A DNA stretch of 64,000 nt, taken from contig NZ_QEKH01000002.1 in the NCBI RefSeq assembly GCF_003096415.1, forward strand, positions 124,001 through 188,000. Reading direction: 5' to 3'. Below the pieces are notes generated by a model. It worked only from the letters and a program-made list of their open reading frames with translations, was not told the DNA's origin and ran no database searches. Position numbers and translations under genes: made by a program. Below, piece by piece: positions 1-64,000 of this stretch (position 1 is the stretch's first letter; every line of letters starts with the position of its first letter). This stretch comes from Victivallis vadensis. GTDB lineage: Bacteria; Verrucomicrobiota; Lentisphaeria; Victivallales; Victivallaceae.

Positions 1-335
1 AGTTCGACGTGGTGCTGGTTGATGTGCCGTGTTCCAATACGGGGGTGTACCGCCGCCGCCCCGACGTGCTGTGGCGGTTTCGGCCGGAGGAGTTGGAAAA
101 GATCACCGCGCTGCAGCGCCGGATTCTGGGTGAGGCGGCGCGGCTGACCGCTCCCGGCGGCCAACTGGTCTACAGCACCTGCAGCATTGAACCGGAGGAG
201 AATCCGCTTCAGGTGGAGGCGTTCCTGAAAGAACACCCCGGGTTTGAGCGGCTCTGCGAACGGCAGCTGCTGCCTTCGGCGGAGATGGACGGTGCTTACG
301 CCTGCCTGTTGCGCCGCAGGGCCAGCAGCATTTGA
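1..335 (+). CDS. rsmB: 16S rRNA m5C967 methyltransferase RsmB, C-terminal part (5' end outside window)
   Basis: The reading frame is open from base 3 and ends at 335, so only about the last 110 residues are present. It shows the two catalytic motifs of the RsmB/Nop2 class of SAM-dependent RNA cytosine-5 methyltransferases: DVPCSNTGVYRRRPDV, with the Cys of the PC motif, and YSTCSIEPEEN, with the second catalytic Cys. In known members one Cys attacks C6 of the target cytosine and the other releases the product. RsmB is preferred over RsmF/NOP2 because of the short tail directly after the last strand and the RRRPDV wording, but the N-terminal NusB-like domain that would settle this lies outside the window. 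The 3' end overlaps the convergent GT2 gene by 40 bp. Confidence 0.85.
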   Translation, partial: FDVVLVDVPCSNTGVYRRRPDVLWRFRPEELEKITALQRRILGEAARLTAPGGQLVYSTCSIEPEENPLQVEAFLKEHPGFERLCERQLLPSAEMDGAYACLLRRRASSI

Positions 336-1012
336 AGATATTCGGCGGCCACGCGCGCGGTGAGCTTGCTTTCTCCGTGTTTGCGGCGGTTGAAGATGAT
401 GCCGTGTTCCACGACCCGGACCGTATCGCCCTTGCGGTTGACGGCAAGGCAGAGCAGCTCCAGCATGATTTTGAAGCCGCGCGGCGTCAGGGCGGGGCGC
501 AGTTCCTCAAACAGCTCCCGGCGGATTGCAAAAAAGCCGGACATCGGGTCCGCGACCTTGATTCCGAGCATCACGCGCGCCATCAACGTGGCGGTGCGGC
601 TGATCAGAATCCGGCAGGGGTTCCATTTCTCCGCGAAGCCGCCTCCTTTCACATAGCGTGAGCCGATCACGAAATCCGCGCCGCCATTGAATTCGGAGAG
701 CACTCCGGGCAGGCTGCCGACGTCGTGCTGCAAATCGCCGTCCATGCAGCAGAGGATTTCGCCCCGGGCAGTCTCAAACCCCTTTACGATGCTGGGGCTC
801 AGGCCGGGGTCGCCGTCGTTGAGGACCGCCCGGACCTCCGGATGCCCGGCCGCGGCATAGGCGTTGACCGCGTCGGCGGTTCCGTCGGGGGAGTTCTCGT
901 CGGCGACGATGATTTCGTAATTACTGAGGCCGCAATGCCCGATCTGTCCGAGGAGTTCGACGATATTGTCACGCTCGTTGAGCGTCGGTATCACGATGGA
1001 GTAAGTGACCAT
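296..1012 (-). CDS. Family 2 glycosyltransferase, dolichol-phosphate mannosyltransferase (DPM1) type
   Basis: 238 aa. The start at 1012 gives MVTYSIVIPTLNERDN; the frame stays open upstream but that part is the antisense of the neighbouring gene. GT-A features are VIPTLNERDN near the N-terminus, DENSPDGTADAV (nucleotide binding), MDGDLQHD (DxD metal site), GSRYVKGGG and DPMSGFFAIRR, all typical of polyprenyl-phosphate mannose/glucose synthases. The protein should transfer a sugar from a nucleotide donor to a polyprenyl phosphate at the inner face of the membrane. No C-terminal membrane segments are present, as in soluble DPM1-type enzymes. It is the last gene of the trkH-trkA-sensor-GT2 operon, 2 bp after the upstream stop. 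The actual sugar cannot be read from sequence. Confidence 0.85.
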   Translation of the reverse strand: MVTYSIVIPTLNERDNIVELLGQIGHCGLSNYEIIVADENSPDGTADAVNAYAAAGHPEVRAVLNDGDPGLSPSIVKGFETARGEILCCMDGDLQHDVGSLPGVLSEFNGGADFVIGSRYVKGGGFAEKWNPCRILISRTATLMARVMLGIKVADPMSGFFAIRRELFEELRPALTPRGFKIMLELLCLAVNRKGDTVRVVEHGIIFNRRKHGESKLTARVAAEYLQMLLALRRNRQA

Positions 1013-1014
1013 GT

Positions 1015-1659
1015 TCAACGCTCGCCTTCGTGGTCGATGATTTCGTTGATGCCGGAGTAGATCCGCTCCACATCGCGGGGCAGCCCCGCCCCGGTGCAGC
1101 GGCGCAGCCGGTCGCCGCTGTGGCGGGCGTCGATCACCGCATCGATCTCTTCGAAGGGCTGGGCGAGGTTGCGCACGACCCGCCGCTTGAAAACCAGCCC
1201 GGCGAACAGCAGGATGATCGCCATGAACACCACGCCCCACGCGCCCGCATAGCCGAGCTGGCGCGCTTCATCCGCCGCCTTGATCATCGCGAGGCGGTTG
1301 GCTTCGGAGATGCGGTTGATCCCCTCAAGGGTTGCGGTCCGGGCTGTGATGTCGCCCCGGAAGGCGGCTTCATAGTTGGCGCGGATCTGCCGGAGCGCCA
1401 GCGGCTCCCCGGTTTCGGTGATGTTGCCGGAAGCCATATTGAGGGCGATCCGGAAGCGCTGCAGCGCGAGCGGGGCCGGCGGTTCGGCCAGCGCGGAAAG
1501 CATCTCCTCGCAGGCCTGCAGCGAACGGTTGTTCCGGGCGTTGATCTTGTCGATCACCGGCGCCATCCGTGTGAAAATCCAGATGCAGGCGAAAGACATC
1601 AGCAGATTGAACACGATCAGAATTGAGGCTCCGAACCGGACCGACTGCGTAACCTGCAT
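1015..1659 (-). CDS. Two-TM sensor-like membrane protein (chemoreceptor-type sensory half without an output domain)
   Basis: 214 aa, start ATG at 1659 behind a GGGGGTGTAA ribosome site; 3 bp after the trkA stop. There is an N-terminal membrane helix at about residues 8-30, a helical extracytoplasmic stretch of about 100 residues, a second membrane helix at about 135-158 (WGVVFMAIILLFAGLVF), then a short charged cytoplasmic tail ending in IIDHEGER. The architecture is that of a 4-helix-bundle sensor followed by a HAMP-like linker, but no kinase, methyl-accepting or cyclase domain follows. Its place directly after trkH-trkA suggests a link to K+ uptake or membrane stress, but this is only context. 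The family is not recognised with certainty. Confidence 0.6.
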   Translation of the reverse strand: MQVTQSVRFGASILIVFNLLMSFACIWIFTRMAPVIDKINARNNRSLQACEEMLSALAEPPAPLALQRFRIALNMASGNITETGEPLALRQIRANYEAAFRGDITARTATLEGINRISEANRLAMIKAADEARQLGYAGAWGVVFMAIILLFAGLVFKRRVVRNLAQPFEEIDAVIDARHSGDRLRRCTGAGLPRDVERIYSGINEIIDHEGER

Positions 1660-1662
1660 GGC

Positions 1663-2322
1663 TTACACCCCCTTGACCAGTTTGGGCAGGGCGTTTTCGC
1701 CGCAGACGATCAGCAGCTTGTCGTCCCTGGAGAGCGGTTCATCGGGGATCGGCAGTTCCACCCGTCCGGTTTTACCGCGCCGGATTGCCGCGACAATCAC
1801 GCCGAATTTCTTGGGCAGCTGCAGTTCGATCAGCGTTTTGCCCGCCATCGAGGGCTGGATGCAGATTTCGGTCAGCTGCAGGTCGGTGCCGAGCGCGGTG
1901 TCCGCGAAAATCTGGCTGTACAGAATCCGGTTTGCGAATTTCTTGCCGAACTCGAATTCCGGGTTGATGATTTCGTGGGCTCCGACCAGCTGCAGGATGC
2001 GGCGCAGCATCGGGTCGTTGGCCCGTGCGATGATGCGCGGAGTCCCCATCTGCCGCAGCAGTGCTGTGCACATGATGGAGGCTTCGCGGGATTCGTCTCC
2101 GATCGCGCAGACCGCGACATCCCGCTGGCCGGGATTGAGCCGGGCCAGCTCGGTTTCGTCGGTGGCATCCATCGCGATGGCCTCCGTCACGAAATTGGCG
2201 GCTTCGTCGACCCGCTTGCGGTCCTGGTCGACGGCGAGCACCTCGGCTCCACGTTCCGCAAGGGTGCGGGAGAGCGACAGGCCGAACTGGCCGAGACCGA
2301 TGATGAGAATCTGATTGGCCAT
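1663..2322 (-). CDS. trkA: K+ uptake regulatory subunit, TrkA/KtrA (RCK) family
   Basis: 219 aa. N-terminal RCK/TrkA-N Rossmann domain with IIGLGQFGLSLSRTL (dinucleotide-binding glycine motif) and an acidic residue closing the second strand (AVDQD). After about residue 135 a TrkA-C domain follows (LGTDLQLTEICIQPSMAGKTLIEL). This single-RCK length matches KtrA rather than the doubled E. coli TrkA. It is a cytoplasmic subunit that gates the membrane K+ channel-like subunit in response to nucleotides, known for the family. The gene lies 10 bp downstream of trkH, and its ribosome-binding AGGA overlaps the trkH TAG stop, which suggests translational coupling. Confidence 0.92.
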   Translation of the reverse strand: MANQILIIGLGQFGLSLSRTLAERGAEVLAVDQDRKRVDEAANFVTEAIAMDATDETELARLNPGQRDVAVCAIGDESREASIMCTALLRQMGTPRIIARANDPMLRRILQLVGAHEIINPEFEFGKKFANRILYSQIFADTALGTDLQLTEICIQPSMAGKTLIELQLPKKFGVIVAAIRRGKTGRVELPIPDEPLSRDDKLLIVCGENALPKLVKGV

Positions 2323-2332
2323 ATCTGAATTC

Positions 2333-4342
2333 CTAGTTTAGGGTTATTTTCGCATACGGATAGTGGGCATTGGTCTGGCTGTGCGCGTCATCCAGCAGCA
2401 TGAACATGGTCAGAGGGCCGATGCGGCCGATGAACATGGTCAGGATGATCAGCACCTTGCCGATGCCGTCCAGCTGGGGAGTCGCCCCGATGCTCAGCCC
2501 CACCGTCGCCAGCGCCGAGGTAACCTCGAACAGGAGTTCGCGCGGGGCGATCGGCTGGGTGATCGTCAGCATCATTGTCGCCGCCAGCAGCACCAATCCG
2601 CTCGCCATCACGATGGTGACGGCGCGGTAGACGATATAGTGGCTGATGTGCCGATTCTGGATGTTCAGGTCGCCGGAACCGGTCACGTTGTTCCAGAAGG
2701 TGATCGCCAGCACCGCCAGCGTGGTGGTTTTGACGCCTCCGGCGGTGCCGCCCGGACTGCCTCCGATGAACATGTAGAGGATCATGACGATATAGGTCGG
2801 CGTGGTCGCCGCCGCGACGTTGATGGAATTGAAACCCGCCGTCCGGAAGGTGGCGGACTGGAACCAGGCGTTGTTGATCTTGCCGGCCAGTCCGAAGCCG
2901 GCCAGCCCCTTGTCCCATTCGAAGATCAGTACGGAGACAGTTCCCGCGACCAGCAGCACCAGCGTGGTGGTGATCGCCAGCCGCGCCGCCAGCGGGATCG
3001 TCCGCCCCGAGAAATAGGCGGGCAGAAACAGCGCGGTGGCCGGAGCGATTCCGCCCGCGACCACCAGCAGCGAAACCGGATAGAGCACCAGCGGATTGTG
3101 CGCAAACGGCACGAGGTTGGCGCTGTTCAGAGAGAAACCGGCGTTGCAGAAGGCGGAAACCGCGGTGAAACAGCCGTGCCAGAGCGCGGTGGCCGGAGCG
3201 AACCCATCCAGCATGAATCCCGCCGCCAGCAGCAGCGCACCGCAGCCTTCGACGATGAAGGTGAATTTCAGAATCAGTTTCAGCGAGCGGGTCAGGTCCT
3301 GATGGTCGCTGTCGGTCAGCGAGCTCATCAGCCGCTCCTGCGACAAACTGAGCCGCTTGCCGATCGCGTGCATCGCGGCGGTCGCGATGGTCATGATGCC
3401 GAGTCCGCCGAGCTGGATCAGCACCATGATGAAAATCTGGCCGGTCAGGGTGAACTCTTTGGAGATGTCGAGCACGCTCAAACCGGTCACGCAGACCGCG
3501 CTGACGGCGGTGAACAGCTTGTCGATGAACGGAATCTCCGGCCGGACGGTGGAAAAGGAGAGGTTCAGCAGCAGCGCGCCGAAGGTGCAGAGCGTCAGGA
3601 AGGTGCTGAACAGTGTCCGGCCGGGATGGTTCAATACCAGTTCCCACCAGTGTTCGCGCGGAGCCGCCGTCCGGCGGAAACGGTACAGCGGGATGGACAT
3701 CAGCAGCGCGATGAACAGCGCTACCGCCCGCGTCCGTCCCGAAACCAGTGAAACCAGCAACGGCAGCAGGAGCATTCCCGCCGCCGCACTGTAAAACCAG
3801 GAAACGTGACGCCTCTGGGAGAGGCGGACCCAGCGCAGCAGCAGCCAGAGTGAAGCCAGTGCGCTGAGAATAAAGCACATGCGCGCTTCGAGATAATCCG
3901 GCTGGTTCAGAGACGCCGATACCAGGACCGCGCCGCCGAGCACCAGTGCCGCTCCCGCCGCGCGCTGGCGGCAGCGCTCGGCACGTGGAGTCGTAAGCAA
4001 TTCCTGGTAGTCCACCTTGAAATCAGTCAGGGCAAAGCCGGAGATAATGAAGAATGTGGCAAAAAGCAGTGCCGCAAATGGATTGCCGATCAGAATCGGC
4101 AGCGTACCAACCAGCGCACCGATCCAGAAAAGCCAGCCGAACAGCTTGCCGTAGCGCGGATTCAAAAAGAGCAGCCGGGCGGCGGCGAGGCCGCACCCCG
4201 CCGTGAAGAACGCGGCCAGCGGAGGCATCAGGGCCGGAAATTGTCCCGCCTTGTTGTGCGCCATCAGCAGCGCGAAAGGCGCAAGCGCCAGCAATGCGCC
4301 TTCGATCAGGCCATATTGTTTCACGCTCGTCAGGCGTCTCAT
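2333..4342 (-). CDS. trkH: K+ transporter membrane subunit, TrkH/KtrB family, with long N-terminal membrane extension
   Basis: 669 aa from the ATG at 4342 (GGGG ribosome site 8 bp upstream; a GTG 15 codons upstream is possible but less likely). Four pore repeats with selectivity-filter-type glycines are visible: AVCVTGLS (about residue 285), FCNAGFS (400), FRTAGFN (502) and LATVGLS (614). This fits a K+-translocating channel-like subunit in the inner membrane partnered by the RCK protein encoded just downstream. Typical KtrB/TrkH proteins have about 450-490 residues. This one carries about 230 extra N-terminal residues made mostly of hydrophobic helices, so it is an extended variant. First gene of the four-gene minus-strand operon. 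Confidence 0.9.
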   Translation of the reverse strand: MRRLTSVKQYGLIEGALLALAPFALLMAHNKAGQFPALMPPLAAFFTAGCGLAAARLLFLNPRYGKLFGWLFWIGALVGTLPILIGNPFAALLFATFFIISGFALTDFKVDYQELLTTPRAERCRQRAAGAALVLGGAVLVSASLNQPDYLEARMCFILSALASLWLLLRWVRLSQRRHVSWFYSAAAGMLLLPLLVSLVSGRTRAVALFIALLMSIPLYRFRRTAAPREHWWELVLNHPGRTLFSTFLTLCTFGALLLNLSFSTVRPEIPFIDKLFTAVSAVCVTGLSVLDISKEFTLTGQIFIMVLIQLGGLGIMTIATAAMHAIGKRLSLSQERLMSSLTDSDHQDLTRSLKLILKFTFIVEGCGALLLAAGFMLDGFAPATALWHGCFTAVSAFCNAGFSLNSANLVPFAHNPLVLYPVSLLVVAGGIAPATALFLPAYFSGRTIPLAARLAITTTLVLLVAGTVSVLIFEWDKGLAGFGLAGKINNAWFQSATFRTAGFNSINVAAATTPTYIVMILYMFIGGSPGGTAGGVKTTTLAVLAITFWNNVTGSGDLNIQNRHISHYIVYRAVTIVMASGLVLLAATMMLTITQPIAPRELLFEVTSALATVGLSIGATPQLDGIGKVLIILTMFIGRIGPLTMFMLLDDAHSQTNAHYPYAKITLN

Positions 4343-4520
4343 CTGCAATCCCCGAAAGTATGTGTGAGTAATCCTATAACATACCACGTCAACCGGCGGT
4401 TGTCAAAAGAAACGGCGGGAATCTCAGGCCTTGGCTGAAGAATTGCAGCGGAGCAGTCGTTTCCCGGGGCGGTCACCCTCGTACCGAAGGAAAAATCCCG
4501 GCCGGCGTACGACTGCATAA

Positions 4521-4547
4521 AAAAACACCCCGGAAAATTCCGGGGTG
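4521..4547 (-). terminator. Intrinsic terminator of the PFOR gene
   Basis: On the minus strand a GC-rich hairpin (CACCCCGG arms, 8-10 bp, at 4526-4535 and 4538-4547) is followed by a run of seven Ts. It lies 26 bp after the PFOR stop. Confidence 0.85.
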
Positions 4548-4572
4548 CCCTGAAACAAATCGCGTTTGCGAA

Positions 4573-8097
<3,525 letters not shown>

Positions 8098-8189
8098 GAT
8101 TCCTCCATTGGTTTTGGTATGGTAAAAGTATGGTTTCTTTTACGAAAAGTGTGACGGTGAAAACGCCGGTTCACATTTTTATCCATAGA

Positions 8190-8218
8190 ATCTACACCTT
8201 CATCCCGTATTTTTCAAA
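8190..8218 (-). promoter_or_regulatory. Candidate promoter of the PFOR gene
   Basis: Minus-strand TTGAAA (8213-8218), 17-bp spacer, TAGATT (8190-8195). It leaves a leader of about 85 nt before the start at 8097. Confidence 0.55.
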
Positions 8219-8303
8219 TGCCGCAGCCGACTTTTTTCGGACTGTCCGGCCCGTTTATCCGGCCGATTGCGGAAAAATCCATAACGAATGATGATTTTTC
8301 CAT

Positions 8304-8343
8304 TTGGCAATTGCGGTTTCGAGTCTATATTGTATTGCAATAC
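8304..8343 (+). promoter_or_regulatory. Candidate promoter and palindromic operator of the Gfo/Idh-epimerase operon
   Basis: TTGGCA (8304-8309), 16-bp spacer, TATATT (8326-8331), immediately followed by the perfect 12-bp palindrome GTATTGCAATAC (8332-8343), which covers the expected transcription start. A protein bound there would block initiation; no regulator gene is adjacent. Confidence 0.55.
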
Positions 8344-8374
8344 CGACAAGATATCCTCACACAGGAGTTTGGAA

Positions 8375-9583
8375 ATGAAAGACCTGAGAATCGGCATTAT
8401 CGGCTGCTGCGGCCGCGGCACGCTGGCCGACAACGCCCACAAGCCCGGCGCAGGTTCGGTGATCGTTGCCGGAGCCGAACCGTATCCGGAGCAGCAGAAG
8501 ATGTTCCTCGACCGCTATCAGGAGAAGTTCGGCGTCCGGCCTGCGTTGTACGCCGACTACCGCGAAATGATCGATAAGGAAAATCTCGACGGCGTGATCA
8601 TCACCAGTCCCGATTTCGTACACATGGAACACGCGGTCTACGCGCTCGAACGCAAGGTGCCGGTCTATCTGGAAAAGCCGGTCGCGATCTCCATCCCCGA
8701 CGCCGATCGCATTCTCGAAGCGGCCTACCGCAGCAAAACCAAGCTGGTGATCGGCCACAACATGCGCTACATGGCGTTCACCCGCAAGATGAAGGAGCTT
8801 ATCGACTCCGGTGTGATCGGCGAGGTGAAAGCGGTCTGGTGCCGTCACTTCATCAGCTACGGCGGCGATGCGTACTACCGCGACTGGCACGCCGAGAAGC
8901 GGCTCTGCAACAGCCTGCTGCTGCAGAAGGGCGCGCACGACATCGACATCATCCATTGGCTGGCCGGGGCGCGCACGGTGCAGGTCAGCGGCATGGGCAA
9001 CCTGTCGGTCTACGACAAGCTGCCGCGCCGTCCGAAAGGCGAGGAGCGGGTCAAAGACGGCATCGCCGCCCACTGGAAAAATTCGCACTGGCCGCCGCTG
9101 GAGCAGAAGGATATGTACCCGACGGTCGAGGTGGAAGACCTCAATATGATCAATATGCGCTTGGAAAACGGCGTGCTGGCCAGCTACGAGCAGTGCCACT
9201 ACACTCCGGACGCCTGCCGCAACTACACCGTGATCGGCACGAAGGGACGGCTCGAAAATTACGGCGACTATTCCCCGAAGAGCGATATTCAGGTCTGGAC
9301 CAGACGAGTTGACGCGTTCCGTCTGGAAGGCGACATCACCTGCCGCGTCGATGCGTCGGACGGCACCCACGGCGGCGCCGATCCGCTGATCATTCAAAGT
9401 TTCATCGACGCGCTCCGCGGCAGATATGACGTGTGGTCGACGCCGCAGGCGGCGCGTTACAGCATTGCGGCCGGTTGCTGCGGCGCGGATTCGATCCGCA
9501 ACGGCGGCATGGTGGAAAACGTTCCGGCGCTGCCGGATTATCTGGAAAACTGGGATTTTGCCCGTGCGGAGGAGAAAAAGTAA
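8375..9583 (+). CDS. Gfo/Idh/MocA-family NAD(P)-dependent oxidoreductase
   Basis: 402 aa. The start at 8375 (AGGAG 10 bp upstream) gives MKDLRIGIIGCCGRG; the frame is open further upstream but the promoter lies inside that part. The N-terminal Rossmann fold carries IGIIGCCGRGTLA and the family hallmark EKPVAIS, whose Lys is the catalytic residue in known members. The C-terminal alpha/beta sheet domain follows from about residue 130 (GEVKAVWCRHFISYGGD, KGAHDIDIIHWL). Members oxidise or reduce cyclic sugars, inositols or sugar acids. The substrate is not readable, but the epimerase 1 bp downstream points to sugar metabolism. No signal peptide. Confidence 0.88.
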   Translation: MKDLRIGIIGCCGRGTLADNAHKPGAGSVIVAGAEPYPEQQKMFLDRYQEKFGVRPALYADYREMIDKENLDGVIITSPDFVHMEHAVYALERKVPVYLEKPVAISIPDADRILEAAYRSKTKLVIGHNMRYMAFTRKMKELIDSGVIGEVKAVWCRHFISYGGDAYYRDWHAEKRLCNSLLLQKGAHDIDIIHWLAGARTVQVSGMGNLSVYDKLPRRPKGEERVKDGIAAHWKNSHWPPLEQKDMYPTVEVEDLNMINMRLENGVLASYEQCHYTPDACRNYTVIGTKGRLENYGDYSPKSDIQVWTRRVDAFRLEGDITCRVDASDGTHGGADPLIIQSFIDALRGRYDVWSTPQAARYSIAAGCCGADSIRNGGMVENVPALPDYLENWDFARAEEKK

Positions 9584-9584
9584 A

Positions 9585-10502
9585 ATGCGCGTACTCATCA
9601 CCGGCGGCGCCGGCTTCATCGGCAGCCATATTGCAGAGTATTTTCAGGGGAAGGCGGAGGTCCGGATTCTGGACAGCCTGCGTTCCGGCTTCAAAAAGAA
9701 CCTTGACGGCCTCGACGTCGAATTCATCGAGGGCGACATCCGCGACCGGATCACGGTTGCGAAGGCGATGGAGGACGTGGATTACGTGTTCCACCTCGCC
9801 GCGATGATCAGCGTGCCCGAATCGATGACCAAGATCATCGAGTGCATCGACATCAACAACACCGGCATGCTGATCGTGCTGGAGGAAGCGGCCAAAGCGG
9901 GCGTGAAGAAGCTCTGTTTCTCGACTTCGGCGGCGATCTACGGCGACAATCCGGTCGTGCCGAAGGTCGAAACGATGTTCCCGGAACCGAAAAGCCCCTA
10001 CGCGATCACCAAGCTCGACGGTGAATATTACTGCAAGATGTTCAACGACACCGGCAAGCTGAAAACGGCATGCCTGCGCTACTTCAACGTGTTCGGGCCG
10101 CGTCAGGATCCGAAGAGCGCCTATGCGGCGGCGGTGCCGATCTTCACCGCGAAGGCGGTCGCGAACGAGCCGCTGACCATCTTCGGAGACGGCGAGCAGA
10201 CCCGCGACTTCATCTACGTGAAGGACATCGTCGCGGCGAACGTTTTCATGGCGACCCATGATTTTTCGGGCGTCTACAACGTGGCCTACGGCGGGAAGAT
10301 CACGATCAACGACCTGGCGAAGGAGATCATCCGCCTGACCGGTTCGAAGTCGGAAATCCAATACCTGCCGGAACGGATCGGCGATGTGAAGCATTCGATG
10401 GCGGCGGTGGACAAGCTCAAAGCCACCGGTTTCAAACCTTCCTGCAGCTTCGCGGAAGGCATGGCGGCCACGGTCGCCTACTTCCAGGGCCTGAAAAAAT
10501 AA
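9585..10502 (+). CDS. NAD-dependent sugar-nucleotide epimerase/dehydratase (GalE/WbpP-like SDR)
   Basis: 305 aa. The start at 9585 gives MRVLITGGAGFIGSH, the GxxGxxG NAD-binding motif of extended short-chain dehydrogenases. The catalytic Tyr-Lys pair is in SPYAITK, with STSAAIYGDNP before it, and the substrate-side motif is YFNVFGPRQDPKSAYAAAVPIF, typical of UDP-sugar 4-epimerases. GEQTRDFIYVKDIV is also conserved. It should interconvert a nucleotide sugar such as UDP-glucose/UDP-galactose or the N-acetyl forms; the exact substrate is inference. It begins 1 bp after the Gfo/Idh stop, so the two are co-transcribed. Confidence 0.88.
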   Translation: MRVLITGGAGFIGSHIAEYFQGKAEVRILDSLRSGFKKNLDGLDVEFIEGDIRDRITVAKAMEDVDYVFHLAAMISVPESMTKIIECIDINNTGMLIVLEEAAKAGVKKLCFSTSAAIYGDNPVVPKVETMFPEPKSPYAITKLDGEYYCKMFNDTGKLKTACLRYFNVFGPRQDPKSAYAAAVPIFTAKAVANEPLTIFGDGEQTRDFIYVKDIVAANVFMATHDFSGVYNVAYGGKITINDLAKEIIRLTGSKSEIQYLPERIGDVKHSMAAVDKLKATGFKPSCSFAEGMAATVAYFQGLKK

Positions 10503-10623
10503 TCCGGAATCACACGCTCCCGGTCCTGCGGCCGGGAACGTATCTTGCCTTTCCGCTAATTACACTCTGTCCTTTCACAGTTTCTAACGCTTTCCTGCAA
10601 TACCCGCCTCCTCGGAGAAATAC

Positions 10624-10663
10624 AAAAAAACAGTGGCCTGTCTTCGTGATCAGAAAACAGGCC
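10624..10663 (-). terminator. Intrinsic terminator of citrate synthase
   Basis: Minus-strand stem GGCCTGT/ACAGGCC (10635-10641 with 10657-10663), then ACTG and seven Ts (10624-10630). It lies 20 bp after the gltA stop. Confidence 0.75.
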
Positions 10664-10683
10664 GCCGATGGTTGCAGGTTCAA

Positions 10684-11991
10684 TCAGCGGATCAGAAGCT
10701 CGCGGCTCTCCATCACTCCGGCGGTTTCGGCCGGGGTCTTGCCGATGTAGATCTGGCGCGGCCGGACGATCTTGGTTTCGCCGCCGATCATCTCCTTCCA
10801 GTGAGCCACCCAGCCGGGCAGGCGGGCCAGCGCGAACATCACCGTGAACATGTTCTCGGGAATGCCCAGCGCCCGGTACAGGATGCCGGTGTAGAAGTCC
10901 ACGTTGGGATACAGATTCCGCTCGACGAAGTACGGATCGGTCAGTGCGGCTTCCTCCACTTCGCGCGCCACGTCAAGCAGCGGGTCCTTGTAGTGAATCC
11001 GTTCGAGATACGCGTCGCACTCCTTTTTGATGATCGCGGCGCGCGGGTCGTAGGTCTTGTAGACCCGGTGCCCGAAGCCCATCAGCCGGAACGGGTTGTT
11101 GCGGTCCTTCGCCAGGCGGATGAATTTCTTCACGTCGCCGTCGGCGTGGATCATCTGCAGCATTTCGATCACCGCCTGGTTGGCTCCGCCGTGCAGCGGC
11201 CCCGAGAGCGCGGAGATGCCCGCCGAAATCGTCGCGTACAGATTCACCTGCGCGCTGCCGATCGCCCGCACCGCGGTGGTCGAACAGTTCTGCTCGTGAT
11301 CCGCATGCAGGATGAACAGGATATTCAGAATCCGCACCGCTTCCGGGTGGATCTGGTAGGGGCGCACCGGCGAATCGAACATCATGTTCAGGAAGTTCGC
11401 GCAGTACGACAGGTCGTGCCGGGGATAGACCACCGGTTCGCCGATCGACTTCTTGTACGCGAACGCCGCCATCGTACGCACGATCGAAATCAACCGCGCG
11501 GTGGAAACGTCGATGTCGTCCTCCATCGACTTCAGGTCCACGTTGGGATAGAAGGCCGCCAGGGCGTTGATCATCGTCGACAGAATGTGCATCGGATGCG
11601 CACCCCTCGGGAAATGGTCGAAGAAGTGGCGCATATCCTCGTGCAGCATCGAATTGAGGTTCAGCATCGTCGAGAAGTTGCGGCGCTGTTCCTCGCTGGG
11701 CAGCTCGCCGTGGACCAGCAGATAGGCGACTTCGACGAACATGGTCTTGCGGACCAGCTCCTCGATCGGAATCCCGCGGTAACGCAGAATGCCCCGTTCG
11801 CCGTCCACAAAGGTGATCTGGCTGTAGCAGGCGGCGGTATTCATGAAACTCGGGTCGAGCGTGACGTAGCCGGTCTGTCGGCGCAGTCCGGCGATATCGA
11901 TCGCCTTTTCGCCTTCGGAACCCACAACCACCGGCAGTTTAATCGCCTTGCCCTCGACCTCAAGTGTCACATAACCGGGACTCTCGTTCAT
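10684..11991 (-). CDS. gltA: Citrate synthase
   Basis: 435 aa. The start ATG at 11991 is chosen because AGGAGGA lies 7 bp upstream; an in-frame ATG seven codons earlier would bury that site. The enzyme condenses acetyl-CoA with oxaloacetate to citrate. Key family segments are GERGILRYRGIPIEEL, LHADHEQNCSTTAVR, GPLHGGANQAVIEML (His motif), LMGFGHRVYKTYDPRA (catalytic His region) and the C-terminal DFYTGILYRALGIPENMFT with the Asp of the catalytic triad. The length matches the long, NADH-regulated-type bacterial form. With PFOR as the likely acetyl-CoA source, a partial TCA route towards glutamate is plausible. Own promoter and terminator. Confidence 0.97.
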   Translation of the reverse strand: MNESPGYVTLEVEGKAIKLPVVVGSEGEKAIDIAGLRRQTGYVTLDPSFMNTAACYSQITFVDGERGILRYRGIPIEELVRKTMFVEVAYLLVHGELPSEEQRRNFSTMLNLNSMLHEDMRHFFDHFPRGAHPMHILSTMINALAAFYPNVDLKSMEDDIDVSTARLISIVRTMAAFAYKKSIGEPVVYPRHDLSYCANFLNMMFDSPVRPYQIHPEAVRILNILFILHADHEQNCSTTAVRAIGSAQVNLYATISAGISALSGPLHGGANQAVIEMLQMIHADGDVKKFIRLAKDRNNPFRLMGFGHRVYKTYDPRAAIIKKECDAYLERIHYKDPLLDVAREVEEAALTDPYFVERNLYPNVDFYTGILYRALGIPENMFTVMFALARLPGWVAHWKEMIGGETKIVRPRQIYIGKTPAETAGVMESRELLIR

Positions 11992-12096
11992 ATCGGAATC
12001 CTCCTTCTGCAAAAATTACCGCTCCTGTTTCATTGGCGCGGACGCCGGAAATGCCGAAACACTCCGCCGCCGCTTTTCCTTCAGCTACATCCGCAT

Positions 12097-12125
12097 AATA
12101 TGGCACCGGAAGCACCGTTTTTCAA
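12097..12125 (-). promoter_or_regulatory. Candidate promoter of gltA
   Basis: Minus-strand TTGAAA (12120-12125), 17-bp spacer, CATATT (12097-12102). Confidence 0.6.
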
Positions 12126-12162
12126 GCGGAAATTCCCGATAACACACGATTTTCACAGAATG

Positions 12163-12185
12163 AAAACGCCCCCGGAACCGGGGGC
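12163..12185 (-). terminator. Intrinsic terminator ending cassette A
   Basis: Perfect 8-bp stem GCCCCCGG/CCGGGGGC (12168-12175 with 12178-12185) followed on the minus strand by G-TTTT. It is 16 bp after the stop of the glycoside hydrolase. Confidence 0.75.
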
Positions 12186-12201
12186 CGTTTCCGGGCGGAA
12201 A

Positions 12202-14538
12202 TCAACGGAAGAGCTTGATCAGCATCGGAGCTTTCAGCGGGAGCCGTTCGAAAACGAGCCGGCCGCCGTCGCGCTTATACTCCACGTCGAAACTTTCGCC
12301 GGTCATCAGGTTGATGCCGACCGCCGGCTGCCGGCCGAAGGTTTCCAGCCCTTCGGCCGCGAAGCTCACCGCCCGGTTGTTGAACTCCCCGGAGTAAGGA
12401 AGCATCGACCAGAGCGCGATCAGCCGTTCATCCGGCGTTTCCGGATTGCGGAACGCATAGAGGCGCACGCCGTTCGCGGCTTCGAGCTTCGTCTTGTCCC
12501 AGTCGCGGATCAGTTCGGAGCGTTTCATGCTGCGGTGGAGCGGCGCATCGGTCACGGTCAGTTTCGCCTGCGGATCGGATTCGGCCCCGGCAAACAGCGA
12601 ATTGATGCGCTGCACCGCGTAAAACGCCGGCTTGCGGCTGAAATCGCTGCGGAGCAGCCCGAAATTGGCCTCCTCCCCGGATTCCTGGCTGTCATAGTCG
12701 TCGATGAAGTCGTACTGACAGGTGACTTCGATCGGCAGCGCAAGGCTTTCGATGAAACGGCGGATCAGGTACTCCGCCTGCGCCTGCTCGGAAAAACCGG
12801 CGTACTGGCGGCCCTCGACCTTCCCGTTGAACCAGAAGCTCGTGAAACCGAACTCGGTGACCCAGAGCTGCCGGTCGCGCCCGGTCTTTTTAAAGTGCTC
12901 CTTGTAGGAGCGGACCAGTCCGGCGAAAGTGTGTTCCCGGTCGCCGATCCGGATGCCGTCGCGCTTCTCGAAGCCCCAGCCGAACGGAACCGTTTCGGGC
13001 GGCATCGAAAATGTGTAGGGATGTTCGACCACGCCGTCGAGGTTCGGAGTCACATCCAGCGTCAGGTAATGGAAGTTGGTCGGGGCGCAGGCGCCAAGCC
13101 CGATCGCGGTGGCTTCGGGATAGAGCCGCTTGAGATGGTCGGTGACCGCGTTGGTGTAGTTGAGATGCTCCCTGACCCAGCGGGAGATGGAGCCGTCCTT
13201 CGCCTCGTAGCCGTTCCAGCTGCCCGGATACTTCCTGCGCCACTCGCCGAAATTGTGCGGTTCATTGCCCACTTCATAGATTTTCACATAGTCGCGGGTG
13301 TCGCGGACCAGCACTTCGACTTTGTTCAGGTGCTGTTCGACGGTCTGGTTGGCGCGCAGCTCGAATTCGAGGATCATTTCAATCCCCCTTTCCTTCGCCT
13401 CCCGGAGCACATTTTTGCCGTGGTCGTCGACGGCGAGATAACGCCCGTCGCTGCCGGTTGCGTAACCGACGCCGTCCCGGATGTATTTGAAACCGCACGC
13501 TTCGATCTCGTCGAGAATACGCCGGTAATCATACCACCCTTTGAAGGCTCCGGCGGGCTTCGCGGCGTATTTGAAGTGCACGCAGGTTCCGAAGCGGGAT
13601 TTCCCGATCTCCCGGCTGGAGCGGGGAGCTCCGAGGTTCACGGCTTCAGCCTGAAGCCCGGCCAGTTGAGAGGAGAAGGCGAACCGTTCACCGTCCCCTT
13701 CCAGTTCAAGCCGGAACCTGTAGCAATTACGCGGATTGATGCCGGCGATGAAATCCGGCCGGTACGCGAGAATTTGTTTGCCGTGCTTCGCATCAAGCTC
13801 ATACCGCTGCACGGCGTCGCGTCCGGGACGGGGCATCGTGACGGTCAACAGCGCATTCCGTTTTCCCTGCGGTTCGGCGGTGATCACCAGCAGCGCGCCG
13901 CCGGGCTGTTCAATCCAGCGGCCGTCCACCGTCCAGCCGCAGCCGCTTTTCTGAAACGGTTCGGCCCTGAAGGTTTTCGGTGCGGCCTCGTCGTCGAGTT
14001 TCGCCGAAAAGCCGCTGACCAGCACATTCCCTGAGAGCGGCAGCGATCCGTGCCGGTCCACCATCAGAGACAAAGAGCGCAGCGGCAGTTTCGGCTGCGG
14101 CGCGGAGGGATTCCGGCCTCCCCACGCGGAATGCCATTTGCCGACGACCGGAATCTCATAGACGCTTTCCCCGCCGCCCCGGACCGTGCGGGCATGGCTC
14201 TGGAACCAGCGGCCGTCGGCATCCAGAAGCCGGCAGCGGATCGAGACATCCTGTTCCGGCTTCAGGGTGAAGGAATAGCTCCGCGCCGTCCCGACCGAGA
14301 GGCGTCCGGGGTGCAGCGTCACATAGTTACCGCCGCCGGTGAAATCATATCCCAGTTTCAACCCCTCGGGAGAATCGACAAGCGACACTTTCGCCCCCTT
14401 GAATTCAGCGCCGTTGCCGCAGCCCCATGCGGAAGCGTTGCGGCACGAATCAAGCCGCAGCGTCACTTCCGCCGACGCCGCCAGAGTCAGAAAACAGGCC
14501 GCCAAGGCGAGCCGCCGGAATAAAATCATAACAATCAT
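12202..14538 (-). CDS. Secreted clan GH-A glycoside hydrolase (cassette A)
   Basis: 778 aa with a signal peptide at about residues 1-23 (MILFRRLALAACFLTLAASA). The first 300 residues are beta-rich and look like one or two carbohydrate-binding jelly rolls. A TIM-barrel follows from about residue 315. Its probable acid/base Glu is in YEVGNEPHNFGEW (about 426) and the nucleophile Glu in LWVTEFGFTSF (about 562), the spacing expected for a retaining clan GH-A enzyme. The family is not certain; GH39/GH5-like outliers fit best. It is the last gene of a minus-strand operon of regulator, prepilin-like protein, PL22-like lyase and this enzyme, so a pectic or associated side-chain substrate is a reasonable inference. 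AGGAG lies 7 bp before the start. Confidence 0.8.
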   Translation of the reverse strand: MIVMILFRRLALAACFLTLAASAEVTLRLDSCRNASAWGCGNGAEFKGAKVSLVDSPEGLKLGYDFTGGGNYVTLHPGRLSVGTARSYSFTLKPEQDVSIRCRLLDADGRWFQSHARTVRGGGESVYEIPVVGKWHSAWGGRNPSAPQPKLPLRSLSLMVDRHGSLPLSGNVLVSGFSAKLDDEAAPKTFRAEPFQKSGCGWTVDGRWIEQPGGALLVITAEPQGKRNALLTVTMPRPGRDAVQRYELDAKHGKQILAYRPDFIAGINPRNCYRFRLELEGDGERFAFSSQLAGLQAEAVNLGAPRSSREIGKSRFGTCVHFKYAAKPAGAFKGWYDYRRILDEIEACGFKYIRDGVGYATGSDGRYLAVDDHGKNVLREAKERGIEMILEFELRANQTVEQHLNKVEVLVRDTRDYVKIYEVGNEPHNFGEWRRKYPGSWNGYEAKDGSISRWVREHLNYTNAVTDHLKRLYPEATAIGLGACAPTNFHYLTLDVTPNLDGVVEHPYTFSMPPETVPFGWGFEKRDGIRIGDREHTFAGLVRSYKEHFKKTGRDRQLWVTEFGFTSFWFNGKVEGRQYAGFSEQAQAEYLIRRFIESLALPIEVTCQYDFIDDYDSQESGEEANFGLLRSDFSRKPAFYAVQRINSLFAGAESDPQAKLTVTDAPLHRSMKRSELIRDWDKTKLEAANGVRLYAFRNPETPDERLIALWSMLPYSGEFNNRAVSFAAEGLETFGRQPAVGINLMTGESFDVEYKRDGGRLVFERLPLKAPMLIKLFR

Positions 14539-14594
14539 CGGTCACTCCTTATGTTCAAAACAATTCAACGGCAGACAGGTTCTCTTTTCTTTGT

Positions 14595-15689
14595 TCAGCA
14601 GACCATGCTTCTCAGCGTGACGGAAGCCAGATTCGGTTCCAAGTCGGAATTTTCAATGAAAAGCAGGCGGTCGCCCGCCGCGTTGAGTTGCGGATGGGGA
14701 TGCCGATACTGCACCGCCGAATCCGAATGGATCGTCTTGACGATCTCTTTCGTCCCCGCGCGGCTGTCGATGCGGATGATATCCATTTCACCCGGCGTCC
14801 GGCGCTTCGCGGCGCCCCACCACATCGTATCCATTGCAAATACCGTTCCGGAAGCATTGCACGAGCAGTGCCAGTAATCGTCGCAATCCAGTGCGGCATA
14901 TCCGCTCCCGTCCGTCCGCATCGTCAGCAGCGCGCCCGGCAGCCTGCTGACCGGGTAACGCACTGCGCAGACGGTATCGCCGCCGGTCATCTCATGCCCG
15001 ATGCACTCCAGCAAGGTCCCGTCGGGCGCGGTCTCGTGACGGTGCAGCACCTGCCGCTCGCCGGTCCGCCAGTTCAACCGGTTCAGCCGGTCGGAAATTC
15101 CCTCGGTCTTTCCCTCGTGGGCGAAAAGCAGCCACTCCGAATCGCCGATGAACTGAAAATGAGCTGCATGGAATCCGTGAAATTCACAGGCGCCGACTTC
15201 GGCAAAGGTCGCCGCGTCGAATACGGTGACGCCCACCCGCTCCTGTACGGCCGCCCCGAAGCGGCAGGAGCCGTAAACCAGATATTTCCCGTTCCGCGAA
15301 AGATTGCCGGACACCATGATCCGCTCCGGCTCGAAGCCCCCTCGGACTTCCACGGCTTCTCCGGTGTCGACCGATACCGTAAACAGCTTTCCCGGAAACG
15401 GCACGACCATCAGCCGCCGCTCCGGAATCAGCACCGACCACAGCAGCAGTTCACTCAGCAGCTCCCGCCTGATCCCCCGCCAGTTCACCAGTTCGAATTC
15501 GGCGGTCATGCACTCCCGCCGCGGCGACCAGGTGTGGAGCCACGCCCGGCTGAAATCCGGCAGCGCGGAGAAAAACACGAAATATTCCTCCTGCTTTCCC
15601 CACGGCGAAGAGGTGTAGTAGGGCAGAAACACCATGCGCCCGGCAATTTGGATACGCTGTTCAAGCCAGTTTGAAGAAACCATCTTCAT
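14595..15689 (-). CDS. Oligogalacturonate lyase-like beta-propeller protein (PL22 type, cassette A)
   Basis: 364 aa if started at 15689 (GGAG 7-10 bp upstream); an ATG at 15704 would add five residues. The sequence consists of repeated WD40/TolB-like propeller blades without a signal peptide. Near the C-terminus, QYRHPHP (Q327, H330, H332) reproduces the Q-x2-H-x-H spacing that binds Mn2+ in characterised PL22 oligogalacturonate lyases, and two further histidines (IGHEMTGGD and DDYWHCSCNASG) sit where the catalytic and third metal-binding His are expected. Such enzymes cleave short oligogalacturonides in the cytoplasm by beta-elimination. It begins 14-29 bp after the pilin-like gene. Metal and catalytic assignments are from memory of the family. 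Confidence 0.72.
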   Translation of the reverse strand: MKMVSSNWLEQRIQIAGRMVFLPYYTSSPWGKQEEYFVFFSALPDFSRAWLHTWSPRRECMTAEFELVNWRGIRRELLSELLLWSVLIPERRLMVVPFPGKLFTVSVDTGEAVEVRGGFEPERIMVSGNLSRNGKYLVYGSCRFGAAVQERVGVTVFDAATFAEVGACEFHGFHAAHFQFIGDSEWLLFAHEGKTEGISDRLNRLNWRTGERQVLHRHETAPDGTLLECIGHEMTGGDTVCAVRYPVSRLPGALLTMRTDGSGYAALDCDDYWHCSCNASGTVFAMDTMWWGAAKRRTPGEMDIIRIDSRAGTKEIVKTIHSDSAVQYRHPHPQLNAAGDRLLFIENSDLEPNLASVTLRSMVC

Positions 15690-15718
15690 CGAAATCTTCT
15701 CCATTGTCTTTTCTGAAA

Positions 15719-16507
15719 TCAGTTGTCTTTGGCCGCGGTCCACTTGGTTCCGTCGATGGTCCAGCGGTTGTCGTTCTCGAATTTGTTGTAGAGAATCCCT
15801 TTGGAATAGAGGCCGTTGTAAAGGTGGTTGGGACTCCCGACCGCCGCGACATGCCCGTCAAGCCACACCACGTTGGCGCGGCCGTCATGGCGGGTGAACG
15901 CAAGCGGATTACTCGTGTCATGCCAGCTCAAAGCGTAATAATACCCGGTCTGCGCATACGTCCCGGTGGTGAGGTTCGGCGAAACCGCCGCCCCGATCAG
16001 GCCGATGGTGGTGGCCGGAGTGCGCACCCTTGATATCTTCTTGAATGGAAGATGCTGGTTGTTGTAGCCGTAACTGATGCGGCGGTTCTCAAAAAGCTGC
16101 TGCTTGGCTTCTCCCAGCATTCTGATCCGGTCGAGCGGGCACCAGTAGATTTCACTGCGTTTGTTGCCGTCCTCATTGGGGAGGCGGGTGATCAGGTCGG
16201 ATATCGCATAATGCCAGTTGCCGTTGAGATCGCGCCCCCCGTCCGCCCGCCGGAAAGAGATGAAATTGTCGTTGTTCTCGTTCACGTAGAGCATCATGCC
16301 CGTGCCGAGCTGCTTGAGATTGCCGGTGCAGGTGATGAACTGCGCCCGGCTGCGCGCCTTGTTCAGCGCCGGCAGCAGCATCGATGCCAGGATCGCGATG
16401 ATCGCTATCACCACGAGCAATTCAATAAGGGTGAATGAGATGACTCGACTTTCTTTCCGGCTGCCCTTGATCGCGGACGGCTTTGCGAATGCGTGTGCGT
16501 GTTTCAT
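15719..16507 (-). CDS. Prepilin-like protein with H-X9-DG motif (cassette A)
   Basis: 262 aa. A 25-residue positively charged leader precedes [20 protein letters not shown], the type IV pilin/type II pseudopilin N-terminal helix with the invariant Glu at +5. The residue before the Phe is Ser, not the Gly required by known prepilin peptidases. After [13 protein letters not shown] the protein has a globular domain with paired cysteines and ends in the H-X9-DG motif [14 protein letters not shown]. This protein type is expanded in Lentisphaerota and Planctomycetota genomes, where its function is unknown. Start ATG at 16507 has GGAGCC upstream. It lies 11 bp after the regulator and upstream of the lyase. 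Confidence 0.88.
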
Positions 16508-16518
16508 GATGGCTCCTT

Positions 16519-17574
16519 TCAGTTGGTGTTCAGGTCGCGGATGGATTTGCGTTCCACCAGTTTGGGTTCATCGCGCAGGTGGAAAAAAGGAATTTCACGC
16601 TTCAGAACCCGGTCCAGTCCGGCGAGGATTCCGGAAACGGTTCCGGCGTATCCGCTCATGGAGCCGATACAGGTCAACGGCGGATTCAGGTAACCGGCCT
16701 GCGTGACATTATCATGGGCGATCACGCTCACATCGTCCGGGATGCGGAGGCCGTGGTCGCTGAATACTTTGTAAACCTCAAGCGCGGCGGCGGCCGACTG
16801 CAGGAAAAGCGCGGTGAAGTCAAGCCCATGCTCCTTCAGGTGGCGGTCGATCGCCCGGTAACTGATGCCGTCGGTGTTGCCGCCCGGCGCCGGCGGGGAA
16901 GAGATCACGGCCACCTCCGCGCCGCTGTAACGGGCGAAGTCGAGGAAGCCGCGCAGCCGGGCGTCCGAAGTGTCCGCCTCCGGTTCGGTCAGCAGCAGCG
17001 CGAGCTTGCGGTGCCCCGCTGAAATCAGACGCGACGCGGCCAGAGCGCCGCCGGAATGGGCCTGCCCGCTGGCCATCGAGAGCCCGAGGTCGCCGATTTC
17101 ACGCAGCAGCACCGCCGGGATGCGCCATGAAAAAATGATCTCCAGGTCATGCGGCAGCAGCGGCCCGGCGGGAGGCGTCACAATCACCGCGTCGTAGGAT
17201 TCGACCCGGATATTGCGGAAAAACTGTTCATCATAATTCAGGTTGACGGTATCGACCTTGAAGCGGGCGCCGTCCGCCTGCCGGCGGAATTCACTCTCCA
17301 GCTCCCGGTAGTTCGGGCTGGGCCACGCCGGAAAGATCAGCAGATAACGCCGCACTTTCTCCGCCGAATTATCCCGGACATACCAGCCGGAGCCGGGACG
17401 GCGCACCAGCAGCCCGTCGGCAGCCAGTTCGTTGAGGACCTGTTCGACGGTACGCTGGCTGGTGGTGTATTCCTCCATCAGCTTGCGTACGGTATCGAGG
17501 CGGCTGCCGCCGGGAAGCTGCCTGCACCGTTCCCGAAGTTCCCGCGCCATCCGTTGCCTGGGGGGCAGATTCAT
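16519..17574 (-). CDS. GntR-type HTH / LacI-type sugar-binding transcriptional regulator (cassette A)
   Basis: 351 aa; start 17574 chosen for AGGAG 8 bp upstream. The N-terminal winged helix of about 65 residues is of the GntR type ([27 protein letters not shown], then [12 protein letters not shown] wing). Residues from about 80 form a periplasmic-binding-protein-like effector domain of the LacI/GalR type ([21 protein letters not shown] is the usual end of that fold). This GntR-LacI hybrid layout is that of AraR-like repressors that release DNA on binding a sugar. It is the first gene of its operon and probably controls it; see the promoter with direct repeats 64 bp upstream. Confidence 0.88.
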
Positions 17575-17626
17575 CTGAAAGACTCCTGATATTCGATTAT
17601 GCATTCATCTGTATTCATACATATAT

Positions 17627-17669
17627 ATTATGACGATTGTGCACGGTCATTCCAAAAAATGTGCACGGT
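17627..17669 (-). promoter_or_regulatory. Cassette A promoter with a pair of direct-repeat operators
   Basis: Minus-strand TTGGAA (17650-17655), 17-bp spacer, CATAAT (17627-17632). Two exact copies of TGTGCACGGT, at 17638-17647 (inside the spacer) and 17660-17669 (just upstream of -35), are 22 bp apart centre to centre, two helical turns, so a dimer could occupy both on one DNA face. The regulator encoded directly downstream is the natural candidate binder. Confidence 0.65.
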
Positions 17670-17889
17670 TTTTCAGAAATAACCAGAAATACTATGCGCG
17701 GGGGGCCAATATTCTTTCGTCCTGATGCCCCGGCTTTCTACGGGATGAAGGTCCGCGGCCGGGCCCGCCTATCAACGTCTTCCGGAATCTTCGCTCAGGG
17801 AACTGACTGGCCCGGGCGACAGGCTCGAACCGCAGTCGCTGCGGCTCGATCAGGTCAGCCGCAGCGAACAGCGCGAAGCCGCCGGAGAC

Positions 17890-17947
17890 CGGAAAAAATA
17901 ACAAACGCGGTGTGCGGGACGGGAAAATACTCCCGGGCGCACACCGC
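17890..17947 (-). terminator. Strong intrinsic terminator after purQ
   Basis: Perfect 11-bp arms CGCGGTGTGCG (17905-17915) and its complement (17937-17947). On the minus strand the hairpin is followed by TTTGTTATTTTTT. It lies 64 bp past the purQ stop. The remainder of 17670-17890 shows no gene. Confidence 0.8.
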
Positions 17948-18010
17948 GTCTGCCGTTTCCGGCAACGGTCAGCCGCCTTTCCATCATCGTGAAAGGCGTC
18001 TGCAGCAAGT

Positions 18011-18817
18011 TCAGAAAGTTTCGGCGATGTAGTCGACCGCGTTACGGAAGAAGGCGACGCCGTCACCCTCCTCGGCCACCTTGCCGGCGGCTTTGTCGGC
18101 GGTCCAAGTCGGCGAGTTGTACGGCGACAGGAACGCCTCCGGGTGCGGCATCAGGCCGAAGATGCGGCCGGTGGGATCGCAGACGCCCGCGATCGAATTC
18201 AGAGAGCCGTTGGGATTGGCCGGGAATTCGGTCGCCAACGTGCCGTCGTCATTCACATAGCGGACCGCCGCGAGGTGCTTCGCCTCGATTTCGGCCAGTA
18301 CCGCCGGATCGGCGACGAACTTGCCTTCGCCGTGGCGCAGCGGCAGCCGGACGGTTTCCATATTGCGGGTGAACACGCACGGCGAAGCCGGATCGGCCTT
18401 CAGCGTGCACCAGTCATCACGGAAAACGCCGCTGTCGTTGTGGGCCAGCGCGACGGTCTGGCTGAAGTAGTCGCCGTTGAGCGCCGGAACCATGCCGAGG
18501 CGGGTCAGGGTCTGGAAACCGTTGCAGATGCCCATCACCAGTTTGCCGTCGGCGACGAACTTCTCAAGCTGGTCGTGAAGCCGGAACTTGACCCGGTTCG
18601 CGAAAACCGTGCCGCTGCCGAGATGGTCCCCGAAGCTGAAGCCGCCGATGAAGACCAGGAATTGATACTCCTCAAGTTTGTGCCTGCCCGCGATCAGGTC
18701 GTTCAGGTGGACCTGTTCGGGAGCGGCGCCGACCAGCTTGCAGGCGGCGGCGGTTTCACGCTCGCAGTTCAGGCCGAAGCCGGTGATGACCAGAACCTTG
18801 ATATCCGATTTTTTCAT
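18011..18817 (-). CDS. purQ: Phosphoribosylformylglycinamidine synthase, glutamine amidotransferase subunit PurQ
   Basis: 268 aa. Class I glutaminase fold: VLVITGFGLNCERETAAA at the N-terminus, FIGGFSFGDHLGSG (oxyanion strand), the nucleophile elbow VMGICNGFQTLTRLG (Cys about 97) and the C-terminal FGLMPHPEAFLSP with the His-Glu pair of the triad. The protein makes ammonia from glutamine and passes it to PurL for the fourth step of purine synthesis in the cytoplasm. It is somewhat longer than the usual 220-230 aa PurQ of PurSQL systems. purL and purS are not in the window. It follows argJ with a 68-bp gap and may be part of the queF-argJ-purQ transcript, although a short GC hairpin sits in that gap. 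Confidence 0.9.
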   Translation of the reverse strand: MKKSDIKVLVITGFGLNCERETAAACKLVGAAPEQVHLNDLIAGRHKLEEYQFLVFIGGFSFGDHLGSGTVFANRVKFRLHDQLEKFVADGKLVMGICNGFQTLTRLGMVPALNGDYFSQTVALAHNDSGVFRDDWCTLKADPASPCVFTRNMETVRLPLRHGEGKFVADPAVLAEIEAKHLAAVRYVNDDGTLATEFPANPNGSLNSIAGVCDPTGRIFGLMPHPEAFLSPYNSPTWTADKAAGKVAEEGDGVAFFRNAVDYIAETF

Positions 18818-18885
18818 GTCTTATCCGTTGCTGTTTGATTTCATACACAGTATCTGTTCGAAAATTCCCGGGGGACGGCCCGGCT

Positions 18886-20112
18886 CTACGTGTGGTAATC
18901 CGCGTTGATCTTCACATATTCGTAGGAGATGTCGCTGGTCCAGACCCAGTATTCGGCGTCGCCTTCGTTCTGGTCGACAAGCACGGTGAATTCACGCTGT
19001 TTCACGATGCCGCACAGGGCGGATTCGGGAGTTCCCGCATCGCCGCCCTGCCGGACCACCGGCATGCCGTCGTAATAGATGTCGGTTTTATCCGGATCGA
19101 AAGTCGCGCCGGAATAACCCAGCGCCGCGACCACACGGCCCCAGTTCGGGTCGCCCCCGAACCAGGCGGTCTTGCAGAGCAGCGAATTGGCGACCGCTTC
19201 CGCGCAGAGCTTCGCATTCTCTTTGGAACGGCTGTGGACGACCTTCACGGTCACGAATTTGGTCGCGCCTTCACCGTCCATCACCATGCGGCGGGCGAGG
19301 TCCTGCATCACCGTGAGCAGTGCTTCCTGAAAGAGCGCCGCCTCCGGAGTCCCCGCCTTGAGTTCTATGCCGGAAAGCCCGTTCGCCATTACGATGGTGG
19401 TGTCGTTGGTGCTCATGTCGCCGTCGACGGTAATCCGGTTGAAGGAATCCGCGACGTTCGCGCCGATCATGTCGCGCAGCAGCGCGTTGTCGGCTTTCAC
19501 ATCGGTGGTGATGTAGCAGAGCATGGTCGCATGCGGCACGGTCATGGCCGGATCGATCATGCCGGCGCCTTTGGTCATCGCGCCGATCGTGACGGTTTTA
19601 CCGCCGATTTCAAGCTGCAGCGCGACCGATTTGGGCACGGTGTCGGTGGTCATGATCGCTTCGGCGGCGGTCGGGCCGCCTTTGTCGCTGAGGGCCGCCG
19701 CCGCGAGGTCGATGCCGCGCTCGATGGTGGCCATCGGCATCTGCACGCCGATCCGGCCGGTGCTGGAAACCGCGACTTCCTCCGGCTTGACGCCGAGCCG
19801 GACCGCGACCAGTTCGCAGGTGCGTTCGGCATTGGCGATGCCGGTCGCGCCGGTGCAGGCGTTGGCGTTGCCGCTGTTGATCGCGGCGGCGCGCAGGTAT
19901 TCCGACTCCAGCACCCGTTTGCGGCAGACCTGAACCGGAGCCGCCGCGAAGGTGCAGCTGGTGAAGGCCCCGGCGAAATTGGCCGGCACGTCGGAGGCGA
20001 TCATCGCGAAATCCGGTGCGCCGCTGCGTTTGAAACCGGCGGTGACTCCGGCGGCCCTGAAGCCGGGCACGGAGGTGACGGACCCGCCGTCGATCCAGTT
20101 GAACTTGCTCAT
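18886..20112 (-). CDS. argJ: Bifunctional glutamate N-acetyltransferase / amino-acid N-acetyltransferase ArgJ
   Basis: 408 aa. It transfers acetyl from N-acetylornithine to glutamate in the cyclic arginine pathway; many members also start the pathway from acetyl-CoA. Family segments: SVPGFRAAGVTAGFK at the N-terminus, NSGNANACTG, GRIGVQMPM, TKGAGMIDPAM and HATMLCYITTD, where the Thr (about 195) is the self-cleavage site and nucleophile of the mature beta chain, then DMSTNDTTIVMANG, GDPNWGRVVAALGYSG and the C-terminal YVKINADY. The stretch before the cleavage site is three residues longer (TVPHATM) than the usual NMATM wording. The start overlaps the queF stop by 4 bp (ATGA), which indicates translational coupling. 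Confidence 0.95.
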   Translation of the reverse strand: MSKFNWIDGGSVTSVPGFRAAGVTAGFKRSGAPDFAMIASDVPANFAGAFTSCTFAAAPVQVCRKRVLESEYLRAAAINSGNANACTGATGIANAERTCELVAVRLGVKPEEVAVSSTGRIGVQMPMATIERGIDLAAAALSDKGGPTAAEAIMTTDTVPKSVALQLEIGGKTVTIGAMTKGAGMIDPAMTVPHATMLCYITTDVKADNALLRDMIGANVADSFNRITVDGDMSTNDTTIVMANGLSGIELKAGTPEAALFQEALLTVMQDLARRMVMDGEGATKFVTVKVVHSRSKENAKLCAEAVANSLLCKTAWFGGDPNWGRVVAALGYSGATFDPDKTDIYYDGMPVVRQGGDAGTPESALCGIVKQREFTVLVDQNEGDAEYWVWTSDISYEYVKINADYHT

Positions 20113-20537
20113 TCGATCGCTCCTCCATAGGTAGCTTTGACGTTGATGGCGATGCCGCCGCGGGGCCGGAACCGGCCGATCACCTCGGCTTTGCGCGGCG
20201 CGCAGGTTTTGACCACCGCGTCGAGGATCGTGTTGACCGACTCCTCGTGAAAAGTGTTGGTGTTGCGGAAAGAATACAAATACAGCTTGAGCGACTTGCT
20301 CTCGATGCAGAGTTTGTCCGGCACATAGCGCAGGATGATATGGCCGAAGTCGGGCTGGCCGGTGACCGGGCAGAGCGAAGTGTATTCGGGGCAGTCGAAT
20401 TCGATGATGTAGTCGCGGTCGGCATAGACGTTCCGGAACGCTTCCAGCCGGGCTTCCTCCGGCCTGGTCGGATAGTTGCGTTCCGACGCCGACAGCAGCG
20501 TCAGGCCGTCGAAACGCTCTTTTGAACTTTTGTCCAT
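20109..20537 (-). CDS. queF: NADPH-dependent 7-cyano-7-deazaguanine reductase QueF (type I)
   Basis: 142 aa, the size of the unimodular (YkvM-like) type. It reduces preQ0 to preQ1 in queuosine synthesis. The active site is PEYTSLCPVTGQPDFG, with the Cys that forms the thioimide and the Asp proton donor, and the NADPH-binding signature ESKSLKLYLYSFRN follows; TFHEESVN holds the substrate-binding Glu. Cytoplasmic. No preQ1 riboswitch-like sequence was found upstream. First gene of the queF-argJ(-purQ) transcript. Confidence 0.95.
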   Translation of the reverse strand: MDKSSKERFDGLTLLSASERNYPTRPEEARLEAFRNVYADRDYIIEFDCPEYTSLCPVTGQPDFGHIILRYVPDKLCIESKSLKLYLYSFRNTNTFHEESVNTILDAVVKTCAPRKAEVIGRFRPRGGIAINVKATYGGAIE

Positions 20538-20583
20538 ATGGGTTTACCTGTGAAATTGGTGATGAAACGATACTTTGCCCTAT

Positions 20584-20612
20584 AACATAGCACCGGTTCG
20601 GAGGGATTTCGA
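20584..20612 (-). promoter_or_regulatory. Possible extended -10 promoter of queF
   Basis: Minus-strand TCGAAA (20607-20612), 17-bp spacer ending in TGC, then TATGTT (20584-20589). The TGn before the -10 box makes up for a poor -35. Confidence 0.4.
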
Positions 20613-20780
20613 CAGGAAAGCGAAAAAATGAAGAACTTTTTGCGCACTTCGCGCGGAAACTGCTTACCGGAGGCGGCCGTACGCATGGGGATTTTGCGGT
20701 GAAAATGGAATTTTCCGGGCCGTCTGCGGGGCGGAAAATCCGGAATCCGCCTTTTTTTAAAGAATTGTGCTTTTTGACTC

Positions 20781-20809
20781 TTGCATTTTCCGGGCAGTAA
20801 AATTATATT
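20781..20809 (+). promoter_or_regulatory. Candidate promoter of the TIGR04073-like gene
   Basis: TTGCAT (20781-20786), 17-bp spacer, TATATT (20804-20809), leaving a leader of about 70 nt. The rest of the 20538-20886 intergenic stretch holds GC-rich inverted elements and a T7 run at 20752-20758, but no gene. Confidence 0.6.
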
Positions 20810-20886
20810 GCAGCGTGTAATTGATTTTTTCGGTAATTGAAAAGCGTTCGTTTGACGTGAAATTTATCATGAAGGGTTGACCAAAG

Positions 20887-21321
20887 ATGAGATTCGGTAA
20901 GAGTGTGTTGGCTGGCGCTGTTCTGGCGGTGATGATGATCGGCGGGTCGGTTTGCCAGGCGGCGCCCGGAGATCCGTGGATCATGAAACCGGTGGAGAAG
21001 CTCGGCCGGGGCATCGCCAATGTGGCGTTCGGTCCGCTCGAACTCCTGATGAAGGGGTGGGATGTGACCCAGGAGCAGGGCGGCATCGCCGGAGTCACTT
21101 ACGGTCCGCTGAAGGGGGTCTGCTATGTGATCGCCCGTGAAGTGGTCGGCGTGGTCGATATCGTGACGTTCCCGTTCCCGTTGCCGGACTGCCCGGATGA
21201 TCCGGCCGGATTCGGCGCCGGATACGGCCCGATCATGCGTCCGGCCTACGTGGTCGACATCAAGCACAATGCGTTCAACTTCGTGTACGACGAGAATTCG
21301 ATCGTTTCGCAGAGCTACTGA
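20887..21321 (+). CDS. Exported protein of the TIGR04073 type (exosortase-system-associated)
   Basis: 144 aa with a signal peptide of about 26 residues (AVLAVMMIGGSVCQAA, cleavage near QAA-PGD). The mature part has the wording of TIGR04073 proteins: KLGRGIANVAFGPLELLMKGWD, a Gly-rich turn GIAGVTYGPLKG, then VIAREVVGVVDIVTFPFPLPDCP. That family was named for occurring in genomes that encode exosortase (PEP-CTERM) sorting, mostly in Verrucomicrobiota and Lentisphaerota; the biochemical role is unknown. No exosortase is in the window. Monocistronic with its own promoter and a good terminator. Confidence 0.72.
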   Translation: MRFGKSVLAGAVLAVMMIGGSVCQAAPGDPWIMKPVEKLGRGIANVAFGPLELLMKGWDVTQEQGGIAGVTYGPLKGVCYVIAREVVGVVDIVTFPFPLPDCPDDPAGFGAGYGPIMRPAYVVDIKHNAFNFVYDENSIVSQSY

Positions 21322-21353
21322 GTTCCGCGGAACCGGAATCGTGTTTCAAATGT

Positions 21354-21388
21354 GTCCGCACCGGATTGTTACCGGTGCGGACGTTTTG
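21354..21388 (+). terminator. Intrinsic terminator after the TIGR04073-like gene
   Basis: Perfect 11-bp stem GTCCGCACCGG (21354-21364) with its complement (21372-21382), 7-nt loop, then GTTTT. Confidence 0.85.
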
Positions 21389-21423
21389 ATTGCTGATCAT
21401 AACTATTTTGACTGAGTGAGACT

Positions 21424-22524
21424 ATGAGCTTTTCCTGTGGTTTTGTCGGTTTGCCGAATGTGGGCAAATCCACGTTGTTCAACGCGTTGTGCAAAGGCGG
21501 CGCGGAAGCCGCGAACTTCCCCTTCTGTACGATTGAGCCGAATACCGGCATTGTGCCGGTGCCGGACGAGCGGCTGCAAGTGTTGTCCGATCTGGAACAC
21601 TCCGGGCGGATCGTGCCCTCCACGCTGAAGTTCATCGACATCGCCGGTCTGGTCAAGGGGGCGAGCCAGGGGCAGGGATTGGGCAACCAGTTCCTCGGCC
21701 ATATCCGCAGCGTGGATGCGATTGCGCACGTGGTGCGTCTGTTCGACGATCCCGATGTGGTGCATGTCGACGCGGAGCCGGACCCGGTCAACGACCTTGA
21801 GGTGATCATGACCGAGCTGATGCTGGCCGATCTGGACGTGCTGGAAAAACGGCGCGACCGCGCCCACAAGCTGGCCCGTTCCAACGACGCCGACGCGAAG
21901 CTCGAATTGGAATTGGTCAAGGAGATGGCCGCACAGCTCGGCGAAGGGAAGATTCCGACTTACGACAAGGATAATCCGAAGGTCGCAGCTCTGGTCAAAT
22001 CGTTCGAACTGCTGACGCTGATGCCCGCTTTCGTCTGCGCGAATACCGACGAGGAGACTTTCAAGAATTTCGATGCGAATCCCAAGGCGAAGCATCTGGC
22101 GGAGTATGCTGCGCAGCACGGCCTTGAGGTGGTTCCGGTCTGCGCGAAGCTGGAGGATGAACTCGGCCAGCTCGAACCCGAGGATGCCGCGATGTTCATG
22201 GAGGAGATCGGGATCCGGGAGACCGGGCTGAACCGGGTGATCAAGACCGGTTACCGGCTGCTCGATTATATCACGTTCTTCACTGCCGGCCCGATGGAGT
22301 CGCGGGCCTGGACGGTTACGCGCGGCACTCCGGCGCCGCAGGCTGCCGGGAAGATCCATACCGATCTCTGCCGCGGCTTCATCCGGATGGAGACGGTTTC
22401 CTATGAGGACCTGGTCGCCGCGGGCGGCTGGACGAAGGCGCAGGCGGCCGGAAAACTGCGGATCGAGGGAAAAGATTACCTGATTCAGGACGGCGATGTG
22501 ATTCATGTTCGTTTCTCGGTTTGA
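21424..22524 (+). CDS. ychF: Redox-regulated ATPase YchF (Obg-family P-loop NTPase)
   Basis: 366 aa, full length. G1 is GLPNVGKSTLFNALCKG, switch II region IDIAGLVKGASQGQGLGNQFL, and the G4 position shows the non-canonical motif that makes this family prefer ATP (FVCANTDEE). The coiled-coil insert (about residues 130-200) and the C-terminal TGS domain (ending KAQAAGKLRIEGKDYLIQDGDVIHVRFSV) complete the family layout. YchF binds ribosomes and acts in translation and oxidative-stress control. A promoter for the following operon overlaps its stop codon. Confidence 0.97.
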   Translation: MSFSCGFVGLPNVGKSTLFNALCKGGAEAANFPFCTIEPNTGIVPVPDERLQVLSDLEHSGRIVPSTLKFIDIAGLVKGASQGQGLGNQFLGHIRSVDAIAHVVRLFDDPDVVHVDAEPDPVNDLEVIMTELMLADLDVLEKRRDRAHKLARSNDADAKLELELVKEMAAQLGEGKIPTYDKDNPKVAALVKSFELLTLMPAFVCANTDEETFKNFDANPKAKHLAEYAAQHGLEVVPVCAKLEDELGQLEPEDAAMFMEEIGIRETGLNRVIKTGYRLLDYITFFTAGPMESRAWTVTRGTPAPQAAGKIHTDLCRGFIRMETVSYEDLVAAGGWTKAQAAGKLRIEGKDYLIQDGDVIHVRFSV

Positions 22525-22548
22525 AAAACCGGAAAGATACGCTATATT
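22521..22548 (+). promoter_or_regulatory. Candidate promoter of the DksA-lspA-CysZ operon
   Basis: TTGAAA (22521-22526, overlapping the ychF stop), 16-bp spacer, TATATT (22543-22548). It gives a leader of about 85 nt before 22642. Confidence 0.5.
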
Positions 22549-22641
22549 AATCGGACCCGTGAAGTGGAGGGTGCGAGGATCGTATTGTGCGATCGCTCCG
22601 GTGCAGTGTATCAAACAAGGTTTATCGATAGGGAAACACAG

Positions 22642-23043
22642 ATGGCGAAAAAGACCGGCAAACTGGTTTTTGAAGGCAAGGACAAAGAGCATTACGATGC
22701 TCTGATGCATGCCCGCGACATGATTCTGGGGCAGATGCAGTATCACGCTGAGGACGCTCTCGATTGCAGCAATGCCGACAAGCGCGGTGTGACGACCCAT
22801 ATGGCGGATGTCTCTTCGGATAATTCCCGTCATGAGATGGAGCTTCAGCTGCTCTCCGAAGAGGGCGATGTGCTCCGTTTGATCGAAGATGCGATCAAGC
22901 GTCTGGTCGACGGCGAGTACGGCAAATGCCAGGAGTGCGGCGAGCCGATTTCCGAAGGCCGTCTGGCGATTCGTCCTTATGCCGTCTATTGCGTGAAGTG
23001 CAAGGAGATGCACGAAAAGCAGGGATGGCATGTCCCCCGGTAA
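22642..23043 (+). CDS. TraR/DksA-family zinc-finger protein
   Basis: 133 aa from the ATG at 22642 (AGGGA 8 bp upstream). An N-terminal coiled-coil-like helical part (HYDALMHARDMILGQMQYHAEDAL, then SDNSRHEMELQLLSEEGDVLRLI) is followed by a four-Cys zinc finger CQECGEPI...CVKCKEMHE. This is the arrangement of DksA-like proteins that reach into the RNA polymerase secondary channel. The acidic tip residues of true DksA are not obvious, so a general DksA/YteA/YocK-like assignment is safer. It overlaps lspA by 14 bp in another frame, so the two are probably translationally coupled. Confidence 0.85.
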   Translation: MAKKTGKLVFEGKDKEHYDALMHARDMILGQMQYHAEDALDCSNADKRGVTTHMADVSSDNSRHEMELQLLSEEGDVLRLIEDAIKRLVDGEYGKCQECGEPISEGRLAIRPYAVYCVKCKEMHEKQGWHVPR

Positions 23044-23581
23044 TTGCTTTCGGCCGGTTGAAACCGGCTCCCCCCGCGAGCGCACCGTAATCGGTGCGGC
23101 TGTCGCGGCGGCGTGTACGATTCTGCTGCTCGACCAGTTGACCAAGGTCCTGGTCGAGCGCAATTTCATGCTGCATGAAAGCCGGGTGGTCATCGAGAAT
23201 TTCTTCAATCTGTCCTATGTCCGGAATTACGGAGCCGCCTGGAGCATTCTGAGCGGCTACGGTTGGTTTCTGTTGCTGATCGCCGCACTGGTCACGGCGG
23301 CGGCGCTCTGGTTCTTCCGTTATTTGACCGAGGGATACCCGGAGCGTTACTTCGCGATCTTCATCATCCTCGGCGGAGTCGTCGGCAACTCCATTGACCG
23401 CATCTGGCGCGGCGCGGTGGTGGATTTCTTCGATCTGCACTACTATGAGGCTTACCACTGGCCGGTGTTCAACATCGCGGACATCGCGATCTGCGTCGGC
23501 GTCGGGATTTTCGTGCTTTCCAGCCTGTTGCGTCCTTCGCGCAAGGCGGCGGACGATCCGGGGGATCGTGCGTCGGAATGA
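23030..23581 (+). CDS. lspA: Prolipoprotein signal peptidase (signal peptidase II)
   Basis: 183 aa. It removes signal peptides from lipidated prolipoproteins in the inner membrane. Four membrane helices are visible. Family boxes: LLLDQLTKVLVERN (first helix), YVRNYGAAWSIL (the usual N.G.A.S motif), GGVVGNSIDR with the first catalytic Asp, and WPVFNIADIAI with the second. The C-terminal tail is short and charged. The start lies inside the 3' end of the DksA-like gene and the stop overlaps the next start by 4 bp. It pairs functionally with lnt further along the window in lipoprotein maturation. Confidence 0.95.
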   Translation: MSPGNCFRPVETGSPRERTVIGAAVAAACTILLLDQLTKVLVERNFMLHESRVVIENFFNLSYVRNYGAAWSILSGYGWFLLLIAALVTAAALWFFRYLTEGYPERYFAIFIILGGVVGNSIDRIWRGAVVDFFDLHYYEAYHWPVFNIADIAICVGVGIFVLSSLLRPSRKAADDPGDRASE

Positions 23582-24330
23582 GTGAGATCTGGTACGGAAT
23601 GGGGTGTCTGCGGCGGGGAATCGCCGCCTATTACACCTCTCCGGGACTGTGGAAATACGGCCTGATTCCGATCCTGATCCTGCTGGCGGCTTATCTGCTG
23701 GTGATGGCCGGGCTGATCGGCTGGGGCATTCCGTACCTGACCGACCTGCTGCTGCCGGACCCGGCGGCGTGGGGGGCCGCCCTGCGCTGGCTGGTTTACG
23801 TGGGGCGGGTCCTGATCTGGATTTCGATTCTGGCGGGCGCCACGCTCTGCTCTCTGCTGCTGCTGACCACGCTTTTTGAAGCGCTCGGCGCGATTTTCTT
23901 CGATGAACTGGTGATCCGGTTTGAGGAAAGAACCTATGGCGAACGCCTGCGCCCGCTCTCGTGGCGGGAGAATTTCCGTTATCTGGGGCAGTCGCTGTCG
24001 TACTCGTGCGGCACGGCGGTGTGGGCGTTGCTGCTGCTGATCCCGCCTCTGCTGATTCCGGTGGCCGGTTTGATTCCGGCAGTGGCGGTGGTGGGATACC
24101 GGTTCGGCCTGAACTATGCGTTCAGCAGTGCTTTTGCACGCCGGATCGATGTGCGTGAGGTCCGCCGCCGCGCCCGGCTGCATCGGGCGGCCGTGGTCGG
24201 TTTCGGCGGGCTTTCCTATCTGTTGCTGCTGATTCCGTTCGCGGCGGTGTTTCTGCTCCCCGGCTTCGCGCTCGGCGGCTCGATCTTCTTTCACGAGCGG
24301 CTGCGGGACACATCTTTGCCGGAGTTCTGA
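23578..24330 (+). CDS. EI24/CysZ-like integral membrane protein
   Basis: 250 aa with about five hydrophobic segments (LWKYGLIPILILLAAYLLVM, a segment near 75-100, AVWALLLLIPPLLIPVAG and LLLLIPFAAVFLLPGFAL). The layout, including WREN and GYRFGLNYAFSSAFARR before the last helix, matches the EI24 family, which includes the sulfate transporter CysZ. No sulfate genes are nearby, so transport specificity is open. Overlaps the lspA stop by 4 bp (ATGA), last gene of the operon. Confidence 0.75.
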   Translation: MSEIWYGMGCLRRGIAAYYTSPGLWKYGLIPILILLAAYLLVMAGLIGWGIPYLTDLLLPDPAAWGAALRWLVYVGRVLIWISILAGATLCSLLLLTTLFEALGAIFFDELVIRFEERTYGERLRPLSWRENFRYLGQSLSYSCGTAVWALLLLIPPLLIPVAGLIPAVAVVGYRFGLNYAFSSAFARRIDVREVRRRARLHRAAVVGFGGLSYLLLLIPFAAVFLLPGFALGGSIFFHERLRDTSLPEF

Positions 24331-24437
24331 AAATACGAGTTCCGACTGCACTGTCTTCGCTTTTCTCTGTCCGGGTTTTCATCGCATTTTACCGTATTTT
24401 CTTTGCAGGATGTACGGAAAGTGATAGATAAAATATG

Positions 24438-24521
24438 AAAAACGGTATTGGCACAGGCGTTTTTTTCGGGTATAATATAAAGAAAGATGGAAAACTATAA
24501 CTGATACTACAAAAACGGTAT
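24438..24521 (+). promoter_or_regulatory. Cassette B promoter flanked by two 11-bp direct repeats
   Basis: TTGGCA (24448-24453), 17-bp spacer, TATAAT (24471-24476) form a near-consensus promoter. AAAAACGGTAT occurs exactly at 24438-24448, touching the -35 box, and again at 24511-24521 in the leader, 73 bp apart. A related inverted TACCGT word lies near 24388. AraC/XylR regulators bind direct repeats, and such a regulator is encoded directly downstream. Confidence 0.6.
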
Positions 24522-24540
24522 ATCCGGGATCACGGTCTTC

Positions 24541-25683
24541 ATGGAAAAGGAGCGTAAAACAGTTCTGCTCGCTTTGGCATGGCATCTGGAAAAGCTCACG
24601 CAGGGTATTGCCGATTACGCCCGCGCCCACAATTGGCACTTGCTGATCCACCGCGGCGGGGAGCTGCGGGAAATTCTGCGGCGTTGGCGCGGCAACGGGA
24701 TCATCTCCAGCTTCTGGAACGCCTATACCGACAGCGCCACCGAGGAGGTGCTGGCCGCCCGCTCCTGGGATGCTACACGGATGGTTTCGCTGGTGCCCAT
24801 CCGGAATCCCCGGATTCCGTGCCGCGTGGTACGCGAGGACGACTATGCGATCGGTACGCTGGCGGCGGAGTATTTTCTCGGCACCGGGCATCGGAACTAT
24901 GCGGTTTACAGCGATTCGGTCCGCATGACCGGATTCCGGGACCGGTTGCGCCGCAGCGGTTTTGCCTGCTGCGACCTGAGTCCGTACCGGGCGGCGGAGC
25001 GGGAGGAGGCCGAGCTGCTCGGCTGGCTTCGCGAACTGCCGAAACCCTGCGCGGTTTTCTGTGAAAATGACTGGGATGCGGCTGAGCTGCTGAACACCGC
25101 ATTCTGGGGAAAAATCGCGGTCCCCGACGAACTGGCGATTCTGGGAGTGGGAAACGATGAGCTTGTCTGCATGGCCGCATCGGTTTCGCTCTCCTCGGTG
25201 GACAGCCGCCTTTATGAGCTTGGACAGTTGGCGGCGGCGGAGCTGGATAAGCTGATTGATGGGACGGAAGCTCCCGAAGGGGCGCTGTTCCTGAAGCCGG
25301 AGCCGTTGGTGGTCGAACGGCGGAGTACCGATTTTTATGCGGTGGAGAATCCGGAACTGATCCGGATGATTGAGTATTTCCGCAACCATGCGTGCGAACC
25401 GTTTTCGGTGGCTGAAGCCGCCCGCCGTTTCCATACCTCGGAGTCGGCGCTGTATAAACTCTTCGTGCGGAACCTGAAGATTTCTCCGAAGCAGTTCGTG
25501 CTGGAACAACGGCTCCGGAATGCGTGCAGCTACCTGAAGATGGAACGCGCATGGCCGATGGAGGAGGTGGCCCGGAGGGCGGGCTTCCCGACGGCCTGTG
25601 CAATGTTTTCAACTTTTCAAAAACGTTTCGGTACTTCTCCCGGCAACTGGAGAAAAAACAGTCGGAGTAACATAAACCTTTAA
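24541..25683 (+). CDS. XylR-type AraC-family transcriptional regulator (cassette B)
   Basis: 380 aa. Residues 1-270 form a LacI-like periplasmic-binding-protein fold ([21 protein letters not shown] at the start, [24 protein letters not shown], then [20 protein letters not shown] and [13 protein letters not shown]). Residues about 280-375 form a two-HTH AraC domain ([25 protein letters not shown] and [33 protein letters not shown]). The same order is found in the xylose activator XylR of enterobacteria. It should sense a sugar from the GH2-like enzyme's substrate and drive its own operon. The pilin-like gene follows after 17 bp. Confidence 0.9.
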
Positions 25684-25700
25684 TGTGGAAGGGAAAAGGA

Positions 25701-26405
25701 ATGAATAAAAGATTTACGTTAATTGAATTGCTGGTTGTTATTGCCATCATCGCCATACTTGCGAGTATGCTGTTGCCGTCGTTGAACAAGGCCCGTGCGA
25801 AAGCCAGAAGTACAGCCTGTTTTAATAATCAGAAGCAGATCGCGAGTGCCATCGTCTCTTACAGCATCTCGTATGGAGATGCCATGATAATGCAGCAGAA
25901 TAAACCTTCTCACCAGGGTTTTATGAGGGCGTTGACCGAGACTGGAATGCTGCCTGTTTCTGAAAAACTGGCGCGTTGTCCGGATAATCTGCCTAAGCGT
26001 GACGTAACTACGGCTGAGGAGCAGGTCTGGGTTCACAGCTATGCGGCTAATGTGGACTGTCTGTTCTCCGTAGGTGAAAAATGTTCGGAGGAGGACGGTT
26101 CCAGTCCCAGGATTCTGAACAGTGACGGAACAACCCTGCTGTTCAAGAAACTCAGGTATCCGAGCAATTTTCTGCTGATTGTGGACGGCCGGGTTACAGA
26201 GGAGGGAAATTCACAGGTTGCCCGCTTCAATCTTTCCATGTCCGGACAGAATGGCTGGAGTGCCTTGTCCTGGGCGGTTCATAATCCGCAGCGGGTCAAC
26301 ATCGCCTGGGCCGACGGACATGTCGCGGCAACGGGCAGGCAGGAACAATTTGAGAAATGGACAAAAGGAAATTGGTGGGGCAGTGCATTGGAATGGGTCT
26401 GGTAA
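25701..26405 (+). CDS. Prepilin-like protein with H-X-DG motif (cassette B)
   Basis: 234 aa; start 25701 with a purine-rich AAGGGAAAAGGA directly before it. Short leader MNKR, then [20 protein letters not shown] and [17 protein letters not shown]. The residue at -1 is Arg, not Gly. The C-terminal motif is [15 protein letters not shown], with ten instead of nine residues between His and Asp-Gly. Four conserved-type Cys are present in the globular part. It probably inserts in the inner membrane through the N-terminal helix. It lies between the XylR-type regulator and a secreted GH2-like protein. Confidence 0.88.
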
Positions 26406-26446
26406 GCCGGAAGGACTGCATGGAAACGGAAGTGGGAAGGAATACA

Positions 26447-29400
26447 ATGAAGCGGATCTTGTTTGGTGTATTGATTGCTGTGTGGACAGCCGTTGTTTAT
26501 GCGGATCATGTCTATTTCCCGGAATGGCAGATTCCAAAGGTCGCCCCGGAGAAGCTGAACGACTGGGATCTTTCCAAAGCGTTCAGGAAGCAGGGCGGCG
26601 AGCGTACCGACATCAGTCTCAACGGCTTCTGGAAGTTCGCGCTCTGCGAGAAGGAGCAGGAGACCCCGCCGCCGTTTTCCGAGGAGTGGGGATATTTCCT
26701 CGTGCCGAGTTTCTGGCGGACGGGGCCGATGTGCAATTTCTTCCGCACCGCGGACGGCCGGGCGGTGGATAAAGTGCGCGGCAAACAATATACCGACTAC
26801 CGGCAGGGATGGTACTACCGGGAGTTCGTCACTCCGGCGGAGTGTGCAAACCGGCAGACGCTGCTGAAGTTTGATGCGCTCTATTCCCGCGGGCTTCTGT
26901 TCGTCAACGGAAAGGCGGTGCCGCTGCCGGGACATACCCCGAAATTGTCGATGAACAGCCCGGCTTTCCTGGTCGATATCACGGACTGTCTGCGTCCCGC
27001 GGGGGAAAAGAATACCATCTGCGTTGCAACTTCCCCGGACGACCCGCGGGGAGGGGATTTCACCCGTGCCGGACTGCAGGACAACGTCTGGCTCTGCACC
27101 CGCCCGAAGCTGAATTTCGGTCAGGCCCGGATTTCAACTTTCGTAAAGGATAAGAAGCTGCGGATCGACTTCGGCGGCGGCACTCTGCCGGAGGATTTCG
27201 GCGGCACGGCGGAATTCACGGTCCGCGACGCCGGAGACGGCAGAACCGTCCATACGGAAACACGCCCCTATGCCCGCAGAATCGAGCTGGATTACATCAC
27301 TCCGAAACTCTGGAGCGTCGACGCGCCGAATCTTTATTATCTCGACTGCAGACTGACGCGGAACGGCGAAACCGTGGATGCCGCAACGCTGCGTTTCGGG
27401 TTCCGGGAGCTGACTGCGGCAAAGGGCCGTTTTCTGCTGAACGGCAATCCGATCATGATCAACACCGAATCCTCATGGCAGGGCATGTGGGCCCCGCTCT
27501 GGCACACGATGGACAATATGACGAGGAAAAGCATCCGGACCATGAAGGAATTCGGCATCAATGCGGCTTATACGCAGCGCATGAACGCGGCTTCCTTTTA
27601 CGACATCGCCGACGAGGAGGGGTTCCTTTGCGTCGAACGGGTTGAACTCAACTATGACGAGTTCAACAATCATACGCCGGAGGAGTGCGCCGGGCTGTGG
27701 CGTTCCTTGGCGGCGGAGAACGTCCGCTCCGGGCGCCTCGACAATCACCCGTCCGTAGTGGCGATCCTGATCAACGTCTATTATCAGATGTCCGCAAGCG
27801 CCAACAATCCGGCTTATATCGGAATCTCCCGGGATGCGAAGCAGCACCGTTATATTCTGCCGGACGGCACGGAACAGATCCGGCAGGGCGGCGACCCGAA
27901 TCTGGCCGGCGATCCGAAAGTCCGCTCGGTGAAACTGAACCGGGTGGCAGATCAGGTGAAGGACTTTTTCCCGGACGCCGAGGTTTTGACCGGAGCTTCC
28001 GGACATGTGAAAAATGCTTACGGCGTGCATATCTACCACACCTGGGGCGCTCCCCTCGCCGAACTGGCGGCGCTGTTCTCGCGTTACAGCAAAGACCGCG
28101 AAGTGCCGGTCTACTGCGGGGAATACGCGATTCCGTACCACGGCTCCTATGCGCATTTGAACTTGTGGGGACAGATCCGCAACAAACCGGATTTCTATTA
28201 CTGGCAGGAGAATGCCGCCCGTATCCTCGGCCCCGCCGCCTATCGGGAGAAAACCGTCACTACGACGTTTGCGTGGGATGGCGTCTACAACGATCTTCTG
28301 GCCTCCAGCCGGGGATGTGACGGGTTCAACAAGGCAACGGAATACAGTTTCATCGCCGACATTTATTCCAAAGTTCTGGCGGATTCGGTAAACCGGACCG
28401 TTTTCTTCTGGCGTTATGACGGCCTGGCCGGGCTGGCGCCGTTCGAGTACATCTGCGGACGCTATCTGACGGCGGCGCGTTCCTGTCCTCCGGCGCCCCG
28501 GCTGGACGGCGATCTGACGCTTCCCGGCGTGAAACCGGTCTATCTGTACGGCTCCCATGTGCTGCCGCTGTTTGAACCGTTCGGGCCGGAGCTGGATATC
28601 CGCCCGAATCTGGCGTCGACTCCGTTCCGGCAGGCGATGGCGGAAGTCGCCTGCAAATTCGTCGGCGCGGGCAGGGACTATTATGAAAACGATCATGCTT
28701 TCTGGAGCGGAGAAACGCTCTCCAAAGCGCTCGGAGTCGTCAATATGAGCGGCAGGGCGCTGGACTGGCAGGTCGAAATTTCCGTGCTGGACGGTTCCGG
28801 CGCGGCCGCCGCATCAACCCGTGTCCCTTTCCGGATCGGGGCATATACGCAGAAGACGGTTCCGTTCCGCCTGAAACTGCCGCGCATCGGAGTCCGGCGG
28901 GACTATACGCTGCGGGCGGTTTTCCGCCCTGTTTCACCGGATTCGCCGGAGTTGGTTACGGCAATCCCGGTTCAAGTGTTTCCGGCAGTGCGCCCGGCGG
29001 TTCGGAGCATTCAGCTTTACGGCGGCACTCCGGCGTTTGCCGCCGCGCTGAAGAAGCTGGGGTATGAAGTGACTGCGGTGAACTCTTTTGCGAATCTCAA
29101 TGTGCGGCAGGTGCTGGTGGTTGCTCCCGGTGCACTCAGCGCTCTCAAGGAAGTGCCCGATTTCTCCGCCCTGGCCGGAAAAGGAATTCAGACTCTGGTG
29201 ATGGAACAGCACAGGAACGCTTCCCCGGAGCTGATGAAAGTCCGCAGCCGTCAGGCGTTCATCAACGCTCCCGCCCATCCGGTGCTGGAAGGGCTGTCCG
29301 ATGCCGATTTCGCGGATTGGCGCGGCAGCCATTCGCTGGATCCCGCTTACGGCAGCGCGGAACCGGGACATGTCTGGTCCAATGCGGCGTGGACTGACTG

Positions 29401-30757
29401 GGGCAATCGCGGCATGGTTGCCGGCAATGTTTTCCGCCGTCCGCAGGCCGGGAATTATCTGTCGCTGCTGGTCAGCGGTTTCGACCTCTATCAGACGCCG
29501 CTTCTGGAGTATCGGGGACGGAACGGAAGCTGGCTCGGTTCCCAGCTGGAAATCGGAGAACGGCTCGGACTTGACCCGGTTGCGACCACCGTGTTCTGCC
29601 GGATGGTCGACTATCTGGCGGAACGCCGCCCGGCCTATGGCGAAGTCGGTTTTTTCGGCGGGGAAAGCGGAAAAGCCCTGCTGAAAAAGTTCGGAGTCCA
29701 CTACCGGAATACCGATCTCTCCGATTTGAACGGCCTCCGGCTTCTGATCGTCTCCGATCCGGACTGGAAAGCGCTGGAAAAGCACAGCTTCCAACTCTCG
29801 GACTACGTTTACAACGGCGGGAAAATTCTCTACTTGCATACCGGAAAGAGCTGGTACGGCTCCTGGCTGCCTTTCGTGATGGAACTCAGGAAAGCCGCAA
29901 AGAGCGAAAAAGGCGTCGTGCCTGCCGGAGACGGCGGCAATTGGAAAGAGGGCTGGAGCGAATGCGAGCTTTACTGGCGCGGAAAACCGGAATTGCCGGA
30001 ATTCGCGAAGTTCCCCAACAGTGCGGCGGCAGCCTCGCCGGCGGTTCTGGTGCAGATGAAGCACGGCTGCGGCAGCTGGTTTTTCAGCTCCCTGACGCCG
30101 GAAAGTTTTGAGGCGGACCGGATGGCGGCGGTCAAATACGCCCGTCTGATCTCCGCTTTGCTGACTTCCCACGGCGCGGAGATGGCGGATTCCGCCTCGC
30201 CGTACCGGGTGGACCGGAGTTTGACCATTCCGCTGCGGAGCATGCGCTGGGAGTTCGCGCTCGACCCGGATGACAAAGGCCTCTCGGAGAACCGGCAGGC
30301 CGGCCGGGACGGTTCCGGGAAATGGCTCAGCGGCCAGCAGACGCTCAGCGGCGAATCCGTTCGCCCCGGAGTCGGTTACGAAGCGTTTCTCGAACGCGAG
30401 TATTCCGGAGTGAGCTGGTACCGGCTGCGGTTCAAGCTGACGCCGGAGCAGGCGGCTGCCAAAGGAATGCGTGCGGAACTCGGACACATCAACACCGCCG
30501 ACCGCACTTTCCTGAACGGTACGCAGATCGGTGCCGCCGATGAACACAAGCGCGTCTACCGGATTCCGGACGGTTTGCTCAAGGCCGGAGAAAATACGCT
30601 GGTGATCCGCGTGGAAAACCGGACCGCGCCCGGCGGCCTCGTCGATGCGGAAATCCGGCTTACCAACACGGATGGCGCCAATCGTTTCTGGAAACAGCTT
30701 TATTCCGGCGGAAGCCGCGATTATGATTACAACCCGGATTGGATCAGGCAATATTGA
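26447..30757 (+). CDS. Very large secreted GH2-like glycoside hydrolase homologue (cassette B)
   Basis: 1436 aa; start 26447 (GGGAAGG upstream) gives a signal peptide of about 19 residues (MKRILFGVLIAVWTAVVYA). Domains in order: GH2 sugar-binding jelly roll (SLNGFWKFALCEKE, GWYYREFV, LLFVNGKAV; about residues 45-210), an Ig-like domain (210-310), a TIM-barrel starting at FGFRELTAAKGRFLLNGNPIM, then long beta-rich regions, a putative glutamine-amidotransferase-like/ThuA-like fold (about 850-1250) and a C-terminal jelly roll (SGVSWYRLRFKL, DRTFLNGTQIG). At the usual acid/base position the sequence reads HPSVVAILINVYYQ (about 441), so the expected Asn-Glu is missing; VYCGEYAIPYHG (about 557) could hold a nucleophile. 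Activity is therefore uncertain. Last gene of cassette B. Confidence 0.78.
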   Translation: MKRILFGVLIAVWTAVVYADHVYFPEWQIPKVAPEKLNDWDLSKAFRKQGGERTDISLNGFWKFALCEKEQETPPPFSEEWGYFLVPSFWRTGPMCNFFRTADGRAVDKVRGKQYTDYRQGWYYREFVTPAECANRQTLLKFDALYSRGLLFVNGKAVPLPGHTPKLSMNSPAFLVDITDCLRPAGEKNTICVATSPDDPRGGDFTRAGLQDNVWLCTRPKLNFGQARISTFVKDKKLRIDFGGGTLPEDFGGTAEFTVRDAGDGRTVHTETRPYARRIELDYITPKLWSVDAPNLYYLDCRLTRNGETVDAATLRFGFRELTAAKGRFLLNGNPIMINTESSWQGMWAPLWHTMDNMTRKSIRTMKEFGINAAYTQRMNAASFYDIADEEGFLCVERVELNYDEFNNHTPEECAGLWRSLAAENVRSGRLDNHPSVVAILINVYYQMSASANNPAYIGISRDAKQHRYILPDGTEQIRQGGDPNLAGDPKVRSVKLNRVADQVKDFFPDAEVLTGASGHVKNAYGVHIYHTWGAPLAELAALFSRYSKDREVPVYCGEYAIPYHGSYAHLNLWGQIRNKPDFYYWQENAARILGPAAYREKTVTTTFAWDGVYNDLLASSRGCDGFNKATEYSFIADIYSKVLADSVNRTVFFWRYDGLAGLAPFEYICGRYLTAARSCPPAPRLDGDLTLPGVKPVYLYGSHVLPLFEPFGPELDIRPNLASTPFRQAMAEVACKFVGAGRDYYENDHAFWSGETLSKALGVVNMSGRALDWQVEISVLDGSGAAAASTRVPFRIGAYTQKTVPFRLKLPRIGVRRDYTLRAVFRPVSPDSPELVTAIPVQVFPAVRPAVRSIQLYGGTPAFAAALKKLGYEVTAVNSFANLNVRQVLVVAPGALSALKEVPDFSALAGKGIQTLVMEQHRNASPELMKVRSRQAFINAPAHPVLEGLSDADFADWRGSHSLDPAYGSAEPGHVWSNAAWTDWGNRGMVAGNVFRRPQAGNYLSLLVSGFDLYQTPLLEYRGRNGSWLGSQLEIGERLGLDPVATTVFCRMVDYLAERRPAYGEVGFFGGESGKALLKKFGVHYRNTDLSDLNGLRLLIVSDPDWKALEKHSFQLSDYVYNGGKILYLHTGKSWYGSWLPFVMELRKAAKSEKGVVPAGDGGNWKEGWSECELYWRGKPELPEFAKFPNSAAAASPAVLVQMKHGCGSWFFSSLTPESFEADRMAAVKYARLISALLTSHGAEMADSASPYRVDRSLTIPLRSMRWEFALDPDDKGLSENRQAGRDGSGKWLSGQQTLSGESVRPGVGYEAFLEREYSGVSWYRLRFKLTPEQAAAKGMRAELGHINTADRTFLNGTQIGAADEHKRVYRIPDGLLKAGENTLVIRVENRTAPGGLVDAEIRLTNTDGANRFWKQLYSGGSRDYDYNPDWIRQY

Positions 30758-30770
30758 TTCCGGGCGGCGG

Positions 30771-30797
30771 CTCCGGGCAATCGCCCGGAGTTTTCTT
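30771..30797 (+). terminator. Intrinsic terminator of cassette B
   Basis: Stem CTCCGGG/CCCGGAG (30771-30777 with 30784-30790), 6-nt loop, then TTTTCTTC; 14 bp after the stop. Confidence 0.8.
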
Positions 30798-30803
30798 CAA
30801 ACA

Positions 30804-31370
30804 TTACTTGGCGGAATCGATCAGGATGACCTTTTCCGGTTCGGCGGGGCGGGCGAGATGGCGGTGCATCGGGGTGAAGCCGCCCCTGTCCCAGATTTCC
30901 AGGCCGACCAGACAGCCGATCTGAAAAAGCCCCCAGACCAGAAGGATTTCCAGAAAGTGTATCGTGGTCTGCAGAAAGTTCGCCCCGTAGCGGCGCGCCG
31001 CCCAGAAGCGGAATACTGCCCACAGCACTGCCAGCGTCGCCAGATTGCAGGCGCCGAGCATCACGGCCGGCTGTTCCACCACCAGAAAGTGCATCAGCGG
31101 AGTCTCCTGCAGGCCGAAGCACCAGTTGAACAAACTCAGCAGCTCCATAGGCAGATAACCGAGGAACAGCAGGAACCACAGCGCGAAGCCATGCGGTTCC
31201 GGCTTGCCGAGTTCGTATGGTTCGCCCATGCAGATCGCGGTGGCGACCACGATCACCACCGCCAGCGCGGCGGCCAGCAGGTCGAAGCGGAGACCGAGCT
31301 TCTGCAGGCGCTCCCGGCCGCGGCGGGAGAGCTGTTCGCCGCGGACGCGGCTCTTTTTTTCCGGACTCAT
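30804..31370 (-). CDS. Four-helix membrane protein co-transcribed with the CorA-like transporter
   Basis: 188 aa, family not recognised. After a basic N-terminus (MSPEKKSRVRGEQLSRRGRERLQ) there are four hydrophobic segments: about residues 29-48 (LLAAALAVVIVVATAICM), 62-85 (FALWFLLFLGYLPMELLSLF), 100-120 (VMLGACNLATLAVLWAVF) and 135-155 (HFLEILLVWGLFQIGCLVGL). The soluble tail contains many charged residues. It starts one base after the stop of the CorA-like gene and should be translated from the same mRNA, so a role in metal transport or its control is possible but unproven. Confidence 0.6.
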   Translation of the reverse strand: MSPEKKSRVRGEQLSRRGRERLQKLGLRFDLLAAALAVVIVVATAICMGEPYELGKPEPHGFALWFLLFLGYLPMELLSLFNWCFGLQETPLMHFLVVEQPAVMLGACNLATLAVLWAVFRFWAARRYGANFLQTTIHFLEILLVWGLFQIGCLVGLEIWDRGGFTPMHRHLARPAEPEKVILIDSAK

Positions 31371-31371
31371 C

Positions 31372-32322
31372 TTACCGCCTTCTTCCCGAATTGTTGGTTC
31401 CGATCTGTTTCACAAGCAGGTAGGTCACGTAGCCGACGATCACCATCACCAGCACCAGCGCGCTGTAGGCGTGCGGCCACCAGATGCCTTCGGTCATCAT
31501 CGTGAATTCCGACATGCCGCCCAGCCCGGTGATCACGGTCAGCGGCATGAACACGATGTTGATCACCGCCAGGTATTTCATGATTCCGGCGAGGTTGTTG
31601 CTGACCACCGAAACGCGCGCGTCGGACATGCCGGTCAGAATCCCGGCGTAGATTCCGGCGAGGTTGTCGCACTGTTTGTTTTCGACGGTGATGTCGTCGA
31701 GGAAGTCCAGCTCCTCCTCGTTGAAGCCGATTTTGCCGGCGTCGTTTTTCAGCTTGAGCAGCAGCAGCTGGTTGGCGCTGGTGGCGCTTTCATAGTAGGT
31801 CAGGCTTTTCAGCAGCGAGAACATATTCACCAGCGATTTGTTCGTGACCGCGAATTCGATCTTGTTCTCGATTTCGTCGGAGATGTTGCGGATAATCCGC
31901 AGATGCTGCAGGAAGTGGTGGGTCGAATGGTGCAGCAGCCGCAGCAGCACGCCCTGAATGGTATTGCCGCGCAGCGGCATGCGGCCGTGTTCGAAGAGCG
32001 GCATCGGCTCCGCCTGGAGCACCACGATCCGGTCCTTGAACAGGAAAGCGCCGATCGACGACACCTTGAACGCCATCGTCCGGTCCACCTGGAAGTTGCG
32101 CGGGCGCTTCAGGATCACCGCGATATGGTTGTGCTCGTATTCCACACGGGAGATTTCATCCTCGTCGAGCGCGGAGACGAGCGTGTGCTCGTCGATTCCG
32201 CACTGATCGACCAGATACCGTTTTTCCTCCTCGGTCGGGGCGCTGTAGACCTGAATGATTCCGAGCTGTCCCTCCGGGCAGCTCTGCACCCGACCATCGA
32301 CCAGATCGTAACATCTGAACAT
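31372..32322 (-). CDS. CorA-family divalent cation transporter with a GMS in place of GMN
   Basis: 316 aa. Cytoplasmic alpha/beta N-terminal domain (GIIQVYSAPTEEEKRYLV, LDEDEISRVEYEHNHIAVILKRP), long stalk helix, then two C-terminal membrane helices (LAVINIVFMPLTVITGL and AYSALVLVMVIVGYVTYLL) and a basic tail, the layout of pentameric CorA channels for Mg2+, Co2+ or Ni2+. The signature loop between the helices normally reads GMN; here it is GLGGMSEF. The Asn contributes to the hydrated-ion filter in known CorA, so selectivity or activity may differ. Start ATG at 32322 with AGGA 10 bp upstream. A leader of about 310 nt with strong internal structure precedes it. Confidence 0.85.
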   Translation of the reverse strand: MFRCYDLVDGRVQSCPEGQLGIIQVYSAPTEEEKRYLVDQCGIDEHTLVSALDEDEISRVEYEHNHIAVILKRPRNFQVDRTMAFKVSSIGAFLFKDRIVVLQAEPMPLFEHGRMPLRGNTIQGVLLRLLHHSTHHFLQHLRIIRNISDEIENKIEFAVTNKSLVNMFSLLKSLTYYESATSANQLLLLKLKNDAGKIGFNEEELDFLDDITVENKQCDNLAGIYAGILTGMSDARVSVVSNNLAGIMKYLAVINIVFMPLTVITGLGGMSEFTMMTEGIWWPHAYSALVLVMVIVGYVTYLLVKQIGTNNSGRRR

Positions 32323-32358
32323 AAGCCAAGATTCCTGTAACGTTTTGTGATCGTTCGA

Positions 32359-32382
32359 CCGGGCGCGGCAGAGTGCGCCCGG
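32359..32382 (-). other. Perfect GC hairpin in the CorA leader near the start codon
   Basis: CCGGGCGC (32359-32366) and its complement (32375-32382) form an 8-bp stem with an 8-nt loop, 37 nt upstream of the start codon. No T run follows, so it is not an intrinsic terminator. Confidence 0.6.
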
Positions 32383-32441
32383 AACCGGTATCCCGGAAAC
32401 CCGACGATATAAGACAACGACGCATGCCGTTCTCTTTTACA

Positions 32442-32584
32442 GGCGTGAAGCCGCCAACGCGAACCGCGGCAACCTCAACGAAAGCTCGGAGCTTCAGAAA
32501 CGCGAGCCGGACAGAAAAATACCACCCGACGCGGCTTCACGCCATCGGGGTCCAGGGTCCTCGCTGATTTTCGTATTTTTCTGT
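32442..32584 (-). ncRNA. Candidate pseudoknotted leader RNA of the CorA-like gene
   Basis: Two perfect 12-bp inverted repeats are interleaved: GGCGTGAAGCCG at 32442-32453 pairs with 32532-32543, and ACAGAAAAATAC at 32511-32522 pairs with 32573-32584. Each stem has one arm inside the loop of the other, so they form either a pseudoknot or two alternative structures. Smaller hairpins lie inside (AAGCT/AGCTT at 32482-32494; CGCG/CGCG at 32458-32468). A good minus-strand promoter begins 48 nt upstream of the structure, and the corA start codon follows 120 nt downstream. The wording does not match the M-box Mg2+ riboswitch or other classes known to me. Riboswitch or attenuator function is inference. 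Confidence 0.5.
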
Positions 32585-32638
32585 TTCTCTTTCATATTCC
32601 TGACTGCTGGTTGATTGACGAATAGCAGACTATTTCAG

Positions 32639-32667
32639 AATATACCTCTCCCGCCGCCCTTTTTCAA
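32639..32667 (-). promoter_or_regulatory. Candidate promoter of the CorA-like gene
   Basis: Minus-strand TTGAAA (32662-32667), 17-bp spacer, TATATT (32639-32644). Transcription from about 32632 gives a leader of about 310 nt, unusually long for this window. Confidence 0.65.
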
Positions 32668-32724
32668 CCGGCGCGGTGAAATTCCCGGCAATTTTCCGTC
32701 CGTCCGGATCAGCTCCCGAAATAT

Positions 32725-32752
32725 TTGCATTTGCGGCGGAAACGCCTATATT
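32725..32752 (+). promoter_or_regulatory. Candidate promoter of the FAD oxidoreductase gene
   Basis: TTGCAT (32725-32730), 16-bp spacer, TATATT (32747-32752), about 40 bp before the start codon. It lies downstream of the structured region at 32442-32584, so that structure is not in this mRNA. Confidence 0.55.
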
Positions 32753-32792
32753 GTAAAAAATACCTGATTTTCATCAACAATGGGATCTGTTT

Positions 32793-34058
32793 ATGAATTG
32801 TGAATCGTTCGATGTCCTGGTCGTCGGCGCCGGTGCGGCGGGAATTACCGCCGCGCTTCAGGCCGCGCGGGCCGGAGCCGCCGTCTGCCTGGTGGAGAAA
32901 AACGGAATTCCGGGGGGAACCATGACGGTTTCCGGCATCCATTATCCCGGTATTTTCAATGCGTGGGGCCGTCAGGTGATCGCCGGAATCGGCTGGGAGC
33001 TGGTCGCGAAAACCCTGGAGACGATGGAGCGTCCGATGCCGGATTTCAGCCGTACCGACATGACGCGCCACTGGGAGCATCAGATTCCGCTCGATCCGGT
33101 GATCTTCGCGGCGATTGTCGACCGGGAACTGCTGGCCGCCGGTGTGACGATCAAGTATCACACCATGCTCGGCGCGCTCTCCGGGGAGGAGTCCGGCTGG
33201 GCGGTCACGCTTTGCGGCCGGGACGGGCTGTACGAAGTGAAAAGCAAGGTCGTGGCCGATTGCAGCGGCGACGCCAACGCCGCAAAGCTGGCCGGGTATG
33301 AGGTGCGGACCTCCGAGCCGTGCCAGCCCGGCACCATGAGCGTCTACGCGACCGGCTATCATCTGAAATCGCTCGACCTCGACGCGATCGGCAACGCGTT
33401 TCAGGAGGCGGTCCGTAAGGGGGAAGTCTGCGCGGAGGATACCGGCTGGGCGGGCGGCTTCAATCCGAATGTGCTGATCAAGCGCGGCAACAACAGCAAC
33501 CATATTTCCGGGATCAACGCCTGCGACAGCGCCGGGCGCACGAAGATCGAAATCGCCGGGCGGGAGTCGCTGCTGCGGCTCTACCGCTTCCTGCGCCGCC
33601 AGCCGGGGCTGGAGCAGCTGGAGTTCCGGCTGGACGGCCCCGAATGCGGCGTGCGCGAAACCCGCACCATCGTCGGCGAGGATACCGTGACCGCCGCCGA
33701 TTACGCGGCGGGCAGGAAGTACCCGGATGCGCTCTGCAATGCGTTCTATCCGATCGACCTGCACGACGCCAAAGTGGGGCTGGACAAACGCGGGCTGGCT
33801 CCCGGCACCGTGCCGCAGGTGCCGCGCGGCGCGCTGATTCCGGCGCACAGCCGCCGTTTTGTGGCGGCGGGGCGGCTGCTGTCGAGCGACCGGCTGGCCA
33901 ATTCGGCGCTGCGGGTGCAGGCGATCTGCATGGCGACCGGGCAGGCGGCGGGGGCGATGGCGGCGTTGAGCGCGAAGTCCGGCGCCGATCCGCTCCGGCT
34001 TGAGCTGGCCGAAATCCGGGCGCTGCTGAAACGGCATGGAGCGATCGTGCCGGAATGA
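32793..34058 (+). CDS. FAD-dependent oxidoreductase (FAD_oxidored / PF12831-like)
   Basis: 421 aa, no signal peptide. The N-terminus is a dinucleotide-binding fold FDVLVVGAGAAGITAALQAARAGAAVCLVEK, followed by IPGGTMTVSGIH. A second FAD-contact motif is KVVADCSGDANAAKLAGYE, and the C-terminal FAD motif is FVAAGRLLSSDRLANSALRVQAICMATGQAAGAMAAL. These fit the PF12831 group, which often occurs in Lentisphaerota, Planctomycetota and Bacteroidota near glycan-degradation genes; substrates are mostly unknown. The DUF523 gene overlaps its stop by 4 bp. Confidence 0.85.
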   Translation: MNCESFDVLVVGAGAAGITAALQAARAGAAVCLVEKNGIPGGTMTVSGIHYPGIFNAWGRQVIAGIGWELVAKTLETMERPMPDFSRTDMTRHWEHQIPLDPVIFAAIVDRELLAAGVTIKYHTMLGALSGEESGWAVTLCGRDGLYEVKSKVVADCSGDANAAKLAGYEVRTSEPCQPGTMSVYATGYHLKSLDLDAIGNAFQEAVRKGEVCAEDTGWAGGFNPNVLIKRGNNSNHISGINACDSAGRTKIEIAGRESLLRLYRFLRRQPGLEQLEFRLDGPECGVRETRTIVGEDTVTAADYAAGRKYPDALCNAFYPIDLHDAKVGLDKRGLAPGTVPQVPRGALIPAHSRRFVAAGRLLSSDRLANSALRVQAICMATGQAAGAMAALSAKSGADPLRLELAEIRALLKRHGAIVPE

Positions 34059-34549
34059 GCAGGCCGCGTTTCGGAATCAGCCGCTGTCTGCTGGGCGAAT
34101 GCGTCCGTTACGACGGGCGGCACAAACTTGACCCGTATCTGCGGGACCAGCTGGGCCGGCTGGTCGAATGGGTGCCGGTCTGCCCGGAGGTCGAGTGCGG
34201 GCTTTCCGTGCCGCGCGAACCGATCCGGCTGGTCGGGGAGCAGCTGGAGACCGTGGAGACGCGGCGCGACCTGACCGCCCGGATGGAGGAGTTCTGCCGC
34301 CGACGGGCGGAGGAGCTCGCGGAGCTGGAATTGGCCGGATTCATTTTCAAGAGCAAGTCGCCGTCGTGCGGCCTGTCCGGCGTCGGAATATTCGATGCGG
34401 CGGGGAACCGGGTCGGCGAGGGCAGGGGGTGCTTCGCGGCCGCATGGCTGCGGCGCTTTCCCGGTTTCGTGGTTGTGGAAGCCGAGGCGCTGCGCGAACC
34501 GGGCGCCCGGCGGGAACTGGAAAGGAGGATTGAAGAACTGTCGAAGTGA
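34055..34549 (+). CDS. DUF523-family protein
   Basis: 164 aa. The family pattern is clear: GISRCLLGECVRYDGRHK at the N-terminus, VPVCPEVECGLSVPREPI, and FIFKSKSPSCGLSGVGIFD, with Cys residues at conserved sites that could bind metal or a cluster. DUF523 domains occur alone or fused to DUF1722 and have no settled function. Overlaps the preceding oxidoreductase by ATGA and is followed after 26 bp by the msrB-msrA gene, so the three may be one transcript, perhaps for oxidative or thiol stress (inference). Confidence 0.88.
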   Translation: MSRPRFGISRCLLGECVRYDGRHKLDPYLRDQLGRLVEWVPVCPEVECGLSVPREPIRLVGEQLETVETRRDLTARMEEFCRRRAEELAELELAGFIFKSKSPSCGLSGVGIFDAAGNRVGEGRGCFAAAWLRRFPGFVVVEAEALREPGARRELERRIEELSK

Positions 34550-34575
34550 TTGCTTGGCTCAAGTGAGGAGGAGCC

Positions 34576-35505
34576 ATGAAAATTGTCGGAATTTCATGCT
34601 GTCTGATACTGTTGTCGTTCTTTGGAAGAGGAGTAATTGCAATGGAACACATCCAATCCCCCTATGGTCCCTTGTCGGTCGAAGAAAAGCAGGTGATCCT
34701 GAACCACGGCACGGAGCGTGCGTTCACCGGCTGCTATACCGATACGTTTGAGTGCGGAGTTTACGCGTGCCGCAATTGCGGCGCGCCGCTCTACCGGTCC
34801 GATGACAAATTTCACTCCGGCTGCGGCTGGCCGGCCTTCGACGACGAAATTCCGGGAGCGGTTCGGCGGCTTTCCGATCCCGGCGACAGCCGCACGGAAA
34901 TTCTCTGCGCCGGGTGTGGAGCCCACCTCGGCCATGTATTCAGTGGGGAACAGTTTACCGCAAAGGATATTCGGCATTGCGTGAATTCGCTCTCTCTGCG
35001 CTTTGAACCGCAGCAGGGCGGACGGCTCGGCCGCGCGGTGTTTGCCGGAGGCTGCTTCTGGGGCGTCGAGGCGATGCTGGCCAGGCTGCCAGGCGTGGCG
35101 GCCGTCACCAGCGGTTATACCGGCGGCAAGGTCGCAAATCCCTCCTATCGCCAGGTCTGCTCCGGCAAGACCGGCCATGTCGAAGCGGTCGAAGTGGTGT
35201 TCGACCGGAAACAGACCGACTTCGAGACGCTTTGCCGCTGCTTTCTGGAAATTCACGATCCGACGCAGGAGGACCGGCAGGGACCGGATATCGGTCCGCA
35301 ATGCCGTTCCGCGATCTTTTATCTGGATGAAGAACAGGAAAAGACGGCGGAGCGGCTGCTGGAACTGCTCAGGCGGAAAGGATACCGGATCGTGACCCGC
35401 GTTGAGAAGTTCGAACGCTTCTGGAATGCCGAGCCCGGCCATCAGGATTACTACCGGCGCAATGGGCAAACGCCGTATTGTCATATTTACACCAGACGTT
35501 TCTGA
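34576..35505 (+). CDS. msrBA: Exported MsrB-MsrA fusion, peptide methionine sulfoxide reductase
   Basis: 309 aa. A 22-residue hydrophobic leader (GISCCLILLSFFGRGVIA) suggests export. The MsrB domain (about 30-145) has paired zinc-type CxxC motifs (CRNCG and CAGCG), FHSGCGWPAFD and the catalytic Cys135 in RHCVNSLSLRF. The MsrA domain (about 150-309) has the catalytic Cys160 in AGGCFWGVEA, GYTGGKVANPSYRQVCSGKTGH and a C-terminal QDYYRRN. Together they repair both stereoisomers of methionine sulfoxide. The order B-A is the reverse of neisserial PilB. GGAGGAG lies 3 bp before the start. The leader contains two Cys but no clear lipobox. Confidence 0.93.
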   Translation: MKIVGISCCLILLSFFGRGVIAMEHIQSPYGPLSVEEKQVILNHGTERAFTGCYTDTFECGVYACRNCGAPLYRSDDKFHSGCGWPAFDDEIPGAVRRLSDPGDSRTEILCAGCGAHLGHVFSGEQFTAKDIRHCVNSLSLRFEPQQGGRLGRAVFAGGCFWGVEAMLARLPGVAAVTSGYTGGKVANPSYRQVCSGKTGHVEAVEVVFDRKQTDFETLCRCFLEIHDPTQEDRQGPDIGPQCRSAIFYLDEEQEKTAERLLELLRRKGYRIVTRVEKFERFWNAEPGHQDYYRRNGQTPYCHIYTRRF

Positions 35506-35514
35506 AATTCTCCC

Positions 35515-35543
35515 TTGAAAACAAATCAACCGTATGGTAGATT
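35515..35543 (+). promoter_or_regulatory. Candidate promoter of the lone prepilin-like gene
   Basis: TTGAAA (35515-35520), 17-bp spacer, TAGATT (35538-35543); start codon 47 bp downstream. Confidence 0.55.
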
Positions 35544-35589
35544 ACCCGGAAGTAAAAAAGAAACTGACACGGGAAGAGCGGGAAACCAT

Positions 35590-36366
35590 ATGGAGTTGAT
35601 CCGGTGCCATTTCGCATCAGGCGCCCGCCGATGCCGTTTCACTTTGGCTGAACTGTTGGTCGTGATCGTGGTGATCGCGATCCTGTTGGGGTTGCTGCTT
35701 TCGGCGGCGGGGTATTGCCGCCGTGCCGCCCGGCGGAACTCCTGTGTGAGCCTCCTCCGGCAATACGGGGCGGGCATCCAGCTGTATGGAGCGGATTCGG
35801 ACGATTACTTCCCGACCGCCGACTCCTGGCTGCGGGTGGGGGAGTTTCTGGAACTCTGGCAGCTGCTGTCGCCCTATTTACAGGTGAATGGGGCGATTTT
35901 TTACGACGACTTTGACAATGCGGGGCATCAGCAGTTCGAGTCCCGGGGCATTCCGAAGCGGATGCTTTGCCCGGACGGGGTGGACAGCTATCTGAACCAT
36001 TCCGGCAAGGTGCGGGAGCTGAATCTCTTCGAGGCGCGGCCCAGCCGGTTCGGCGTTTACGACACTTTGCCGGTCAACCGCAATTCGGACCCGTCCGCGT
36101 TTCAGGGAACATTCGCCCGGCGGCGCCTGGGCGGACTGCCGTCGCCGGGGCGCTTTTTCTTTATGAACGATACCGGTTTCAACGATGGAACGGACGATCG
36201 GAACCAGCCGTTCTGGAGTTTGCGTGAGTTCATCGACGGCAACTTTCACTGGGGACATGGCCGTTACTACAATCTGGCTTTTCTGGACGGCCATGCCGTC
36301 GGCATGACGCGCAAACGACGCAATGCGGACTGGACGCGCAGTTTCAACCGTGTGCTGGAGTTCTGA
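35590..36366 (+). CDS. Divergent prepilin-like protein with H-X9-DG motif (not in a cassette)
   Basis: 258 aa from ATG 35590 (GGGAAA upstream). A 16-residue leader ends in RRCR, then [22 protein letters not shown]. It keeps Glu+5 but has Ala at +4, and lacks both the Gly at -1 and the LLPxLNKAR segment of the other four copies. The mature part includes [18 protein letters not shown] and the H-X9-DG motif [15 protein letters not shown]. No regulator or enzyme gene is on the same strand next to it; it is convergent with the hybrid kinase gene. Confidence 0.82.
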
Positions 36367-36392
36367 TCCTGTCCCGAAGGAGACAGGGATCA
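36364..36392. other. Hairpin spanning both stop codons of convergent genes
   Basis: TGATCCTGTC (36364-36373) pairs with GACAGGGATCA (36382-36392) with one bulged G. The left arm contains the stop of the prepilin-like gene and the right arm the stop of the kinase gene on the other strand. There is no T run, so it may act as a weak bidirectional end or RNA stabiliser. Confidence 0.45.
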
Positions 36393-39300
36393 GGGACCGT
36401 CCGGCGAGGCTTCCCGCAGCCGGCGGAGAGCATCCGCGAGCTTCTCTCGGTTGACCGGTTTGGTCAGGATCATATCGAAAACACTCATGTCGAAGTTGTG
36501 CCTGGAATCCGTATCGGCGGTCACGGCGATGATCCGGATCGTTCCGCCCGCGGGGAGCCGCCGGATCGCCGCGGCGAGTTCGGCTCCGTTCAGGTCGGGC
36601 ATCCACATATCGGAAAAGATCAGTTTCGGGTGTTCTCCGCCGCGGATGCGCTCCAGGGCGGTTTTCGGATCGGAGAGCGCCTCCGCCTTGATATTCAGCT
36701 TTTCGAGCATGGCAGCCAGCACCCGGCAGTTCATCGGGACGTCGTCCACTACCCAGGCGGGTTCCGGATCGTTGAATTCCGCAGCGGAAAAGGCCTGCGG
36801 TGAACCCGTATCCGTGTGCCGCTCCCGGACGGAAAGCTGTTCGAACAGAATCCGGAAGGTGCTGCCGGTGCCGGGAATGCTTTCCAGCGTGACCGAGCCG
36901 CCCATCTTGTCCAGCAGCCGTTTTACGATCGAGAGTCCCAGCCCGGTGCCGTTGGTGGTCCGGTTGCCGCGGACGGCTCCTTCGTCCGCCTGCACGAAAG
37001 GATCGAAAATCCGGCTGTGCAGACCCGGATCGATGCCGATGCCGGTATCCCGGACGGTAATTTCCAGACGGCCGTGACCGCTGTCGGTGGCCCGGAAGTC
37101 TGCCGAAACTGAAATTCCGCCTTTTTCGGTGAATTTAACCGCGTTGCCGACCAGATTGAGCAGAATCTGACGCAGGCGGGCGTCATTCAGGTAAATCTCG
37201 GGGAGTTCCGCCGGCGCTTCAATCCGGAAGTCAAGGCCTTTCTTGCGGGCCATGTGCTTGAAAATAGAACCGATTTCAGCCAGCAGGCGGTTGAAGTCGA
37301 CCCATTCCAGCGGAATTTCCACCAGATCCGCTTCGAAACGGGAAATCTCCAGCACATCGTTGATCAGCTGCAGCAGGGTTTGGCCGGCGGTGTTGATATT
37401 GGCCGCATAGTCGTGCAGCTCCTCGGAATCCGGCGAGGTGGCCTGCAGCAGCTCGCTGAAGCCGATGATCGAGTTGAGCGGGGTGCGGATTTCATGGCTC
37501 ATCATGGCCAGGAAGTTACTCTTGGTCTGATACGCCTGGCGGGTCAGCTCCAGGGCTTCGGCGGTCCGGCGCTGAAGCTCTTTCTGGCGGGTCACATCGA
37601 CCGCGCACTCCAGCACATTGACCACTTTGCCGGCTTCGTCCAGCACCGGAATCGCGGTGACCTCGTAATCGTGGCCATTTAGGGAAAAGCTGTGGAACGC
37701 CTTCTCGCCGGTTCGGAGCGCCTGCTGCACGGGGCAGTGTCGCGGATAGGTGTCGTGGCGGCAGAACACCTGATAGCAGGGGCGCTTCAGAACCTCTTCC
37801 GCGCTGAGCCCCAGCGCTTTGACCACCTCGTTATTCATGGAAAGCATCCGGCCGGCGGTGTCGAAGAGCAGAACCGGGATGTTCATGTTGTCCAGCAGGA
37901 TGCTCTGCATGCGTTCCTTCTGGCGGACCAGCATATCCTGATTGCGCCGCGTGATCGCCAGTTCAAGCAGGTCGGCGCACGCTTTGACCAGCGCCGCGTC
38001 GGTCCCCGTGAACTTCTCTTCGCTCCGGAAGCCCAGCAGCAGGAAACCGGTCAGCCTGCCGTTCTGCCGGAGCCCGGCAGCGTAGAAACCGACAAAATCG
38101 AGATGCCGGAAGTTGGCGACCACTTCCGGATTGACCGGAACGAAATCCTGCTCCCGGCGGAGGCAGACCACCTCTTTTTGCATCAGGCGGTGTGCGAAGG
38201 GACTTTCCCGCCACGCCTGCAGCCGCCTGATGCCCTCGGTGCCGGTCTGCAGCTCCGGTTCGCTCCACAGATGGGTGATGTTGACCTGCGAATCCTCCTG
38301 CGCGTATTCATAGAGACAGGCGAGTCCTGCCCCGAAGAAGCCGGCGAACTGTTCCAGAATCGCGTTCATGGTCTCAGCATAATCTTCATTGGCCGCGAGC
38401 TTGGTCAGACAACTGTTCCAGAGCTGCTCCTGTTTCAGGAAGTCGCTCTGGCGGCGGAGCAGTCTCTCTTTTTCCTGCTCCAGAATATGCTGCTCGGTAA
38501 TGTTGTTGGCCATCGTCAGCAGCAAAGAGTGGTGTTCATCAATCCGGACGTTGCGGCGGACCGCGTGAAAGTAGCCGACGGTTCCATCCGAGTAGGGATA
38601 GGTGTCGGTTCTTTCGACCAGCTGGCCGTCGGGCGGAACGGCGAGATCCTCCTCGCGGAGCCGGTCCGCGATTTCGGCCATTCCCGGAATATCGCAATCG
38701 CGCTTGCCGAGAACTGTTTTTTCCGGGAGGCCGGAGACGCGCTCGCTGGTCCGGTTCCAGAATACGTAGCGGTAGTCGTCATCCGGATCCTTTCCCTGAA
38801 CGATTGCCGGGATGTGATCCAGAATCGCCTGAAGCAGCCGGTTGGCGGTATGTGTCTGCTCCTCCGCCTTTCGCTCCCGGTCGATGTTGAGTGAAATGCA
38901 CAGCACACATTCGCGGCCCATGATCGAAACCGGCAGCCGGTAGATCACCATCCGGCGCCACTCGCCGTCGGAATCGTAGTCGAAACTCACGCTCCGGCCG
39001 GTCCGGAACACCTGCTCGACCTGCGGAGTGATCTGTTCCAGCGTCTGCCGGCTCAGGCTGTCCAACAGGGTGGTTGCCTGCCGGTAGGGGACCGGCGGCT
39101 GGTTGACGTCGCGGTGGCGGACCAGCAAATTCAGATTGCGGTCCAGCACCGTGATCTGCAGCGGCAGCGAGCGGAAAATCGCGGCGTTGACGCGATCTTT
39201 TTCGCGCGCCTGCCGCAATAGATGCAGCAATACGGTCAGCAGGGCCACCAGGATAAGCAGCAGCAGGATCACGCCGGAGGCCAGCAGCACATAGTTGCGG

Positions 39301-40346
39301 TGGGTGTCCCACACGGTGTTGGGTTTCTGAAGGAATACGGTGTCGGGCGGCAGCGCGGCGAGCCGGGCCCCGGTTTTGAGCAGCAGCGGGTAATTCATCA
39401 CCAGCCGGGAGCAGGTTCGGGCGACCGGGATATGCCTGGCGCTTCCGGCTCGGATGGTTTGGGTGACCAGATCGGCTATCTGCCGTCCCCACTCGTCGAC
39501 GGAGATCAGGTAACCGCCGAGCACTCCGCTGTTGAGGCCGTAATCGACCAGTGAGAAGTTGCGGATTTTACGGTTGGGGTTATGGGCTTCCAGCCGGGCG
39601 GCCAATTCGTCGACCTGTACGGTTTTGCCGGTCCTCTTATCACGCCAGGGGGTGGTGGAGATCAGGATTACGTCGCCGGCGGGCAGCCCGGAAATCCGTT
39701 CGACATACTCATCCGGGGTAATTTCGTCGTCGTAGAGAAAGAGGAGCCGGTAACCCCGCGGGAGTCCGGCGAGCTGTCTGCGGATTCGTTCCTCCCGGTC
39801 GCGCATATTGTCGTAGCCGGAGGTAATCACGATATTGCGGCAGGAGGGAAACAACGCGGCCGCCGTCAGCGCGGTTTCGGCGGCGTCCCGGTAACGGATC
39901 AGGCCGGTGGAGTTCGGGTACTCCTGCTGAAGCCCCTGCTCCTGCTCCGGCGCATCGTAGAAAACGACGGGGATATCGAGTTTCCGCGCTTTCAGGAACT
40001 CCAGGATCGGGTGGGTCAGCGGATGGCGCGAAATAATCAGGTCGCACCGGCCGTCCTGCAGTTCACGGGCGAGCTGTTCGAGCGCCGCCCGCACGGCGGA
40101 ATCGGACTGGTGCTGGGTGATCCAGATGGCATTGATTTCCGCCGGCAGTCCGGTCCGTTCCGGGTCGAGCGCGTCGATTACGCTGTAGGCGACGTCGGAC
40201 GGGAGACGGTAAGTCGGATCATGCTGGGCGACCAGCAGAATTCTGGTTTTCTTTTCAGGCGCAATTCCACTGGTCACAAAGGGAGTACTGCACAGGAGCA
40301 GCAGCACTGCCGCCCATGCCGGGAAACAGGATTTGTTCAGATTCAT
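36390..40346 (-). CDS. Large membrane hybrid histidine kinase with periplasmic substrate-binding-type sensor
   Basis: 1318 aa; start 40346 (GGGA 8 bp upstream) gives a signal/anchor helix at about 10-30. Order: periplasmic ABC_sub_bind-like domain (about 35-330: RILLVAQHDPTYRLPSDV, FYDAPEQEQGLQQEYPNSTGLIRY), membrane helix (about 350-375), PAS (385-490), PAS (510-625), GAF-like (640-800), a third PAS with clustered Cys (CYQVFCRHDTYPRHCP, about 830-925), HisKA with phospho-His about 951 (MSHEIRTPLNSIIGFSEL), HATPase (NLVGNAVKFTEKG, DTGIGID, GTGLGLSIVKRL), and a receiver domain with Asp about 1246 (IFSDMWMPDLNGAEL). No response regulator or transporter gene is adjacent. The ligand is unknown; a small solute bound outside the cell is likely. 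Confidence 0.9.
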   Translation of the reverse strand: MNLNKSCFPAWAAVLLLLCSTPFVTSGIAPEKKTRILLVAQHDPTYRLPSDVAYSVIDALDPERTGLPAEINAIWITQHQSDSAVRAALEQLARELQDGRCDLIISRHPLTHPILEFLKARKLDIPVVFYDAPEQEQGLQQEYPNSTGLIRYRDAAETALTAAALFPSCRNIVITSGYDNMRDREERIRRQLAGLPRGYRLLFLYDDEITPDEYVERISGLPAGDVILISTTPWRDKRTGKTVQVDELAARLEAHNPNRKIRNFSLVDYGLNSGVLGGYLISVDEWGRQIADLVTQTIRAGSARHIPVARTCSRLVMNYPLLLKTGARLAALPPDTVFLQKPNTVWDTHRNYVLLASGVILLLLILVALLTVLLHLLRQAREKDRVNAAIFRSLPLQITVLDRNLNLLVRHRDVNQPPVPYRQATTLLDSLSRQTLEQITPQVEQVFRTGRSVSFDYDSDGEWRRMVIYRLPVSIMGRECVLCISLNIDRERKAEEQTHTANRLLQAILDHIPAIVQGKDPDDDYRYVFWNRTSERVSGLPEKTVLGKRDCDIPGMAEIADRLREEDLAVPPDGQLVERTDTYPYSDGTVGYFHAVRRNVRIDEHHSLLLTMANNITEQHILEQEKERLLRRQSDFLKQEQLWNSCLTKLAANEDYAETMNAILEQFAGFFGAGLACLYEYAQEDSQVNITHLWSEPELQTGTEGIRRLQAWRESPFAHRLMQKEVVCLRREQDFVPVNPEVVANFRHLDFVGFYAAGLRQNGRLTGFLLLGFRSEEKFTGTDAALVKACADLLELAITRRNQDMLVRQKERMQSILLDNMNIPVLLFDTAGRMLSMNNEVVKALGLSAEEVLKRPCYQVFCRHDTYPRHCPVQQALRTGEKAFHSFSLNGHDYEVTAIPVLDEAGKVVNVLECAVDVTRQKELQRRTAEALELTRQAYQTKSNFLAMMSHEIRTPLNSIIGFSELLQATSPDSEELHDYAANINTAGQTLLQLINDVLEISRFEADLVEIPLEWVDFNRLLAEIGSIFKHMARKKGLDFRIEAPAELPEIYLNDARLRQILLNLVGNAVKFTEKGGISVSADFRATDSGHGRLEITVRDTGIGIDPGLHSRIFDPFVQADEGAVRGNRTTNGTGLGLSIVKRLLDKMGGSVTLESIPGTGSTFRILFEQLSVRERHTDTGSPQAFSAAEFNDPEPAWVVDDVPMNCRVLAAMLEKLNIKAEALSDPKTALERIRGGEHPKLIFSDMWMPDLNGAELAAAIRRLPAGGTIRIIAVTADTDSRHNFDMSVFDMILTKPVNREKLADALRRLREASPDGP

Positions 40347-40386
40347 ATTGATTTTCCCGTTGGGACCGCGTGAATATTTGCCGGAG

Positions 40387-40415
40387 AAGATACTCCATAT
40401 GACATTGAAATACAA
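40387..40415 (-). promoter_or_regulatory. Candidate promoter of the hybrid kinase gene
   Basis: Minus-strand TTGTAT (40410-40415), 17-bp spacer, TATCTT (40387-40392); start codon about 41 bp downstream. Confidence 0.45.
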
Positions 40416-40469
40416 ATCCTGAGTATGATTTTTGCCGATCTTATCGAATGAAACGGAGTGCCGGGAACA

Positions 40470-40910
40470 CTATTTCTTCAACGCTTTCTGCAACTCACGC
40501 TGCAACAGCGGAAGATTCTCCTGAATTTTCAGCGAGGTCACTTTGGCGGTAGCCGCTCCGATCCTGGGATCGGCGGCGGCTTTTTTGCGGCCCAGCGGAG
40601 TCCGGTAGAAAGCGATCAGGCCCTTGAGTTCATCGACCGTGTAGTTGTCCAGATAGATGGTCGCCAGGTCCTCCTTGAGTACTTCGAAGGAAAAACACTT
40701 CTTCAGGTACCGTTCGATCACAGGCCGGGCCGGATCGCTGTCTTTGGGACTCATCTGCGTCAGCGCGGAGTTGAAGGTCTGGTCGAGCACCTGCTCGGTG
40801 CCGTCGGCTTTCAGCAGCTCAATCGCGAGCGCACGGTCGGCGGCGCTGTATTCGGCGGCGGCGAGAGAGAACGACAGAGACACGGCGGCGCAAAGGATGG
40901 CGAATTTCAT
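40470..40910 (-). CDS. Exported DUF2059-family protein
   Basis: 146 aa with a signal peptide of about 19 residues (MKFAILCAAVSLSFSLAAA). The helical mature domain has the DUF2059 pattern: ALAIELLKADGTEQVLDQ, then YLDNYTVDELKGLIAFYRTPLGRKKA, a wording shared by this broadly distributed periplasmic family of unknown function. The start overlaps the cvfB stop by 4 bp (ATGA), so it is the last gene of the lnt-DUF89-cvfB-DUF2059 operon. Confidence 0.88.
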   Translation of the reverse strand: MKFAILCAAVSLSFSLAAAEYSAADRALAIELLKADGTEQVLDQTFNSALTQMSPKDSDPARPVIERYLKKCFSFEVLKEDLATIYLDNYTVDELKGLIAFYRTPLGRKKAAADPRIGAATAKVTSLKIQENLPLLQRELQKALKK

Positions 40911-41770
40911 GGTTGTTTTTCCTCCTGAGGTGGATTTAATCGGATTCCGTCTTCGGCGATCGTAATTCTGCCCTCTTTATAGAGCATGCCGATCACCTGT
41001 TTGAATACCCGTTTGCTGAAGCTGAAATAATCGCGGATCGCGGCGAGGTCGCTTTTCGCGTTGAGCGGCAGGAATCCGCCCGCGTCCTCAAGCGCGTCGA
41101 GCACGGCGGGCTTGAAGGCTTTGATTCCCTCGATGCCGTCGGGACGGAGCCGCACGTCGATGCGGTTTTCTTCCGCGCGGATCGCATGGACGTAACCGTC
41201 GAGCCGGTCGCCGGGATGAAGGGTGCGGCAGAGCTCGTTGAAGTAGACGAGTCCGACATAGCTGTCATCGGCGATCACCCGCCAGCCGAGCCGCGCTTCC
41301 TCCCAGACCGTCAGCCGGACTTTCTGGTTCAGCCTGAGCTTGCTCACGTCGCCGGTGTAGAAACGCGACAGCCGCCGCGACGCGACGATGCGGCCGGTGA
41401 CCGGATCGAGATAGAGCTTGACCAGGCAGAGCTCGCCCGGAGTCAGCCGCACCGGCTGTTCGCGGAAGGGGACAAAGAGGTCCTTGTCCAGCCCCCAGTC
41501 GAGGAAGGCCCCGATCCGGGTCTGTTCCTTGACCCGGAGCCGGGCAAGGTCCCCCAGTTGCGCCAGCGGCGTCTGTGTGGTCGCGACGATCCGGTCTTCG
41601 GAGTCGAGGTACAGGAAAACATCGATTTCGTCGTCGACGTCGAGGTTTTCCGGCACATATTTGTTGGGCAGCAGCACCATGTTGCGGCGGTCGGTCCCGT
41701 CGGAGAGGTAAAAACCGAATTCCGTGGTTTTTTCGACGACCAGCCGGTTGAATTTACCGAGTTTCAGCAT
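40907..41770 (-). CDS. cvfB: CvfB/YitL-like S1-domain RNA-binding protein
   Basis: 287 aa. Three S1-like OB folds and a C-terminal winged helix are expected for the family. The segments LVVEKTTEFGFYLSDG...MVLLPNKYVP, IGAFLDWGLDKDLFVPFREQ, and GWRVIADDSYVGLVYFNELCRTLHPGDRLDGYV match S1 repeats 1-3, and the tail KSDLAAIRDYFSFSKRVFKQVIGMLYKEGRI matches the winged helix. CvfB affects virulence and RNA turnover in staphylococci, and its general role is RNA binding. It overlaps the 3' end of the DUF89 gene by 17 bp. Confidence 0.9.
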   Translation of the reverse strand: MLKLGKFNRLVVEKTTEFGFYLSDGTDRRNMVLLPNKYVPENLDVDDEIDVFLYLDSEDRIVATTQTPLAQLGDLARLRVKEQTRIGAFLDWGLDKDLFVPFREQPVRLTPGELCLVKLYLDPVTGRIVASRRLSRFYTGDVSKLRLNQKVRLTVWEEARLGWRVIADDSYVGLVYFNELCRTLHPGDRLDGYVHAIRAEENRIDVRLRPDGIEGIKAFKPAVLDALEDAGGFLPLNAKSDLAAIRDYFSFSKRVFKQVIGMLYKEGRITIAEDGIRLNPPQEEKQP

Positions 41771-42623
41771 GAAGATTCCTTCCGAGGATCTGGATGGAGC
41801 CGAGCGGCTGTCGCAGCCGTTCGGCGATTACTTTGCATTTGATGCGGAGCAGGAAATAAACGGGGCCCCGGAAATCCTCATCCAGCGATTCGAAATTTCC
41901 CTGCCCCTTTGAGATTACGAGATCGGCGCTGTGGAGCGCGTCGAGAATTTCAGGAGAACTCCGGCGCAGCGACACGCCGGGCGCGCGGTCCCCGGTGTCG
42001 AGGACCGGCGCGAAGTCGATTCCGGAAAGCATCGCTTCGCGGCGGGTCACGTCGTTCAGCACCGGCTTGCCGCGCACGCCGATCACCAGTTTGTCGGCAT
42101 ACGGTTCCATCAGCAGCCGGTCGACCACCGCTTCGCCGCAGTTGTCGAGCATGTAGAAGATCCGCTTCGCCCGGTCCATCCGCCGCTTCAGGTCGGCGCA
42201 GGCGGTCCGGTCGAACGGCAGGTCGAACACCTCGCGGATACCCGCTTCGGCTTCGAGCAGGTTGAATTCCGGGTTTACCCCGTAGTCGATGATGTTCCCG
42301 CCGATCGCCATGCGGACTTTCGCCTCGAAGGGATCGGGCTGTTCTTCGGCAAGCTCGCGCAGCTCCGGCAGCAGCTCAAGGCCCAGCCGGGTGGACTGGT
42401 CCTTGACCTCCCGGAACGGGTCGTCGATGCCGGAGACTTCGCTGACGATTTCGTTGAACTGGCCGGCGAACTCCGGCGGAGTGGCGCGGTCGTCGGCCTC
42501 CAGCACTTTTTGCAGCATCCGCCTGATCAGCCGGGACTGTTCCTCCGGGTCAGGGGAGGCCAGTTTGGCCAGCCGCACCGATTGGGAGAGGATGCAGGCA
42601 TAACAGTCGGTTTGCACACGCAT
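41754..42623 (-). CDS. DUF89 / ARMT1-like damage-control phosphatase
   Basis: 289 aa from the ATG at 42623 (GGGGAG 7 bp upstream). The frame stays open far upstream, but that part is antisense-frame shadow of lnt. The N-terminus has CYACILSQSVRLAKL, typical of the small bacterial DUF89 proteins, followed by IGGNIIDYGVNPEFN and the metal-site segments FYMLDNCGEAVVDRLLME (usually DNAGE) and DLVISKGQGNFESLDE. Family members are Mn2+/Co2+-dependent phosphatases that remove damaged phosphometabolites. Lies 2 bp after lnt and overlaps cvfB by 17 bp. Confidence 0.85.
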   Translation of the reverse strand: MRVQTDCYACILSQSVRLAKLASPDPEEQSRLIRRMLQKVLEADDRATPPEFAGQFNEIVSEVSGIDDPFREVKDQSTRLGLELLPELRELAEEQPDPFEAKVRMAIGGNIIDYGVNPEFNLLEAEAGIREVFDLPFDRTACADLKRRMDRAKRIFYMLDNCGEAVVDRLLMEPYADKLVIGVRGKPVLNDVTRREAMLSGIDFAPVLDTGDRAPGVSLRRSSPEILDALHSADLVISKGQGNFESLDEDFRGPVYFLLRIKCKVIAERLRQPLGSIQILGRNLHAETR

Positions 42624-42625
42624 GG

Positions 42626-44377
42626 TCAGCTCCCCGCACCAGGCCGGCGGATCGCGTCCAGCAGGGCTTGTTTTCGCTTTTTGAAGCCGGCGAATGCCGC
42701 CAGCCAGAACACCGCTTCCACGGCAGCCAGTACTGCGATGAACCATTCGCCGTGGCGGACGTAAAAGGTATAGGAAGGGGATGGTTCGACGCCGACGGCA
42801 AGCGTCTTTACGCCGCGCCCGCGCCGCAGTTCGGGGCGCTGTTCCGGGCCGTCCACGGTCAATACCTGCGTGATCCGTCCGTACGGGGTCACCACCAGAG
42901 AGCCGCCGTTGTTGCCGCAGCGGACCATCGGCAGACCGGTTTCGACGGCGCGCAGCGTCGCGTTGGCGAGGTGCTGCTCCGGCTCGCTGCTCTTCGGATA
43001 CCACGCGTCGTTGGAGAGCACCACCAGCACGTTCGCGCCGCGCCGCGCGAACTCCCGCGTCAGGTAGCCGAACACCCCTTCGTAACAGATTGCGGTTCCG
43101 GCCCGCACATCGGAGCGGACTTCGATCGGGTTGTAGTCGGCTCCCGGCACCAGATCGCGGTTCATATCGATCATCCTGACGATGAAACCCGGCAGACAGC
43201 GGCGGAACGGGATGTATTCGCCGTAGGGAACCCGGTGGATCTTGTCGTATTTGTGGCGGAGCCTGCCGCGGTGGTTGAAGAACAGCGCGCTGTTGGTCAT
43301 GCCGGGAGGAGTGGCTGAGCCGGGCAGTTTGTCCTCGAAGTCGATCGCGCCGATCAGCATCGGCACGCCGCTCTGCAGGATCAGGTTCTGCAGGCCGATC
43401 CGGAACAGGAAACTGACTGAATGCGTGGAACGGTACGGCACCGGCACCGCGCTCTCCGGCCACAGCAGGATTTCGGGCTTCGGCTTGCCCGCGAGCGCGT
43501 CGCGGCTGAGCTGCAGATAGATTTCGAGCGCTTCCTGTGCCTGGTTGGTGTTCGCGTTGCGGCGCTGTGAGATATCCCCCTGGATCACCGCCGGGAACCA
43601 GTTGGGCTTCACCGGCTTTTCGCGGTCCAGCCGGATCAGTCCGCCGAGCATCGCGAGCGTCAGCGTCAGCACCGCGGCCAGCAGCACGCGCAGCCCCGGC
43701 CCCCGGAAGCCGGTCCGGCAGGCGGCATACAGCGCGCCTCCGGCCAGCGCGATCAGGAAGTTGATCCCGTAACTGCCGGTGAACGCGGCCAGCTGGATCA
43801 ACGCGAGGTTGCGGTACTGGGTCACGGCGAGGTCGTTCCAGTTGAACAGCCTCGACCGGGTCCACTCCAGCAGCGTGAACAGCGCGGCCGAACCGACCGC
43901 AAAACAGAGCCACCGGCCGAAGGCGGCGGAACTTTGCAGGAATTTTTCACGTTCCTCGAAGCCTCCCAGTTCGGCGGCGAGCGGATAGAGGGTGTTGCGC
44001 TTCAGGAAAGGGATCAGCCCCGCCCAGACCGCCGGCCACACCGAGATCACCGGTGCAAGCAAATAGGGGACCGCCGGGTCGATCTCCCGCAGGAACTGGT
44101 AGGCGAAGAGCGACCAGCCCAGCCCCCACACCCAGCCCGCCAGCGCCGCGAAACGCCAGTGCGACTCCGCCGCGACCAGATAGAGCAAAAAGACGGAGGC
44201 GAAAACGAGGGGTTCCAGGTTGAAGGGAGGCAGCGCCGCCGCGTAGAGCGCGCCTCCGGCAAAGGCGGTCAGCAGCCGGAACAGCTTTCCGGCGCGGGAG
44301 ATCCGCCAGGATTCATCGGGAGCCTCGGAACCGTCTGTTTCCGGTTTCGACAGAAAAAATTTGCGTAATTGGGGCAT
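42626..44377 (-). CDS. lnt: Apolipoprotein N-acyltransferase
   Basis: 583 aa if begun at 44377 (MPQLRKFF); an ATG at 44431 is in frame but precedes the likely transcription start. About six N-terminal membrane helices (e.g. LLTAFAGGALYAAALPPFNLEPLVFASVFLLYLV) are followed by a periplasmic nitrilase domain and a last helix near the C-terminus. The catalytic triad is visible: Glu about 307 in ILLWPESAVP, Lys about 378 in YDKIHRVPYGEYIPF, and Cys about 430 in GTAICYEGVFG. It adds the third acyl chain to lipoproteins, after LspA. First gene of a four-gene operon. Confidence 0.93.
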   Translation of the reverse strand: MPQLRKFFLSKPETDGSEAPDESWRISRAGKLFRLLTAFAGGALYAAALPPFNLEPLVFASVFLLYLVAAESHWRFAALAGWVWGLGWSLFAYQFLREIDPAVPYLLAPVISVWPAVWAGLIPFLKRNTLYPLAAELGGFEEREKFLQSSAAFGRWLCFAVGSAALFTLLEWTRSRLFNWNDLAVTQYRNLALIQLAAFTGSYGINFLIALAGGALYAACRTGFRGPGLRVLLAAVLTLTLAMLGGLIRLDREKPVKPNWFPAVIQGDISQRRNANTNQAQEALEIYLQLSRDALAGKPKPEILLWPESAVPVPYRSTHSVSFLFRIGLQNLILQSGVPMLIGAIDFEDKLPGSATPPGMTNSALFFNHRGRLRHKYDKIHRVPYGEYIPFRRCLPGFIVRMIDMNRDLVPGADYNPIEVRSDVRAGTAICYEGVFGYLTREFARRGANVLVVLSNDAWYPKSSEPEQHLANATLRAVETGLPMVRCGNNGGSLVVTPYGRITQVLTVDGPEQRPELRRGRGVKTLAVGVEPSPSYTFYVRHGEWFIAVLAAVEAVFWLAAFAGFKKRKQALLDAIRRPGAGS

Positions 44378-44417
44378 TTGAATCGTAATCCCATTGAAAT
44401 AACGGTGCATTCGGTGT

Positions 44418-44446
44418 AATTTACTACACATTTACAACAGAGGCAA
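44418..44446 (-). promoter_or_regulatory. Candidate promoter of the lnt operon
   Basis: Minus-strand TTGCCT (44441-44446), 17-bp spacer, TAAATT (44418-44423). It supports the start at 44377 rather than 44431. The -35 box lies in one arm of the inverted repeat at 44440-44517. Confidence 0.5.
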
Positions 44447-44517
44447 TTTCAAAAGCCGGTTTCGCCCGATTTTTTTCACAAATTCGCACGGCGGAGCCTG
44501 CTTTTGAAAGTTGCCTC
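44440..44517. repeat. Long imperfect inverted repeat between lnt and nadB
   Basis: GAGGCAATTTCAAAAGC (44440-44456) faces GCTTTTGAAAGTTGCCTC (44500-44517), 17 of 18 positions complementary with one extra base. The pairing continues with mismatches through GCCGGTTTCGCC and GGCGGAGCCTGC, for about 27 bp in total around an A/T-rich loop. Confidence 0.75.
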
Positions 44518-44538
44518 GCAAACCAAAGCTGTGTAATC

Positions 44539-46194
44539 ATGAAAATCAGTGAAACCTTACAGTTCGATCACCTGGTGATCGGCAGCGGACTGGCGGGGCT
44601 TTCCAGCGCGCTGCATCTGGCAAAGACCGGCCGCCGGGTGGCGGTGGTCACGAAACGGGATATCTCCGAGTGCAACAGCCGCCTCGCGCAGGGCGGCGTC
44701 GCGTGCGTGATGGATGCGCTGGACTCCTTCGACGAGCATGTGCAGGACACTCTGGCCGCCGGCGCCGGGCTTTGCGACGTCGGCGCGGTGCGCGCGATCG
44801 TCGAAGCCGGCCCCGCCGCGATCCGGGAGATCATTTCGCTCGGCGCGAAATTCACCACCCGCGGCGAACTCGGCCACACCGACGGCTCCGACGAGTACGA
44901 CCTCGGGCGTGAGGGCGGCCATCACAAGCGCCGCATCCTGCATGCCGGGGACATCACCGGCGCGGAGCTGGAGCGCACCGTGGTCGAGGCGGTCCGGGCG
45001 ACTCCGAACATCGAAGTTTTCGAGTACCATGTCGCGATCGACCTGATCGTCAGCTCCCGGCTCGACATCGGCGGGCCGAACCGCTGTTTCGGCGCGTATG
45101 TGCTGGATGCTGAAACCGGCCACATCGCGACTTTCCTCGCGCCCTCCACCACCATCGCGTGCGGCGGAGCGGGCAAAGTCTATTTGTACACCAGCAATCC
45201 GGACGTCGCGTGCGGTTCGGGCGTCGCGATGGCCTACCGGGCCGGGGCGAAGATCGCGAATATGGAGTTCATCCAGTTCCATCCGACCATCCTGCACCAT
45301 CCGACCATCCGCTCTTTCCTGATCAGCGAGGCGCTGCGCGGCGAGGGGGCGGTGCTGAAATGCCGCGATGCGCGCGGTGCGGAGCCGGTGGAATTCATGC
45401 AGAAATATCATCCGATGAAGTCCCTTGCGCCCCGCGACGTGGTCGCCCGGGCGATCGACTCGGAGATGAAGCGCACCGGCGAGGAGTGCGTCTATCTGGA
45501 CATCCGCCACCTCGACGAGGTGACGCTGCGCCGCCGCTTCCCGAATATCTTTGAAAAGTGCCTCGAAGCGGGCATCAACATGGCGCACGACCTGATCCCG
45601 GTGGTTCCGGCGGCGCACTTCGTGTGCGGCGGCATCAAAACCGACGTGAACGGCGCCTCCAGCATTCAGGGGCTTTACGCGGTCGGCGAATCCGGCTGCA
45701 CCGGGCTGCACGGCGCGAACCGCCTCGCCAGCAACAGCCTGCTCGAAGCGATGGTGGTCGCGAAATTTTCCAGCGACGATATCGACGCGAAGTATGAGTT
45801 TTTCAAGAGGAGCTGGCCGAGCAACACCGAGGCCGCGATGAAGTGGATGAGCGGCAACGCGACCGATTCCGACGAGCAGGTGGTGATCGCCCACAACTGG
45901 GATGAGATCCGCCGCTTCATGTGGGACTACGTCGGTATCTACCGCACCAACAAGCGGCTCGAACGCGCCAAGAACCGGATCAAGCTGATCCGCAAGGAGA
46001 TCGAAAAGTATTACTGGGATTTCCGCGTGACCGCCGATCTGGTCGAACTGCGCAACATCGCGACCGTCGCCGAGCTGATCATCGACTGTTCGCTGATGCG
46101 CCATGAAAGCCGCGGGCTGCACTACAACGCCGACTACCCGTACCTCGACCCCGAACTTGAGTGCGTCGACACCGTGATCCAACGAAAATTCTGA
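44539..46194 (+). CDS. nadB: L-aspartate oxidase
   Basis: 551 aa. FAD-dependent oxidation of L-aspartate to iminoaspartate, the first step of de novo NAD synthesis. N-terminal FAD fold FDHLVIGSGLAGLSSALHLAKTG, then NSRLAQGGVACVM, GREGGHHKRRILHAGDITGAELER, NMEFIQFHPTILHH with active-site His, LAPRDVVARAIDSEM, and HFVCGGIKTDVNGASSIQGLYAVGE with GLHGANRLASNSLLEA at the C-terminal FAD site. The C-terminal helical domain (RLERAKNRIKLIRKEIEKYYWDFRV) matches NadB rather than SdhA, and it lacks the succinate dehydrogenase covalent-FAD His context. nadA and nadC are not in the window. pcnB follows after 11 bp. Confidence 0.95.
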   Translation: MKISETLQFDHLVIGSGLAGLSSALHLAKTGRRVAVVTKRDISECNSRLAQGGVACVMDALDSFDEHVQDTLAAGAGLCDVGAVRAIVEAGPAAIREIISLGAKFTTRGELGHTDGSDEYDLGREGGHHKRRILHAGDITGAELERTVVEAVRATPNIEVFEYHVAIDLIVSSRLDIGGPNRCFGAYVLDAETGHIATFLAPSTTIACGGAGKVYLYTSNPDVACGSGVAMAYRAGAKIANMEFIQFHPTILHHPTIRSFLISEALRGEGAVLKCRDARGAEPVEFMQKYHPMKSLAPRDVVARAIDSEMKRTGEECVYLDIRHLDEVTLRRRFPNIFEKCLEAGINMAHDLIPVVPAAHFVCGGIKTDVNGASSIQGLYAVGESGCTGLHGANRLASNSLLEAMVVAKFSSDDIDAKYEFFKRSWPSNTEAAMKWMSGNATDSDEQVVIAHNWDEIRRFMWDYVGIYRTNKRLERAKNRIKLIRKEIEKYYWDFRVTADLVELRNIATVAELIIDCSLMRHESRGLHYNADYPYLDPELECVDTVIQRKF

Positions 46195-46205
46195 ACAGGA
46201 CGGCC

Positions 46206-47444
46206 ATGAAACACGAATTACCGGTTGCAAACCATGTCATCAGTCTGATTTCCGAGCTTCAGAACGCCGGTTTTGAAGCATATATCGTCGGCGGGGCGAT
46301 CCGCGACCTGCTGCTCGGCCGCACGCCGAAAGACTACGATATTTCCACTTCCGCGACTCCGGAGGAGGTGCGCGGCGTCTTCGGCCGCCGCATCGCCCGG
46401 ATCATCGGGAAGCGGTTCCGCCTCGTCCACGTGCAGTACGGCGGCGAACTCTTTGAAGTGAGCACCTTCCGCAAGGCGCCGACGCAGGGGCAGCTGCGCC
46501 CGGACGGCAGGCCGGCGAAGGACCTGCCGGAACACATGATCCTCTCCGACAATGAATTCGGATCGGCGGAGGAGGATGCATGGCGGCGCGATTTCACCGT
46601 CAACGCTTTGTTTTACGATCCCGTCAGGTCCGAGCTGATCGACTACACCGGGCAGGGGATCGGCGATATCCGCGCCGGGATCGTCCGTGCGATCGGCAAT
46701 CCGAAGCTGCGTTTCGAGGAGGATCCGGTGCGGATGCTTCGCGCGCTGAAGCTGGTCGGACAGTACGATTTCGCTCTGGACTGCGCCACCGAAAACGCGC
46801 TGTTCAACAGTCTTGAGCTGATCCGCCACGCCGCTCCGTCGCGGCTGTCGCTGGAGCTGGAGAAAATCCTGAGTTCCAGTTACGGCGACAAACACATCCT
46901 CGCGTTTCACGACTACGGCCTGCTCGCCTATTACCTGCCGGAGCTGGAGGAGGCGTGGGGGACCCCGGCGGGGATGTTCGCGCTGAATCTGCTCAACGAG
47001 CGCAACTGCCGCGTTGCGGAGGGGCTCTACCGCAACAGCATTTCGCTGGCGATGGCGACTCTGGCGCTGCCCTTTGTCGAACTTGAATGCGACCACGGTC
47101 CGGGCGAACTCTGGGAGATGTCGCCGGAATCCACCGCGCGCATCCGTTCGGTGCTGGACCGGTTGTTCCGGCCGCAGACGATGATGAACCGCATGACCGA
47201 ATCGGCGTTGCGGGTGCTGATTCTGCAGGCGCTTTTCGCCGACCCGGAGAATCTGGACCGGATGGTCGAAACCAAATCCTACGCCCATGCCCGCGAACTG
47301 CTGCTGATCCGTACCGCGGTGATGGACGGCGACGTGGATGCCGCCGCCCGGCTCTGGCCGGCGGGAAGCTCCGGGCGCCGCCGTTCCGGGAAGCGCCCGC
47401 GCCGCCGCAAGAATCCGAAGGAAGGAAAGAAAAGCGATGCGTAA
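46206..47444 (+). CDS. pcnB: Poly(A) polymerase / tRNA nucleotidyltransferase-family protein, PcnB type
   Basis: 412 aa from ATG 46206. Class II nucleotidyltransferase head: YIVGGAIRDLLLGRTPKDYDISTSATPEEV, with catalytic Asp residues in DYD, then VSTFRKAP and RRDFTVNALFYDP, followed by RFEEDPVRMLRALKLVGQY. PcnB rather than CCA enzyme is favoured by RIIGKRFRLVHVQYGGELFEVSTFR and by the very basic C-terminal tail (SGRRRSGKRPRRRKNPKEGKK), typical of bacterial poly(A) polymerases that tag RNA for decay. Without biochemistry a CCA-adding role cannot be excluded. Overlaps the next gene by 8 bp. Confidence 0.88.
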   Translation: MKHELPVANHVISLISELQNAGFEAYIVGGAIRDLLLGRTPKDYDISTSATPEEVRGVFGRRIARIIGKRFRLVHVQYGGELFEVSTFRKAPTQGQLRPDGRPAKDLPEHMILSDNEFGSAEEDAWRRDFTVNALFYDPVRSELIDYTGQGIGDIRAGIVRAIGNPKLRFEEDPVRMLRALKLVGQYDFALDCATENALFNSLELIRHAAPSRLSLELEKILSSSYGDKHILAFHDYGLLAYYLPELEEAWGTPAGMFALNLLNERNCRVAEGLYRNSISLAMATLALPFVELECDHGPGELWEMSPESTARIRSVLDRLFRPQTMMNRMTESALRVLILQALFADPENLDRMVETKSYAHARELLLIRTAVMDGDVDAAARLWPAGSSGRRRSGKRPRRRKNPKEGKKSDA

Positions 47445-48789
47445 ACTCCGGGCCGGGATTCTGCCGGCGGTCGTATTCGGGCTTCTGTTCACCGGCTTCG
47501 GCCTGTGCGGGGCGAATGAGGTATTGAAGGACCCGACCACCGGCAGGCCGGTCCGTTATGGCGGTCGATTTGAAACGCGCCGCACGGTTTCGGTGCCGCC
47601 TTATTTGCAGCGAGCCCGTGAGATGCGCGGCGTCTGGGTCGCTACGGTTGAAAACATCGACTTCGGCAGGCACACCGACGCCGCCGGCTTCAAGCGGGAT
47701 TTCATTGCGGTGGTGAACAATCTGCAGCGGGCGAAATTCAACGCGATTTTTTTTCAGGTCCGTCCGATGTGCGATGCCTTTTACCCGTCGAAGCACAATC
47801 CGTGGTCGCGCTGGATGACCGGCAAAGAGGGGCAGGCGATTCCGAATTTCGATCCGCTCGCCTTTATGGTCGCGGAGGCGCATAAACGGGGACTGGAATT
47901 TCACGCGTGGCTGAATCCCTACCGGGTCAACGCCGGTGCGCAGGTCGGGAAGACCGCTTACCTGAAGACGCTGGACAACAAGAGCTTTGCAAAGCGGAAT
48001 CCCGGTCTGGTGCTGGAGTCGAAACTGGCCAGCGGCCGCTACTCGCTTTTCCTGAATCCGGGCGAACCGCGCGTGGTGAGGCACATCGCCGACACCATTG
48101 CGGAAATTCTGGAGAACTATCCGGTCGATGCGATCCATTTTGACGACTATTTTTATTTGTACAGCGATATCGGCACTATCGACAGCGCCTCTTTTCAGCG
48201 GAACAATCCCGGCAGGCTTTCGCTGGAGGAGTGGCGGCGCGGCAATGTCGACAAGGCGATTTACACGGTGAAGAAAACGGTCGATGCGTATAACCGCAGA
48301 AGTGGACGCAAGGTGGCGTTCGGCGTCAGCCCTTTCGGAATCTGGGCCAATAAAAAGAGCAATCCGAATGGTTCGCTGACCGGCGGCAAGCAGTCCTATT
48401 ATGCGCAGTACGCCGACACGCGCGGCTGGGTCAGAAAAGGGTGGGTGGACTATATCATTCCGCAGCTTTACTGGCCGTTTTCGCACGAGGTGGCGGCGTA
48501 TGCGGCGCTGGCGGACTGGTGGAGCGACGCGGTGAAAGGGACGCGGGTGCGGCTTTTTATCGGGCAGGGACTCTACCGGGTCGGGGCGGAACGAATCTGG
48601 CAGCCGCGCGAACTGGTGGATCAGATGCGGTATAATCAAATGCTGTTCAACGTGGATGGAACGGTGATCTTTTCGTACCGGAATGTATTTATGCCGGGCA
48701 ATGGTCAGATGAAAGAGGCGGTTTCGCGCATCCTGCAGGGATGCTGGCGCTATCCCGCCCGGCTGCCGGATTACCCCAATGTGAGGTAG
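47437..48789 (+). CDS. Secreted GHL10-type glycoside hydrolase-like protein (YngK/DUF187)
   Basis: 450 aa; start 47437 with GGAAGGAAAG upstream gives a signal peptide (ILPAVVFGLLFTGFGLCGA, about 23 residues). The catalytic-like domain begins with REMRGVWVATVENIDFG, then FNAIFFQVRPMCDAFYPSKHNPWSRWMTG, GLEFHAWLNPYRVN, VDAIHFDDYFYLY and VAFGVSPFGIWANKK, the pattern of the GHL10 family (E. coli YddW, B. subtilis YngK). YddW cleaves denuded peptidoglycan glycan strands, so a cell-wall role is more likely than diet glycans. Translationally coupled to pcnB. Confidence 0.9.
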   Translation: MRKLRAGILPAVVFGLLFTGFGLCGANEVLKDPTTGRPVRYGGRFETRRTVSVPPYLQRAREMRGVWVATVENIDFGRHTDAAGFKRDFIAVVNNLQRAKFNAIFFQVRPMCDAFYPSKHNPWSRWMTGKEGQAIPNFDPLAFMVAEAHKRGLEFHAWLNPYRVNAGAQVGKTAYLKTLDNKSFAKRNPGLVLESKLASGRYSLFLNPGEPRVVRHIADTIAEILENYPVDAIHFDDYFYLYSDIGTIDSASFQRNNPGRLSLEEWRRGNVDKAIYTVKKTVDAYNRRSGRKVAFGVSPFGIWANKKSNPNGSLTGGKQSYYAQYADTRGWVRKGWVDYIIPQLYWPFSHEVAAYAALADWWSDAVKGTRVRLFIGQGLYRVGAERIWQPRELVDQMRYNQMLFNVDGTVIFSYRNVFMPGNGQMKEAVSRILQGCWRYPARLPDYPNVR

Positions 48790-49688
48790 GATTCCAACAC
48801 CCAGCTCTGTGCAAAACAGGCGGTGGGCCGGAAAGGCCGGGCGGCCCTGTTGGAGCTTCCGTGCCTTCCGTGTCAGTCCGTGGAAGTCCGTGGGCGCAAT
48901 GCCGGTAATACGGGGGGCAACCTTGGAGTGCGGAGATTTATCTCCGCTTTCAAGTCGTACGTGAGTTTTATACTCAGCTTTGCATTGCGTTAGAAATAGG
49001 CAAGTTGCCCGGAGGGTAACAACTCTTAAGTGCAAGAACTGGCAAGGTGCCCGGAGGGTAGTGAGCACGGGATTGGCGGCCTGCGGATGGCTCCGGGGGA
49101 CGTCGCGCACGTCCCCCGGCCCCCCTCGCCGGTGGCGGAGGCCGGTCTGGTTGCGGAGCACTTCCGCTCGCGGGCGCGGCTTCGCCGCTTACTTGTCCGC
49201 CTGCGGCGGCCAACCCTTCATCGTTCGCTTCGCTCACTACGCCAGGGGGGCTTCGCTCACTACGTTCGGCTTCGTCACTACCGTTCCTCGTTACTTGCCA
49301 AAGGCAAGTAATTCCCTCACATTCGTTCGCGGCGCTGGCCGCGCTTGTTGTGCGCCGCGTAAAAGGCGACGTAGCCTTACTTATATGTCGAGTAAATGGT
49401 ATTGCGGCTTTATTTGTGCGTCGTGTAAGTAGTTCTGCAGACCGCCCGATGCGTTGCCTGTGCTGGCCGCCCGCACGCCCCCCGGAGGGGCATTGGCGTG
49501 CGCACCCGGCGGCGGCATCTTGCCGCCGCCGGGTGCCGGGCGCTGAGGAATGTCCGTTGCTGCTGAAGGCGCCGGCGAGGGTGTCGTGCATGGTATTTTC
49601 CCACTCAGGCGGGGAACGGATGGCGGGCTGAAAGAAGATTTTTTTAAGATTATTTAAGATTAATTTCTTAAAATATTTAAGAAGGTTG
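48790..49688. repeat. Hairpin- and repeat-rich stretch without genes
   Basis: No supported gene in about 900 bp. It holds a TCCGTG word four times at 9-10-bp spacing (48858-48892); a 20-bp direct repeat GGCAAGkTGCCCGGAGGGTA at 48999-49018 and 49041-49060 with one mismatch; an 11-bp perfect hairpin CCGGGGGACGT (49093-49119); CTTCGCTCACTACG at 49228-49241 and 49251-49264; a 9-bp hairpin TTACTTGCC (49291-49311); and a 15-bp perfect hairpin CACCCGGCGGCGGCA with a 3-nt loop (49503-49535). ORFs on both strands here read low-complexity Ala/Arg/Pro and are rejected. Possibly a degenerate dispersed repeat element. Confidence 0.7.
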
Positions 49689-49717
49689 TTGACATTCGGG
49701 GCGATTTATGTCATAAT
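49689..49717 (+). promoter_or_regulatory. Cassette C promoter with overlapping palindrome
   Basis: Consensus TTGACA (49689-49694), 17-bp spacer, CATAAT (49712-49717). The 11-bp palindrome TTATG-T-CATAA (49706-49716) covers the -10 box, and TGACAT/ATGTCA arms span the spacer. Just upstream (49640-49682) is an A/T-only-like tract with TTAAGA words about 10 bp apart, resembling an UP element. Confidence 0.7.
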
Positions 49718-49749
49718 ATACCGTGAAAGCACAAAAGGAGTATCATGTG

Positions 49750-50769
49750 ATGGCTTCAACGAGAAAAGTCCGGAATCTGGATGACCTTGCCGAGCGGGCG
49801 GGGGTGACGGCGGCAACCGTGTCGATGGCGCTGCGCAATTCGCCGTTGCTGTCGGAAAAGATGCGCGAGCGGATCTGCCGGCTGGCCGAGGAGAGCGGCT
49901 TCAAACCGCGCACCTACAGGCGCAGGGCCCTGCCGAAAGAAACGGCGGAGGATGGGGAAAACGGTCCGCTGCTGGTGCTCTATTATGAGTTTCCCGGCGA
50001 GCCGGATCCGGTGCGTGAGGGGATCATGCCCGCACTTTTCCTGATGCTGAACGAACGCCGGATCGAATACAGATACATCAGCTGTCAGGAGCTGATGGCC
50101 GATCCGTCGATCGTGAAGGATTACCGGGGGATTCTGTTTTACAACGATCCGGAGGATTTCGTGCTGCCGCCGGATATTCCCGCCGCGCAGGTGTTCGGCT
50201 GGGAGCCGATGCGTGAGGGGCAGGACCGGGTTACTACGAATGATTCGCTGGTCGTGCGGCTGGCTGTGGACCACCTGTGCAAAACCGGAATCGAGCGGGC
50301 GGCGATCGTGTGGTGCCGGGAGATGGTTGCGATTCCGGACCATCCGCGCATCACCGGTTTCCTGGAGGCGATGCGGGAGCGGAATATCGAGGTTGAAGCG
50401 TTGCCGTTCCACAAGAACGGCGGGGATTTCCTGCCGATGCTCAAAACGTACCTTGCCGCGGGCAGCGACCGGATCGGATTTTTCGCTTTCAACGCGTTTT
50501 GCGGCCTGAAGCTCTGCTGTGCGCTGGACAGTCTTGAGCTGATGTCGAAGTACGGCAACAGCGGACTGGTGGTATGCGATAATTCGCCTCTGCTGTATTC
50601 GTTTTCGCCGCGCCCGGTGATGATCGACCTGAATCTGCCGCAGATGGCGGAGTTCGCGCTGGAAGCACTGCTCCGCCGTCTGAAACGTCCGGAGTTGCCC
50701 GGAACCGTGCTGCTGCAGTCCCCCGTATTGATTTCATTCAATTCCTCCGAGCCGGTCCAGAGAGGTTGA
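49750..50769 (+). CDS. LacI-family transcriptional regulator (cassette C)
   Basis: 339 aa from ATG 49750 (AAAGGAG 9 bp upstream); a GTG at 49723 is less likely. N-terminal HTH NLDDLAERAGVTAATVSMALRNSPLLSEKMRERICRLAEESGF with the hinge region following, then a periplasmic-binding-protein-like effector domain (LLVLYYEFPGEPDPVREGIM, VRLAVDHLCKTGIERAAIVW, LVVCDNSPLLYSFSPRPVMIDLNL). It likely represses its own operon until a sugar released by the encoded enzymes binds. The pilin-like gene follows after 34 bp. Confidence 0.9.
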   Translation: MASTRKVRNLDDLAERAGVTAATVSMALRNSPLLSEKMRERICRLAEESGFKPRTYRRRALPKETAEDGENGPLLVLYYEFPGEPDPVREGIMPALFLMLNERRIEYRYISCQELMADPSIVKDYRGILFYNDPEDFVLPPDIPAAQVFGWEPMREGQDRVTTNDSLVVRLAVDHLCKTGIERAAIVWCREMVAIPDHPRITGFLEAMRERNIEVEALPFHKNGGDFLPMLKTYLAAGSDRIGFFAFNAFCGLKLCCALDSLELMSKYGNSGLVVCDNSPLLYSFSPRPVMIDLNLPQMAEFALEALLRRLKRPELPGTVLLQSPVLISFNSSEPVQRG

Positions 50770-50803
50770 AAAAATAAAGACCATATAAAGAAAGGAATGT
50801 TCC

Positions 50804-51574
50804 ATGGGCTGCAAGAGATTTACTTTAATTGAATTGTTAGTAGTTATTGCAATCATCGCAATCCTGGCCGGCATGCTGCTGCCGGCGCTCGGCAGGGCGC
50901 GGAACAGCGCAATGAAAGCCAAATGTGTTTCGCAGTTGAACCAGATGCAGAAAGGGTTGATCCTGTATGCCGATTTGTACAAGGGCGTTTTTCCCGGACC
51001 GGCAATTCATGCGGTGAATCTGGAGGATGACAATCCGGCTTATATGCCTTATGCATATTTGCTTGTCGGTTATCATAAACTGGTTGACCGTAAAATTCTG
51101 CATTGTCCGTCACAGATTAAGTATGAACCGTATGAGGTGGGTTATGCAACCGGGTGGTCATGGGGGTGCTATGCGATGTACAATCCGCTTCATGGATGGG
51201 CCTGGAGCGGTGGGCCGAACAGTTTGTATCATAAGCAGAAGCCGGTTCGCGGCGATTATGCGTTCAAAGTGAACGACGATCCGTTTTTTTCTCTCGGCAG
51301 AATGAAACAGCCGTCTTCCACTTATATCCTGGCGGACAGTGCGGAAATACATTCGCCGGGAAATAACCGTCGCGGTATTGCCGTCTTTCAGTTCAGTCCG
51401 CAACATAACCTTGGCGAATCTGCCGCAGTCTGGCTTGCTCACGGCGGCAAAGCCAATCTGAGTTTCGCGGACGGACATGTCGGGAGCTGGGGGAATAACG
51501 AGCTGCGACAGGAAGAATTTACTCAGATCGCATCAGAATCCCTGAATGCTCTGGGGTGGGAGCCTTGGAATTAA
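50804..51574 (+). CDS. Prepilin-like protein with H-X9-DG motif (cassette C)
   Basis: 256 aa; AAGGAATGTTCC precedes the start. Leader MGCKR, then [20 protein letters not shown] and LLPALGRARNSAMKAKC. Residue -1 is Arg. The H-X9-DG motif is HGGKANLSFADGHV near the C-terminus. The middle part contains aromatic-rich GWSWGCYAMYNPLHGWAWSGG, which might contact sugars (speculative). Base composition of the 5' end is more A/T-rich than its neighbours. It sits between the LacI regulator and two GH50-like enzymes. Confidence 0.88.
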   Translation: MGCKRFTLIELLVVIAIIAILAGMLLPALGRARNSAMKAKCVSQLNQMQKGLILYADLYKGVFPGPAIHAVNLEDDNPAYMPYAYLLVGYHKLVDRKILHCPSQIKYEPYEVGYATGWSWGCYAMYNPLHGWAWSGGPNSLYHKQKPVRGDYAFKVNDDPFFSLGRMKQPSSTYILADSAEIHSPGNNRRGIAVFQFSPQHNLGESAAVWLAHGGKANLSFADGHVGSWGNNELRQEEFTQIASESLNALGWEPWN

Positions 51575-51598
51575 GTGATAATAAAAGGAAATTTTAGA

Positions 51599-53719
51599 AT
51601 GAATGTTTTTTCCCTCACTACGGCGGCTGCCTGCATTGCGGCGGGAGCCTGCGCCGCCGGTGAAATGCTGGTCGATTTCGACCGATACGATTGCTCCCGG
51701 ATCATTCCGGTTGATTTTACGGCTCCGTACTGGGTTACGCCGCAGCCGGTTGAAACGGGGAAGATCAAAGTGGAAAAACGCAAGGTCGGTGAAAACACCG
51801 TGATCGACGTGACGGTGGCGGACCCTTTCCTCGATAATCCGGGAATTGCGCTGCTTCCACCGAAGGAACGGAAATATTGGGATATTTCCGCGTATGAGGA
51901 ACTGCACGCCGATATTGAAAATTTGGACCGGAACCAGCAATTGATGCTCTCCGTGCGGGTCAACAATCCGCGGGTGAATGACCGGCAGACGGCCAATAAC
52001 AGCGGTTTTGCCCTGAATCCCGGCGAGCGGGGAACCCTGAAGCTGTACTATCCGCAGGCCGATGAATTTTCGCCGGTGAAGGTCGACTGGATGCTGGCGA
52101 CTCCGCCGGGCGTGCCGGGACCGAAGAACGTCGATGGCCGCCGGGTCGAGGCGATTACTTTATGGGGGCACAGCGTCAAAATTTACTCCCGCAACCGGGC
52201 GTGGCGATACCGGATTCATTCGGTCAGGCTGGTGAAGCCGAAGCGCCCGTATCCGGCAGCGGTCGGATCGCCGGAAACGTTCTTCCCGTTCGTGGACCGG
52301 TACGGACAGTATAGGCACGACGACTGGCCGGACAAGATTCACGAAGATGCGGATTTCAAGAAGGCGCTTGACAAAGAAACGGCCGGCCGCAAAGGCAGGA
52401 TTGCCGGTTGGAACCGCTTCGGCGGCTGGGCGAACGGCCCGAAACTGGAGGCGAAAGGGTATTTCTATCCGGCCAAATATGAAGGCAAATGGTATCTGGT
52501 CGATCCAGAGGGATGTCTGTTCTTTTCACACGGTGTCTGCACCATCCGGTATGACATCCGGGCGGAGCGGAAAGCGCAAAACTGGTTCCCGCCGGAGTTG
52601 GCGGCTTCCGGGCCGAATCACAACTTCTCCCGCGATAATCTGCGGCGGAAATTCGGGCCGGAGCTGGAGAAGGTTTATCCCGGTTTCGTTACCCGGCGGC
52701 TGGAGGAGTGGGGACTCAATACGATCGGCAACTGGGCCGATTTGGAATTCATGCGTGGCGGCGGGACTCCCTATGCGATGGAACTGCCGTATCCGAAGTG
52801 TCCCCGGACTGCCGGAGTCAAAGGGCTTGAAGGCGGAATATTCGATGTCTTTTCCACGGAATTTGCCGCTTCGATGCGGAGCGCGGCGGCCCGGCCGGAG
52901 TTCGCTTTCGCCCGGAAGGATCCGATGCTGATCGGCATTTTCATCACCAATGAAATTTATTGGGGAAACGACCGTACCGCGGCGGCCCGCAGCGCCTTCG
53001 CTTCACCGGCAACTCAACCGGCCAAGCGGGAATTCATAAAAGAGCTGAAGCGCAAATATATTTCCATTGATGTTCTGAATGATAAGTGGGGGAGCAATTA
53101 CGCTGATTGGCAGGAGATTTTGGACACTGTCGCGTTGCCGGATGCGGAACGCTCGTTTGAGGACTTTCTTTCATTCAACAAACGGATTTTCGAGGTTTTT
53201 TATTCGACTTGCCGCGATGTGGTCAAGGAGTTCTCGCCGAATGCGATTTATTTCGGTTCGCGCATTCATCTCACGAACATGCCTGAGCTTTTCGAGGCGG
53301 CCTCCCGATATGCCGACGTGGTGTCGACCAACACCTACACCTGGAGTTTCGACGGCCTGCGCAAAGAGGGGCTGCCGGAGGACAAGCCGATTCTGATCTC
53401 CGAGTTCCATGTGGGAGTGCTCGACCGGGGCATGTTCAACGCGGATCTCCGGCCGGCCGGAGTCACGCAGCAGGATCGGGCGCAGGCTTATCTGCGGCTG
53501 CTGCAGGGGGCGTTGCTCCATCCGCAGATCGTCGGCACTCATTACTTCTGTTATCGCGATTCGCCGGTCACCGGCCGTTGGGACGGTGAGAATTTCGCGA
53601 TCGGCATGGTGGATGTCACCGACACCCCCTACTGGGAATTGACCGCGATGATGCGGAAAATCGGGGCGAATATGATCCAGTACCGGCTGAAGGGAGAATT
53701 CAAATGCGACTGGGAATAA
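51599..53719 (+). CDS. Secreted GH50/beta-agarase-like glycoside hydrolase, first copy (cassette C)
   Basis: 706 aa from ATG 51599; signal peptide about 20 residues (MNVFSLTTAAACIAAGACAA). Residues 25-235 look like a carbohydrate-binding beta-sandwich. A TIM-barrel follows with the GH50-type opening GYFYPAKYEGKWYLVDPEGCLFFSHGV. Candidate acid/base Glu452 is in GIFITNEIYWGND and nucleophile Glu602 in PILISEFHVGV, as expected for retaining clan GH-A enzymes. GH50 members hydrolyse agarose, but distant homologues in gut bacteria act on other galactans, so the substrate is open. The last 16 bp overlap the second copy. Confidence 0.8.
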   Translation: MNVFSLTTAAACIAAGACAAGEMLVDFDRYDCSRIIPVDFTAPYWVTPQPVETGKIKVEKRKVGENTVIDVTVADPFLDNPGIALLPPKERKYWDISAYEELHADIENLDRNQQLMLSVRVNNPRVNDRQTANNSGFALNPGERGTLKLYYPQADEFSPVKVDWMLATPPGVPGPKNVDGRRVEAITLWGHSVKIYSRNRAWRYRIHSVRLVKPKRPYPAAVGSPETFFPFVDRYGQYRHDDWPDKIHEDADFKKALDKETAGRKGRIAGWNRFGGWANGPKLEAKGYFYPAKYEGKWYLVDPEGCLFFSHGVCTIRYDIRAERKAQNWFPPELAASGPNHNFSRDNLRRKFGPELEKVYPGFVTRRLEEWGLNTIGNWADLEFMRGGGTPYAMELPYPKCPRTAGVKGLEGGIFDVFSTEFAASMRSAAARPEFAFARKDPMLIGIFITNEIYWGNDRTAAARSAFASPATQPAKREFIKELKRKYISIDVLNDKWGSNYADWQEILDTVALPDAERSFEDFLSFNKRIFEVFYSTCRDVVKEFSPNAIYFGSRIHLTNMPELFEAASRYADVVSTNTYTWSFDGLRKEGLPEDKPILISEFHVGVLDRGMFNADLRPAGVTQQDRAQAYLRLLQGALLHPQIVGTHYFCYRDSPVTGRWDGENFAIGMVDVTDTPYWELTAMMRKIGANMIQYRLKGEFKCDWE

Positions 53720-55665
53720 TGCTTTTGCTGTTGCTGTCCTTCCCGCTTGCGGCAGAAATGCCGCTGGCGTGGGACAATCGGAATATCGTCCGATCCAACG
53801 AAAACGGAATTACCGTGCGTCCCGCCGGAGAAGGGGCTGCGATCGTGGAATTCCGCACCGGAGAACCGTGGCCGCATATCGTTCTCAAACCGAAAAAAGG
53901 GTCCAGTTGGGATCTCTCGCGCTTTCGCGAAATTTCTTTCGACGTGGAGAATCTCAGCCGGAACCGGCAGTGCGAAATCGAATTCAACGCCGGAATGTGG
54001 TCCGGGGGGTATCTCGGCACCGCAATCCTGCGTCCCGGTGAAAAGCGGACGTTCCGCTACCGGTTGAACCACGGAACCGGCGCCGGTTTTTCGCCGTTGT
54101 TTCAGGCGTCGTTCATGCCGCAGGGCTTTACGGGCGGCCGGAATGTCGATACCTCGAAACTGAAGACGCTGCAACTGATCAGTTCATTCCCGCTTTACTG
54201 CAAATACCGCCTCTCCAACATCCGTCTGATCGGAGAGCGCCCGCGTCAGTTGACGGAAGCGGAATTTTTCCCTTTCATCGACCGCTATGGGCAGAATATG
54301 CACGCTGATTGGCCGGAAAAGGTGAAGTCGGATAACGATTTGAGAAATTTGCAAAAAGACGAGCTTGCCACGCTGAAACCTCGTATCGCAGCGTGGAACC
54401 GTTACGGCGGGTGGGCCGACGGGCCGCGGCTGAAATCCACCGGTTTTTTCCGGGTGGAAAAATACCGCGGCAAATGGTATTTCGTCGATCCGGAAGGATG
54501 TCTTTTCTTTTCGCGGGGCGTCAATGATGTGGCGCCGTGGGGATTTATCGACAAGCGGGGCCGGGAGAGATGTTTTGAAGCTCCCGATGAACTTGGAACC
54601 GACGGAAGCCATATCTATTGGGAAAACATCGGAAAGAAATATGCGAAAGAGCTGGATTCCTGGCCGGATATCCAGTATCGCCGGCTTGATTCCTGGGGCT
54701 TCAACACGGTGGGAAATTGGAGCGATATGCGTTTTTACAGGAATGCGCGGCTTCCCTATACGCTGAACCTGCCGTTCCCGAAGTGTCCGTCGCTCGACGG
54801 TATTCCGGATGTCTACTCCGTTGAGTTTGAACGGGGAATGGAGAATCTGCTCAAGGCCGATTATGCCTTTGTGATCGGCGACCCCATGTGCATCGGCGTA
54901 TTTCTCGGCAATGAATTTCGGTTCGGCGACAACACCGCCATTGCCCGGCGGGTATTGAAAAGCGCCCCGGAACAACCGGCCAGAAAGAAATTCCTCGCGG
55001 AACTTCAGGAAAAATACCGCACGATCGAGGTTCTGAACCGGCAGTGGGGCAGTGACTTCGCCTCATGGGAAGCTTTGCGTCCCGTGGAGGGCAGGGGGGC
55101 CGAAGCCGACCTGCGGCAGTTCAGCATCGCTTTTGTCGAACGGCTTCTGGTGATGTCGAAGGAGGCGGTCAAACGTCATTCGCCCGATACGCTTTATCTC
55201 GGCACGCGGCTGATGAACGACGACTATTTTCAGGCGTGGATCAACCGGCTCTCCGCCCGGTATTGCGACGTGGTTTCCTACAACCTTTATCCGCTTGGAT
55301 TCGAACGTTTCAAACCCAACGGCCTGCCGGATGTCCCGGTGTTGATCACGGAGTCCACAGTCGGCCACGGCACGCGCGGCACATTCGGCAGCATCACCAA
55401 CCCCGGCGTGGAACCGGGGGCGCGAAACCGGGCGTTGGCAAGACAGCTCGAAAGTGCTTTCTCACATCCGCAGATCGTCGGGATTCATCATTTCAAATTC
55501 ACGGATCAGGTGCTGACCGGCCGCTGGGACGGAGAAAATTATGGATTCGGGCTCGTGGATATCACCGATACGCCGTACCGGGATTTTCTGGAAACGAACC
55601 GCGCCGCTTCGGAACAGTTGTATTCGTTCCGAAACGGCGCCGGTGTTTTTTTGAATCTTCCGTGA
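53704..55665 (+). CDS. Secreted GH50/beta-agarase-like glycoside hydrolase, second copy (cassette C)
   Basis: 653 aa, a clear paralogue of the preceding gene. Signal peptide about 17 residues (MRLGIMLLLLLSFPLAA). Shared segments: FFPFIDRYGQNMHADWPEK, GFFRVEKYRGKWYFVDPEGCLFFSRGVN, LPFPKCPSLDG and LTGRWDGENYGFGLVDITDTPY. Candidate acid/base Glu404 in GVFLGNEFRFGDN and nucleophile Glu550 in PVLITESTVGHG. The N-terminal domain is shorter than in the first copy. Ends 13 bp before the convergent cassette D enzyme, without a visible terminator. Confidence 0.8.
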   Translation: MRLGIMLLLLLSFPLAAEMPLAWDNRNIVRSNENGITVRPAGEGAAIVEFRTGEPWPHIVLKPKKGSSWDLSRFREISFDVENLSRNRQCEIEFNAGMWSGGYLGTAILRPGEKRTFRYRLNHGTGAGFSPLFQASFMPQGFTGGRNVDTSKLKTLQLISSFPLYCKYRLSNIRLIGERPRQLTEAEFFPFIDRYGQNMHADWPEKVKSDNDLRNLQKDELATLKPRIAAWNRYGGWADGPRLKSTGFFRVEKYRGKWYFVDPEGCLFFSRGVNDVAPWGFIDKRGRERCFEAPDELGTDGSHIYWENIGKKYAKELDSWPDIQYRRLDSWGFNTVGNWSDMRFYRNARLPYTLNLPFPKCPSLDGIPDVYSVEFERGMENLLKADYAFVIGDPMCIGVFLGNEFRFGDNTAIARRVLKSAPEQPARKKFLAELQEKYRTIEVLNRQWGSDFASWEALRPVEGRGAEADLRQFSIAFVERLLVMSKEAVKRHSPDTLYLGTRLMNDDYFQAWINRLSARYCDVVSYNLYPLGFERFKPNGLPDVPVLITESTVGHGTRGTFGSITNPGVEPGARNRALARQLESAFSHPQIVGIHHFKFTDQVLTGRWDGENYGFGLVDITDTPYRDFLETNRAASEQLYSFRNGAGVFLNLP

Positions 55666-55678
55666 AATGCGCCGGAGG

Positions 55679-58600
55679 TCACTCGAAAAGGATGACCGGG
55701 AATTTGCCGGGATCTTTTTCGTCGCCGATGCCCGGGGCGAGCTGGAGCCAGCCGTCCCGGCCTTCGCCGTCGTTGTCGTTGACCAGCAAATTGAACCGGA
55801 ACCCCTGCCGGTAGAGCTGCGGCGTCAGGCCGAGCGCCCGGTTGGGCAGACGGAGTTCATAGCGGGTTTCCGTCCCCTCCCGGACGATCCGGCAGGTTCC
55901 GAAGGCGGCGGTCCGGTTCGGATCGTAGCCGCGCGGCGCCCGCGGGATGGTCAGCTCCGCTTTGCCGGAGTCGGAGAGCGACAGGCAGAGTTCCCAGAAG
56001 CCGTTCTGCCCGGGGAGCTGGAGCGCGAACTGCACCGAGTCGCCTTTCCATGCCTCCGCCGCCGGGAAGGGCTGGGCGTGGCGGTCGTCGGTGACGGCGG
56101 CTTTCAGCACGAAATTCCCGCCGGCCCGCTCAAGGGTGATCGCGGCGCTCAAATCCTCCGGGCCGGACCAGAGCCGGTGCAGCAGCGCCGGGTCCGCTCC
56201 GGTCAGCGAATGGAGCTGGCTGCGGTTGTCGAGCCGGAAGTCCGGACCGGTTTTCCGCGCCGGAATCAGTTGCGCGGTGCGTATCGGCAAAGTCACCTCA
56301 CCCTGCCACGGCGTGCCGTCGAGCGCATACGAGAGTTTCAGGAGGGCTCCGTCGCGGGGGCGCGGCGGCACGGTCAGCAGAAATTCCGCGGCGCTTTCGC
56401 CGTTCGCCTTGACCGCGACCCGTTTTTCGGCGCGGTCGGCGGAGAAGCCTTCCGGCAGGGATTCCGGCTTCAGCACGAAGATGCGGTCGATATTCTGCGG
56501 GTTGCGCAGCGACAGCCGGACCGGAAAAGTCTTTCCCGGCACCGCGAAACCACCGGAGGTTACTGCGAGCAGTTCTCGGCCGGGCTTCGCATGGGTGGCG
56601 TTGCGCAACAGCAGTGTGGCGGGCGTCCTGCCGAATTCGAACAGCGCCATTCCGTCCGCGACCGGAATTTCGACGGAGTTGCCCATCGGGTCGATCACGG
56701 CAGCAGAGGCGGCGTCGCTGAGGATCGGCAGAGTGCAGGTCGCGCCGTCGCCGGCCTCGTTCCACGCGGGGATCAGAATGCCCTCCGGCGTGGAAAATTC
56801 AAATATGTAACTGCCGCTTCCGGCCTGAAGTTCACGGCGGAACCGCGCGTTGCGGAAGGTCCCGGCGAGCATGTTGTAGACGGAGTAGACCGGCTTCGGA
56901 TAGAACTCATGATCCAGCATCCCGTAATTGTGCTCCGCGTTTTTCGGGTCGAAGCCGTCGTTGCGCAGGTCGTACCAGGTGTAGCCGATCGCTCCCCGGC
57001 TCCACGCGAACAGCAGTTTTTTGAACAGCGTCAGCGCCTGGTTGCGTTCGGTGCCGCCGAGGGAGTGGATCGCCGTTTCGTTCGCATACCAGGGCGCGGT
57101 GACTTTGGCCGCGGCGCGCATCGGCAGGAACTGTTCGTCGAGCAGCCGGACGTAAGCCGGAAAACTGCCGTGCTCATGGTAGGCGTGAATGTCGTACAGC
57201 CCTCTGGCCGCGATCAGGTTGTCCCGCTGGAAGGTCGGGGATTTCAGCCCCGGATGCGGGGTCAGCGTGGCGTAGCCGCCGGTCAGCAGCTTGAGTTCGG
57301 GGGAGACCTTGCGCGCCTCTTCAAACGCGATTTTCTGGAGTTCGACGTATTCGTCCGGGCTCATCCGGTTGAAACCGGTCAGGTCGGGTTCGTTCCAGAC
57401 CTCCCAGAAGCGGATTTTGCCCTTGTAGCGGGCGAACACGGTCGCCGCGTAGTTGCGCCACGCGGCGGAATCGGGCTTGGAGCGCGACCATTCCAGCCAG
57501 TCCGGAGCGTTGCGGAGCTGCTCCGCCGCCGCCCAGCGCGCGGTAAAGGCGAGCATCGCCTGAAGCTCCATGCCCATCTTGCCGTAGGAGTCGACCAGGG
57601 AATCCATCGGGGCGAAGTTCCAGCGGTCTGCCGCGGGCTGGAGGGTGTGCCAGTCGACGGAGTCGCGGATCACTTTCGCGCCGCACAGCGCGGCGGCGAG
57701 CACTTCCTTGTCCTGCGCCCCCGGACTCCACCACTCCGAATGCGTGCAGATGCTGAAGAGAAAACCGGGCGCACGTCCCTCAGTGGGGCCGGCCGGTTCC
57801 AGCAGGGCAAACGACCGCGAGTGCGTCACAGGCCGATCCGGCGCACCGGCTTCCCGCACGGTCGCGGTGACCTGCCAGTGGCCGAGGCGATCGGGCTGTT
57901 TTTCCGGCTTGAACGTGACCGACTGCCCCGGCGCAAGCGCGGCGGAACGGCTCTCCGTCAGCCGGGTCCCGTCGAAATGCGCGTAAACGATGTCGATCGC
58001 GAAATTTCCCGCTTTTTCGGAACGGTTGGTGAAGCGGAGGGCCAGCGCCGCTTCGCCGCCCTTGCGGAGCACATGGACCGGCGTGCCGGTTTCGACCTCA
58101 AGCTCCAGCGCTTCGGCCGCGGGCAGGACGGTTCGGAGCGCGGCGCTCTTCAACAGCACTTCCCCGTTTGCGGCGGCTGAATTGCGAAAGAAGATATTGT
58201 CCATTTTGACCGGCAGCACCGCTTCTTCCAGAATTGCGCCGAGATCGAATTGCAGCGGCGCCCCCTCCCGCTGCAGGCGGAGTTCCGGGGTGGTGAACGG
58301 CACACCTTTGGCGTCACGCAAAATGGCGAATGCGGTCAGTTCGCCCTGACGCACTTCGGCGTCGAGGGTCAGGGCGGCAGGCCTGCCGCGCAGAGGCAGC
58401 AGTTCGTTCCTGCGCTCGGTGATTATGAATTCGCCTTTGATGTCTTTGAGCAGCACGCCGTCCGGCTGCTGCACGATCAGCCCCTGACCGCCGCGCTGCC
58501 GGAACAGTTCATCCCGGTCGAAACGGTACAGCGGCAGAAGCGCCTTGTCGCCCGGCAGTTCCCGCACGGGCGGCGCTTCGGTGTCGATATCAAGTGCGAG

Positions 58601-59107
58601 GAGCGTCAGACTTGAGGCTGGTGCGCCCCCGGCGAAATCAAAGGCGAACCCCAGCACGCTGCCCGGCATGTCGAAAACGCGGTTGGCGTCTCCGCCCCAG
58701 CAGAGCTGGAATTGCTCCGGCTTCACCTGCCAGACCACTTCAAATTCGCCGCCTCTGGCGAAATCGGCTTGGCTCACATACTGGAATACCTCGCGGTTGC
58801 GGTCGAGCAGCCGCAGCGACATGCGCCGGACCGGGGAACCGGCGGGGACGCGGACCTTCGCCGCGATGCGCGCCGAGCGGAAAATGCCGAGCGGCAGCGG
58901 GCGCGGCAGTACGATTTCGGCATAGCCCGGCTTCGCGGGATTGAACGGGAACGTGATTTCCCCGTTTCGGGCGCGGCAATCCAGTCTGGCGCCGCCGCCC
59001 GGTTCCGGGACGATCAGGGTGCCGCCGTCGAGGGAAACGCGCGCGGCCCAGAGAACGCCGGCCGTACACACGGCGGCGAAAAGGAGGAATCTCTTCAAAT
59101 AGTGCAT
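55679..59107 (-). CDS. Large secreted GH39-like clan GH-A glycoside hydrolase (cassette D)
   Basis: 1142 aa; signal peptide about 21 residues (MHYLKRFLLFAAVCTAGVLWA). N-terminal beta-sandwich regions (about 25-420) precede a TIM-barrel (about 445-790): VIRDSVDWHTLQPAADRWNF, acid/base Glu573 in FWEVWNEPDLTGFN, nucleophile Glu677 in WYANETAIHS, and a WYDLRNDGFDP stretch. Further Ig-like parts (800-930) and a C-terminal CBM9-like domain (WKGDSVQFALQL, ENDNDGEGRDGWLQLAPGIG-type ending) follow. GH39 includes xylosidases and iduronidases; the true family is uncertain. Last gene of the regulator-pilin-enzyme operon D. Confidence 0.8.
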   Translation of the reverse strand: MHYLKRFLLFAAVCTAGVLWAARVSLDGGTLIVPEPGGGARLDCRARNGEITFPFNPAKPGYAEIVLPRPLPLGIFRSARIAAKVRVPAGSPVRRMSLRLLDRNREVFQYVSQADFARGGEFEVVWQVKPEQFQLCWGGDANRVFDMPGSVLGFAFDFAGGAPASSLTLLALDIDTEAPPVRELPGDKALLPLYRFDRDELFRQRGGQGLIVQQPDGVLLKDIKGEFIITERRNELLPLRGRPAALTLDAEVRQGELTAFAILRDAKGVPFTTPELRLQREGAPLQFDLGAILEEAVLPVKMDNIFFRNSAAANGEVLLKSAALRTVLPAAEALELEVETGTPVHVLRKGGEAALALRFTNRSEKAGNFAIDIVYAHFDGTRLTESRSAALAPGQSVTFKPEKQPDRLGHWQVTATVREAGAPDRPVTHSRSFALLEPAGPTEGRAPGFLFSICTHSEWWSPGAQDKEVLAAALCGAKVIRDSVDWHTLQPAADRWNFAPMDSLVDSYGKMGMELQAMLAFTARWAAAEQLRNAPDWLEWSRSKPDSAAWRNYAATVFARYKGKIRFWEVWNEPDLTGFNRMSPDEYVELQKIAFEEARKVSPELKLLTGGYATLTPHPGLKSPTFQRDNLIAARGLYDIHAYHEHGSFPAYVRLLDEQFLPMRAAAKVTAPWYANETAIHSLGGTERNQALTLFKKLLFAWSRGAIGYTWYDLRNDGFDPKNAEHNYGMLDHEFYPKPVYSVYNMLAGTFRNARFRRELQAGSGSYIFEFSTPEGILIPAWNEAGDGATCTLPILSDAASAAVIDPMGNSVEIPVADGMALFEFGRTPATLLLRNATHAKPGRELLAVTSGGFAVPGKTFPVRLSLRNPQNIDRIFVLKPESLPEGFSADRAEKRVAVKANGESAAEFLLTVPPRPRDGALLKLSYALDGTPWQGEVTLPIRTAQLIPARKTGPDFRLDNRSQLHSLTGADPALLHRLWSGPEDLSAAITLERAGGNFVLKAAVTDDRHAQPFPAAEAWKGDSVQFALQLPGQNGFWELCLSLSDSGKAELTIPRAPRGYDPNRTAAFGTCRIVREGTETRYELRLPNRALGLTPQLYRQGFRFNLLVNDNDGEGRDGWLQLAPGIGDEKDPGKFPVILFE

Positions 59108-59133
59108 GGTTGCCTCGAATTAACCTGAATGGA

Positions 59134-59871
59134 TCACAGTCCCCAATGCGCTATGGGAGCCAGCAGCGAGTCGGCATTGCTGGATATGAAAAGGGGAGGA
59201 TTGAGCTTCTTGACGTACATGCCGTAGAAAAGCGCGTTCCGGCCGCCGTCCGGATGGCCGTACTCGAATTTGAATCCCCAGTACGGGACGGACTGGCCGC
59301 CGCCGTACTGATTGGCGTCACGGCCGTCGTCCGTGTGCGGGACGATGCGGTCCGCCAGCAGTACGATATCGTTCCGGTTGGTTTTGTAGTTGGAGTAAAA
59401 CGGCTTGACCCGGTCCATCCGGAACGCCTGATTGGCGGCGAGGGACCTGCTCGTATCGTTTGCATAGGGGACTTTGCCGTCGCTTTGGCTTCCTGCGTTG
59501 AAAGCGTAACTGAGCCGGGTCTTCTTGCTGCCGACAAGGGCGTTTTTATCCGTGGGACAGGTCAGGTATTTCGCAACGAGGTTCCAGCGGTTGGCGTGCG
59601 CGCCGTCGCCGCCGAGCGTGGATACGACGAATTGCTCCCAGGAGTTCGGCGTGCTCTGGTCGGCGTTGGTCGCTCCCGAACGCGGCGGGAACCATTCGCC
59701 ATTGCCGTAAAGCATGATTGCGGTACTGATCTGTTTGAGGTTGTTGACGCAGGCGGTCGACTGCGCCTTGTCTCTGGCCTTGTTCAGCGTGGGCAGCAGC
59801 ATGGAGGCGAGAATCGCAATGATTGCGATCACGACGAGCAGCTCGATCAGCGTAAAATTCTTGCTTTTCAT
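59134..59871 (-). CDS. Prepilin-like protein, H-X9-DG motif degenerate (cassette D)
   Basis: 245 aa from ATG 59871 (AAAGGA about 10 bp upstream). Leader MKSKN, then [20 protein letters not shown] and [24 protein letters not shown]. The residue at -1 is Asn. Where other copies have H-X9-DG, this one reads [15 protein letters not shown], so the Asp-Gly at the end is lost. It begins 4 bp after the regulator stop and precedes the GH39-like enzyme by 26 bp. Confidence 0.87.
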
Positions 59872-59875
59872 ACGG

Positions 59876-60949
59876 TTATATCCTTTCATTGGGAGTTAGT
59901 GTTCTTACGGAGTCCCGTTCTATGAGCTTCATTGGTATTTCGGCCTTGAAATTGGCGATCTTCTTCTTCAGGATCGCGGCGATCCCGGTGAACGCGGCTT
60001 CGACCTCCGCGCCGAGGTCGGCGCAGACGGCGGTCAGGGCGGGATGGTAGAACTTGCCGATCTGCTCGGTCGAGTGCGCCATGATGCTGATGTCGCGCGG
60101 CAGTTCGTAGCCGAACTCGCGCAGCGCCGTCATGATGCCCGGAACGCCTTCGGCGGTGATCGCGTAGACCGCGGTGAACCCGGCGGCGCCGTCATGTTCT
60201 TCGAGATACTGCTTCATGCCGAGATACGCCTTGTACTGGGCGTACTCGCCGCTGGCGGTCATGCAGTCGATCTTGATCAGCCTGATGCCGAGCAGCTTTG
60301 AGAGGTAGTCGAATGAAACGGCCTGCTTGTCCGTCGGAAGCGAATGCGGCTCGCTCTGCACGATCGCGATCTGCCGGTGGCCGCATTGGTAGAGATGGTG
60401 GCACGCGAGGATGGCTCCCCCCGCATCGGCTGACCTGACGTTGCTGACCGGGAAGCTGCCGGTGTCGGCATTCAGCAGGACGACCGGAATCGAAAGGGAG
60501 GCGAGCCATTTCATTTCATCCGTGGAAATGTCGGCGCGCGGCGTGCGGATGATCGCGGCATCGAAGCCGTCGGTGTTGAGCGAGGCAATCGTGTCGCTGT
60601 CCGGCACCAGCATGGTCTTACACAGTTGCCAGCCGTGATGCGTTTCCGTGTAGACGCCGGCCATGCGGTTCCATTCGAGGGTCACTTCGCTCGGCCAGTC
60701 CAGCACTGCCAGAAGCACTTTATAGGCATTGGGGCGGCGGGTCACGCTGCTGAAGATTCCGACCTGCGGAACCCGTTCGATCAGCCGGTCCGCTTCCAGC
60801 CGCTCAAGCGTGCGGTCCAGCACACCGCGGTGGCATTTGAACTTATCCATCAGTTTTCGGACCGAATAGAACTTCGTGCCGGAGGGGAAGTTGTCAAGCT
60901 CCCGGTCCAGCATCCGGTACAGTTCTTCGATTTGCGGTTCAAGTTTCAT
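59876..60949 (-). CDS. GntR-type HTH / LacI-type regulator (cassette D)
   Basis: 357 aa. N-terminal winged helix of about 70 residues ([46 protein letters not shown]) and a LacI-like sugar-binding domain ([66 protein letters not shown]). It shares its layout with the cassette A regulator, but the two are not close copies. Directly upstream is a promoter whose -35 box lies inside an 11-bp-arm palindrome, the likely binding site for this protein. Confidence 0.88.
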
Positions 60950-60983
60950 ACGCTCTTTCCAAAATTGTGCCGCCTTGTGAATA

Positions 60984-61023
60984 ATTATACCGGAAATGCA
61001 CAGTTAAAACAATAACTGTGCAT
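60984..61023 (-). promoter_or_regulatory. Cassette D promoter with a 28-bp palindromic operator
   Basis: Minus-strand TTGTTT (61007-61012), exactly 17-bp spacer, TATAAT (60984-60989). The perfect inverted repeat ATGCACAGTTA (60996-61006) / TAACTGTGCAT (61013-61023) is centred on the -35 hexamer, which forms its 6-bp loop. Occupancy would block polymerase. Confidence 0.78.
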
Positions 61024-61080
61024 AATTTTTGCGGAAAATCATACATCCGCCGCATGCCTGCAATCCGGGATGAAGAATAT

Positions 61081-61111
61081 AAAAAGAGTGCGAAGACGAA
61101 TCTGCGCACTC
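61081..61111 (-). terminator. Intrinsic terminator after the thioredoxin-fold/TPR gene
   Basis: Minus-strand stem GAGTGCG/CGCACTC (61086-61092 with 61105-61111), then five Ts (61081-61085). Confidence 0.75.
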
Positions 61112-61139
61112 AAATTGCGATCCGGGACGGGGCCTTTCG

Positions 61140-62279
61140 TCAACGGATGGCTTTGGACATCCGCAGGACGGTGTTGTAGTAGACCACGAGATCTTTGGCG
61201 GTCTCGTACTCTTTGGGATTCGGGGAGTTCTTCAGGAGCTGCATCGAAACCTTGGCGACCTCCAGCGCCTTGTCCGGGCGGCCGCAGTAATAAAGCACTC
61301 CGGCGTATTCGCGCGCGATCAGCCCCTTCTGGCGGTCGTCGGCGAACTTCGGTGCGTTGTAGGCGGCATGGGTCAGCTTGTAGGCGTTTTCCACGCGCAG
61401 CTTGCCGACCGGCTGGCTGAGTTCCTGCCGGGCGAAGCGGATCAGCACCGCCGGCTGGTCTCCGAAGTCGGCGACCAGACGGTCGAACCAGACGGGCAGC
61501 CGGGTGTCCGCCCCCGCTTGGTGCAATGCGCGGATCAGCTGCTCATAAAGCTTCAGGTTGCGGGGGAGCTGTTTCAGGCCTGCTTCGGCGGTCTTTTCGG
61601 CGGTGTCGATGTCGTTCATCAAAGTGCCGGCCAGATTGATTTTGAGGGTCAGCAGTTCAAGATTATCCGGATGTTTTTCCAGCTCGGCGTCGACCAGCTT
61701 GCGCACGGTCGGATAGTCCTTGATCTTCATCGCGCTCATCACCGCCTGGGAGAACTTCTCGCGCTCGATATTGCCCTTCAGGTCGTATTTGCCGGAGAGG
61801 ATTTCCGGGAGCACCTCGTCGAGATATTCCGGGCGGCCGCGCCAGAGCAGCTTGCCTGATTTGTCGATCACCGCCGCCAGCGGCACCTGGTCGTTGGGGC
61901 GCATATAGGTGTAGAGCGTTTTGAGGATGTTGTCGGCGGCGACCGGGAAGGGCAGGGGCTGGTTCCTGATGAATTTGTCGACCGCCTCCGGGGAGTCGGG
62001 CGCGATGCCGATGAACTGCAGCTCCTTTTCCCCGAACTTGTTCGCGGTGGCGATGATGCGTGGAAACACATCCAGACTGCGCTGGCCGATGGTCCAGAAG
62101 AACAGAACCGCGTGCTTTTTGCCTTTCAGGTCGGCGAGGTTGACCGGCTTGCCGGAGAGCCACGCCCGCAGGTCCAGTTCGGGAACCTCCGCTCCGGTCT
62201 CCAGCGTCGCGCCCGGGGCGGAGAAGATGCAAAACAGCGCGGCTGCCGCCGCAACGAACAGTTTGAGGGAGTTCTTCAT
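61140..62279 (-). CDS. Exported thioredoxin-fold (AhpC/TlpA-like) protein without redox cysteines, with helical repeat tail
   Basis: 379 aa; signal peptide about 23 residues (LKLFVAAAAALFCIFSAPGA). Residues 25-165 follow the TlpA/ResA thioredoxin fold: ETGAEVPELDLRAWLSGKPVNLADLKGKKHAVLFFWTIGQRSLDVFPRI, with a later VPLAAVIDKSGKLLWRG (cis-Pro strand). At the active site the usual WCxxC is replaced by WTIGQ, so no disulfide chemistry is possible there. Residues about 180-375 are TPR-like helices (EKHPDNLELLTLKINLAGTL, YCGRPDKALEVAKVSMQLL). A binding or scaffold role in the periplasm is more likely than a reductase. Overlaps the murB-ddl stop by 4 bp. Confidence 0.8.
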   Translation of the reverse strand: MKNSLKLFVAAAAALFCIFSAPGATLETGAEVPELDLRAWLSGKPVNLADLKGKKHAVLFFWTIGQRSLDVFPRIIATANKFGEKELQFIGIAPDSPEAVDKFIRNQPLPFPVAADNILKTLYTYMRPNDQVPLAAVIDKSGKLLWRGRPEYLDEVLPEILSGKYDLKGNIEREKFSQAVMSAMKIKDYPTVRKLVDAELEKHPDNLELLTLKINLAGTLMNDIDTAEKTAEAGLKQLPRNLKLYEQLIRALHQAGADTRLPVWFDRLVADFGDQPAVLIRFARQELSQPVGKLRVENAYKLTHAAYNAPKFADDRQKGLIAREYAGVLYYCGRPDKALEVAKVSMQLLKNSPNPKEYETAKDLVVYYNTVLRMSKAIR

Positions 62280-64000
62280 TTCATTTTCTCCAATCGGTCA
62301 AACCATTTGAACAGAAATTCGGCGCAGAGCACGAAAAGTCCCGACACCAGCAGCGGCCAGCCGGTATAGCCCGCCCGCATCGCCTGAATGCCGCTGACGA
62401 TCAGCGGCACCGCGCAGAGGACCAGCGCCAGCCGGAACAATAAGTGGCAGAGCTTCACCAGCAGCGGATTGGGCTTGTTCGCAAGCCGGGCCGGTGCGGG
62501 GGAAGCCGGAGCCGCCGCGTTTTCCGGTTCCGGCCGGGGTTCGTGGCGGCGCATCGCTGCATAAACCAGCGTGGCGGTCATCTTCTCAAAGGAGATGCCG
62601 GAAACTTTAGCCGCTTTCGGCACAAGACTGGTGGCGGTGCAGCCGGGGATGGAGTTTCCCTCCAGCATATAGGGCACGCCGTCTTTGCCGACGATGAAAT
62701 CCACCCGCAGGATGTCGCGGCAGCCCGCGCCCAGATAGAACTTGACCGCCTGCCGGGAGGCGTCGGCGACCTGTTCCGCGGAGAGGGAGCGGGCCGGGCA
62801 GAAGTATTCGGTGTGCCCGTCCTTGTAGACGTATTTGGCGTCGTAGTCGTAGAAGCCGTGGGGGCTTTTGATCTCGATCGCCGGGAGCACTTCGCCGTTC
62901 ACGATCGGGACGGTGATCTCGATGCCGTCGATGTACTCCTCGACCAGCAGCTCGCCGGCCATCGCGAACTCTTTTTCCAGAGCGGCGTCCCACTCTTCGG
63001 CGCGTTCGACCTTCACGATGCCGAAGGTCGAACCTTCCATCGGGACCTTGAGGATCAGCGGCAGTTTCAGGTTCTGCGGCAACTCCCGGCGGTCGCGGGT
63101 CACGACGCTCCACTTCGCGGTCGGGATGCCGAGCCGGTCGAGCAGCCGCTTGGTGGCGATTTTGTCCATGGTCAGCAGACTGGCGGCGCTGCCGGAGCCG
63201 ACGAAACGCAGGCCGGCTTCCTCCATCACCTTCTGGATGCGGCCGTCCTCGCCGAAGCCGCCGTGCAGCACCGGGTAGACCACGTCGGCTTCGCGCATCT
63301 CCGGGAGGAGGCGGCATTCGGTCACATCCGTGACCGTCACGTCGAAGCCGCCGTTGCGCAGGGCCTGCGCGACCGCACTGCCGGATTTCAGCGAAATTTC
63401 ACGTTCGTTGCTGGCGCCGCCGAGCAGGAGGTTGATTTTCGGGGCCTCGACGGCGGCCATCACTTTGGGCAGTGCGTCCGGGTTCAGGAATTTCACTTCG
63501 GGACGCAGGTAGAAGCCGTGCTTTTCCGCGACGGCGCAGCGCAAATGGCGGACCAGCTCCACATAGTCGGATTCCCTGCCGGAATCGAGGTTCACGATGA
63601 AGTTGGCGTGTTCGGCGCTGACCGCGACGCCGCCGATCCGGTAATTCTTCAGGCGGCACTGGTCGATCAGTCTGCCCGCCGGTTCAAATTCGGAGACGTT
63701 GCGGAAGGTGCAGCCCGCGCTGCGGCCGGCGGGTTCGCGTTTGCGCCGCGCCTCGACTTCGGAGCGGAGCGCGGCGATTTCGGTTTCGCGGTCGGCGGCG
63801 GGCAGTTTCAGCTCCGCACCGGTGATCACGACGTCGTCGGGAATGGAGCTGCCGCGGTAGCGCCACTCGATTTCATCGTGGCCGGCGCTCCACGGATTGC
63901 CGCGGAAGTCGAAGCCGCTGACTTTGACGATGAAATCGCCGATCGAGACGCCGTTGGCACCGGCGTTCATCCGGAGCGCGCCGCCGAGGGTGCCGGGGAT
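62276..64000 (-). CDS. murB-ddl: MurB-Ddl fusion (UDP-N-acetylenolpyruvoylglucosamine reductase / D-Ala-D-Ala ligase), 5' end outside window
   Basis: At least 574 aa; the frame is open to base 64000 and translates there to IPGTLGGALRMNAGANG, the MurB FAD-binding motif. MurB continues with SAGCTFRNV (catalytic Ser region) and EHANFIVN. From about 170 residues in, a D-Ala-D-Ala ligase follows: LLLGGASNEREISLKSG, PVLHGGFGEDGRIQKVMEEAGL, SGSAASLLTMDKIATKRLL, KVPMEGSTFGI, LLVEEYIDGIEITV and LEGNSIPGCTATSLVPKAA. A Pro/Ala linker and two C-terminal membrane helices (LALVLCAVPLIVSGIQAM, GWPLLVSGLFVLCAEFLF) end the chain. It joins two cytoplasmic peptidoglycan precursor steps on one, apparently membrane-tied, protein. 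Confidence 0.92.
   Translation of the reverse strand: MPGTLGGALRMNAGANGVSIGDFIVKVSGFDFRGNPWSAGHDEIEWRYRGSSIPDDVVITGAELKLPAADRETEIAALRSEVEARRKREPAGRSAGCTFRNVSEFEPAGRLIDQCRLKNYRIGGVAVSAEHANFIVNLDSGRESDYVELVRHLRCAVAEKHGFYLRPEVKFLNPDALPKVMAAVEAPKINLLLGGASNEREISLKSGSAVAQALRNGGFDVTVTDVTECRLLPEMREADVVYPVLHGGFGEDGRIQKVMEEAGLRFVGSGSAASLLTMDKIATKRLLDRLGIPTAKWSVVTRDRRELPQNLKLPLILKVPMEGSTFGIVKVERAEEWDAALEKEFAMAGELLVEEYIDGIEITVPIVNGEVLPAIEIKSPHGFYDYDAKYVYKDGHTEYFCPARSLSAEQVADASRQAVKFYLGAGCRDILRVDFIVGKDGVPYMLEGNSIPGCTATSLVPKAAKVSGISFEKMTATLVYAAMRRHEPRPEPENAAAPASPAPARLANKPNPLLVKLCHLLFRLALVLCAVPLIVSGIQAMRAGYTGWPLLVSGLFVLCAEFLFKWFDRLEKMK

Follow-up and report, generated by a model that had tools for sequence, protein, structure and literature searches.

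In gut bacteria of the Victivallis family, corA is preceded by a tiny, previously undescribed upstream ORF (uORF), and its translation by the ribosome probably decides whether the CorA transporter is made. Comparison of this uORF and its associated helices with those of relatives points to a leader-peptide attenuator read by the ribosome, not to a metal-binding RNA aptamer. The element was characterized in the window, i.e. the whole 64,000-nt stretch of Victivallis vadensis DNA that was analysed, and its features are listed in Table 1. An earlier note on this DNA had proposed a new structured RNA of the metal-riboswitch type in the corA leader. The idea of a structured switch was right but the riboswitch framing was not supported, because the ORF carries the conserved information: three of the four helix arms (A, B, and A') fall within the 33-codon uORF, and across the family no other part of the leader is as well conserved as its peptide motif.

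Table 1. Features of the corA leader region of V. vadensis (positions in the window)
Feature	Position	Strand	Basis
corA promoter, TTGAAA-17-TATATT	32639..32667	-	sequence; similar promoter in nearly all relatives
uORF (leader peptide), 33 codons + TGA: MKEKQKNTKISEDPGPRWREAASGGIFLSGSRF, then stop	32494..32595	-	ORF, start, and stop kept in 9/9 genus genomes; dN/dS
Arm A (ACAGAAAAATAC), uORF codons 4-8	32573..32584	-	repeat search; helix tests in relatives
Motif SEDPGPR, codons 11-17, acidic-proline, last codon rare CGA (32547-32545)	32545..32565	-	family leader comparison
Arm B (GGCGTGAAGCCGC), uORF codons 18-22, adjoining the motif on its 3' side	32531..32543	-	repeat search; helix tests in relatives
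Arm A' (GTATTTTTCTGT), uORF codons 25-28	32511..32522	-	repeat search; helix tests in relatives
Arm B' (GCGGCTTCACGCC), 3' of uORF stop	32442..32454	-	repeat search; genus alignment; helix tests in relatives
Candidate anti-Shine-Dalgarno CCUGUAA, two-base overlap with 3' end of B'	32437..32443	-	read from sequence
corA Shine-Dalgarno region UUACAGGAA, complementary to candidate anti-Shine-Dalgarno	32332..32340	-	sequence, genus alignment, accessibility prediction
corA, CorA-like Mg2+ transporter, 316 aa	31372..32322	-	PF01544 E=3e-33, residues 26-305

Genomic context of the corA leader

The promoter and ion transporter gene described in the earlier note are both present, and the transporter is CorA-like: its product matches PF01544 with 115.8 bits over most of the protein and scores under the NCBIfam corA equivalog cut-off. 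Because corA and its leader lie on the minus strand, the transcript corresponds to the reverse complement of what that note quotes; the arm order given there (L1-L2-R1-R2) holds, since the repeats are inverted. The promoter position places the probable transcription start near 32632, upstream of the distal repeat end at 32442. A TTGACA/TTGAAA-17-TATATT sequence or a close variant lies ~30–90 nt 5' of the uORF in nearly all relatives, and the aligned leaders of the genus share a common TTGACA-17-TATATT promoter.

The V. vadensis genome carries two CorA genes, and a leader of this kind is found at one only; upstream of the second, a uORF of this kind was looked for and was absent, and a search for MgtE in the same genome gave no match. 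The second CorA-family gene (G000, contig C3:145564-146430) matches PF01544 with 220.7 bits, i.e. better than the CorA behind the leader. A gene for an FAD-dependent oxidoreductase (PF12831; 32793-34058, plus strand) is divergent from corA in the window. It was ruled out as the regulated target: the gene is missing from the flanks of the other eight genus loci, and the element was therefore assigned to corA. Elsewhere in the window, a frame at 34576-35505 (plus strand) has two halves that, judging by their sequence, resemble a fused MsrB/MsrA methionine sulfoxide reductase, and at 17905-17949, in apparently A-rich surroundings, the perfectly matched arms CGCGGTGTGCG and CGCACACCGCG of another inverted repeat enclose a loop of ~22 nt.

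A conserved uORF with an acidic-proline motif

A DNA search of the nine genus genomes returned one match in each, with the relatives 83–89% identical, centred on window positions 32512-32609 and always located 5' of corA. The conserved block begins with ATGAAAG, the frame is open in all nine leaders, and SEDPGPR(W/R)REA is kept together with the stop codon. The median dN/dS over the genus uORFs was 0.27 for the first 24 codons and 0.30 around the motif; the uORF peptide matched no Pfam or NCBIfam model. Across the family, the motif codons vary synonymously (GAC/GAT and CCT/CCC/CCG), and the last motif codon is CGA in 42 of the 44 motif-bearing leaders (TTA in the other two), a codon that specifies only 14 of the 673 Arg residues (2%) in the family corA genes. 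These patterns indicate that the uORF is under selection at the peptide level, and it would be translated in vivo. The family uORFs are 23–36 codons long and situated directly behind their own promoters, the motif begins at codon 4–12, and the distance from the uORF stop to corA is 66–306 nt.

Distribution across Victivallaceae

The leaders of 56 corA genes of Victivallaceae were compared, and 39 corA leaders of the phylum's other families served as the outgroup. A counterpart uORF is present 5' of corA in 50 of the 56 family leaders, usually with the six-residue motif alone kept; it carries (E/D)DPG(P/S)R in 35, DD(A/T)VP(R/L) in 9, DESPLPR in 1, and DAEPPS in 5, the last all from one genus; no such uORF was found in the other six leaders examined. 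The motif is not universal, since the five DAEPPS leaders carry a different peptide. Beyond the motif, the peptides are unrelated between genera (e.g. MSSIDDPGPRRCNAV..., MSTSDDPGPRLR..., and MKKKQKNLEQNDDPGPRWRGV...). The pattern [DE]D..[PS][RL] within the first 22 codons of a short ORF was detected in 44/56 family leaders, compared with 0.24 expected from shuffled leaders, and in 0/39 corA leaders of the other families. In many of the outgroup leaders, a further coding gene lies immediately ahead of the corA leader.

The exact DNA pattern GAYGAYCCNGGNCCNCGA gave 25 matches in 78 family genomes, 24 of them at corA leaders; the single match away from corA (in G013) lies inside a 597-aa ORF and is coding. 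A profile search of the phylum with the genus peptide returned only the genus members plus one good distant match (G107), which proved to lie in a corA leader. In the single genus with DAEPPS (L073, L075, and L077-L079), the conserved uORF reads ST(V)NTSLDAEPPSCS, with an acidic residue followed by Pro-Pro, and is possibly an independent or strongly diverged leader peptide. In L046, L049, L055, and L063, which lack the leader, corA follows a gene whose end resembles panB (for L063, PF02548 was tested), an arrangement that suggests loss of the leader when corA joins another transcription unit.

Interleaved inverted repeats and helix coevolution

The two interleaved repeats reported earlier are both perfect and lie between the conserved promoter and corA on the minus strand; the first (arms B and B') is 13 nt long, not 12, and the second (arms A and A') is 12 nt. 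Four perfect 12-bp inverted repeats with 20–100 nt between the arms occur in the window, compared with 0.8 ± 1.0 in dinucleotide shuffles, and one interleaved pair occurs, compared with none in 20 shuffled windows. Within the genus, arm B' is near-invariant, reading GCGG(C/T)TTCACGCCTG after the uORF stop in the leader alignment. The minimum free energy (MFE) folds of the window's own leader are barely more stable than those of shuffled sequences (z-scores of −2.0, full leader; −1.0, a third fold; and −0.3, core), and MFE stability is uninformative as evidence for the element. Rfam covariance models gave no matches at the gathering threshold in the window and 14 relatives and none at E ≤ 5 in the leader, in agreement with the earlier impression that the region does not read like the M-box or another known metal riboswitch.

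Other origins of the repeats were considered and rejected. A dispersed or mobile repeat was ruled out by its single copy in the genome and the lack of a phage match, and an integron, tRNA, or tmRNA remnant by ARAGORN, which returned no match. As for an intrinsic terminator, the matches in the leader were weak and the strong stems lack a proper U tract after them.

The four arms recur in other genera with changed sequences. There, A coincides with the Shine-Dalgarno (SD) sequence or the start of the uORF, and its partner A' is at the end of the uORF (CAGGAGCC:GGCTCCTG, GGCTGAAT:ATTCAGCC, and GCGGAAAA:TTTTCCGC), and B starts right behind the motif and pairs with B' 3' of the uORF stop (GGCGTGAAGCC:GGCTTCACGCC, TGCAATGCC:GGCATTGCA, and GCGTGGGG:CCCCGCGC). 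Of 50 leaders, 36 had a B:B' pairing that exceeded dinucleotide shuffles (p ≤ 0.05), and 23 had such an A:A' pairing. In a swap test, each leader's own arm was compared with equal-length arms from other groups for its fit to its own partner region; the arm windows, chosen after the alignments had been viewed, were fixed relative to the CGA codon. The mean rank was 0.142 for B:B' (z −5.7 over 21 clusters and −3.8 over 9 groups) and 0.286 for A:A' (z −3.4 and −2.3, respectively), the independence of the clusters being approximate, and the control combinations A:D (+2.1) and B:A' (−1.2) gave no comparable signal. With hand-registered arms, 94% of the pairs in the A helix within the genus were standard, and 4 of its 12 pairs showed changes on both sides; for the B helix, compared across three groups, the figures were 98% and 7 of 11. 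The manual choice of these arms makes the swap test the stronger evidence.

In homologous corA leaders, conservation and covariation were seen for both helices, which the earlier note had proposed to check. B covaries strongly with B', and A more weakly with A', the latter with weak support in several groups. The two helices would either be mutually exclusive, as in the switch suggested earlier, which fits the interleaved arms, or coexist as a pseudoknot.

A candidate expression platform at the corA SD sequence

In Victivallis, the candidate anti-SD would pair as CCUGUAA(AA) with (UU)UUACAGG at the corA SD, and this pairing reaches 9 bp in L002 and L009. In several groups, the anti-SD lies inside or adjoins B' (GGACTCCTTT versus AAAGGAGTTC in L059-L064). 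The SD:anti-SD pairing alone is significant in 14/50 leaders and gave a modest result in the swap test (z −2.2; −1.3 over 9 groups); in L059-L064, L034, L037, and L040, it is significant and overlaps B'. When B was allowed to fold with the downstream region, the predicted SD accessibility increased by 0.132 on average, compared with 0.033 ± 0.013 for shuffled uORF tails, and B:B' is therefore predicted to be the ON conformation. For most of L043-L058, this effect all but vanishes, which suggests that the platform may vary, and the moderate SD:anti-SD statistics suggest that it may differ between genera or be partly Rho-dependent.

Proposed mechanism and alternative explanations

We hold with moderate confidence that the element is a leader-peptide attenuator of corA that acts on translation, with Mg2+-sensitive abortion of the ribosome at the motif and B:B' as the on state. 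Transcription would proceed from the conserved promoter and a ribosome would then start the uORF. During efficient translation through DDPGPR and B, the passing ribosome would occupy B and make it unavailable, leaving B' and the adjoining anti-SD to pair with the corA SD, so that corA is off; in this off state, A would pair with A' and close the uORF start. Nascent chains rich in acidic residues and proline destabilize the 70S ribosome, so that at low intracellular Mg2+ translation is expected to abort at the N-terminal acidic-proline motif with its slow CGA codon. In that case, B would be ribosome-free and could pair with B', the anti-SD would be withdrawn, and corA would be translated. In this comparative sequence analysis, the order of these events and translation of the uORF itself are inferred, as are Mg2+ as the signal and drop-off instead of stable stalling. 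The motif position at codons 4–12 falls within the N-terminal range in which acidic residues exert their effects (PMC11282234). More tentatively, DDPGPR together with the obligatory CGA may represent a new built-in translation-abort or arrest code composed of nascent chain and slow codon, with the interleaved A/A' and B/B' arms forming a pseudoknot-type, ribosome-read Mg2+ switch that arose independently of enterobacterial mgtL/corL.

That control is exerted on translation is itself a deduction, and there is a limited chance that the same uORF switch acts on transcription through Rho-dependent termination in the leader, as for corA/corL and mgtA/mgtL of Salmonella and E. coli, with SD masking being secondary. 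The closest gene precedent, corA/corL, is Rho-dependent (PMC11552253), the gap between the uORF stop and corA offers room for a rut site, and the SD:anti-SD signal is only moderate; against this, the SD:anti-SD pairing is significant and overlaps B' in the several groups named above, and freeing B raises the predicted SD accessibility beyond the null.

We consider it unlikely that the ribosome arrests on the nascent peptide instead of dropping off, in which case a stable stall, its P site holding DDPGP and its A site CGA, would set the RNA conformation in the manner of ermC or SecM. An invariant short motif with an invariant rare CGA straight after Pro suits such an arrest, and this placement of a rare codon would be unexpected if acidic/proline drop-off were all that mattered. 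However, a ribosome that merely stalled at CGA would sit on the first (5') half of B and block B:B', predicting corA to be off on stalling, i.e. the opposite sign. The motif also lies very near the N-terminus, where the chain does not yet fill the tunnel, and classical arrest peptides rarely act before the chain does so. The cue for an arrest might perhaps be other than Mg2+, such as the level of charged tRNA-Arg or tRNA-Pro, EF-P activity, or another metal, but the target gene is an Mg2+ channel, which favours Mg2+.

A true metal-binding riboswitch with an incidental ORF would account for the leader position, the conserved helices, and the metal-transporter target, but is very improbable given that conservation peaks in a peptide motif whose codons vary synonymously and whose dN/dS is low, that genera share the hexapeptide while their helices differ entirely in sequence, and that the leader lacks both the conserved unpaired core expected of an aptamer and an Rfam match. 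It is equally hard to credit that this conserved, probably translated small ORF beside a transporter gene encodes a functional small protein, e.g. a CorA-binding regulator, with incidental helices, since only approximately six residues are kept across genera while the remainder changes freely in sequence, length, and charge, and the three arms inside the ORF (A, B, and A') coevolve with their partners.

Comparison with known systems

Ribosome-read Mg2+ sensing by means of destabilizing leader peptides is documented in E. coli and Salmonella, and we found no paper describing it for corA in the PVC group. The approximately 50 leaders, with a near-invariant hexapeptide and strongly divergent arms, suggest that the same solution arose independently in bacteria distant from Enterobacteria. 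They also form a compact set of natural variants for studying how acidic-proline nascent chains, rare codons, and Mg2+ jointly make ribosomes let go. As the Victivallaceae leader suggests, some ‘orphan structured RNAs’ may be translated attenuators.

The M-box (ykoK) and other Rfam metal riboswitches are likewise located in leaders of Mg2+ transporter genes, but the structured region in Victivallaceae holds an ORF and matches no Rfam family. In ermC-type attenuators, translation of a leader peptide chooses between a hairpin that masks the ribosome-binding site (RBS) and one that frees it, the signal being an antibiotic-induced stall. The logic of hairpins chosen by a leader peptide is shared with these, whereas the peptide and the target are unrelated.

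In the enterobacterial systems, acidic/proline codons of mgtL and mgtQ abort translation and thereby turn on Mg2+ transporters (PMC11282234, PMC8092293). The EPDP sequence of MgtL causes drop-off at low Mg2+, upon which mgtA is expressed, and mgtL-mgtA resembles the Victivallaceae element in having an N-terminal acidic/proline motif in the leader peptide of an Mg2+ importer and, as proposed here, mutually exclusive RNA conformations (PMC11282234). The mgtL peptide differs in sequence, however, Salmonella mgtA is Rho-dependent, and no Rfam match links the RNAs. The corL-corA system of E. coli and Salmonella also has a uORF in the corA leader, two competing structures, and a stem A that masks the uORF SD, and efficient corL translation lowers corA in E. 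coli (PMC11552253), an inverse relation like that proposed for the Victivallaceae uORF. In contrast, corL has few acidic/proline residues, a UUG start in E. coli, Rho-dependent control, and a gammaproteobacterial host, and no sequence relation was detected.

The closest likeness is to Salmonella mgtQ-mgtB (PMC8092293), in which a short ORF with ribosome-destabilizing acidic codons precedes an Mg2+ transporter gene; the acidic codons of the Victivallaceae uORF would act likewise. The acidic codons of mgtQ promote a stem that sequesters the anti-RBS of mgtB; in both systems, alternative stems overlap the ORF, one of them sequestering an anti-RBS and freeing the RBS (as predicted here), and control would be exerted at translation. 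However, mgtQ has 8 codons and lies in an operon's intergenic region under PhoP, whereas the Victivallaceae uORF has 23–36 codons and its own promoter; the mgtQ stems are nested (1:2/2:3/3:4), whereas the Victivallaceae arms are interleaved (A-B-A'-B'); and unlike mgtQ, the Victivallaceae motif DDPGPR ends in a rare CGA and its host belongs to Verrucomicrobiota/Lentisphaeria. A relation to mgtL, corL, or mgtQ was also sought through the peptide in Pfam and NCBIfam and the RNA in Rfam, which gave no match. Given the lack of any sequence relation, the interleaved arms, the different motif, and the distant lineage, we have not filed the element as a member of any of these families, but by analogy it would work like mgtL, corL, and, above all, mgtQ.
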